A stretch of DNA of 34,436 nucleotides, taken from positions 64,001 through 98,436 of the IMG/VR virus record IMGVR_UViG_3300040801_001819, one strand, 5' to 3'. Below the pieces are notes generated by a model. It was not told the DNA's origin. It was given only the letters and a program-made list of their open reading frames with translations, and searched no databases. This DNA is from a virus. This document shows positions 1-34,436 of the stretch, piece by piece. Each line of letters begins with the position of its first letter. The stretch's first letter is position 1. Both the position numbers and the translations under genes were made by a program.

Positions 1-239
1 TAGGTCAGGATGTATTAGACTTAAGAGCTGGTAAATTAGATGATACTAAAGCAACTGCAATATCAAGGTTGTCTGGTAAAGCAATTAAAGCTGTTGTTGA
101 AGGAGTTATGCTTGCTAATCATCAAAATATTCAAAGGAAAAAAATAGAAATAAGCAAAATGAATGCTGAATCTAGAATTGAACATATTAAAATTCAAAAA
201 GCTAAGCTTAAAAAAATAGGAATAAGAGTAGATGTGTAA
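1..239 (+). CDS. C-terminal part of an unknown phage protein (5' end outside window)
   Basis: The reading frame is open from base 3 to the TAA at 237-239, giving at least 78 residues without an initiating Met, so the gene starts upstream of the window. The visible part is rich in Lys, Ile and Ala. Its middle and end (ISKMNAES..., KIQKAKLKK) look like a long charged helix, possibly a coiled coil. The stop overlaps the next start (taATG), which suggests translational coupling. I do not recognise the family. Confidence 0.7.
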   Translation, partial: GQDVLDLRAGKLDDTKATAISRLSGKAIKAVVEGVMLANHQNIQRKKIEISKMNAESRIEHIKIQKAKLKKIGIRVDV

Positions 240-523
240 TGAATGCCTTAGAGAAAGCACAGTTAAGGATACAACCTGAAGACAGGATACCTACGTATCC
301 AGAAAGAGGAGAGTGGTATCACGTATCGTGGGCATCTCCTAAGTTTAAAAAAATGAGAGTAGAACTATTATCTATCCGTGGTGACAAGGTAGTAGTTAGA
401 ACAACAAAAGGTAAGATCTTAGTAACAAATACAAAGGATCTTAGAAACCAAGAACACATAGCAGTTGAAAATGCTAAAAAAAGAATTAGAAACAATAACA
501 AAAGAAGACAATTAAATATTTAA
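239..523 (+). CDS. Small basic protein of unknown function
   Basis: A 94-residue protein whose ATG overlaps the previous stop. The centre (residues about 25-70) alternates hydrophobic and charged residues (MRVELLSIRGDKVVVRTTKG), which suggests a small beta-barrel of SH3 or Tudor type. The C-terminal 25 residues are strongly basic (KKRIRNNNKRR), so binding to nucleic acid is possible but unproven. The reverse-strand frame here has no plausible start context and is ignored. No family is recognised. Confidence 0.75.
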   Translation: MNALEKAQLRIQPEDRIPTYPERGEWYHVSWASPKFKKMRVELLSIRGDKVVVRTTKGKILVTNTKDLRNQEHIAVENAKKRIRNNNKRRQLNI

Positions 524-525
524 TC

Positions 526-816
526 ATGGAGAACACTTATTATTATCACACAAAACAAAATAACAATGGACGCAGAGCAACATTTGCAGGAGTTGTAGAG
601 AATGGAACAATTAAGATTGGACTTGCTGTTTGTAGCAACAAAGACCAATTTCAAAAAAGAATAGGAAGAAATATCTCCGGAAATAGAGCAAGAATAGCGC
701 CTATCTCTACTGTTCCGATAATGAATGACGTAAGAGCAGGAGTTATGTTTAGAAGAGCAGCTGAAATACTGTCAACGACAAATAAAGATGCCTTAGTTAA
801 ACTAATAACTAGATAA
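526..816 (+). CDS. Small protein of unknown function
   Basis: A 96-residue protein starting 2 nt after the preceding stop, preceded by an A/T-rich leader and no Shine-Dalgarno. It begins with a Tyr/Asn/Lys-rich segment, then has a short beta-like stretch (ATFAGVVENGTIKIGLAVC) and a basic helix (QFQKRIGRNISGNRARIA). There is one Cys, no signal peptide and no membrane segment. It directly abuts the next gene (ATG at 817), so it is probably in the same transcript. Family unknown. Confidence 0.75.
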   Translation: MENTYYYHTKQNNNGRRATFAGVVENGTIKIGLAVCSNKDQFQKRIGRNISGNRARIAPISTVPIMNDVRAGVMFRRAAEILSTTNKDALVKLITR

Positions 817-1047
817 ATGAAATATGCCGTAGGAGACTATATAGAAACAAAGTATTTATGGCCTGGCTCCCATGGCAAAAGTAAATATAAACGTGGGCAA
901 GTCACAAAAATAACAAAATACCATTATCATATTGATTTCTCTGATGGATACAATCCAAAGAGATTAGGTATAAAAATGGTTGAGAAATTATCAAGGAAAT
1001 TTGATCCAGGATCAGGATCACCAAGAAAATTTAAATTTCTACCCTAG
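817..1047 (+). CDS. Small SH3/KOW-like protein, unknown function
   Basis: A 76-residue basic protein. The N-terminus, VGDYIETKYLWPG followed by GQVTKITKYHYHIDF, has the strand-turn-strand layout (GDxI...G.V..I) of small SH3/KOW-like barrels. Several short proteins of the 25-28 kb cluster resemble it in the same loose way. The Gly/Ser/Pro-rich tail (FDPGSGSPRKFKF) looks disordered. It is the last gene before the non-coding stretch at 1048-1455. The fold is an inference from pattern only. Confidence 0.75.
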   Translation: MKYAVGDYIETKYLWPGSHGKSKYKRGQVTKITKYHYHIDFSDGYNPKRLGIKMVEKLSRKFDPGSGSPRKFKFLP

Positions 1048-1420
1048 CTTCACTATGCGTCTTATGAGAACAGCTTGTTGTGCTTGCACTTAAAAGCTAG
1101 GAAGTTCTAAGCTTGTAAATGAAGATCCATGACACACGTCAATAAAGATTTGAATCTAATGAGATGGGTACATTAGAACAAGCAAGTCTACTGCGTCTCC
1201 TGCCCTTGGCAGTTACACTATTGTTAAGTAGGATAATGTTGGCGTAGGAACTAACTTCATCGCAACGTGGTGAAAAAGGAAAGGCCGCTATGTTAGTAAT
1301 ATTATAGTTTGTACAGAAGTAATTGATCAGATGAAAGTACAAAGGAAGTTTATTATGAGAAGCCGATCACACTGAGCTGATAACTCAGAGATTGCAGGTT
1401 CGAGTCCTGTCGTTGCTACT
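1048..1420 (+). ncRNA. Structured non-coding region ending in a tRNA-like half (408-nt gap)
   Basis: No convincing coding frame occupies 1048-1455. Several perfect local helices are visible: ctaatg/cattag around 1155-1176, ctgcc-ctt-ggcag near 1200-1212, and tttgtac (1308-1314) with gtacaaa (1337-1343). The 3' end holds a perfect anticodon arm and T arm (separate entry). This could be one structured RNA of about 370 nt or several degenerate tRNAs. It lacks the tag-peptide layout and 5' end of tmRNA, and I cannot match it to a known family. Confidence 0.4.
1372..1418 (+). tRNA. tRNA-Ile(GAT)-like 3' half (anticodon arm + T arm)
   Basis: The anticodon stem is ctgag (1372-1376) with ctcag (1384-1388), around a 7-nt loop ctGATaa with anticodon GAT at 1379-1381 and A37. 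The T stem is gcagg/cctgt (one G-U) around the canonical loop ttcgagt (1399-1405). The acceptor 3' strand would be cgttgct (1411-1417). A normal 5' half is missing: no 7-nt complement and standard D arm sit just upstream. The nearest partner is gcaacg at 1262-1267, which would pair 6 bp but leave about 80 extra nt before the anticodon arm. It is therefore a partial, rearranged or interrupted tRNA rather than a standard one. Confidence 0.45.
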
Positions 1421-1455
1421 AATTTTATATACATAAATTTAAAACCAATACAACT

Positions 1456-2103
1456 ATGGTAAAACATGAATACAATGTAATCACTGTATCAAGTTATACT
1501 TGTGATGTGGTTGAAAGAAGACAATTGATAATCAAAGGCTTTAAGACAGAAAAAAGTCTAAAAAACAAAAATATGGGAAAGAACAAAGGTGATGTAGTGA
1601 TACAGAGACACTTTCAACAGAAATATAATGTTGATAGAGATCATTCTGTATTATTATTTAAAAAGAAGAAGAAGTTACAATATCTTATTGATTCTGTTTC
1701 TGATGAAGCAGGAGTAGATATTACTTTGACAACTAGACAAAGAGAATTAGTTTATTTAAGAGCAGTTTATTTTAGACTTGCAATTGAATTGACTAAATAC
1801 TCATACGCATCAATTGCTGATCTTGTTAACAGGGATCATGCAACAGTTACACACGCAATGACAACTGTTTGGGAAGAAATAGAAACTTATAGACCTGACA
1901 TATATGATATATATGAAAAATTAGTGACAGATATGGATGACCAACAATTCGCTGAGTTAAAGGTGCTTAGAATATCAAAGAAGATGAGAGAAATAGAAAA
2001 AACTCTTGACAACGTAAAGAGAGAATTAAATAAAGATTATTTCTCACTTCAACAAAAGTTAGTTAATGTTAAAAAAGTTGCATACAATGAAACATTAAAT
2101 TAA
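1456..2103 (+). CDS. Protein with DnaA domain IV-like DNA-binding helix-turn-helix
   Basis: 215 residues from ATG 1456; a second Met at residue 40 (1573) is an alternative start. Residues about 90-140 (LTTRQRELVYLRAVYFRLA... ASIADLVNRDHATVTHA) match the C-terminal DnaA-box-binding domain of bacterial DnaA. This includes the signature block, here RDHATVTHA at 126-134 (family usually RDHTTVxHA). No AAA+ ATPase domain is present. Residues about 165-210 are a charged helix (KKMREIEKTLDNVKRELNK), probably a coiled coil. A role in binding DnaA-box-like sites in phage or host DNA is inferred. It is an isolated gene between two tRNA-like regions, so it may be transcribed separately. Confidence 0.75.
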   Translation: MVKHEYNVITVSSYTCDVVERRQLIIKGFKTEKSLKNKNMGKNKGDVVIQRHFQQKYNVDRDHSVLLFKKKKKLQYLIDSVSDEAGVDITLTTRQRELVYLRAVYFRLAIELTKYSYASIADLVNRDHATVTHAMTTVWEEIETYRPDIYDIYEKLVTDMDDQQFAELKVLRISKKMREIEKTLDNVKRELNKDYFSLQQKLVNVKKVAYNETLN

Positions 2104-2109
2104 GTTATG

Positions 2110-2133
2110 ATATATCATCTAATAATGATATAT
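2110..2133 (+). other. 9-bp perfect hairpin preceding a tRNA-like element
   Basis: atatatcat (2110-2118) pairs perfectly with atgatatat (2125-2133) around the 6-nt loop ctaata. It begins 6 nt after the stop of the DnaA-like gene and ends 3 nt before the acceptor-like stem at 2137. It is A/T-only apart from one C-G pair and is not followed by a T-run, so it is a poor terminator. It may be a processing signal for the downstream RNA. Confidence 0.5.
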
Positions 2134-2136
2134 TGA

Positions 2137-2187
2137 GTCACCATAATTCTAGACGTGGTTAGGCTGGTTCGATTCCAACATGGTGAC
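2137..2187 (+). ncRNA. Minimal tRNA-like RNA (acceptor + T arm, no normal anticodon arm)
   Basis: gtcaccat (2137-2144) pairs with atggtgac (2180-2187), 8 perfect bp like a tRNA acceptor. The 3' half carries a T arm with the canonical loop ttcgatt (2168-2174) and stem gctgg/ccaac (one C-A mismatch). Only 18 nt (2145-2162) remain for the D and anticodon arms; they can form a single 4-bp hairpin (ctag/ttag, one G-U). Total length is about 51 nt, against about 75 for a tRNA. CCA is not encoded at the 3' end. It is followed 40 nt later by a strong terminator. Function unknown. Confidence 0.5.
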
Positions 2188-2226
2188 CTATTCAGATGTT
2201 TTCTGTTGATTTAGTTGGTTGGTTGA

Positions 2227-2281
2227 TGAGACGGAGTATGTCTAAAACTATATACAGTAAGAACTCCGTCTCATTTTTTTT
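2227..2281 (+). terminator. Rho-independent terminator, 11-bp stem
   Basis: tgagacggagt (2227-2237) pairs perfectly with actccgtctca (2263-2273), followed by eight T residues (2274-2281). The loop is unusually long (25 nt). It ends transcription from the DnaA-like gene and the tRNA-like RNA at 2137, and separates them from the second tRNA-like element at 2297. Confidence 0.8.
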
Positions 2282-2296
2282 AAAGAAATTAATCTT

Positions 2297-2380
2297 GACT
2301 ATAACCCTTAGTAGAGTAGCTATAACGTCAGGTGTTGTTACTTGAAGACGCGGGTTCGAATCCACGCAGGCTAGGTAGTC
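2297..2380 (+). ncRNA. tRNA-like RNA with irregular cloverleaf
   Basis: gactat (2297-2302) pairs with gtagtc (2375-2380, one wobble) as an acceptor-like stem. A short D-like arm is tag/cta (2309-2311/2320-2322). An anticodon-like stem, tcaggt with acttga (2328-2333/2340-2345), closes a 6-nt loop gttgtt. The T arm has the canonical loop ttcgaat (2355-2361) and a GCG-GG/CC-a-CGC stem with one bulged A. Six extra nt (2368-2373) separate the T arm from the acceptor. The irregular loops mean I cannot assign an anticodon. It is either a decayed tRNA or a structural mimic. Confidence 0.4.
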
Positions 2381-2395
2381 AGTAAATAAACAAAA

Positions 2396-2545
2396 ATGGA
2401 TTGGATTTACACAAACCCTGAAAAACCAGGTAAATATGTAGTACAAACAAAAAGCACTCTTAAAACACATACTTTATCATCACAATTTAATGATAATGGT
2501 TGGTCGTTTAAAAATCAAGTGTTTTATAGATACTTAAAAGAATGA
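2396..2545 (+). CDS. Small protein, 49 aa, unknown function
   Basis: Short frame: ATG at 2396, stop TGA at 2543-2545. Sequence layout: MDWIYTNPEKPGKYVV, then TLSSQFNDNGWSF, then a basic end (YRYLKE). The start MDWIYTNPEKPGKY resembles the opening of many short phage proteins with a W-x-x-(x)-P-x-x-G-x-Y pattern. It follows the tRNA-like RNA by 15 nt, behind an A-rich leader. Its stop overlaps the next start (ATGA), which supports a real gene in an operon. Confidence 0.65.
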   Translation: MDWIYTNPEKPGKYVVQTKSTLKTHTLSSQFNDNGWSFKNQVFYRYLKE

Positions 2546-2685
2546 AATTAATTTACATGAACCATACTCTTAATTGGCTCCATCAAAAAGGAATCAATAT
2601 AGAAGTAGATGATAATGTAAAAGTCACTCAAAATGATGAATACATAGTAATAGAAGAAGTTAAATCAATAAAAGAAAAAAATTAA
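2542..2685 (+). CDS. Small acidic protein, 47 aa, unknown function
   Basis: ATG at 2542 overlaps the preceding TGA, and its TAA (2683-2685) overlaps the next ATG at 2685. This double coupling is typical of this genome. The protein starts MKLIYMNHTLNWLHQKG and ends in a Glu/Lys-rich segment (YIVIEEVKSIKEKN). No domain is recognised. Confidence rests on the gene packing. Confidence 0.6.
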   Translation: MKLIYMNHTLNWLHQKGINIEVDDNVKVTQNDEYIVIEEVKSIKEKN

Positions 2686-2921
2686 TGACAGCAATAGAAT
2701 ATGCGTACAGGTTATTACCATTATTAATAATCATTTTGGCTTATAAATGGCCTAGAATAACATTAATATTGGTATGCATGTTACTCAAATGGTGGGTAGC
2801 AGCTATTGGAGTCTTGATTGTGTCTATCTTAGCTTTAGTTAAGATAAGCGTGAAAAAGATGACAAGAGAGGAATATGAAGAGTATATAGCAGAAAAAGAA
2901 CAAGAAGATGACAATTCTTAA
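2685..2921 (+). CDS. Small membrane protein
   Basis: 78 residues. Residues about 10-20 (LLPLLIIILAY) and about 25-52 (ITLILVCMLLKWW then IGVLIVSILALV) are strongly hydrophobic, giving two or three inner-membrane helices. The tail of about 25 residues is charged and ends in an acidic stretch (EKEQEDDNS). This resembles small phage membrane proteins of unknown role; a holin-like role cannot be excluded, but no lysin is nearby. The start overlaps the previous stop and the end overlaps the next gene by 14 nt. Confidence 0.7.
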   Translation: MTAIEYAYRLLPLLIIILAYKWPRITLILVCMLLKWWVAAIGVLIVSILALVKISVKKMTREEYEEYIAEKEQEDDNS

Positions 2922-3156
2922 GAAAAAAGCATTTCATGTTACCATAGACTCGAGGCTTATGAAAGCCCATGAACAAATAAGAGACACCGTTATTTGGAGA
3001 TCATCTAACGGTAATCAAAAGCTTTATAAAGAATTAGATATTAATCATCTAAAAAATATAATAGCTAAGATTGAGCGTGGTGAGCTAGAAGATAGATTAC
3101 ACCAATTATTCGACTTAAAAAATGAAATAGATTACAGAAACTTAAAAAATGAGTAA
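2908..3156 (+). CDS. Small charged protein with N-terminal LKKK tag
   Basis: 82 residues starting MTILKKKAFHV, an example of the Met-hydrophobic-Lys-cluster N-terminus repeated across this window. The rest is predicted helical (LKNIIAKIERGELEDRLHQLFDLKNEI). It overlaps the genes on both sides (14 nt and 8 nt), so it is in one transcript with them. No recognised domain. Confidence 0.7.
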   Translation: MTILKKKAFHVTIDSRLMKAHEQIRDTVIWRSSNGNQKLYKELDINHLKNIIAKIERGELEDRLHQLFDLKNEIDYRNLKNE

Positions 3157-3562
3157 AACAGAAGAAACAGAAGACACGCAAGCATTTAAGGATTTTCAAA
3201 AATCTTTAAGTGTAAAAGAATTTGAAACAATTTATCGTATATGCAAAGAAAGATACTATAAATTAAGTCAAATTTTAGAAGACAGGGAAAAATTTATGAA
3301 TAAAATACTTGAGCAAGTTGAAATGACTAAACAACAAGTTGAAGATATCCCTGATGAAAAGAGAAAAGACGCGTTAAAAGGCGTTATTAAACTAATGCAT
3401 GCATTAGGTAGAAAAGGAGACAGAAAAATGTTTAAAGACTTGCATTCAGATGTAATGGAAGCAAGACATTTAACTGAATTCTTAAACAGATTTAGTCCAG
3501 ATAGTGATTCATTCGAAGAATTAGATTTTTCATTCTTAAAAGAAATAGCAAATGAAGTATAA
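3149..3562 (+). CDS. Helical/coiled-coil protein of unknown function
   Basis: 137 residues, Glu/Lys-rich and almost entirely helix-forming. Residues about 35-75 (LSQILEDREKFMNKIL... VEMTKQQVEDIPDEKR) look like a coiled coil. It has one Cys and no membrane segment. It overlaps the upstream gene by 8 nt and the downstream gene by 11 nt. Family unknown. Confidence 0.7.
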   Translation: MSKTEETEDTQAFKDFQKSLSVKEFETIYRICKERYYKLSQILEDREKFMNKILEQVEMTKQQVEDIPDEKRKDALKGVIKLMHALGRKGDRKMFKDLHSDVMEARHLTEFLNRFSPDSDSFEELDFSFLKEIANEV

Positions 3563-3905
3563 ATTATTAGTATTATCAGCATTTTTCTTCATAACAGGAG
3601 GATTTTTTATAGGAACATTATTTAATAGTGATCCAAACACTTCAATAACAATAATCATACTTTCTTGTTCAAATCTACTTTTTATTTCCCTTATGATGAC
3701 AGCATTTAAAATGCTTAAAAATCAACGTAATGATGGTTTAAAAGATGGATACAAAGAAGGTGTTGATGATATTATGGCTGGAGTGTATGAAGAATACGGT
3801 GATGAAGGCACAGATAAAGTTGCAAAGGCAGCTAAAAAAGTTCTTAGTAGAGAAGGAAAGATCAAAACAAAAGGAAACAAGGTGCATATTCACATGCATC
3901 AGTAA
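3552..3905 (+). CDS. Membrane protein with two TM helices and basic tail
   Basis: 117 residues. TM1 is about residues 4-23 (LLVLSAFFFITGGFFIGTLF) and TM2 about 31-52 (ITIIILSCSNLLFISLMM). The cytoplasmic half carries a repeat-like GLKDGYKEGVDDI motif and ends KVHIHMHQ, a His-rich tail that could bind metal. An overlapping frame at 3745-3984 is a shadow. It is the last gene before the structured RNA at 3914. Confidence 0.7.
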   Translation: MKYKLLVLSAFFFITGGFFIGTLFNSDPNTSITIIILSCSNLLFISLMMTAFKMLKNQRNDGLKDGYKEGVDDIMAGVYEEYGDEGTDKVAKAAKKVLSREGKIKTKGNKVHIHMHQ

Positions 3906-3913
3906 GGTAGTTA

Positions 3914-4009
3914 TTCCCTTGGATGGCCGGTTATTAGTAGCACTCGATGTGTCACAAACTATGGTGCTAGCGTTTAGCTGTTAACAAGAACAATTGTGAC
4001 CCAGGGGAA
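3914..4009 (+). ncRNA. Structured RNA with closed H-type pseudoknot, upstream of AAA+ ATPase gene
   Basis: P1: ttcccttgg (3914-3922) pairs with ccaggggaa (4001-4009), 9 bp with one G-U. P2: tagcac (3938-3943) with gtgcta (3964-3969). P3: gtcacaa (3951-3957) with ttgtgac (3994-4000). P3 starts inside the P2 loop and closes outside it, which makes a pseudoknot, and its 3' strand runs directly into P1, allowing coaxial stacking. It sits 25 nt before the ATG at 4035 in an otherwise unexplained 129-nt gap. It could be a leader regulator, a ribozyme or a stable small RNA. No known family fits by eye. Confidence 0.5.
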
Positions 4010-4034
4010 ACTTAACTAAAACTAAATCAAAAAG

Positions 4035-5099
4035 ATGATATTACAGGATAACAAAATTTATTTTAAAAACATGCAAGTTGATACTATACCAGCTGTACCT
4101 CCGGGTAATTGGTTAGTTAGATTCGATGAAAGAGATTTATTCTTTTTCTTAGAGAAAATGCATGACTTTACAATACCAGAGAAGATATATGGTGATTGTG
4201 ATTACTTAACCGATAGGTACTTAAAGACATTTAAGAAGTATGACAAGAACTTAGGAATATCATTATCAGGTGTTAAAGGAACAGGAAAAAGCTTAACAGC
4301 TAAAATGTTAGCAATGAAGAGTGATCTTGCTGTTATTATTATTAATGAACCATTTACTGGTTCAATGTTTAATTCTTTTATTGAATCAATAAACCAAGAG
4401 TGTATTGTATTCATAGATGAATTCGAAAAAGTATATGCTAGATCTGAAGATCAATCAGCTATGCTTACTTTATTGGATGGTGCGTTCATGTCTAAAAAGT
4501 TGTTCTTGTTTACAAGTAATGAAACTTCTAGATTCAGCAACTATCTAATGAATAGACCAGGTCGAATTCATTATTTCAAAGAATATAAGCGTATTGATGA
4601 CAAAACATTAACACAAATCATTGATGACACCTTAGTTGATAAAACTAAGGAAGAAGAATTAAGAACAATCATTAATTTGATTGATGACGCAAACATAGAT
4701 ATGGTGTTCTCTCTTATTAGAGAGATGAATGATTTCAACGAAGGAGCTAAAGAAGCTGTTGAACATTTAAATATCAGTATTTCTAGTGATTCAGAACATA
4801 AGATTCTAATACAAACAAAGAATCATGCTGTTTATGAGCAAACAATTAGTAAAAACCCATTCTTTTATGGAGGGTTTAATGATTGGTTCGCTCTTGATCA
4901 GGAATTAAGTAAGGCAGCAGGGTTGACTGAAGATGATAAGATAAAGCTCTCTGAAACAGGTGATGACGAAAAGAGATTTGTCTGTAAAATACAGGAATGC
5001 ACTACTATCAAAGCTACATCTGAGTATTCTCAACTTGTTGATGAATACGGAAATATTATTACAATTAAAAAATTATCACCATATAGGTTTGTATTTTAA
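4035..5099 (+). CDS. AAA+ ATPase
   Basis: 354 residues. Walker A is GVKGTGKS at about 79-86, Walker B IVFIDEFEK at about 124-132, and a sensor-1-like segment LFLFTSNETSR follows near 155; NRPGRIHYF is the AAA arginine-finger/sensor region. The family uses ATP to remodel protein or DNA complexes, and this type is common in large phages with unknown targets. The C-terminal third (after about 250) has no recognised domain. It has its own leader carrying the pseudoknotted RNA, so its expression may be regulated separately. Confidence 0.85.
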   Translation: MILQDNKIYFKNMQVDTIPAVPPGNWLVRFDERDLFFFLEKMHDFTIPEKIYGDCDYLTDRYLKTFKKYDKNLGISLSGVKGTGKSLTAKMLAMKSDLAVIIINEPFTGSMFNSFIESINQECIVFIDEFEKVYARSEDQSAMLTLLDGAFMSKKLFLFTSNETSRFSNYLMNRPGRIHYFKEYKRIDDKTLTQIIDDTLVDKTKEEELRTIINLIDDANIDMVFSLIREMNDFNEGAKEAVEHLNISISSDSEHKILIQTKNHAVYEQTISKNPFFYGGFNDWFALDQELSKAAGLTEDDKIKLSETGDDEKRFVCKIQECTTIKATSEYSQLVDEYGNIITIKKLSPYRFVF

Positions 5100-5208
5100 C
5101 TAATTACCGCAAGGTAAGTTAATTACACCTGATAAAGGAGTAGAATTATTAAATTCGGGAGAGGCATTAGAGTCTCTCCCATTAATCTAAAACAAAAACA
5201 ATAAGAAC
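5100..5208 (+). promoter_or_regulatory. Intergenic leader with two hairpins
   Basis: Hairpin 1: ttacc (5104-5108), GNRA loop gcaa, ggtaa (5113-5117). Hairpin 2: gggagag (5157-5163) with ctctccc (5174-5180), loop 10 nt. No T-run follows hairpin 2, so it is not a standard terminator. It lies 28 nt before the next ATG and may stabilise the mRNA or control the gene at 5209. Confidence 0.35.
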
Positions 5209-5826
5209 ATGTTTGGACTATTTAAAAAAGGAAACAACAAAGGTAAAGGTTCGCTAAAACCTGTATCACCAGAAGGTGAACAAATAAGCAAACCAATTTC
5301 AGGAACTATACAAGGTAAGTTGAGACATGCTCTTGAACTTATGGCATATGTGCTTGAAAATAACCTGAATAAAGATCAGCATATTCTCACATTTGTGGCA
5401 ACAGCTGATCCAGATGCTCGAGAAGGAGAATCAGGTATAGAAAGCATGGATTGTGCTTTCGTAAGAGCTAGTGATGAATCAATTGGACAGATACTTATGC
5501 AAGTAGGTATGCGCGATGATACATTTGCTAAAGCTATTATTGATGTTGCGCAAGCAATACAATTTCATAAACCTCATCTAAAAGATTACGCTGACGATTT
5601 AATGGATAAAGTTAGAGAAGGAAAGCGTAATGGAGAAATACCTAAAACTTCTAACTACAAAGGTAGCAATGTAAAAGGCAAAAGAAGAGGTCTTAACATT
5701 GAAGAATTTGGAAAGAATATGAAAGGTATTAACATTGATGATCTATCTAAAGCATCTGATGAAGAAATTGATGACTTGATAGATCGTCTAATAAATAGCG
5801 CAAGAGATGAAGAAGACGAGGATTAG
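5209..5826 (+). CDS. Unknown protein with acidic C-terminus, N-terminal FKK tag
   Basis: 205 residues. It begins MFGLFKKGNNKGKG, one of the recurrent hydrophobic-plus-lysine N-termini. Residues about 35-130 are a compact, probably alpha/beta domain (LRHALELMAYVLENN, ILTFVATADPD). The tail is very acidic (DDLIDRLINSARDEEDED), a feature often seen in ssDNA-binding or adaptor proteins; this is only suggestive. It overlaps the helicase gene by 20 nt, suggesting coordinated production. Confidence 0.7.
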   Translation: MFGLFKKGNNKGKGSLKPVSPEGEQISKPISGTIQGKLRHALELMAYVLENNLNKDQHILTFVATADPDAREGESGIESMDCAFVRASDESIGQILMQVGMRDDTFAKAIIDVAQAIQFHKPHLKDYADDLMDKVREGKRNGEIPKTSNYKGSNVKGKRRGLNIEEFGKNMKGINIDDLSKASDEEIDDLIDRLINSARDEEDED

Positions 5827-7063
5827 TACTGAAGAGAGTAATAGGATAAAATCCGAAATACAATCTCTTGCAGTTCAAATTTCTCAGTCTAATAAACACT
5901 TGTGTTTAGAATGGAGCACAGGCGTGGGCAAATCTCTTGAATCTATAAGGATAATAGAGGATATTTTAAGTACGCGTAGAAATTCACATGGTCTATTAAT
6001 ATGCAAAGAGTCAACCCATTTGAGAAATTGGGAGGATGAGTTTGTGAAGCATAAGAAAAAAACAGTTATGACAAAGGTTTCTATGTTCCTTTATGCTTCT
6101 TTACATAAGCACCAGCATCACTCGACGCATCCAGATTTCATTATACTGGACGAATGCCACGCATTAACGGATAAAAGAGTATCACTTTTGAAAAGCCTAA
6201 TTGGCCCTGTAACAAAGGTGATACTTTTATCTGCTACTATTCCGATGGACAAGAAAGACCTAATAAAAGGTCTCTTAGGAAATGTGTATAACTATAAAAT
6301 ACCATTATTGAAAGCAATTGACTTAGGTTTGTTGCCAACACCCGAACTTGTAGTTCACAAAATGGGTTTAACACCTACGGGTAATCATGAGTTTCAATTC
6401 AAAAAAGCTAGTAAAGGAAAGAAAACTGTCAATTGTAAGTATAGTGATATGTGGAATGTTCAGAAATCATTACCAAAAGGCACTGGTTTACTTGTTAAAT
6501 GTAATGAAATTCAGTATTATGAGTTAATCACTAAGCAAATGAGTTATTATCAAGAGCAATCTCAGACTAATAATTCTTATCAAATACGTCAAGCATGTCG
6601 AAATAAATTCTTAAATTTGGGATCCCAAAGAAAAAAGTTTATTTCTAAAGTAAAAACAGATAAAGCAGCCAGCATTGTTAAACAATTTAGAGGCTCTCAG
6701 AAGAGGTTTATTTGTTTTACTGGTGCAATAGAACAGTCAGTAAAGTTAGGCTCTAAAAGTGCTGTTAATTCCAAGAATACGAAGGAAGATAACCAGAGCT
6801 TAATAGACTGCTTTAATGATGGCTCTTGTAGTGAGCTGTTTGCTGTTAAAATGCTTCGCGAAGGAATAAACTTATCGAATATAGAGAAAGGAATAATTGT
6901 TCAATTGGACAGTACCGTGGGGTCATTCTTTCAAATGTTTGGTAGGTGTTTAAGGCATGAATTTCCAGAGATGCATCTAATTGTGGTGAAAGACACACAA
7001 GACGAGGTGTACTTTGATAATGCAATGCAGGATTTTGATAATAAATACGTAACATATGCTTAG
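5807..7063 (+). CDS. Superfamily 2 DNA helicase
   Basis: 418 residues. Motif I (Walker A) STGVGKS at 37-43; motif II LDECHAL, D115 onward (DECH box); motif III LLSATIP about 138-144; motif VI QMFGRCLRHE near 375. Order and spacing fit an SF2 UvsW/RecG-like translocase that uses ATP to unwind or remodel branched DNA. The start at 5807 lies inside the previous gene's end, fitting the overlapping style; a later Met would lose motif I. It is a plausible branch-migration or replication-restart enzyme in this module. Confidence 0.85.
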   Translation: MKKTRISTEESNRIKSEIQSLAVQISQSNKHLCLEWSTGVGKSLESIRIIEDILSTRRNSHGLLICKESTHLRNWEDEFVKHKKKTVMTKVSMFLYASLHKHQHHSTHPDFIILDECHALTDKRVSLLKSLIGPVTKVILLSATIPMDKKDLIKGLLGNVYNYKIPLLKAIDLGLLPTPELVVHKMGLTPTGNHEFQFKKASKGKKTVNCKYSDMWNVQKSLPKGTGLLVKCNEIQYYELITKQMSYYQEQSQTNNSYQIRQACRNKFLNLGSQRKKFISKVKTDKAASIVKQFRGSQKRFICFTGAIEQSVKLGSKSAVNSKNTKEDNQSLIDCFNDGSCSELFAVKMLREGINLSNIEKGIIVQLDSTVGSFFQMFGRCLRHEFPEMHLIVVKDTQDEVYFDNAMQDFDNKYVTYA

Positions 7064-7306
7064 ATGGTGTCAAAACAAGAGAAAACAAGTAAGAGGTTCG
7101 ATAACATCGAACTCGAGTGGGCAATAAGTTTAATGGAAAAGGAATTTGAGAGAAAATATAGAAATACACCAGACAAAATGGCGAAGTTAATAGCTGAAAA
7201 CTTTGATGTAATATGTACTCCTTCTCAAATATCTGCTTTCTTTGGCTTGATTGAGAATTATGAATTAGAAAGTAAAAAAATAGAAAATTATGAGATGGAA
7301 AAGTAA
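7064..7306 (+). CDS. Small helical protein of unknown function
   Basis: 80 residues, immediately after the helicase stop (TAG then ATG). The central part (KMAKLIAENFDVICTPSQISAFFGLI) looks like a helix-turn-helix, with a Thr-Pro-Ser-Gln-Ile turn before the second helix. A small DNA-binding protein is possible. The end is Glu/Lys/Tyr-rich. Its last codons overlap the broken gene at 7290. Confidence 0.65.
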   Translation: MVSKQEKTSKRFDNIELEWAISLMEKEFERKYRNTPDKMAKLIAENFDVICTPSQISAFFGLIENYELESKKIENYEMEK

Positions 7307-7467
7307 AAAACCAGAATTTGGCAAAAAAAAGTATAGAGAATGTTTTTTTATTATTACCAAAACTTAATGAAAAAACAAAAACATGGCATTGGCTTGAAAT
7401 AGTAAAATTAGAATATACTTGGATAGGTCATAGATGGTCAAGATTTGGTAAATTTATAGATGGATGA
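7290..7467 (+). pseudogene. Small gene interrupted by a frameshift at a poly-A run
   Basis: ATG 7290 opens MRWKSKKPEFGKKK, then an 8-A run (7323-7330) is reached and the frame ends 25 residues in. The +1 frame downstream of the run is protein-like: ENVFLLLPKLNEKTKTWHWL, then EYTWIGHRW...GKFIDG, ending at 7467 and overlapping the next ATG (7460). Joining the two gives a sensible product of about 58 aa. Removing one A restores it. This could be true decay, slippage on the A-run, or a sequencing error in a homopolymer. Confidence 0.6.
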
Positions 7468-8014
7468 AATTAAAATACCAATGACATTACTGAAAGATGT
7501 AGGTTTAACAATCAATGAGTATCTTATACTATACAATCTAGCAAATAATTACTGTATCTCCGAGGAGTTCAGTTATACGCTAGAACAATTGTTAGAATTA
7601 GAGAAAAAGGGTTTTATTAAACTTACATCTGAAGGTGTGTTTATTAGAGACAAGGCTGAAGTATTCTTCTCTGTTAAAAAAGAGAAATTTGAAGATTGGC
7701 TCGACGCTTACCCAACTAATGTTAAAAAGAAGTTTGGAGGCTCAAGAGCATTAAGTCCAGCAGATCCTGATACAATATTAGGTAAAAGATTAAGGGCTAA
7801 ATGGAATAAGATCTTCAAAAAGAATATTGAAGAAGAAGAGAAAGCTATTAAAGTACTTCAGCTACAAGTTAAACAGATGGAAAAATCTGGTGACTTAGAA
7901 TATATGGTTGAAGCAACAAGATGGCTTAATGAAGGTTATCACGAGAAGTACGCGTACTTGCTTGATGAAGAATATACAAGGGGTAGTCGTTATGAAGATG
8001 AAGACTATTTATAA
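7460..8014 (+). CDS. Possible helicase loader / replisome HTH protein
   Basis: 184 residues. Residues about 8-60 (LLKDVGLTINEYLILYNLAN ... LEQLLELEKKGFIKLT) have the layout of a winged helix-turn-helix. Residues 85-120 are basic (KRLRAKWNKIFKKN), and the end (about 140-184) is helical, then acidic. It sits 13 nt before the DnaB/RecA-like ATPase gene. A DnaD/loader-like role is inferred from position and wHTH character only. Confidence 0.55.
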   Translation: MDEIKIPMTLLKDVGLTINEYLILYNLANNYCISEEFSYTLEQLLELEKKGFIKLTSEGVFIRDKAEVFFSVKKEKFEDWLDAYPTNVKKKFGGSRALSPADPDTILGKRLRAKWNKIFKKNIEEEEKAIKVLQLQVKQMEKSGDLEYMVEATRWLNEGYHEKYAYLLDEEYTRGSRYEDEDYL

Positions 8015-8027
8015 ATGAAGGAGATAT

Positions 8028-9227
8028 ATGTTAGATAAGAAAAGTGAAAATAAAGTAAAAGGCAGAGTTGCTGAACTTAGGAAAATTAAACAAGAAAAGG
8101 AGCAAGGCAAAATATTTTGTATTCCTTTTGAAAATTATCCTAAACTTGCAAGTTCTGTGCCTGGTATTGTTCCAGGAATGATTACAATGATTACAGCTGG
8201 TTCTGGCGTGGGTAAAACCCAAGTAGCCAAAGCATTAGCTGTGAGAGAGCCATTAGAATACGCTATAAAGCATGGCATTAAGTTAAAGATATTCTATTTT
8301 GCTTTAGAGGAATCTAAGCAAGAATTTATTGATTCAATGATATGTAACTTCATATCATCCAAGTGTAAGATTAGAGTTGATTTATTAACTCTTCAAGGAT
8401 TCAGACAGCAATCATTAGATGATGCTACTATGGATTTGATAGAATTACACATGGATGAAGTTGAAAAACTACTTGAATCAGTTGAGATAATAGACTCTGT
8501 TTATAATCCAACAGGAATCTACAAGTATTGTAGAGATTACGCAGATAAAAATGGACAACATGTATTTGAAGATAGAGAATTTATTAAGAAGCATAAAGAT
8601 GGTAGCACTAGCACTGAAACAGTGAAAGTATATTCTCATTATGTTCCTAATGATCCTAACCAGGTAAATATAGTTGTCGTTGATCATATGAGTTTATTAA
8701 CTCCGGAAAAGAATAAAGAAACCGGTAGTACAATGACTCAACACCAGACCATGGCAAAATGGAGTACTGATTATGCTCTAAAGCAGATCACTAAGCACTG
8801 GAACTGGGCTGTTGTCAATGTTATACAACAAGAACAATCAGGAGAGAGAGAACAATTCACTAATAAAGGTGAAAGTATTCAGAAGAAAACTGAACCCTCA
8901 CTGGCAGGATTTGCAAATAACAAAGAGATACAGCGAGATGCTAAAGTAATAATAGGTGTTTATTCACCTGATAGATATGGATTTGATGATTATCATGCAT
9001 ATGATATACGGAGATTTAGAGATACCTTCAGAGCAATAGTTATTCTGAAGAATAGATTTGGACCTCCTAATAAATATCATCACTTCCTATTTGATGGTGC
9101 AACAAACAGATTTGTTGAATTACCTGCTCCTAATGAGACTCAAGCTTTAATTAAGTTTGAAACAACAGCAGATAATTTACTTGGCAGAACTGGAGCACCT
9201 AAACCTAAAAAGAATTTTGGAATATGA
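8028..9227 (+). CDS. DnaB/RecA-type replicative ATPase (helicase)
   Basis: 399 residues. Walker A GSGVGKT is at about 58-64, preceded by VPGIVPGMITMITA, the usual 'G..G....I.A..G.GKT' lead of the DnaB/KaiC fold. Walker B VNIVVVDHMSLL is at about 213-224. A DnaB-like Gln/Asn-rich switch segment (WAVVNVIQQEQ) and an ILKNRFGPP segment follow; both positions match the C-terminal DnaB domain. No N-terminal DnaB domain is visible, as in several phage helicases. It begins MLDKKSENK (tagged N-terminus). The upstream gggaaggagata-type context has a weak AAGGAG at 8017-8022. Confidence 0.8.
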   Translation: MLDKKSENKVKGRVAELRKIKQEKEQGKIFCIPFENYPKLASSVPGIVPGMITMITAGSGVGKTQVAKALAVREPLEYAIKHGIKLKIFYFALEESKQEFIDSMICNFISSKCKIRVDLLTLQGFRQQSLDDATMDLIELHMDEVEKLLESVEIIDSVYNPTGIYKYCRDYADKNGQHVFEDREFIKKHKDGSTSTETVKVYSHYVPNDPNQVNIVVVDHMSLLTPEKNKETGSTMTQHQTMAKWSTDYALKQITKHWNWAVVNVIQQEQSGEREQFTNKGESIQKKTEPSLAGFANNKEIQRDAKVIIGVYSPDRYGFDDYHAYDIRRFRDTFRAIVILKNRFGPPNKYHHFLFDGATNRFVELPAPNETQALIKFETTADNLLGRTGAPKPKKNFGI

Positions 9228-9487
9228 GTTTATTAGATGGTAAAAGAAAACCAGAAGGTTACGGAAATCCTGAAATGTTCACTATATCTGATGATCTAGA
9301 TGACATGAGAATAAGAAGAGATTCTGTTGTGTGTTATAGATGTCTTTATGATGATAAGAAAAAGGAGTATGTAATCACTCTTTATCTCGATAGTGGAAAG
9401 GAGTGGGGATATACCACTGACAAGGAAGCTGTCGCTAAAAGGTTTATGGAAAAATTAGATAAATTGTTTAATGTAAAAATAATATGA
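9224..9487 (+). CDS. Small protein of unknown function
   Basis: 87 residues beginning MSLLDGKRKPEG (tagged N-terminus). The middle (CYRCLYDDKKKEYVITLYLD) includes a CxxC pair and beta-strand-like segments. It overlaps both neighbours by 4 nt (ATGA). No recognised domain. Linked by position to the helicase and ligase operon. Confidence 0.7.
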   Translation: MSLLDGKRKPEGYGNPEMFTISDDLDDMRIRRDSVVCYRCLYDDKKKEYVITLYLDSGKEWGYTTDKEAVAKRFMEKLDKLFNVKII

Positions 9488-9909
9488 GTGAAAAAAGTTA
9501 TGTAGGCATAGCTTACAGAGTATGCCCAATCACAGGAGAAGAGTGGGAACCTGGTGAAATCCTTATGGACAGAACCATGAAAGATACTTTTGAAAAGAAA
9601 ACTATAATTGGTTATGGTTTTGCTCCATCAGTTCAAGAACAAATAGATAAGGGCTACATTGCTCTTGTTGAAATTGATTCTGAAAAATCTGAAACGCCTG
9701 GTTTCTCTTTAAAAAGAGGTGGTGCTAAAATGGGTGTAAGTGACGCTTACAAAACTGGAAGAGTAGCTTACATGAGAGATGTGGTAGCACAAGATATTTT
9801 GAATATTCCAATTGGAACTGAAATGGGATATATTGACATTGAAACTTTTAATTATTTAGAGAAATTAAAACAGGAGGTTGAAGATGATAGAATTGAAAAA
9901 AAAAGATAA
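9484..9909 (+). CDS. Conserved phage protein of unknown function (VCPITGEEW type)
   Basis: 141 residues. The opening GIAYRVCPITGEEWEPGEIL, then GYIALVEIDSEKSE and a late 'TGRVAYMRDVV' segment, resemble an uncharacterised family frequent in phages of many hosts, which pairs 'CP.TG..H..G.IL' with 'G.IALVE.D..KS'. The conserved Cys/Glu pattern might bind metal, but only one Cys is visible here. It overlaps the previous gene by 4 nt and the next by 26 nt. Confidence 0.7.
   Translation: MSEKSYVGIAYRVCPITGEEWEPGEILMDRTMKDTFEKKTIIGYGFAPSVQEQIDKGYIALVEIDSEKSETPGFSLKRGGAKMGVSDAYKTGRVAYMRDVVAQDILNIPIGTEMGYIDIETFNYLEKLKQEVEDDRIEKKR
9872..9877 (+). promoter_or_regulatory. Strong Shine-Dalgarno sequence (aggagg)
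   Basis: aggagg sits inside the coding end of the preceding gene, 6 nt before ATG 9884. Most genes here have A/T-rich leaders without this motif, so this one decides the start at 9884. Confidence 0.5.
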
Positions 9910-10111
9910 GAAGGAAGTTGAAGAACCATTAATAATATGGGTTTGTGAAGACTGCGGATCTGATGATGTTGAAGAAAAAATGTGGGTTAATTCAAACACA
10001 CAGGATATAACAGGTAGTTGTGGTGATGATGAAAATAGTTATTGCAATGATTGTCAAGCACACACCGGATTGATCCCAGAAGATGAATTTATAGAAAACG
10101 AAGAAGATTAA
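9884..10111 (+). CDS. Small acidic zinc-ribbon-like protein
   Basis: 75 residues. CEDCGSDDVE and, 40 residues later, YCNDCQAHTG give two CxxC pairs suitable for one zinc ion. The tail is very acidic. The ATG at 9884 is preceded by a full Shine-Dalgarno, aggagg at 9872-9877 with a 6-nt spacer, which is rare in this window; an upstream TTG (9878) is a less likely start. It may bind nucleic acid or protein; function unknown. Confidence 0.7.
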   Translation: MIELKKKDKKEVEEPLIIWVCEDCGSDDVEEKMWVNSNTQDITGSCGDDENSYCNDCQAHTGLIPEDEFIENEED

Positions 10112-10112
10112 T

Positions 10113-11234
10113 ATGTTAGTAAAAAAAGAAGCCAAACACTATGAGCTTTATAAGAAAGATAGTAAAGGCAAGATAAGATACCTAATAATAGACGCTGAGG
10201 ACAATAAAGTTACTCAAAGAAGTGGAATTGTAGGAGGAGCAGAAGTACAGAATGATAGTTATTGTAAAGGCAAAAATATTGGTAGAGCAAATGAAACATC
10301 ACCTGTACAGCAAGCTAAGCTTGTTGCTAAAGCTAAGTACGATAAGAAGCTTAAAGAAGGCTACTTTAAAACTAAAGCTGAAGCAGAAAATAATGAAGTG
10401 ATACTCCCTATGCTTGCAAAAGTATACGGAAAAGAAAGTGATAAAATAGAATGGGTAGAAGGTAATGTTTACGTTCAGCCTAAATATGACGGAATGAGAT
10501 GTCTTGCAATCATGAAAGATGGCGAAATAACTTTTATGTCTAGATCTGGAAATGAAATAACAACTATGGATCATATTAAGACAGAATTAATGTCATTGTA
10601 TAAAGAAGGAGTTATTTTAGATGGTGAGCTATACGCTCATCGTTTAAGTTTTCAAGAGAACATGCGCTTATGCAAAAAATATAGAAAAGGTCAAACAGAA
10701 CAAGTTAAATACGTAACGTATGATACTGTTCAAGATTTACCATTTGCATTAAGGTTTGATACTCTTACGGAGCTTGGATTAGATTCATTAACTCATACTC
10801 AAATATCTCCAACGTTTTTGGTTGACAATGAGGAAGAAGTAATGAGATATCATTCAGAATTCTTAGACGTAGGATTCGAAGGAACAATGGTTAGAGTTAA
10901 TACTGAGGAAGGATATAAATGTAATGGCAGAAGCAGTAACTTGCTTAAGCTTAAAGAATTCTTTGATTTAGCATTACCTTTAATGGGAGTTGAGCCTTCA
11001 GAGAAAGTACCAGGGCATGGTAAACCATATTTCTCTTGGCCAGGAGCAACAGGACACAGACTTGGTAATGATATCATGGGTTGTGGACTAGCTTTAGACC
11101 ATAGAATGAGAGAAGATATTTTAAAGAATCAAGATAAATACATAGGTAAAACTTGTGAGCTTAGATTCTTTGAATACTCTGACACAGGTGTACCTAGGTT
11201 TCCTGTAATGCATGGATTTAGATTAGATAAATAA
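10113..11234 (+). CDS. ATP-dependent DNA ligase with WGR-like N-terminal domain
   Basis: 373 residues. The adenylation motif I is PKYDGM with the nucleophile Lys at about 124. Motif III is ILDGELYAH, motif IV is FEGTMVR and motif V is LLKLKEF near 290. Residues 1-85 (YELYKKD..., SGIVGGAEVQ, KGKNIGRAN, KYDKKLKEGYF) resemble a WGR domain, which precedes the ligase core in a group of phage enzymes. It seals nicks in phage DNA using ATP. It begins MLVKKEAK (tagged N-terminus). No separate OB-fold is obvious, but residues 290-373 may contain a short one. Confidence 0.9.
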   Translation: MLVKKEAKHYELYKKDSKGKIRYLIIDAEDNKVTQRSGIVGGAEVQNDSYCKGKNIGRANETSPVQQAKLVAKAKYDKKLKEGYFKTKAEAENNEVILPMLAKVYGKESDKIEWVEGNVYVQPKYDGMRCLAIMKDGEITFMSRSGNEITTMDHIKTELMSLYKEGVILDGELYAHRLSFQENMRLCKKYRKGQTEQVKYVTYDTVQDLPFALRFDTLTELGLDSLTHTQISPTFLVDNEEEVMRYHSEFLDVGFEGTMVRVNTEEGYKCNGRSSNLLKLKEFFDLALPLMGVEPSEKVPGHGKPYFSWPGATGHRLGNDIMGCGLALDHRMREDILKNQDKYIGKTCELRFFEYSDTGVPRFPVMHGFRLDK

Positions 11235-11249
11235 GTAAAACAAATAAAA

Positions 11250-11555
11250 ATGAATTATAAAATAATAACAGAAAGAGAAGTAATCACAAAAGAGGTTACA
11301 GAAGTAGATGTAACTTTATTAGGCTACATTGGTCACAAATTACTTGAGCAAAGAAAGAAAGCTGATATTAACATAGAGCAACTGATAAGAAGATTAGCTA
11401 ACAATGGTGTTAACATTTCTTCTACAACGGTTTCTAGAATTGAAAAAGGCATTTGTTTTTTAAAGGTAAAAGACTTAGCTCAATTATGTAAGTTATACGG
11501 AATTAGCATAATTGATACTTTGCCTACTGAGAAATCAATTGCTGTTGCTGAGTAA
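11250..11555 (+). CDS. XRE-family helix-turn-helix regulator
   Basis: 101 residues. Residues about 30-90 (LLEQRKKADINIEQLIRRLA ... SSTTVSRIEKGICFLKVKDL) fit the Cro/C1-type HTH: helix 2/3 with the invariant 'V-S-R-I-E-K-G' in the recognition helix. The N-terminal 25 residues are an extension. Overlaps the following gene by 1 nt. It may repress a phage or host promoter; no operator is visible nearby. Confidence 0.75.
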   Translation: MNYKIITEREVITKEVTEVDVTLLGYIGHKLLEQRKKADINIEQLIRRLANNGVNISSTTVSRIEKGICFLKVKDLAQLCKLYGISIIDTLPTEKSIAVAE

Positions 11556-11890
11556 TGGCAGGAGACAGATATAATACAGGCAAACTTAAATGGAGCTTAG
11601 TTTCATGGAAGGCTTTAGATCCAATGGTTCGTGTGTTAATGTTTGGTGCCGAAAAATATGACGATCATAATTGGAAAGGAGGGCTCAAGTATACAGAAGT
11701 ATGTGAAAGTCTTCAAAGGCATATGAATTCATTCATAGACGGCGAAGATAATGATCAAGAAAGTAAACTTTCACATGTTGGTCATATATTATGTAACGCA
11801 ATGTTCCTCTCTTATATGTTCCTTTTCCGGAAGGACATGGATGATAGGTACATTGATAAAAACTTAAAAAATGACAGGTTGTACAAGTAG
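11555..11890 (+). CDS. dATP/dGTP diphosphohydrolase-like protein
   Basis: 111 residues, all helix-rich. GDRYNTGKLKW, MFGAEKYDDHNWKGGL, LQRHMNSFIDGEDNDQES and SHVGHILCNAMFL are the conserved blocks of the phage dATP/dGTP diphosphohydrolase N-terminal family (MazG-like fold). Asp/Glu/His in these blocks would hold metal. The family hydrolyses dNTPs and is sometimes linked to base-modified genomes, but no PurZ-like gene is seen here. Overlaps the next gene by 20 nt. Confidence 0.75.
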   Translation: MAGDRYNTGKLKWSLVSWKALDPMVRVLMFGAEKYDDHNWKGGLKYTEVCESLQRHMNSFIDGEDNDQESKLSHVGHILCNAMFLSYMFLFRKDMDDRYIDKNLKNDRLYK

Positions 11891-12356
11891 TGACTTTATA
11901 GCATGGGTCAAAGGGTTAAGAATTCCTCAAACATTGACTGATAGTTTAAGACAAAAAATAGCAGATGAATTTGAAGCTATTCAAGATTACCCAGAACATA
12001 TATTGGCAATTGATTTTGATCTAACTATGTGTATGAGTAAATATCCTGCTTTAGGACCAATGCGTAAAGATGCTGCTAAAATTATTAGAGCTTTACACGC
12101 AGAAGGATTTGGAATAGTAATTAATACTTGCAGGGAAGGACACGCCTTATCTGATGCAATGCATTGGCTAAAAGATAATGGAATTCCTTATCATTATATT
12201 AATTGTAATTTTCCTCATCTAATTGAGAGATATGGAGCTGATTGTCGTAAGATTTCAGCAGACATGTATATTGATGACAAAGGAGTAGATCCTCTTCCAG
12301 AATGGCAAGAAATCTATGACAAAATACATGAAAAATTCAGGTCAAAGTCATCATAA
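11871..12356 (+). CDS. HAD-superfamily phosphatase-like protein
   Basis: 161 residues. The HAD motif I is AIDFDLTMC with D48, D50 and T52; the late acidic pair is MYIDDKGVD near 138. The cap-like segment around 90-130 is short. It may be a 5'-nucleotidase or a 3'-phosphatase acting on nucleic-acid ends or nucleotides. Overlap with the diphosphohydrolase supports a joint role in nucleotide metabolism (inference). Confidence 0.8.
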   Translation: MTGCTSSDFIAWVKGLRIPQTLTDSLRQKIADEFEAIQDYPEHILAIDFDLTMCMSKYPALGPMRKDAAKIIRALHAEGFGIVINTCREGHALSDAMHWLKDNGIPYHYINCNFPHLIERYGADCRKISADMYIDDKGVDPLPEWQEIYDKIHEKFRSKSS

Positions 12357-12390
12357 AAAAAGGATTATAAATTAGGATAATACATTTAAA

Positions 12391-12708
12391 ATGAGTATAT
12401 TGCAGAAGAAAAAGATAGATATTCCAGAGCCAAAAGATTATGATTTTTCCAACACAGATAACGATATAAAATCGTGTGGATTAGAGCATAAAACTTTTGG
12501 AGAAAGGAATAAAAGTCTGTTTAATGACTTTATTGTTGACGCAAGTAAGCAGAATGTAGTTGCATTATTATGTGATAGAATGGAAAGAAGCTTCTCTAAG
12601 AGAGAGTTGGCATTTCTATTAGCAAAAAATACACTGATGGAACACGTGAAGCAAGAACAAGCTAAAGCAAAAGAGTCTAAGGAGCCAGACACAAAGGCTG
12701 CTCCTTGA
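12391..12708 (+). CDS. Unknown protein, N-terminal QKKK tag
   Basis: 105 residues beginning MSILQKKKIDIPEPKDY. The middle (KQNVVALLCDRMERSFSKRE, LAFLLAKNTL) is helical, the C-terminus Lys/Glu/Ala-rich and likely disordered (ends EPDTKAAP). Not recognised. It lies 38 nt upstream of the Sak4-like gene and may be co-transcribed with it. Confidence 0.65.
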   Translation: MSILQKKKIDIPEPKDYDFSNTDNDIKSCGLEHKTFGERNKSLFNDFIVDASKQNVVALLCDRMERSFSKRELAFLLAKNTLMEHVKQEQAKAKESKEPDTKAAP

Positions 12709-12746
12709 GTGAAAATAATTAGTAACAAACAAAAAGAAGGAAGTAA

Positions 12747-13076
12747 ATGATTTTACCAATGAAGAGGAGGTACAGCACAAAAAAAGATCCAAACCGTATG
12801 TTAATATTTGGAGCACCTAAAACAGGCAAGACAACAGTCTTAGCTAATTTAGATAATTGCTTAATAGTAGATATGGAAGAGGGATCTGATTATGTTGATG
12901 CCATGGTAGTTAAGATTAACAACTTAACTCAATTCAAAGACTTAATGAAGTCTTTAGATGACGCATTAAAAGCTAATGATGGAAAAGTTCCGTACAAGTT
13001 TATTGCGTTAGATACATTAACTGCATTAGAAGAGATGTCTTTGCCTTTAGCAAAGCAACTTTATATGCAAACGCCT
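12747..13076 (+). CDS. Sak4-like RecA-fold ATPase, exon 1 (residues 1-110)
   Basis: Exon 1 runs from ATG 12747 to the 5' splice site at 13076/13077 (codon 110, Pro). Walker A GAPKTGKTT is at about 22-30 and Walker B FIALDTLTAL at about 86-95. This fold is used by phage single-strand annealing/RecA-like ATPases (Sak4) and related AAA_24 proteins. Read without splicing it would continue for 22 residues of intron-encoded sequence and stop at 13145. Joined to exon 2 it gives a 246-residue protein of the expected length. Starts MILPMKRRYSTKKDP. Confidence 0.75.
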
Positions 13077-13877
13077 AAACAAAATGGGCCCTATACAAGT
13101 AATTGTATTAGGATAATTTCTTTAATTGCTGGAAAATCCTTATGAAAGGACAATCAGCAGCCAAGCATATTTTAGATAAAATAGGCAAAACATATAATAA
13201 TATTAAAATACTTTCAATTAATGATAGAATTAAAGGTAGAATATACTATAATATTAAATGCCTTAATTGTGGAAAAGAGTCAATTATGAGAAGTGATAGA
13301 TTTACTGGAACACAAAAATTAAAAACATGTAAGCATTGTCGTCAAGATGAGGCTATCAAAACATCGAAAAATAAAGCAACACATTTAACAGTGTATAATG
13401 CTTTATATTATTCATATAGAAATAATGCAATAAATAGAGGTTTTGAATTTAAACTAAAAAAAGAAGAATTTATAAATATAACAAGTAAAAATTGTTATTA
13501 TTGTAATTCCGAACCAATTGAAACAAAAGCATCAATAAATTACAATAAAACAAAAAAAAACATGTTTTAGTTAATGGTATTGATAGAAAGGACAATTCAA
13601 TTGGATATACCAAAAAAAATTCAGTACCATGTTGCACTAAATGCAATATGATGAAAAAGAATTTGGGTGAAAATGAGTTTATAGATCATGTTTATAAAAT
13701 ATCTAAATATATGAAGGTTCAACGACTAGAGCATTTTGCTCGTACACTACAAGCAAATGGTAGTGGAAATGGGAAACATCCTGAGACGGATGAAGATATA
13801 GTCTAGTCTGTATAGTAATATACAGCAGTTCATAAGAGAACGAATCATTTAGTTGCGCGAATGATTGAATATTAACG
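13077..13877 (+). other. Group I intron (801 nt) in the Sak4-like gene
   Basis: The upstream exon ends in U (13076), the intron in G (13877). P1: exon gcct (13073-13076) pairs with intron gggc (13086-13089), including the U-G wobble at the splice site. P7: gacta (13724-13728) pairs with tagtc (13799-13803) within the conserved gaagatatagtc segment, and gttcaacgactag (13717-13729) is a recognisable group I core block. Removing 13077-13877 joins residues QTP to MGANFQ in frame. An HNH gene lies inside. Confidence 0.8.
13142..13806 (+). pseudogene. Intron-encoded HNH homing endonuclease, frameshifted
   Basis: ATG 13142 gives 142 residues: N-terminal Zn-like CxxC pairs (CLNCGKE, CKHCRQD), then KNCYYCNSEPIE (HNH start). 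The frame stops just after nine A residues (13552-13560). One extra A would open a frame reading LVNGIDRKDNSIGY...PCCTKCNMMKKNLGE, the HNH core with the conserved Asn-Gly-Ile-Asp-Arg, and run to 13806. As written, the catalytic core is lost. Either it is dead, or the 9-A tract is miscounted or slips. Confidence 0.7.
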
Positions 13878-14288
13878 ATGGGAGCTAATTTCCAAGGCAA
13901 CGATGTAAGAACACTAGCAAATGGTGCTGGTTACTTATATACAAGAGCCGCTTTCTTTAAAATGGTTAAGCCATTTGAAAAGTATTGCGATACTCTTATA
14001 ATGGTTGGACATGTTAAAGAGAAAGATGTAACTAAAGAAGGAGATACCTTCACAGAAAAGTCTATTAATTTAACAGGAAAGACAAAGGATATATTATGTG
14101 CCTGGGCAGATTCAATTGGGTTAATTTACAGAGAAGAAAACAAAACTATTATAGATTTTGCTCCATCTGACAAATTAATTGTTGGATCACGTCAAAAACA
14201 CTTAATAGGTCAAAAAGTAGTATTAGCAGAAAGTGATGAGAATCACAATTTAACAATAGACTGGAGTAAGGTCTTTATAGATGAATAA
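13878..14288 (+). CDS. Sak4-like RecA-fold ATPase, exon 2 (residues 111-246)
   Basis: Exon 2 reads MGANFQGNDVRTLANGAGYL ... CDTLIMVGHVKEKDV ... ICAWADSIGLIYREEN, completing the RecA-like core with sensor strand LIMVGH. The ATG at 13878 lies exactly at the splice junction, so an unspliced reading could also begin here and look like a separate 136-aa gene. It is followed by the unknown gene at 14303. The protein is expected to bind DNA with ATP and act in recombination. Confidence 0.75.
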   Translation: MGANFQGNDVRTLANGAGYLYTRAAFFKMVKPFEKYCDTLIMVGHVKEKDVTKEGDTFTEKSINLTGKTKDILCAWADSIGLIYREENKTIIDFAPSDKLIVGSRQKHLIGQKVVLAESDENHNLTIDWSKVFIDE

Positions 14289-14302
14289 AAAATAAAATAA
14301 AA

Positions 14303-14902
14303 ATGAATATAGTATTCGGAACTAAGAGATTAGGAAAAGTAGACGGAGCTTATGAAAGCTTCCAAAAGTACACAGATAGAGCAGTAGTGACTCTTGAAGG
14401 TGATAGAGGTAAAGGTAGAACCAGAAGAATCCTTTTCAACAGAACTGCAATGGAGCAGATGAATTTAGAAAAAGGATCAGTACAAGAAATTGTATTCGGA
14501 ACTATTGATGCTGATGAAAATGGCAATAGAGCTATTTTAATTGCTAACGCTAATAACTTAGCAAACATTGAAGATTTGACAACTTACAAAACGTCAAAAA
14601 ATCCAGTAGCTTTTGAAGATTCAAAAGAAAAAGGTAAAGCTATTTCTTCAGCTTCATTAACAAAAGAGATGGTTTCATTTCTTGATTTAGATGAAGATAT
14701 TGAAGTAGAGTATGCTTTACAGCCTTTTGATGTTGAAGGAGGTTTACCTTCTGACACATTTAAATTTGTTCCAGTTGATGTTCCAGTTAAAGAAACTGTT
14801 ACTGATACTGTTGCAGACGTAGCAGAAGTAGTAGAAGAAACTAAAAATGAAGTTGATATGTCATTTTTGAGAAGAACTGAATCTGAACCAGTTGTAGAGT
14901 AA
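14303..14902 (+). CDS. Unknown protein with Ser/Thr/Val-rich C-terminus
   Basis: 199 residues. N-terminal half has beta-like segments (VTLEGDRGKGRTRRILFNR, VQEIVFGTIDADENGNRA). The C-terminal 60 residues are a low-complexity, probably flexible stretch rich in Val, Thr, Glu (VKETVTDTVADVAEVVEET). Placed between the Sak4-like and the ssDNA-binding-like genes, it may belong to the recombination set. Not recognised. Confidence 0.65.
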   Translation: MNIVFGTKRLGKVDGAYESFQKYTDRAVVTLEGDRGKGRTRRILFNRTAMEQMNLEKGSVQEIVFGTIDADENGNRAILIANANNLANIEDLTTYKTSKNPVAFEDSKEKGKAISSASLTKEMVSFLDLDEDIEVEYALQPFDVEGGLPSDTFKFVPVDVPVKETVTDTVADVAEVVEETKNEVDMSFLRRTESEPVVE

Positions 14903-14941
14903 TTGTTCAGAAGTAAAATAATATAAATAATAAAATAATAT

Positions 14942-15856
14942 ATGTCAAATTTCGGAAAAGGACAAGAAATTAGTGAAGGTGGAGCAAGAAAGCTTTTCAC
15001 TGGAGTTGAGAATTTCAAAGTAGTAGCTGTTAACCCTTCGAAAGCAGAGTTAGAAGTTATTTATGGGCGTGAGTTAAATTATGACCCTGAGTACACAGGC
15101 ACTACGACAGTGTCTGATGGAGATGGAGAGAGAGAAGTTAATCAAATAAGATTAGATTTTTATCTAACAAATGAAGACGTTAATAATCCTATTAACACTA
15201 AAGCTTCATTTTATGTTGCTGATACGCATCACAAGTCACAAACTGGTAAAGTTAAAGTAATCAATGATTACGGACGTACCACTTGGCTGACTAAAGAGGA
15301 TGTTGCCTCTGGCGATGCTCCAGCTAATATGCAATGGTATTCAATGCAAGGCGTTAAAGTTGCAAAAAGAGGAGAGGAAGAGGTAATTGACTTTTTAGTT
15401 AATTTACTAAACTTACCTTTCGATTTGAGTAAAGTTGATGATAAGTCTGATGCTTATGCTAAAATTAGCAAAGAGGAATGGAAAGCTATTTTCTCAGGAG
15501 ATGTTAAAATCTTCCGTGATGTTATAGCATCTACAAACAACAAAATTGGTGTTGTACTTGGTGTTAAAACCAAAGCAGATGGTGGGCAAATGCAAACTAT
15601 CTTTAGCAGAAAAACTTTACGTCAGTATAGCTTACACAGTAAGAAAGCTGACAAGTTTAAATGGGTATTGAAAGATATCAATGATGCTAAAGCTAATGGT
15701 GCATTTGGTAACGTTGATTTTGGTCCAGATGACCTGACTCTTCGTGAGTACACTATTACTCCAACACAATTATCATTAGATAACGCTCCAGGAGCAGACG
15801 ACGCTTTTGCAGCAGAGCCTGTAAATAGCGCTGATGATGATTGGTTAAATGGATAG
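14942..15856 (+). CDS. Probable single-stranded-DNA-binding protein
   Basis: 304 residues. The body alternates beta strands and charged turns (LEVIYGREL, IRLDFYLTNE, ASFYVADTHHKS, GKVKVINDYG), fitting an OB-like fold, and the C-terminus is acidic, ending SADDDWLNG, like the acidic tip by which SSBs recruit partners. Its place between Sak4-like ATPase and primase supports this. Function is inferred from these features, not from a clear signature. A terminator follows at 15884. Confidence 0.55.
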   Translation: MSNFGKGQEISEGGARKLFTGVENFKVVAVNPSKAELEVIYGRELNYDPEYTGTTTVSDGDGEREVNQIRLDFYLTNEDVNNPINTKASFYVADTHHKSQTGKVKVINDYGRTTWLTKEDVASGDAPANMQWYSMQGVKVAKRGEEEVIDFLVNLLNLPFDLSKVDDKSDAYAKISKEEWKAIFSGDVKIFRDVIASTNNKIGVVLGVKTKADGGQMQTIFSRKTLRQYSLHSKKADKFKWVLKDINDAKANGAFGNVDFGPDDLTLREYTITPTQLSLDNAPGADDAFAAEPVNSADDDWLNG

Positions 15857-15883
15857 TATTTAATTAATTAATCATGTTATTAG

Positions 15884-15906
15884 AGGGGATGTTCGCATCC
15901 CCTTTT
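15884..15906 (+). terminator. Rho-independent terminator with UUCG tetraloop
   Basis: aggggatg (15884-15891), loop ttcg, catcccct (15896-15903), then T residues. Eight perfect base pairs with the very stable UUCG loop. It ends the transcript carrying the SSB-like gene, and its presence inside the apparent N-terminus of the primase argues for a later primase start. Confidence 0.8.
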
Positions 15907-15927
15907 ATAACTAAAAAAGTCAAATTT

Positions 15928-16974
15928 ATGGGTTTTAAGAATCACGAACACAAGAAACTCCCAAATCAAAAAGACATTCTTGAGTGCATTACAGATTCCC
16001 AGATATTTGAATTCTACCTTGGCGGCTTACCAAATAGGCCAATAAGTAGTCCTTTGAGACAAGACAAGGTTCCATCTTTTAGCTTATTCTATTCCGATAA
16101 ACATCAGAGAATATTCTTTAAAGATTTTGCCACAGGTGATACAGGAGATTGTTTTGTATTTGTCATGAGACTATTAGGTTATAGTAAAATTACGGATATA
16201 TTTTCAAGAATAGCGGATGATTTCGGATTAACACAGTTTGAAACAAAAGAAGTACATTCAAGAAGGATATTACAATCATTTGTCTCTGAGAATAACAAAA
16301 CCAAAGATGTCAAAAAAGATAGAGTAGACATTCAAGTAAAAGTGAGACCTTGGAAGATGAAAGACAAGAGGTACTGGTTTGATAAATATGGATTTACAAT
16401 TGCTCAATTAGAGCATTTAGGTATTTACCCTATATCACACTATTTCCTTAATAGCTATTGCAGATCAGCAGATGATCTAGCTTATGCTTTCATTGAAGAA
16501 AAAGATGGCTTACAAACATTTAAAATTTATCAACCTCTCAATAGAGAGTGGAAATGGATTAATAACAATGACTTTTCAACATGGGAATTATGGACGCAAC
16601 TACCTAATAAAGGAAAGCGCCTAATTATAACAAGTAGTAGAAAAGACGCAGGAGTTATTAAAACATTGTATCCAGGAGAGTTATTAACCTCATGTGCACT
16701 ACAAAGTGAAAAAACAAACGCAAAAGAAAGTGTGGTGGATGAGCTTAAACTTAGGTTTGAGAAAATATATGTGTTGTATGACAACGATTACGACAAGGAA
16801 CAAAACTGGGGAAGAATAGCAGGAAAGAAATTATGTGATGAGCATGATCTAATTCAGTTAGAAATACCCGAAACAAATGGTACTAAGGATATCTCTGATT
16901 TTAGAGAAAAGTTTGGTGCAGAAATAACAAAGAATCTAATCAAGACTATGATTCTAAAAGCAGATAAAAATTAA
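15928..16974 (+). CDS. DnaG-like primase (Toprim fold)
   Basis: 348 residues from ATG 15928. An upstream ATG at 15874 would put a terminator hairpin within the coding sequence, so it is rejected. Residues about 20-85 (ISSPLRQDKVPSFSLFY... RIFFKDFATGDTGDCFVF) match the CHC2 region of DnaG primases without the zinc Cys/His. The Toprim part is KRLIITSSRKDAGV (residues about 225-240) and IYVLYDNDYDKEQNWGR, followed by TKDISDF. It makes RNA primers for replication. Confidence 0.8.
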   Translation: MGFKNHEHKKLPNQKDILECITDSQIFEFYLGGLPNRPISSPLRQDKVPSFSLFYSDKHQRIFFKDFATGDTGDCFVFVMRLLGYSKITDIFSRIADDFGLTQFETKEVHSRRILQSFVSENNKTKDVKKDRVDIQVKVRPWKMKDKRYWFDKYGFTIAQLEHLGIYPISHYFLNSYCRSADDLAYAFIEEKDGLQTFKIYQPLNREWKWINNNDFSTWELWTQLPNKGKRLIITSSRKDAGVIKTLYPGELLTSCALQSEKTNAKESVVDELKLRFEKIYVLYDNDYDKEQNWGRIAGKKLCDEHDLIQLEIPETNGTKDISDFREKFGAEITKNLIKTMILKADKN

Positions 16975-16993
16975 AATTAAAATTAAGAAAACG

Positions 16994-18043
16994 ATGAGTA
17001 TTAAGAGAACAATCAACACTAACTTATTGAAAAAGTTAGAAACATTTAGAATAATGGCTTTAGGAGAGGCCGTTGGAACGCCAATCCTATTAATTGGTCC
17101 TCCGGGAGTTGCTAAGACAGCAGCTGTAATTGATTACGCTAAAGCTGCTGGTAATGGCCAGCTAGATGATGCGGATTTATTCTTATTGGAAACTGATGAA
17201 GGTACCAGGAGTAATGCAATCAAAGGAAACATTGATTTAGAGGAATTAACTTTAAATCAGAAATATAGAGTAGATTCTCCTATTACAGGAGCAAAATTTG
17301 TTGTTATTAATGAGATTGACAAGGCGTCAGCTTCATTAAGAAACAGTTTATTAGGTGTAATGAATGAGAAGATTCTTTTTAATGGATCTGAAAAAGTTCC
17401 ATGTCAATGGAAAGCATTTGTTGCAACTTGTAACAAGATACCTGATGATGAAATTGGGTCGCCGTTTTGGGATAGATTCTTAGTAACGTTTCACGTTAAT
17501 AGATTACGTCAAGCTGATATTCTTGATTATTATGCTAAAGGTGGTAAAACATTTGATCAAAATCATAATATCACGCTTCCTGAACAAGCTGATCTTGACG
17601 CAATAACAATTGATCCTATCAAACTTAAGAAAGTTATAGATTTAATCTATTCTAACTTGTCTGATAGAAGTTTATCATTCTTACCTACAATCATTAAAAA
17701 TGTAATGGTTGTATGGAATTACAATGAGGACAGAGCAATTGTTAAAACTGTTGAATTATTAGTAGACAAAGCGGCTGCAAAAACTATTTCTAAATCATTA
17801 GTATCTAAAGAGCTTCGTGCTATTTATGATGCAATTGATGGAATTGGTCAATGTATCTCAATGGATGCTTACTCTCAACAATTTGATAAAGTTGAAGCTC
17901 TTTGTGAGCAACAATTTAAAGCTGGTAAATTAACTCAAGATGATGTTGAAGACATTAAAAACAGAGTTGATGAACAAGAGGATAAACTTGAATTCCTTAA
18001 AAAAGAGGAAGATGTATTAACTTCAATGGCTGAAGACCTATAA
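16994..18043 (+). CDS. MoxR/CobS-like AAA+ ATPase
   Basis: 349 residues. Walker A GPPGVAKT at about 35-42; Walker B FVVINEIDKAS near 100; sensor/R-finger-like IPDDEIGSPFWDRFLVTF near 155. This is the MoxR family, whose members (including CobS of cobalt chelatase) work with a VWA-domain partner. The partner follows 1 nt later. The C-terminal helix (after 300) is charged. Likely a chaperone-like remodelling machine; no specific substrate is shown. Confidence 0.8.
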   Translation: MSIKRTINTNLLKKLETFRIMALGEAVGTPILLIGPPGVAKTAAVIDYAKAAGNGQLDDADLFLLETDEGTRSNAIKGNIDLEELTLNQKYRVDSPITGAKFVVINEIDKASASLRNSLLGVMNEKILFNGSEKVPCQWKAFVATCNKIPDDEIGSPFWDRFLVTFHVNRLRQADILDYYAKGGKTFDQNHNITLPEQADLDAITIDPIKLKKVIDLIYSNLSDRSLSFLPTIIKNVMVVWNYNEDRAIVKTVELLVDKAAAKTISKSLVSKELRAIYDAIDGIGQCISMDAYSQQFDKVEALCEQQFKAGKLTQDDVEDIKNRVDEQEDKLEFLKKEEDVLTSMAEDL

Positions 18044-18044
18044 T

Positions 18045-19505
18045 ATGAGTTTATTCAGCAAAAGAGAAGATAGTGGCGAGAAATTTCACGCTCCAGAGTG
18101 GGATCCATATGGGCAATGGAACTCAGATGGTAGTGGTTTCTTGGGCATGAAAAAAGATAAGCATGTAATTCTTCCTGGCGTAACAAGCTGGGAAGAGCGC
18201 AGGCTTACTAAGATCAAGGATTATGTAACTGAAAAGACAGGAAAAGAGTGTACTCTTCCTCAACACATGATTAATGACGTATATTCAATGTACGTTAATA
18301 AAGATGTTAAGAGAAAGCCTGTTGACAGAACCAATGCTATTAAGCAAAAGGTAATGGATAAAGTTTATAATTCTTTAACCAAAGTTGTAACAGAAGATTC
18401 ACCATTATTCTCACAAGTTTTAACTCGAGAGCTTGCTATGTATATGCAAAGGATTGAGAGAGAACTTCAAGAAGAAATGGAAAAGAACGGCCAAGGTCGC
18501 GGTGGTTCTCCATTTGATGGTGATGATGATGAAGACGGTGAAGGTGGACAAGGTATAGGCGAACCTGGTGATGGTGAAGGAGATGAGGATGGTCAGGGTC
18601 AACAACCTGGCGGCAAAGGCGCTTCGAAAGATCACGGTAAAGGTAAGCATGGAGACCTAGATGATATTGCAGATAAAGTATTAGACAAAGCGCAAAATGA
18701 GCAACAATTAGAACAAGCTATGAATAACGCTGATAAGATTATGAAAGATCTTACAGAAAAGTTAGGAGAAGCTGCTTTAGCTGATTTAGCAGAGAATGAT
18801 GCTGATTTCTTAAATAGCATTGAGAAGATTAAAGGAGCCTTAGATAGAGTTGCAATTAACAAAGAAAGCATAAAGCAAGTACTTGTTAAGATTCTAGATG
18901 AGTCTCAAAATTACTTTTCACAAAAGTTCCACACCGTTGAGGAAACCTTGTTTGAAGCAGAACAGTTTGATGATATATTTGGATTAGAATTTCTACATCC
19001 AATATTCAGAAACGCTGAGCTTCTTTCACCTGGTAACGCAACTAGGATTTACAAAGGCAAACTAGATTTATATTTAGATTGCTCAGGTTCAATGGGCTCT
19101 TACGAGAACTTTGAGGGAACTAATATTAGAATGATTGACCTAGTTAAAGGAATTGCTATGGTTCTATATCGTATGAACATGATAGACAAGTTGTATTTCT
19201 TTGATACTCAAATTTATGAGATCAAGAACATCAATGAGTTTACCATTTTAGGCTTTGATAGATCTGGTGGTACTAACTTTAATAATGTCACTAAACAATG
19301 CGCATCTAACGGAAGGAATTCTGTTGTAATTACTGATGGAGAAGACTCTGTTGAGAATTACCTTAAGAATATATTCTGGGTTGGCGTTGGTGGAACAAAC
19401 TTCTCAGGTTGGGGTGGCGAAGGAGCCTTCAAGACCTATAAAGGCATGAGACAATGTGTTACATATAATAGTGGCGCAAATAGGTTCGATTATGTAATTA
19501 AATAA
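18045..19505 (+). CDS. VWA-domain partner (CobT-like layout)
   Basis: 486 residues. An acidic/Gly-rich linker at about 145-205 (GDDDEDGEGGQG, GDGEGDEDGQG) separates the N-terminal part from a helical segment and a C-terminal VWA domain. The MIDAS metal site is DCSGSMG from D345, SGGTNF (the Thr) near 407 and ITDGED near 428. CobT of cobalt chelatase has the same order (acidic linker, then VWA), but the resemblance is architectural. It pairs with the ATPase just upstream. Starts MSLFSKREDSG. Confidence 0.8.
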   Translation: MSLFSKREDSGEKFHAPEWDPYGQWNSDGSGFLGMKKDKHVILPGVTSWEERRLTKIKDYVTEKTGKECTLPQHMINDVYSMYVNKDVKRKPVDRTNAIKQKVMDKVYNSLTKVVTEDSPLFSQVLTRELAMYMQRIERELQEEMEKNGQGRGGSPFDGDDDEDGEGGQGIGEPGDGEGDEDGQGQQPGGKGASKDHGKGKHGDLDDIADKVLDKAQNEQQLEQAMNNADKIMKDLTEKLGEAALADLAENDADFLNSIEKIKGALDRVAINKESIKQVLVKILDESQNYFSQKFHTVEETLFEAEQFDDIFGLEFLHPIFRNAELLSPGNATRIYKGKLDLYLDCSGSMGSYENFEGTNIRMIDLVKGIAMVLYRMNMIDKLYFFDTQIYEIKNINEFTILGFDRSGGTNFNNVTKQCASNGRNSVVITDGEDSVENYLKNIFWVGVGGTNFSGWGGEGAFKTYKGMRQCVTYNSGANRFDYVIK

Positions 19506-19508
19506 GTT

Positions 19509-20006
19509 ATGTTAGATAAAAAGGAGGAGCAAATCCCTGAGATGATATTCATCCCGGGGAATGTGCCCTCGTTAAAAAATAGTAAAGTAAAGACTTCAAG
19601 AGGAATATTTTCCTCAAAGACAGTTAATAAGTATATTAGAGCTTTAGGTATTCAATCATTTTCTTCTAGTAAGAAGATTGTGAAAGGATATGTAGATCCT
19701 AATAAGCCTAATCTGTTTGAAGCATTAAGGCCTCAGTTTGAGGCGATGAAAAAAGGTAAATCCGACCCTTTGGTGATTGGATACCACCAAGTAAGGAATA
19801 GTAAAAGATTATTTGATTTTAGCAATAGCGTAGAGATTATACAGGATTTAATGACTGCTCACGGATTCATAGAAGATGATAATGTTAAGTATATTATTCC
19901 TGTTCCGATGAATAGGAAGGGTGAATTACCAAATATCCATAATTTAAATGATGAATGGTATTCTGTTGATAAAGAGAATCCAGGAGTCTATATAAAAATA
20001 TTCTAA
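19509..20006 (+). CDS. RusA-like Holliday junction resolvase
   Basis: 165 residues. The RusA signature is visible: D103 (LFDFSN), N106, D113 (EIIQDL), and the closing pair D123-D124 (HGFIEDDNVKYI). The early IPGNVPSLKNSK segment is the usual 'P-x-x-K-x-R/S' start. RusA-type enzymes cut four-way junctions made during recombination. Starts MLDKKEEQ (tagged N-terminus). The C-terminal 30 residues are longer than usual. Overlaps the next gene by 1 nt. Confidence 0.8.
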   Translation: MLDKKEEQIPEMIFIPGNVPSLKNSKVKTSRGIFSSKTVNKYIRALGIQSFSSSKKIVKGYVDPNKPNLFEALRPQFEAMKKGKSDPLVIGYHQVRNSKRLFDFSNSVEIIQDLMTAHGFIEDDNVKYIIPVPMNRKGELPNIHNLNDEWYSVDKENPGVYIKIF

Positions 20007-20278
20007 TGGATAAAATGCAAGTAAAAAGATTGGCAGTGAAAGTTTTTAAGAAAGACTTATTGCCAGACGTTATTAATTTAATAGATGAGGATTCTTATCT
20101 TGAATGGAAGAAGGTTTTAAGACTTTCAGAAAAAGAGTTAGAATTATCTCAAGAAGAAGTTCTTGATAGCGTTTTTAAAGGAGACTGTGACTTTGTGTTA
20201 TTTGATCACTATAAACATTGTAGAAATTTTGATAATGCAGTCACGCAATACATAGAAGAAAATGATACAAGATCATAA
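20006..20278 (+). CDS. Small acidic protein of unknown function
   Basis: 90 residues, helical and acidic (LSEKELELSQEEVLDSVF). Contains one Cys pair far apart (GDCDF, HCRNF), no clear metal site. Overlaps RusA-like gene by 1 nt and the nuclease by 17 nt; probably an accessory to one of them. Not recognised. Confidence 0.65.
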   Translation: MDKMQVKRLAVKVFKKDLLPDVINLIDEDSYLEWKKVLRLSEKELELSQEEVLDSVFKGDCDFVLFDHYKHCRNFDNAVTQYIEENDTRS

Positions 20279-21380
20279 TTTAAATATTCCTATTGAGGAA
20301 TATAGAGATTTAGAATTACCATCTTATAGTATGATTGCTTCCATATCTAAACATGGTGTGGACGTAGTTAATGGCATTAAGACGGGTGGATTTGTACTCA
20401 AATTCGGCAGCTTAGTAGATGACATGTGTTTCGAACCACTGACGTTATCTTCTAAATATTATGCTGGAGATAGCCCTAAAAATCCTACTACTAATGTAAA
20501 GAATATAATTGATGCATTATTAGAGACTATTAACGCGCCAATTGGCTCAGTTAATAATACGCAAGGATTGCTAGGTGGAAAAAGAGCACAAACTGTTACT
20601 GATAATCTTGATGATTATCATCAGCAGATATGTGACATAGCTAACAGTTTAGGTGTGTATAAAAATTATACAACAGTTAAAAAAATACAAACTGTTAAAG
20701 AGGCCGGACAAGAATATTTTAAAGATAGATTAAATGCAAGAGGTAAGATATTAATTAAACCTGAGATGTGGGCTTTAGCCTATGAAACAGCTCAGACTCT
20801 TATCACTCATGATTTTTCTTCTAAATATTTTGATCAAACTCAACAAGGTATTGAACTTATATATCAATATAAATTCATTGCTGAAGTTAGAGGATTTAAG
20901 TGCAAAGGAATGTTAGATTGTGTTATGATAGATCACAATGAAAAGAAAATTTATCCGATAGATTTAAAGACTGGAGAATCTCCTGCTGAGAAATTCAATG
21001 AAGTGATACTACTTCACAAATATTACATACAAGGAGCTTTATACAAAGAAGCGTTGATGGATATTATGAGTAAAGACCCTGATTTGAAAGGTTATCAGTT
21101 ACAAGAGTTTGAATTTCTTTATATATCGAAAATGAATCCGTATAAGCCAGTTGTCTGGGTTATGCCCAACTCTTTGCATGAACACGCAATGAAAGGATTT
21201 GTAGATGTTTTTGGGTATGAACATCGAGGGGTAAAAGACTTGTTGGAAGATTACTATAACTGCAAAGAAGGTAGATATTGTGAATACCTGCAAGAGGTTT
21301 ACGAAAATGAAGGAAGAATAATGTTAGACGGAATAGTAAAAAATGAAAGTACGAAAGAACAAAATCGAAATCATTCTTAA
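20262..21380 (+). CDS. PD-(D/E)XK exonuclease (RecB/Cas4-like)
   Basis: 372 residues. The nuclease core is KGMLDCVMID (metal Asp near 219) followed by KKIYPIDLKTGES (D234, K236), the D-x(n)-D-x-K motif of this fold; a Gln/Tyr helix follows (HKYYIQGALYKEAL), as in the motif 'Q..Y' of RecB-like enzymes. It probably degrades or trims DNA ends for recombination with the Sak4-like ATPase and SSB-like protein. Overlaps the next gene by 38 nt. Confidence 0.8.
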   Translation: MIQDHNLNIPIEEYRDLELPSYSMIASISKHGVDVVNGIKTGGFVLKFGSLVDDMCFEPLTLSSKYYAGDSPKNPTTNVKNIIDALLETINAPIGSVNNTQGLLGGKRAQTVTDNLDDYHQQICDIANSLGVYKNYTTVKKIQTVKEAGQEYFKDRLNARGKILIKPEMWALAYETAQTLITHDFSSKYFDQTQQGIELIYQYKFIAEVRGFKCKGMLDCVMIDHNEKKIYPIDLKTGESPAEKFNEVILLHKYYIQGALYKEALMDIMSKDPDLKGYQLQEFEFLYISKMNPYKPVVWVMPNSLHEHAMKGFVDVFGYEHRGVKDLLEDYYNCKEGRYCEYLQEVYENEGRIMLDGIVKNESTKEQNRNHS

Positions 21381-21930
21381 CAAGAGTCTTACATATTTTC
21401 TACCCTTAGTTGACTCACAAGTTCACTTTAAATACATTCACTTATTAAGAAATTCTTATTTAAGTAATGGAGATGAAGAAGAATTTTGTGTGCTGTATGA
21501 ATGGAGTTCAAATCCACAATACACAGCTTGGGAAAAACAGTTAATGGAAAATCATCTTTATATTGGTCATGAAGACTATGATAGTTTGGTACTTTATAAG
21601 TTCAGATTATCTAAAAACATGAAAGATGCTAGAACATTGTTTGTTAATGGAAAATATAGTATGTTCAGTGATGAACACAAGGCTGCAATAGATGACTTTT
21701 TAAAAAGGAAAGGAGCTAGTAATGGTTCTAAAATTATGAAAATACTCGCTAGAGATGAAGGTTTAAGAATAAAGATGAATGAAACATTAGGCGTCAAGAT
21801 TGACCCAAATGATGAATTATCAAGTAAACCTGACATGCATAATGAGAATTTCATAAACTTTTGCAGTGAGACAAAGTTTAAGATTGAGCAGTTTTTAAAT
21901 GAAAGTGAAAATGAAGGAAAGGAAAGTTAA
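21343..21930 (+). CDS. Unknown protein upstream of the ribonucleotide reductase
   Basis: 195 residues. Starts MKVRKNKIEIILNKSL, then LVDSQVHFKYIHLL... and a segment DARTLFVNGKYSMFSDEH. The C-terminal half is helical (FLKRKGASNGSKIMKILARD). No membrane segment or metal site is clear. It overlaps the nuclease by 38 nt and the RNR by 32 nt, so it is co-transcribed with both. Not recognised. Confidence 0.65.
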   Translation: MKVRKNKIEIILNKSLTYFLPLVDSQVHFKYIHLLRNSYLSNGDEEEFCVLYEWSSNPQYTAWEKQLMENHLYIGHEDYDSLVLYKFRLSKNMKDARTLFVNGKYSMFSDEHKAAIDDFLKRKGASNGSKIMKILARDEGLRIKMNETLGVKIDPNDELSSKPDMHNENFINFCSETKFKIEQFLNESENEGKES

Positions 21931-23809
21931 GTGGGGCCCGTTAGGCTACATCACCCACGCTAGAACATATTCTAGAACAAAAAAAGATGGAACAAAAGAA
22001 ACATTTACGGAAGGAATAGAGCGTGAACTATCTGGAATTTCCAAACAGTTGAAACTTGTTCTCACAGAAGATGAGAAAGAGTTTTATCGTGATATGAGAC
22101 ACAATATGGAAGGTTCTGTTGCAGGACGTTTTATGTGGCAGTTAGGCACAAAGACAGTTGATCAATTAGGTTTACCTAGTTTACAGAACTGTGCATTTAC
22201 TGTTGTAGACCATCCTATTAGGCCTTTTACATGGGCAATGGACATGCTGATGCTTGGTTCAGGAGTAGGATACTCAATTAAACGCGAACACGTATTCAAA
22301 CTACCAAAGGTGGTAAATAAAAAGTTAAAAATAGAAAGGTTTGATGATAAGCAAGCTGATTTTATAGTGCCAGATACCCGGGAGGGGTGGGTTAAATTAC
22401 TTGGAAAAGTATTAAAAGCTCACTTTTACTCAGGAGAAGGATTTACTTATAGCTGTCAGCTAATTAGAGGCTATGGTGAGGATATTAAAGGGTTTGGAGG
22501 CGTTGCTTCTGGACCAACTATCCTTGTTGAAGGTCTTGAAAAAATCGTTGAAGTGATTCAAAATAGAAGAGGTAAGCAACTACGCCCTATTGATTGTTTA
22601 GATATTATGAACATCATTGGGAGTATAGTAGTAGCAGGTAATGTTAGACGCTCAGCTCAAATTGCCATAGGAGACTATGATGATTTAGAGTACTTGAAAG
22701 CTAAGAGATGGGATTTAGGTCCTATTCCTAATTGGAGAGGAATGAGTAATAACTCTGTTGACTGTTATGATGCAAAGTTACTCCCACAAGAGTTTTGGGA
22801 TACTTATCAACAAGGAGAACCATACGGATTGATAAACATAGCTTTATCTAAGAAAGTTGGTAGAATTGGTGAGTATAAATATCCTGATCCGAGAGTAGAA
22901 GGTTTTAATCCTTGCGCAGAGCAGTCTTTAGAAGATAAAGAAACTTGCTGCTTAGCAGAAGTTTACTTACCTAACATAACTAGTTATGATAGGTTTAAGA
23001 AAGTAATAACAATGCTGTATAGAGTTAATAAGCATTCATTAGCTCTAAAGTGTCATCATCCAGAAACTCAAGAAGTTGTTAACAACAATATGAGAATGGG
23101 AATAGGCATTACAGGAGTGATGATGGCTTCAGATGAACAATTAAGTTGGTTGAATCCAGGATACGCGTACTTAAGAGAATATGACAAAACATACTCTAAG
23201 GCGATGGGATTTCCGGAAAGTATAAAACTTACCACGGTAAAACCAAGTGGAACATTATCACTATTAGCAGGTGTAACACCAGGAGTTCATCCATCAGTGG
23301 CTGGACAGTATTATATAAGAAGAATAACTATGAGTTCAAGCTCACCTTTAGTAGAGGTTTGTAAGACTCATGGATATCATGTAGAATTTAAAGAGAACTT
23401 TGATGGAACTCTTGATAGGTCTAGTATGATTGTAGAATTCCCTTGTAAATATCCAGACGGTGTTCCATCATTTGATGATCTTACTGTATTTGAGCAACTC
23501 GAGACAGTGAAGTTTATGCAGAAAAATTGGTCAGATAACTCTGTGTCAGTTACAGCATACTACACTAAAGAAGATTTGCCTGCTCTTAAAAAATACATTG
23601 AAGAGAATTTTGCTGAGAATTTTAAAACACTTAGTTTCTTACTTCAAGGAAGTACTTCAGGATTTAAACAATTACCTGAAGAACCTATTAGTAAAGAACA
23701 GTACGAGTACTTGATTGCAAGAGTCAAACCTATTGAATCCGTAGTGATTAATGAGGAAGATTTTGATGATTTAGGTGCTTGTGGGATTGGTGGCTGTCCC
23801 GTGAAATAG
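21899..23809 (+). CDS. Adenosylcobalamin-dependent (class II) ribonucleotide reductase
   Basis: 636 residues; ATG 21899, with a second Met at residue 5. The first redox Cys is QNCAF (C98), the radical Cys is in NPCAEQSLE at about 338-346, and its partner is in ETCCLAEV just after. SGTLSLLAGVTPGVHP and the C-terminal CGIGGCPVK (CxxGxC reducing pair) are typical of the monomeric B12-dependent triphosphate reductase. It turns NTPs into dNTPs using cobalamin and needs no oxygen. Length is below the roughly 740 residues of the Lactobacillus enzyme. Confidence 0.9.
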   Translation: MKVKMKERKVKWGPLGYITHARTYSRTKKDGTKETFTEGIERELSGISKQLKLVLTEDEKEFYRDMRHNMEGSVAGRFMWQLGTKTVDQLGLPSLQNCAFTVVDHPIRPFTWAMDMLMLGSGVGYSIKREHVFKLPKVVNKKLKIERFDDKQADFIVPDTREGWVKLLGKVLKAHFYSGEGFTYSCQLIRGYGEDIKGFGGVASGPTILVEGLEKIVEVIQNRRGKQLRPIDCLDIMNIIGSIVVAGNVRRSAQIAIGDYDDLEYLKAKRWDLGPIPNWRGMSNNSVDCYDAKLLPQEFWDTYQQGEPYGLINIALSKKVGRIGEYKYPDPRVEGFNPCAEQSLEDKETCCLAEVYLPNITSYDRFKKVITMLYRVNKHSLALKCHHPETQEVVNNNMRMGIGITGVMMASDEQLSWLNPGYAYLREYDKTYSKAMGFPESIKLTTVKPSGTLSLLAGVTPGVHPSVAGQYYIRRITMSSSSPLVEVCKTHGYHVEFKENFDGTLDRSSMIVEFPCKYPDGVPSFDDLTVFEQLETVKFMQKNWSDNSVSVTAYYTKEDLPALKKYIEENFAENFKTLSFLLQGSTSGFKQLPEEPISKEQYEYLIARVKPIESVVINEEDFDDLGACGIGGCPVK

Positions 23810-23814
23810 GCCTG

Positions 23815-23846
23815 TTTGCCCAATTGAATTATTTTTTGTATATTTA
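23815..23846 (+). promoter_or_regulatory. Bacteroidetes-type promoter candidate
   Basis: TTTG (23815-23818), a 20-nt spacer, then TATATTTA (23839-23846), one base away from TAnnTTTG. The expected start site falls near the ATG of the HNH gene at 23851, so the message may be leaderless or nearly so. Confidence 0.4.
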
Positions 23847-23850
23847 TAAT

Positions 23851-24423
23851 ATGGGAAATAAAAAAGTTGATTTGACAGGAAAAACATTCGGCAAACTAAC
23901 AGTAGTTAAGTTGGCTGGATCTAGTCGTGGAGGCAGTAAACTATGGGAGTGTAAGTGCAATTGTGGAAATGAAAAGCTTGTTTCCACAAGGCACTTAAAT
24001 AGGAAAAATAATAATATCAGATCTTGCGGTTGTTTAAATAATAACAACATAACGGGTGAGCGTAACGCCTCCTGGAAAGGCTCTGGTAATATTAGTGGTA
24101 ACTTTTTTGGCAAACATGTTAAAAAAAGTGCAAAAAGAAGAAGTAAAAATGGAAGAAAATTAGACGTTACTATTGATGCAAAATATCTTGATGATTTATG
24201 GAATAAACAGAAAGGTAAATGTGCTTATACTAATGAAAAATTAACTCTTCCTAAAAAGTGGAATGATAAAGATTATACAGCGTCAGTAGATAGAATTGAT
24301 TCTTCTAAAGGGTATATCCCTGGAAATGTTCAGTTTGTATCTCAACATGTTAATCTAATGAAAAATAAATTCACACATAACTTCTTTGTAGAAACTTGTA
24401 AAAAAATAGCAAGTTTTAAGTAA
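23851..24423 (+). CDS. Free-standing HNH homing endonuclease
   Basis: 190 residues from ATG 23851. N-terminal KTFGKLTVVKLAG and WECKCNCGNE ... RSCGCLN (Cys pairs that may bind zinc) precede the HNH part: KGKCAYTNEKL, then SVDRIDSSKGYIPGNVQFVS and NLMKNKF, a standard phage HNH endonuclease layout. The codon use and preceding promoter suggest an independent unit inserted after the RNR. RNR's C-terminus is intact, so this is not an RNR intron. Upstream in-frame codons (from 23779) overlap RNR and are not used. Confidence 0.8.
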   Translation: MGNKKVDLTGKTFGKLTVVKLAGSSRGGSKLWECKCNCGNEKLVSTRHLNRKNNNIRSCGCLNNNNITGERNASWKGSGNISGNFFGKHVKKSAKRRSKNGRKLDVTIDAKYLDDLWNKQKGKCAYTNEKLTLPKKWNDKDYTASVDRIDSSKGYIPGNVQFVSQHVNLMKNKFTHNFFVETCKKIASFK

Positions 24424-24440
24424 GTAAATTTTAATTTTTA

Positions 24441-24470
24441 TGGGGTGGTCAAATAGGCCACCTCATTTTT
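24441..24470 (+). terminator. Rho-independent terminator after the HNH gene
   Basis: tggggtggtc (24441-24450) pairs with ggccacctca (24456-24465) with two G-U pairs around the 5-nt loop aaata, followed by five T residues. It separates the RNR/HNH block from the accessory cluster. Confidence 0.8.
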
Positions 24471-24487
24471 AATATGATAGAAAGAAC

Positions 24488-24934
24488 ATGTTTTTAAGTA
24501 AAAAAGCACAGAGGCCAGTTGGTCTTGGATCATTTTGTACTATACCTAATGATCTAAAACAAAAGATGAAACAACAACAAAACTACCTAATCAACAACAG
24601 TCAAACATGGAATCAAAAATTCTTACACCTGGCTGACGCTGATTTATTATATGTAGTTGATGATAAAGTCTTTGATACGGAAGGGCTCTTTAGAGTATTA
24701 CCTATATCATTTGACAAAGATGGTTATTGGGCGGAAAAAGCAATGCTATGCGCTCAAAAGAAAAAATCCTTTACTGTTGATAAAAGCAAACTAATTTTGC
24801 TAGTTAACGGATGGAAGGAAAGAGAAAGTGTTAAATCAGTGAATGACAATAGATTAAGTCTTACTATTAACACTTATAATGATAATTATGAATTGCATAG
24901 AAAAAATATTCCAATACAATGGGAAAGCAATTAA
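24488..24934 (+). CDS. Unknown protein, first gene of the accessory cluster
   Basis: 148 residues beginning MFLSKKAQRPVG (tagged N-terminus). The middle contains LLYVVDDKVFDTEGLFRVLP and a Trp/Tyr segment (KDGYWAEKAMLCAQKKK). Likely alpha/beta fold without known motif. Starts 18 nt after the terminator and is probably read from a promoter inside 24470-24488, which I cannot define. Confidence 0.65.
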   Translation: MFLSKKAQRPVGLGSFCTIPNDLKQKMKQQQNYLINNSQTWNQKFLHLADADLLYVVDDKVFDTEGLFRVLPISFDKDGYWAEKAMLCAQKKKSFTVDKSKLILLVNGWKERESVKSVNDNRLSLTINTYNDNYELHRKNIPIQWESN

Positions 24935-25059
24935 CATTAGACGAAGTAATTAAAATATGCGAAGAAGATGCTATTATTAAAAAAAAAGAAACAGGCTCCA
25001 GAGTCAATAATAAAGAAAGAACAAACAGGACATCTAGACATAAAAGGAAGGAAGATTAA
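24919..25059 (+). CDS. Possible 46-aa protein overlapping its neighbours
   Basis: ATG 24919 reads MGKQLTLDEVIKICEED, then a basic tail, stop at 25057-25059. It overlaps the previous gene by 16 nt and the next gene (24968) by 92 nt in another frame, and crosses a 9-A run (24979-24987). The first half looks protein-like; the second is less so. Could be real, or a gene cut short by a frameshift. Low confidence. Confidence 0.3.
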   Translation: MGKQLTLDEVIKICEEDAIIKKKETGSRVNNKERTNRTSRHKRKED

Positions 25060-25282
25060 AACAGGAGACAAAGTTTCTGTAATTTACTATAATAATCTTT
25101 ATGAAGCAATAGTTACAAGATACACTTATGCTTCAATATTTTTTAAAATTACAAATGGTCCTGATCAAAGATACTGGAATTATCACAGTAATAAATGGAC
25201 TACACATTCGCTGAAAGGACTTGAAGCAAGAACTATGACTTCTGAAAGAAAGTTGAGAATAATAAAAGAAAGAAAAATATGA
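24968..25282 (+). CDS. Small basic D-x-x-G-x-x-I-x-x-GD protein
   Basis: 104 residues beginning MLLLKKKKQAPES. Residues about 20-45 (HLDIKGRKIKTGDKVSVIYY) match a pattern shared with the genes at 25279, 26308 and 26520 (D-x-x-G-x-x-I-x-x-GD-x-V), likely a small beta-barrel. The end is basic (ERKLRIIKERKI). Overlaps the next gene by 4 nt. Function unknown. Confidence 0.65.
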   Translation: MLLLKKKKQAPESIIKKEQTGHLDIKGRKIKTGDKVSVIYYNNLYEAIVTRYTYASIFFKITNGPDQRYWNYHSNKWTTHSLKGLEARTMTSERKLRIIKERKI

Positions 25283-25539
25283 AAGGATTTAACGATATAG
25301 AAGGAACAGAAATATGTGAAGGAGATGAAATCTTGTTTACAATAAACTATGGAAGATCATCTTCAAGTTTAAGAAAAGGAAAAGTATCAGGATTTACGCC
25401 ACAATTTATGAAATTTAGTACTCCAGGATATACTTGGCATGAAAAAATCAGACAAGATGGATGCTCAGATAGAGTATTAGTAATGAAAGGTGAGTTTAAA
25501 ACTTACACTAAAACAGAGATACAAGACCATGCAAGCTAG
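25279..25539 (+). CDS. Small D-x-x-G-x-x-I-x-x-GDE protein
   Basis: 86 residues. MKGFNDIEGTEICEGDEILF is close to the gene at 26308 (MIHRDIEGVQICEGDEVVV), and both end with a similar 'VL/IIL-MKGEF' segment. These look like paralogues from a local duplication. A role as a small SH3-like adaptor is only a guess. It overlaps the metallophosphatase by 11 nt. Confidence 0.7.
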   Translation: MKGFNDIEGTEICEGDEILFTINYGRSSSSLRKGKVSGFTPQFMKFSTPGYTWHEKIRQDGCSDRVLVMKGEFKTYTKTEIQDHAS

Positions 25540-26311
25540 AACATTAGTTATTGGGGATGTGCATGGCGGTCTTAAAGCATTAATTCAAGTGCTTGATCGC
25601 TGTGCATATAATATAAAAAAAGATAATTTAATATTCGTTGGTGATTACGTTGACGGATGGCCAGAATCTGCCGGTGTAATTGATTACATTATTAAATTAA
25701 AGGAACAGATTAAGGCTCTTAAAAGAAATCCAGATGCAATAATATGCATTGAGGGAAACCACGATGGATGGTTAAGAGAATTTTTAACTATGGGAGTTGC
25801 ACAAGTGGAATGGTTACAAAATGGTGGACGTACAACATTGGAATCTTATACAACCTTTTTGGCAGACAATGATAATGATCCAAGAAGTCTAGACGCTCAT
25901 AGAGCGTTTCTAACAGCACTTCATCCATATTATGTAACTAACAAAGACCAAGCATTTGTTCATGCAGGATGCCATAGAGAAAATGGCGTAGGAGGCACAA
26001 TACCATACTTACGAGTGTGGGATAGAAACATGTGGAAACAAGTTTTATCTGGTGCTAAAGTAAATGCTCATAAAGAAGTATTTATTGGACATACCACTAC
26101 GATGGCTAATATATGTAAAGCACATTATCCAGAAGCAGATGTAATTAAACCTGGTGATAGAATTCACGTACCTATGAACAGACAAAATGTTTGGAACGTA
26201 GATACCGGTGGAGGTTGGGGAGGAAAATTAACAATAATGGACATAAATACCAAGGAGTACTGGCAATCAGACTTTGTAAAAGATTTATATCCAGAAGCAA
26301 AAGGAAGATGA
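25529..26311 (+). CDS. Calcineurin-like metallophosphatase (protein or nucleic acid phosphatase)
   Basis: 260 residues from ATG 25529; a longer start at 25490 lies inside the previous gene and adds no domain. Motifs: GDVHGG (residues 8-13), GDYVDGWPE near 37, EGNHDG near 72, and late His residues (FVHAGCHREN, FIGHTT), the two-metal layout of Ser/Thr phosphatases and similar phage phosphatases. It could remove phosphate from host proteins or nucleic acids. Overlaps the next start by 4 nt (ATGA). Confidence 0.85.
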   Translation: MQARTLVIGDVHGGLKALIQVLDRCAYNIKKDNLIFVGDYVDGWPESAGVIDYIIKLKEQIKALKRNPDAIICIEGNHDGWLREFLTMGVAQVEWLQNGGRTTLESYTTFLADNDNDPRSLDAHRAFLTALHPYYVTNKDQAFVHAGCHRENGVGGTIPYLRVWDRNMWKQVLSGAKVNAHKEVFIGHTTTMANICKAHYPEADVIKPGDRIHVPMNRQNVWNVDTGGGWGGKLTIMDINTKEYWQSDFVKDLYPEAKGR

Positions 26312-26544
26312 TACATAGAGATATTGAAGGAGTGCAAATCTGCGAGGGAGATGAAGTTGTAGTAGCTTATAACCCTAGTAGATTTGCTAATCCGACATTA
26401 AAAAGACATAAAATTAAGAGTTTAACAGAATTAAGTGTTACCTTTGTTGGCGGTGGAAGAACAGAGTCACCAACAAGAAGAATAATTATATTAAAAGGAG
26501 AGTTTATACCTAAAACAAAATGCAAATGTTCAAAGACCACTTAG
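26308..26544 (+). CDS. Small D-x-x-G-x-x-I-x-x-GDE protein (paralogue of 25279)
   Basis: 78 residues from ATG 26308, overlapping the phosphatase stop. The opening MIHRDIEGVQICEGDEVVV parallels that of the gene at 25279, and IIILKGEF matches LVMKGEF there. The basic C-terminus holds CKCSK. A duplicate of the gene two places upstream, with diverged sequence. Confidence 0.7.
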   Translation: MIHRDIEGVQICEGDEVVVAYNPSRFANPTLKRHKIKSLTELSVTFVGGGRTESPTRRIIILKGEFIPKTKCKCSKTT

Positions 26545-26864
26545 GAGAAAAAATAAAATTAGGAGATTGGTGTGCAATGACACAAAACAATACAATCTAT
26601 GTTGGAAAAATAATAAAGCTTAGCTCTAAAGGTAATCCAACAGTTGCAAGAGACGCTGTTGAAGAGTTTATGGCAACAGATAAAGCTTTTAAGGCTGCTA
26701 ATTGGACAACTCAAAGACAAATGGTTCAAGCTAGATTCCCTAGTACAACAAGATCTAGGTGGGGAGCGCCTGATTGGTGTAGGGATAAAAAGTTTGTAAG
26801 AATAAATCCTACAAACAAAATGTTAAAAGAGTATGACTTTAAACCAGCGACAACAACGCCTTAA
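26520..26864 (+). CDS. Small protein of the D-x-x-G-x-x-I-x-x-GD group
   Basis: 114 residues. FKDHLGEKIKLGDWCAM near residue 4-20 fits the same D-x-x-G-x-x-I-x-x-GD pattern; a long basic/Trp-rich second half follows (WTTQRQMVQARFPSTTRSRW). It overlaps neighbours by 25 nt and 32 nt. The second half is unrecognised. Confidence 0.65.
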   Translation: MQMFKDHLGEKIKLGDWCAMTQNNTIYVGKIIKLSSKGNPTVARDAVEEFMATDKAFKAANWTTQRQMVQARFPSTTRSRWGAPDWCRDKKFVRINPTNKMLKEYDFKPATTTP

Positions 26865-27192
26865 CAAAGAGGCTGAGTTAAAAGAGAATAGAAGGAGATT
26901 TTATCATAGGAATATTGAAGCTATGAGATGGTGCAATAAAGAAGGTTTTACCTTATATGCTGCTGCTCAATCTCGTAATACTCAAATGATAAAAGTATTT
27001 AAACAGAAGGGAGAGAAATTCTTACCATTAAGCAGTAGGCTTTATGATCAAGAAGACCCTAATGATGTAATAGCTTATGTTGCAGCAATTGATGCTGAAT
27101 ATGAAAGAATGTATAATTTAAAAAAAGAGAACAATGAAGGAACTGACGATGTCAATGGAACAACAAAAGACTTATCTGATGGCAAAACTTAA
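26833..27192 (+). CDS. Small basic protein of unknown function
   Basis: 119 residues. The N-terminus is Gln/Arg-rich and helical (NQRQQRLNKEAELKENRRR), the middle contains EAMRWCNKEGFTLYAAAQS, the end is acidic. May bind nucleic acid. It overlaps the next gene by 59 nt, the longest overlap in this cluster. No family known. Confidence 0.6.
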   Translation: MTLNQRQQRLNKEAELKENRRRFYHRNIEAMRWCNKEGFTLYAAAQSRNTQMIKVFKQKGEKFLPLSSRLYDQEDPNDVIAYVAAIDAEYERMYNLKKENNEGTDDVNGTTKDLSDGKT

Positions 27193-27460
27193 AGCTTTTG
27201 CTCTTAACAAAAGTAAAAAGACTATTGGTAATTTGCCTGAAATGATGAAGCAGTTCCTTTTTGTTCACAATTTGTACACACCAAATCCAACAACAAAAAA
27301 AGATTTTTTAAAGGCTGAATTAAAAGCCTCAGGAGTAAGAATAACATTTTCTGATGGAACAATGATTTCTCCTAGTAAACTATATAAAAAGCTTAATGAC
27401 AATGAATACAATATGGTTAACAAAAGCTTTAAACGCAAAAAATTAAATTTAGAATTATGA
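27134..27460 (+). CDS. Small basic protein of unknown function
   Basis: 108 residues from ATG 27134, with in-frame alternatives at 27149 and 27155. Contains FALNKSKKTIGNLPEMMKQF and an ITFSDGTMISPSKLYKKL segment, then a basic tail (KSFKRKKLNLEL). No domain known. The next ATG overlaps the stop (ATGA), indicating coupling. Confidence 0.6.
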   Translation: MKELTMSMEQQKTYLMAKLKAFALNKSKKTIGNLPEMMKQFLFVHNLYTPNPTTKKDFLKAELKASGVRITFSDGTMISPSKLYKKLNDNEYNMVNKSFKRKKLNLEL

Positions 27461-27792
27461 ATCAAAGTAATTTAGAAAAATTATCTACATATCTTTTGCG
27501 AATGGAAGAAAACAAAATGAAAAATGATGAAATTGAAGCTTTTGCAGTTTCTGCACTTAAAGGAGTTAATCTTGTAACTAAAGCAAGAACACGTTATTCT
27601 TTTGATACAGCAACATCAAGTGGAGGAACTATTCAATTAATGTTTCATGCAAGAACTATAGTTGGTAATCACAAAACAATAACATTAACTCTTCGTACTT
27701 TTGAGCACTCAATAAATACAGTAAAAACACTTATGGCGTATGAAGGAGATTTTGAAAAGGTTTATGAAAGAAGAAAGTTATGTTTCAAGTAG
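27457..27792 (+). CDS. Small protein of unknown function
   Basis: 111 residues. Alternating strands (RTRYSFDTATSSGGTIQLMF, HKTITLTLRTFEHSI) suggest an antiparallel beta-sheet after an N-terminal helix. No metal or catalytic motif seen. Overlaps neighbours by 4 and 13 nt. Confidence 0.6.
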   Translation: MNQSNLEKLSTYLLRMEENKMKNDEIEAFAVSALKGVNLVTKARTRYSFDTATSSGGTIQLMFHARTIVGNHKTITLTLRTFEHSINTVKTLMAYEGDFEKVYERRKLCFK

Positions 27793-27995
27793 GAGATATT
27801 GTTAGAGTTAAAGAAGAAGTTCAATTTGCTACTAGAAATAATATATTAATAATAGGAGAAAATTGTGAATATTATTCAATTCATGATGTTGGTGATGAGA
27901 ACAACAAGGGAGTTATTTGGAAGAGTGATGTTAGTAAGTTTGAATTAGTAATACCAAAGGTAGGGTTTAAAAGAAGAAAATTAAGTATATGTTAA
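27780..27995 (+). CDS. Small SH3-like protein
   Basis: 71 residues. MFQVGDIVRVKEEVQF then a beta-rich segment (YYSIHDVGDENNKGVIW) fits a compact SH3/KOW-like barrel (start VGDIV). Overlaps the next gene by 7 nt. Function unknown. Confidence 0.6.
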   Translation: MFQVGDIVRVKEEVQFATRNNILIIGENCEYYSIHDVGDENNKGVIWKSDVSKFELVIPKVGFKRRKLSIC

Positions 27996-28339
27996 AGAAG
28001 AAAAGAAGTATATATGATACTGCTCCTCCGGATGATGTATTTGCAGAGGTTAGGAATAGAGCAAGGCAATATTGGTTTGACAATTTTGACAATACACATG
28101 GATATGTTACCGGAAAAGTAGAAAGAATAGATGGAATTGAGAATCACGATGATAATTATTTATTCATATTAAACATGTTCGACCATAAAAATGAAAGAAG
28201 ATGTATTTCATCTATGTCTAAAAAGACAAGAACTTGGATCAGGAAAAGTAAAATAGCTAAAGGTTATATTAAATCTGAAGAATATGGGGAAGATAAAGAC
28301 TGGGCAGATGCTCCAACTGGAGAAGATACCTGGATATAA
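27989..28339 (+). CDS. Small protein, N-terminal LKKK tag
   Basis: 116 residues beginning MLKKKRSIYDTAP. The middle contains YVTGKVERIDGIENHDDNYL and MFDHKNERRCISSMSKK; the end is acidic with Trp. Not recognised. A typical member of the tagged set. Confidence 0.6.
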   Translation: MLKKKRSIYDTAPPDDVFAEVRNRARQYWFDNFDNTHGYVTGKVERIDGIENHDDNYLFILNMFDHKNERRCISSMSKKTRTWIRKSKIAKGYIKSEEYGEDKDWADAPTGEDTWI

Positions 28340-28349
28340 TTATTTTAAA

Positions 28350-28595
28350 ATGAATAAAGAAAGGAGAAGAGAGCTTGGAAGGCTTAAACAAAAAAAGAGA
28401 GTTAAGCAAAATCTACATGTAAATATTGACTCTTTACCTGATGAGGAAAAACATAAATTACATATATATAAGACAACAGGCAAACCATGTAGTTGCGCAA
28501 TGTGCAGTCCTGGAAAAATAGAATATAAAAGAGAACCTGACTTAGATATTGAAGGACAATTTCAAGACTTTGAGGACAGATATAATGATTGTTAA
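28350..28595 (+). CDS. CxCxxC zinc-site protein
   Basis: 81 residues from ATG 28350 (leader attattttaaaATG). The basic N-terminus (NKERRRELGRLKQKKRV) is followed by HIYKTTGKPCSCAMCSPGK, three Cys in a C-x-C-x-x-C motif like a short zinc knuckle seen in small Bacteroidetes proteins. The acidic end (DLDIEGQFQDFEDR) may balance it. Upstream in-frame Met codons (28284) would overlap the prior gene. Confidence 0.7.
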   Translation: MNKERRRELGRLKQKKRVKQNLHVNIDSLPDEEKHKLHIYKTTGKPCSCAMCSPGKIEYKREPDLDIEGQFQDFEDRYNDC

Positions 28596-28611
28596 ATTAA
28601 AATTAAATAAA

Positions 28612-28791
28612 ATGGCAAAGACAGCTATAAGTAAAGGGATAAGAGTTTTATCCAAAGGAAAATTTGAAGCAAGAGTAGATTACAGAGGTAAAAGCTCTAA
28701 TGCAACAAAACACTCAATGTACGTAGGAGAATATGATACATTGGTACAAGCTCAAAAAGCAAGACAAGATTTCATTATAAACTTGTTCTAA
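28612..28791 (+). CDS. AP2-like DNA-binding domain protein
   Basis: 59 residues from ATG 28612. KGIRVLSKGKFEARVDYRGK, then MYVGEYDTLVQAQKARQDFI, match the pattern of AP2/ERF-like domains found in phage homing endonucleases (G-I/V...K-W/F-x-A-x-I ... G-x-Y/F-D-T-x-x-x-A-x-x-A). Here it stands alone, without a nuclease. The stop overlaps the next ATG. Confidence 0.65.
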   Translation: MAKTAISKGIRVLSKGKFEARVDYRGKSSNATKHSMYVGEYDTLVQAQKARQDFIINLF

Positions 28792-29126
28792 TGGGAATAA
28801 TTGGTAAAAAGAAAGAAAGTATAATTCATAATATAGCTCTTAACATAAGGAATGCTACACATCTTCTTTGTACCAAAACAGGTTATATGGATAATGATGT
28901 AGATAATTATGGTAATCCTACTCCTTACGCAATTGCAGGGAGAATCTATAAGATAGATAGTTTTAAAAATCCCGAAAGAAAGGATGGAGAGCTTAATATT
29001 GTAAGCGAATGTTGCATACATCATGGCTATAACACTCATACATTTCCATCTGATCATGAATCATTAAGAGAATTAGGATTTTTACCAATAATAAAAAAAG
29101 ATTATGCTAAAAAAGAAGGAGTATGA
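28791..29126 (+). CDS. Unknown protein, N-terminal KKK tag
   Basis: 111 residues beginning MGIIGKKKESII. Segments LLCTKTGYMDNDVDNYG and SECCIHHGYNTHTFPS contain Cys and His that could bind metal, but spacing is irregular. Not recognised. It overlaps the next gene by 23 nt. Confidence 0.6.
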   Translation: MGIIGKKKESIIHNIALNIRNATHLLCTKTGYMDNDVDNYGNPTPYAIAGRIYKIDSFKNPERKDGELNIVSECCIHHGYNTHTFPSDHESLRELGFLPIIKKDYAKKEGV

Positions 29127-29457
29127 TGAAGCTTACAGTAAAAGGGTTACCTGGTGGGTAGAAAAGAGTGAAACTACGCCAATAACGTATGAAAGAGGAT
29201 GGGGCAATGGTTATGCTGTTGTTCCTAAAGGACATCCTTTGTACGGAATAGAAGAACCATACGGAAAAGGACATGTTATTGATGTAAATTCAGAAATAAC
29301 TTTTGCAGGATGGAGACAACATAACGGAAAAGAATACTGGGTAATAGGATTTGATACAGCTCACTATGGAGACAGTATATTAAAATGGCCTAAGGAAGCA
29401 GTAGAGAGAGAAGCAATAAATTTTGCAGAACAAATAAAAAAGATAAATGTTAAATAA
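29104..29457 (+). CDS. Conserved phage protein (RGWGNGY type), unknown function
   Basis: 117 residues beginning MLKKKEYDEAY. YERGWGNGYAVVPKGHPLYG, then VIDVNSEITFAGW and YWVIGFDTAHYGDS, resemble an uncharacterised protein family found in many phages and prophages with the 'GNGYV..P.GHP..G...GFDT.H..D' signature. Biochemical role unknown. Confidence 0.7.
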   Translation: MLKKKEYDEAYSKRVTWWVEKSETTPITYERGWGNGYAVVPKGHPLYGIEEPYGKGHVIDVNSEITFAGWRQHNGKEYWVIGFDTAHYGDSILKWPKEAVEREAINFAEQIKKINVK

Positions 29458-29926
29458 AAGAAAGAAAAAATCATATGGAGCTTACATTGACTACTTTCTA
29501 GAAGATTGTATAGTAGCCACAAAGCCATTTGATGTTACACACATGCACGTTACAGAAACCTTTATGGGAATACCTGAAGGAATCTACGGATATGAGCCTA
29601 AGACTGGAATACTAGCCTTAGATGACGAACACTTCGGTGTAATGTCTCTTCACAATGCTGTTATTGGATCAAAAACTGGTAAGATAGTGTTTTTAAAACA
29701 CAAGCAAACGTGGACTGATATGAAAGAAGGTGGTTTAGTAAAAGAAGCAGAAGACAGAGATGTTGAACAAGCTGCTCAAAAGATGATGCAGAGTATGGGT
29801 ATGACAAAGAACACGCAAGGAACAGTTCATTCTACCACACCTGTAACACCTAAACCAGCGCCTATACCTCCAGCGCCTAAAACAGGAGGATTACTAATAA
29901 AGAAATTATTCAATAAACAAAATTAA
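29447..29926 (+). CDS. Unknown protein with Pro-rich tail
   Basis: 159 residues beginning MLNKRKKKSYG. Central segments FDVTHMHVTETFMGIPEG and GVMSLHNAVIGSKTG are probably beta-rich. The C-terminus has a Pro/Ala linker (TPVTPKPAPIPPAPKTGG) and a closing hydrophobic/basic end (LLIKKLFNKQN). Not recognised. Confidence 0.65.
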   Translation: MLNKRKKKSYGAYIDYFLEDCIVATKPFDVTHMHVTETFMGIPEGIYGYEPKTGILALDDEHFGVMSLHNAVIGSKTGKIVFLKHKQTWTDMKEGGLVKEAEDRDVEQAAQKMMQSMGMTKNTQGTVHSTTPVTPKPAPIPPAPKTGGLLIKKLFNKQN

Positions 29927-29933
29927 AATTAAA

Positions 29934-30176
29934 ATGTTTAATACAACAACAAGTACAAGTACAGCAGAGAAATTAATCTCTAAATCTCAAAGCCACAAAA
30001 CAATATTTGCAGCTTTGAAAAATAATTTAAGTAAAAGTAATGAAGCCATGTTAGTAGAAGATGGTAATTTACGTAAACAAGCAGAAGAATTAAAATTAGC
30101 ACAAGACAACCTTAAGGCTGAAGTGATTGCTAATGAAAATGTTATAACTAACATTAATAGTATACTTGGAGAGTAA
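29934..30176 (+). CDS. Small Ser/Thr-rich coiled-coil protein
   Basis: 80 residues. The Ser/Thr-rich start (MFNTTTSTSTAEKLISKS) leads to a coiled coil (LRKQAEELKLAQDNLKAEV). A leader aaaattaaaATG precedes it. It is the last plus-strand gene before the terminator. Unknown function. Confidence 0.65.
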   Translation: MFNTTTSTSTAEKLISKSQSHKTIFAALKNNLSKSNEAMLVEDGNLRKQAEELKLAQDNLKAEVIANENVITNINSILGE

Positions 30177-30208
30177 CATCTCCTTGGCTGTGTTTTGAAA
30201 GACCGCGT

Positions 30209-30250
30209 AAAAAACTCCTGAAGGCTAATAACCAACAGGAGTTTTTTTTT
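30209..30250. terminator. Bidirectional terminator between convergent gene sets
   Basis: aaaaaactcctg (30209-30220) pairs with caggagtttttt (30236-30247), loop 15 nt, followed by T residues on the plus strand; the A-run before the stem gives a T-run for the minus strand. It ends both the plus-strand cluster (stop 30176) and the minus-strand gene (stop at 30273). Confidence 0.85.
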
Positions 30251-30272
30251 ATTACATGTAACTTAAAAATGA

Positions 30273-33200
30273 TTAATCCATAATCTGTAAGAAACGCAGT
30301 GATGCTTTATAATCTTTTTCAGTTTGGGCCCAATAAGGTAAAGCTTTCTTAGTCTTCACCCATAGTTTAAGCCTTCCTTCATTTACACCTTGCTCATAAC
30401 GCTCAGTTGGTGACATGAACTGTCCAAGAACTTTAGTGTATCTTTCTATAACAGATATACTAGCTGTTGGATTCTTCATCAACTTGATAGTTTCCGCAGG
30501 GTTTAAATAGAAAGTTAGTTCCGATAACTCTCTTCTTAAGAAGTATCTGGCCATTAAAGTCTCATCATCTGGCTCATCGTCAAATCCTCCCATGGCTGCA
30601 TAAGCTAATACAGTCAATGTCATCATACCAAATTCAGCAACTAATCTTCTCATATTAGCTTTCTCATGTTTAGACATATTCTTGTAGTCAGCTGTTATAG
30701 CCTCGAACTTAAGTTCTTTTGCAGCAGGCAATAAAGAATTCTTTATAAACCTTGCAGCTGTAACATAGTATCCCTCTTGATATTGCTTCATATCTTCAGA
30801 GTAATATTTATCTACATCTCTCAATTCTTCAGATTTCTTAAGCGCTGTTGCATAACCTCTAAATCTACGAAGAGTAGTTGATTCCATCCATTTTTTCAAG
30901 AAAAATAGTAATTTACCCCACCATTCACGTTGAGCCTTATTCTTAAGATCATTATCATAGTTACCATGTAAGTCTATGATTTTTTTCTTAATTAGGCCCC
31001 TTGCGTCAACAAGTATTTCATCCTGCTTACCCGGTTGAGGTGAAAAAGTAGTTGCGGCAACCCAAGCAGGAAGCTTGGCTACTGACTCTCCTTTCTTATC
31101 TCTTTCAAAATACATAACCTCATCTAAAGTGGCAGCCTTGGCGACATCTTTTGTCACGTTACCATTTTTATCTAGATATTCCCCCTTCTTGTTTAGAACT
31201 TTAATATTATCCAAGACTGAATACATCACTTTAGATTGCATCATATGCTCACCACCTTGTGCTATTGGACGTAGCTTACTGGTGCTCATCATAGATTTTA
31301 ATCTACTATTATCCTCGAAGTTATTATTTAAACTTTCTCTTGAACCTAATACGTTGAATACATCCAACATCATGTTAGTTCTTGAAGAGTGTACGTTAGA
31401 TCCCATATCATCTACTAATCCTTTAGAATCTTTCCAGTATTTAACACCAGCATTCTTCCAGTTAGTAAGATTATATGTTTCACCACCCCACGCTTCTATC
31501 AAGTTGTTAACTGTACCAGTAGTTGCGTTAACAAAAGAGTTAACGAAGTTACCAACAAGAGCTACACTACCTGCATATTTCAAGAGAGTGGTTGTGGCCT
31601 TTTGCATATTTACGCCGGCCGCGGACCCTGCATCTTTCTCTTTTATTCCATAGATTCTACTTTCCATTATAGAAATAAGAGTTTTAACATCCTCAGGCAA
31701 TTGCTCCTTAGGCAAATGCATTTGAATCTCTTTATCTCTACTGAACCCGTGCATAACCGCAAGCTTCTGTAATCCTGAATGATTAGGAATAAGTCTATTG
31801 CTCATAACATCAATCATAACATGTACTTGAGCCTCAAGCTTTTTCTTTTGTTCATAGTTCTTAGCCTCTTTCAAATTCATAAGTAAGATAGTGTGAATAT
31901 CTAGACTTTGATCTGATTTGCTAAGTTTAGCTCTGAACGGAATAGGAACATCATACTTCTGCTTATTAGTAAGGTCAGCCATTCTACGAATAGAATTCTT
32001 TCCTTTGTCAGCAGCTTTAGTTCCTTCAGCTTCTAATTCAAATTCATCTTCTTTCTTCTTGAACATGTCAGTTACACTATCACCAACAAGAGATTTTAAA
32101 TCACCAGCAAGAGCTCTAGCTTTGCTAGATCTTGTTACACCTGGTAATCTATAAAAATCAGCAACACCTGCTTTTTCAATTAGAGTTTGCTTACCTTCAG
32201 TCAAGACATGCGCATCTAATATCATTTTTCTCATAGATTTTAAGTGCTCCCTGTCTTTAACAGACAATTCTTCATAAGCAGGATTAGCCCATATTGATTT
32301 CTTAGGCTTAAGATCCAATCCATATGATGTCTTTTTAGTATCAGTATTCTCTTCAACCCAGTAAGCACGTTCACTCTTTCCAATAGCCTCTTGAAGAGTC
32401 ATTGAGTGGGTTATTCCAGCTTCGGTATAAAACACATGAGTACCTTCGACTTTTAATCCATTACGAGGTAAAAGAAGTTCTTTAGTTTCTCCATTATATG
32501 TATATTTACCATCTTTCGTGACTTCTATTCCTGCAAACTTTTCCTCGTATACATTTTTATTCATCCACGAATTAGCCTCATAGTATTTAGCTAAGAAATC
32601 TGCTTTATATTCTGATATCAAATAAGATCCTTCATCAGTTTGATCAACAAATTTCTTATATCTTTCTTCTGTTCCGAGTGAGCTAGCATAGTCTTTAGAG
32701 AATTCTTTATAAGAATCTTCTACTTCTTTTGCTTGAGCTTGGACCCATCTGTCAACTTCAAAGTCAGCAGCATCTATCATTCTAGAAACTGTTTGAATTT
32801 CAGCATTAGCTATGTTTTTTTCAGAAACCAACCACCCGGTGGATGCGTGAATATCTGATAAAGATTTCTTAGACTGGTTCTCATAGAACTTAAGCGCTTC
32901 ACTTTCAATCTTGTCTTTATTTGCTGTCATCTTAGCGTTAACCCAAACATAAATGTTATCATCAGGAGTGGCATTTCTAGACTCAAGATCAGCATATTGC
33001 TTCTCAAATTTCTTTCTCCAAGCAGTTACGTGCTCATTAGAATGCTCTACCATTGTTTGCGCGTATATCCTTCTTGAAACACCTAACATCTCTTGATTTA
33101 AAGTATCATAATCAGCTATGATCTTATCAAGTACGGCCATTCTTTTTTTCTTTTGACCATTATTATCTTTAAGATATCCTTTCTCATATTGTTCTAACAT

Positions 33201-34436
33201 CAATTGCTTAACATCAGGAATCATGGTAAATACAGATGTAAAGAATTTAATGTTCTTGATATCCTCAGGAGTCAATTTACCTCTTTCAGTTAACCTGCTA
33301 ACAAGTGATTTGTATTCATTAACACTCTTCTGTGAAAATGCAACATATCTAAGCATTGCTCTTGAGTTAGCTGTTTCATTAAGCCTACTCATCTCATCAG
33401 TCAATTTCTCATCTAAAGCTTTAACTTCTTGGTATTTAGTTTTCTCACCTTTCTCTAATCCAGCCTTTTTAGATTCTTCAACCTTAAGTTCTTTTTTAGT
33501 ACGAGGCTCAATAGCTTGTCTCAAGTTAGCAATAGAAGAAACAATTTGATTATAAGTGTTTTCAAGTTCAACAACTTCTTCGTCTTTTTCTTGTTGTCCG
33601 AAATTCTTCTCTTGTTGATCCTGTTCCGATAAATTTGCTAGCAAATCAGTCTTAACAGTATTGTTTAATAACTCTTTTGTTAAGCTTGTTACTTCGCTTT
33701 GATTTAATCCAAAAGCTCTTCTTAAGAAGTCAAAGAACCAATTTTTAAATGCTGTCCACATTCCAGCTTTTTCATTGCTATCCCAAATGTCAACACCTTC
33801 TCTACCAATTGCAGTGGCCAAAAGTTCTTTCTCAAACATCTCATCACTTAGTTCAGGATAACCTTCTTTTACTTCATCGTACAATCCTGTTCTCTTAAGC
33901 TCTTGTAATGCCTTCTGCAATCTTTTGTTCTTTAAGCCACCAGGAAATGCATCTATAAAGATATGCGCAAATTCGTGAATAGCAGTAGTTTTAAAGACAG
34001 CTTTAGGGTTAATTAAGATAACAGGTTTACCAGCAGCAATTGTTCTAGGATCCGAAGCTCCTAATACTCTTGATGTAGGAACTGTGCTATCCATAATAAC
34101 ATCTACATTCATTTTACTTTGTAAGTGAGCTATTTTAGCATTAAATACTTGAAGTTCTTCAAATTGATAGTCATCACTAGGTAATACTCTTTCTTCTTGA
34201 GCACCTTGAAATGTTTTTTTATAAACATCTCTAATAGCATCTTTTGCTTTATTCTCAATATCTTTGCCTAAATATTCTTTTCTAGGTTCCCACTTTCCAG
34301 TTTCTTTGTTTTTTACATTATAAGATTCTATGTTTCTAGACCCTATTCCTGCATAATTAGGAGTAAGAGTTGGAGTAGGTATTTCTACCCATTTACCATC
34401 CATGGCCTTATACCATTTTTTAGATTTAAGATCCCA
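30273..34436 (-). CDS. Giant virion/ejection-type protein with HEFAH metallopeptidase motif (5' end outside window)
   Basis: The minus-strand frame is open from the window end to the stop at 30273-30275: at least 1387 residues, with no certain start (a Met at 34403 lies inside the frame, which continues upstream). A zinc-protease motif HEFAH (33963-33977) sits in TTAIHEFAHIFIDAF. After it come long charged helices and, near the C-terminus, hydrophobic stretches (LVAEFGMMTLTVLAYAAMGG). Large phage proteins of this kind are often carried in the particle. Function is inferred; protease activity is unproven. Confidence 0.7.
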   Translation of the reverse strand, partial: WDLKSKKWYKAMDGKWVEIPTPTLTPNYAGIGSRNIESYNVKNKETGKWEPRKEYLGKDIENKAKDAIRDVYKKTFQGAQEERVLPSDDYQFEELQVFNAKIAHLQSKMNVDVIMDSTVPTSRVLGASDPRTIAAGKPVILINPKAVFKTTAIHEFAHIFIDAFPGGLKNKRLQKALQELKRTGLYDEVKEGYPELSDEMFEKELLATAIGREGVDIWDSNEKAGMWTAFKNWFFDFLRRAFGLNQSEVTSLTKELLNNTVKTDLLANLSEQDQQEKNFGQQEKDEEVVELENTYNQIVSSIANLRQAIEPRTKKELKVEESKKAGLEKGEKTKYQEVKALDEKLTDEMSRLNETANSRAMLRYVAFSQKSVNEYKSLVSRLTERGKLTPEDIKNIKFFTSVFTMIPDVKQLMLEQYEKGYLKDNNGQKKKRMAVLDKIIADYDTLNQEMLGVSRRIYAQTMVEHSNEHVTAWRKKFEKQYADLESRNATPDDNIYVWVNAKMTANKDKIESEALKFYENQSKKSLSDIHASTGWLVSEKNIANAEIQTVSRMIDAADFEVDRWVQAQAKEVEDSYKEFSKDYASSLGTEERYKKFVDQTDEGSYLISEYKADFLAKYYEANSWMNKNVYEEKFAGIEVTKDGKYTYNGETKELLLPRNGLKVEGTHVFYTEAGITHSMTLQEAIGKSERAYWVEENTDTKKTSYGLDLKPKKSIWANPAYEELSVKDREHLKSMRKMILDAHVLTEGKQTLIEKAGVADFYRLPGVTRSSKARALAGDLKSLVGDSVTDMFKKKEDEFELEAEGTKAADKGKNSIRRMADLTNKQKYDVPIPFRAKLSKSDQSLDIHTILLMNLKEAKNYEQKKKLEAQVHVMIDVMSNRLIPNHSGLQKLAVMHGFSRDKEIQMHLPKEQLPEDVKTLISIMESRIYGIKEKDAGSAAGVNMQKATTTLLKYAGSVALVGNFVNSFVNATTGTVNNLIEAWGGETYNLTNWKNAGVKYWKDSKGLVDDMGSNVHSSRTNMMLDVFNVLGSRESLNNNFEDNSRLKSMMSTSKLRPIAQGGEHMMQSKVMYSVLDNIKVLNKKGEYLDKNGNVTKDVAKAATLDEVMYFERDKKGESVAKLPAWVAATTFSPQPGKQDEILVDARGLIKKKIIDLHGNYDNDLKNKAQREWWGKLLFFLKKWMESTTLRRFRGYATALKKSEELRDVDKYYSEDMKQYQEGYYVTAARFIKNSLLPAAKELKFEAITADYKNMSKHEKANMRRLVAEFGMMTLTVLAYAAMGGFDDEPDDETLMARYFLRRELSELTFYLNPAETIKLMKNPTASISVIERYTKVLGQFMSPTERYEQGVNEGRLKLWVKTKKALPYWAQTEKDYKASLRFLQIMD

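Follow-up and report, generated by a model that had tools for sequence, protein, structure and literature searches.

A conserved, structured RNA with a closed H-type pseudoknot is supported in the replication region of a crAss-like phage by covariation in each of its three proposed helices, across three sequences only. The RNA, hereafter element 1 (3914-4009), was found in a window of 34,436 nt corresponding to positions 64001-98436 of the 98.4-kb virus record IMGVR_UViG_3300040801_001819. Given the matched changes of paired bases in a diverged relative, the fold is very probably real. We tentatively favor, as the leading reading at somewhat less than even confidence, that element 1 is co-transcribed with the replication-region mRNA of this phage and acts on it in cis.

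Element 1 occupies most of a non-coding gap that extends from the stop of the 3552-3905 gene to the AUG of an AAA+ ATPase gene. The sequence-only reading of this DNA had described a 129-nt gap holding helices of 9, 6, and 7 bp, two of them crossing, and had P3 abutting P1 directly; the gap measures 129 nt (3906-4034), P1, P2, and P3 are present with those lengths (Table 1), P3 crosses P2, and no nucleotide separates the 3' strands of P3 and P1. Two further helices were not on that list: P4, which encloses P2, and an outer P0 (3908-3913/4013-4018), which is present in the window and is not conserved. The nested minimum free energy (MFE) fold of the gap contains P1, P2, and P4 and leaves the P3 strands free except for weak local hairpins, so P3 can be added on top of it. 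Unpaired segments (GGAUGGC, GAUGU, and, in the leader, CUAAAUCAA) are conserved beside a variable but covarying P2, a pattern suggestive of a binding core. No frame is free of stops through the element in every one of the three genomes.

Table 1. Coordinates of element 1, its helices, and the features that follow it in the window.
Feature	Position	Strand	Evidence
P1, 5' strand UUCCCUUGG (9 bp)	3914..3922	+	Pair 3919/4004 is U.G in the window, U-A in G001, and C-G in L042
P4, 5' strand CGGUUA	3928..3933	+	MFE fold; third pair G-C in the window, A-U in L042 (1-nt register shift)
P2, 5' strand UAGCAC (6 bp)	3938..3943	+	UAUAAC/GUUAUA in L042: two pairs with compensatory change on both sides
P3 (pseudoknot), 5' strand GUCACAA, inside P2 loop (7 bp)	3951..3957	+	Pair 3957/3994 A-U in the window, C-G in L042
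P2, 3' strand GUGCUA	3964..3969	+	Helix and covariation
P4, 3' strand UAGCUG	3975..3980	+	MFE fold; comparison with L042
P3 (pseudoknot), 3' strand UUGUGAC, adjoins P1	3994..4000	+	Helix and covariation
P1, 3' strand CCAGGGGAA	4001..4009	+	Helix and covariation
A-rich leader, mostly unstructured, UAAA repeats, before AUG	4010..4034	+	CUAAAUCAA kept in three of three genomes
AAA+ ATPase gene	4035..5099	+	phrog_2376, PF00004; micro-ORFs in G001 and L042
Second covarying RNA block (element 2)	5097..5180	+	Consecutive hairpins, invariant UUACACCUGAUAAAGGAGUAGA, terminal GGGAGAGGC/GUCUCUCCC stem
Next cistrons: g5209 (function not known) and SF2-type helicase	5209..7063	+	Downstream genes present in three of three genomes

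Uncultured relatives were gathered using proteins from the window. Over their overlap with the window, locus L001 and other loci from its contig show no differences; G001 (locus L039) carries element 1 at about 96% identity; and L042 carries a diverged homologue in the same place. The distinct sequences thus number three, with that of G001 nearly identical to the window. In L042, two pairs of P2 are replaced on both sides (GC to UA and CG to AU), and P3 becomes GUCACAC/GUGUGAC through an AU to CG exchange. The three states of pair 3919/4004 in P1 fit an RNA read from the + strand. Across the three-sequence alignment (A3), 96.7% of cells are standard pairs and four pairs have changed on both sides. 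When the partners were slid by 1-3 columns, 0-1 double-changed pairs remained and 29-41% of cells were paired, while shuffling the 3' letters, a moderate control, matched the observed covariation in 16 of 500 trials. In simulation, six random substitutions in P2 and P3 leave all 13 pairs intact with a probability of 7e-4. In P4, a G-C pair of the window is A-U in L042, with a one-base shift of register, which brings the compensatory pairs to five.

Because P1-P3 had been fixed before the homologue was seen, their covariation is a real test of a prediction; P4 carries less weight, as it had not been defined beforehand. The sequence-only reading had staked its three helices on covariation, and that stake was honored: same-locus homologues, as a new RNA family would have, show compensatory changes in P1, P2, and P3, and the signal is lost when partners are slid. 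The L042 copy lacks two outer pairs of P1, and its unconstrained nested MFE fold differs.

At roughly 30-40% identity, the DnaB and primase of the window find their closest counterparts in Crassvirales, among them Cellulophaga phage phi14:2 and cr108_1 of Steigviridae; judged by these proteins, the source is a crAss-like phage whose family is unassigned. That element 1 fits no known RNA family, as first proposed by eye, was borne out in both modes of Rfam 15: the standard mode returned no matches in the window, and the permissive mode, run up to E=10, gave E=1.4 and 6.7 at best, scores well short of the threshold, and no family for the element. In IMG/VR, a closing-helix pattern recovered the same virus and otherwise chance matches without the other helices, and core patterns recovered only the same three viruses and chance matches, mostly in coding sequence. 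The core pattern had no match in the GTDB genome collection, nor did blastn against phage records return any for element 1. Covariance models R1 and R2 detected no fourth member over 492 kb of relatives or in whole records of further relatives, AAA-bearing phages, and two Steigviridae. By these searches, element 1 represents a small family confined, in the collections covered, to one narrow crAss-like clade. In a limited literature search, we came upon no account of a structured regulatory RNA from crAss-like phages.

Element 1 begins 8 nt past a stop codon within a packed, co-directional gene run, and its position is constant in all three genomes: after g3552 and before element 2 and the g5209-helicase pair. 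The gene between the two RNAs is not constant. It has been deleted down to ATGATGTATTTTAA in G001 and down to ATGATATTACAAGACAAAAAGTTTGTGTTTTAA in L042, the latter a remnant with matches to both termini of the gene in the window; element 1 is kept in both genomes. AAA homologues in L002-L015 occur without element 1. The link to the AAA+ ATPase that the first description implied is therefore not upheld, since an RNA leader of that gene would be expected to travel with it, whereas G001 and L042 have the RNA only and L002-L015 the ATPase only. That the RNA persists where the ATPase is gone argues only in part for its independence, as the losses could be recent. The deletion end points differ between G001 and L042, which suggests at least two separate deletions, each leaving an in-frame micro-ORF and possibly mediated by short, similar TTTRTNTTTTAA-like repeats at both ends of the gene. 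Any assignment of a regulated gene is tentative, since the cistron immediately downstream is missing from two of the three genomes. Upstream of the AAA homologue of L002 lies an intergenic long inverted repeat, AUACUGGUAAUA...UAUUACCAGUAU (L002:5640-5735), of unrelated sequence.

Element 2 directly follows the ATPase gene and accompanies element 1 in three of three genomes. Every cell of its alignment is paired, with 3 double-changed pairs, and its invariant stretch runs for 22 nt; other matches to an 18-mer pattern search were unrelated sequence. In a neighboring clade (L048:5691-5850, L050:2119-2278, and L070:3252-3411), the corresponding site ahead of the helicase operon holds a structured non-coding block of 160-193 nt. 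One hairpin of this block appears to covary, its forms being CAUUCGC/GUGGAUG, CACUCGC/GUGGGUG, and UACUCGC/GUGAGUA. A different structured RNA, with a closing stem and inner helices, occurs at L046:2690-2838, L051:800-950, L058:3630-3809, and L054:2860-3046; its alignment (A2) holds 8 double-changed pairs across the four sequences, and no Rfam family matches it at the gathering threshold. We rejected it as a homologue of element 1, given the lack of a shared core sequence and of a match with either covariance model.

Elsewhere in the window, tRNA-like sequences lie at 1261-1419, 2137-2188, and about 2295-2385. They are not called by ARAGORN in default mode and may be tRNA genes that have decayed or diverged; an insertion is possible in one, and one scores 28.1 bits with the Rfam tRNA model, just under threshold, while its G001 copy passes. 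At about 2225-2282, a strong hairpin (ATGAGACGGAGT...ACTCCGTCTCAT) followed by eight T was seen by eye and is likely an intrinsic terminator, probably missed by the terminator scan owing to its long loop. A group I intron at about 13078-13877 (Rfam RF00028, E=1.5e-8, below the gathering score) carries an endonuclease-like ORF and splits a nucleotide-binding protein gene that is uninterrupted in G001. A second endonuclease-like ORF (23779-24423, by eye from the translation) directly follows a ribonucleotide-reductase-like gene.

Several alternative explanations bear on whether element 1 is an RNA at all. The sequence-only reading held that such interlocked pairing is unlikely by chance. This stands for the exact 9/6/7 abutting architecture, which did not arise once when the gap was shuffled 3000 times with dinucleotides preserved, and falls for looser forms: a relaxed 6/5/6 version arose in 48 of 3000 (1.6%), and a looser descriptor had about 2100 matches on both strands of 452 kb of related phage DNA, roughly two dozen of them with as many pairs. 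With relaxed topologies this frequent, topology alone is not decisive for a reader scanning a 34-kb window, and the decisive evidence, in our judgment, is the covariation in the diverged homologue. Chance pairing in a neutrally evolving gap could draw on that frequency and on there being only three sequences, but it is hardly credible against four double-changed pairs at predefined helices and a fifth in P4, compared with 0-1 in the slid controls, and against the empty count for the exact architecture. Alternatively, element 1 could act as DNA, for example as an origin or protein-binding site; it sits in the replication region and a gene with a DnaA C-terminal-like domain lies upstream of it, which would suit such a role. 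The covariation, however, is of the kind that suits a folded strand, with a U.G state among the pairs and a crossing helix among the helices, and we consider action as DNA very unlikely.

Other alternatives accept the RNA and differ on its function. The sequence-only reading had called such interlocked pairing typical of riboswitches, ribozymes, or nuclease-resistant RNAs. SAM-II, preQ1-II, and c-di-GMP-II riboswitches have an H-type pseudoknot core, which element 1 shares with these and others in Rfam, and its conserved unpaired nucleotides around the P1-P3 junction, covarying helices, and lack of an Rfam match would be compatible with a new ligand-sensing class controlling the downstream operon. 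Such a riboswitch is nonetheless improbable: no known class matches at E up to 10, the enclosing stem and gene context are different, no metabolic or transport gene is associated, and the element occurs in one phage clade only, its core pattern being absent from GTDB genomes. In xrRNAs the pseudoknot strand lies outside P1, and an xrRNA was rejected on this topology; an origin from tRNA or tmRNA was rejected for want of a T-arm and an ARAGORN match. Self-cleavage of the polycistronic mRNA would be useful whichever gene follows, and type P1 twister ribozymes share the helix order of element 1, with an outer P1, an interrupted hairpin, and a terminal loop that pairs back to the 3' side of the internal loop beside P1, the P1-P2-P4 and T1 of twister (PMC5408937). 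Yet no twister family matches at E up to 10; T1 comprises three Watson-Crick pairs and one non-canonical pair (PMC5408937) as opposed to the 7 bp of P3; and the conserved U-A cleavage step is not seen after P1, where GGAUGGC stands in place of UAA. A ribozyme is thus highly improbable. A stand-alone, trans-acting small RNA, with elements 1 and 2 together or apart, its own promoter or processing, and the ATPase as a passenger between them, is a weightier though still unlikely explanation. It would account for the retention of the RNA when the ATPase gene is lost, which leaves the two elements only a micro-ORF apart, and for the single 193-nt block at the matching place in the related clade. Against it, no promoter rose above background in 2000-5400 (in a scan without Bacteroidetes-type promoters), the terminator scan gave none after element 1, and the element sits immediately behind a gene in a tightly packed run. 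A bolder version, in which the pseudoknot and the 5097-5180 block form one bipartite sensor or ribozyme of a new phage functional class with the protein gene as a removable passenger, strikes us as improbable.

We rank the trans-acting RNA, riboswitch, ribozyme, and DNA-element explanations all below action in cis, either as an operator recognized by a protein or as an element that affects mRNA stability. Among known systems, the nearest in function is the operator of T4 gene 32, in which a pseudoknot precedes an unstructured UUAAA/UAAA segment that leads to the start codon (PMC535899); the likeness is one of layout, and homology is not claimed. Like the T4 operator, element 1 would lie in phage mRNA within a replication gene region, and in each the pseudoknot comes first, then an unstructured stretch containing UAAA, then the AUG (PMC535899). 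The T4 pseudoknot spans about 28 nt, whereas element 1 spans 96 nt and is closed by the 9-bp P1 around an interrupted P4-P2 stem. The T4 operator precedes the SSB gene and is bound by that gene's product, gp32, whereas element 1 precedes an AAA+ ATPase gene that is absent in two of three genomes.

In the structure that sequence and covariation support, the domain is closed by P1, P2 and P4 make up an interrupted hairpin, and the loop of P2 forms P3 with the strand that immediately precedes P1, an arrangement in which P3 and P1 can stack end to end. About 25 mostly unpaired, UAAA-rich nucleotides separate this domain from the start codon. The pseudoknot may be recognized, most likely by a phage nucleic-acid-binding protein and less likely by a small molecule, and recognition would set the translation or stability of the following mRNA, as in the T4 operator. 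The ATPase cistron is dispensable and another covarying block is found downstream in every case; the g5209-helicase operon would therefore be a likelier conserved target than the ATPase itself. A covarying pseudoknot, together with a second conserved RNA block in the replication region, would give an entry point to post-transcriptional control in crAss-like phages.
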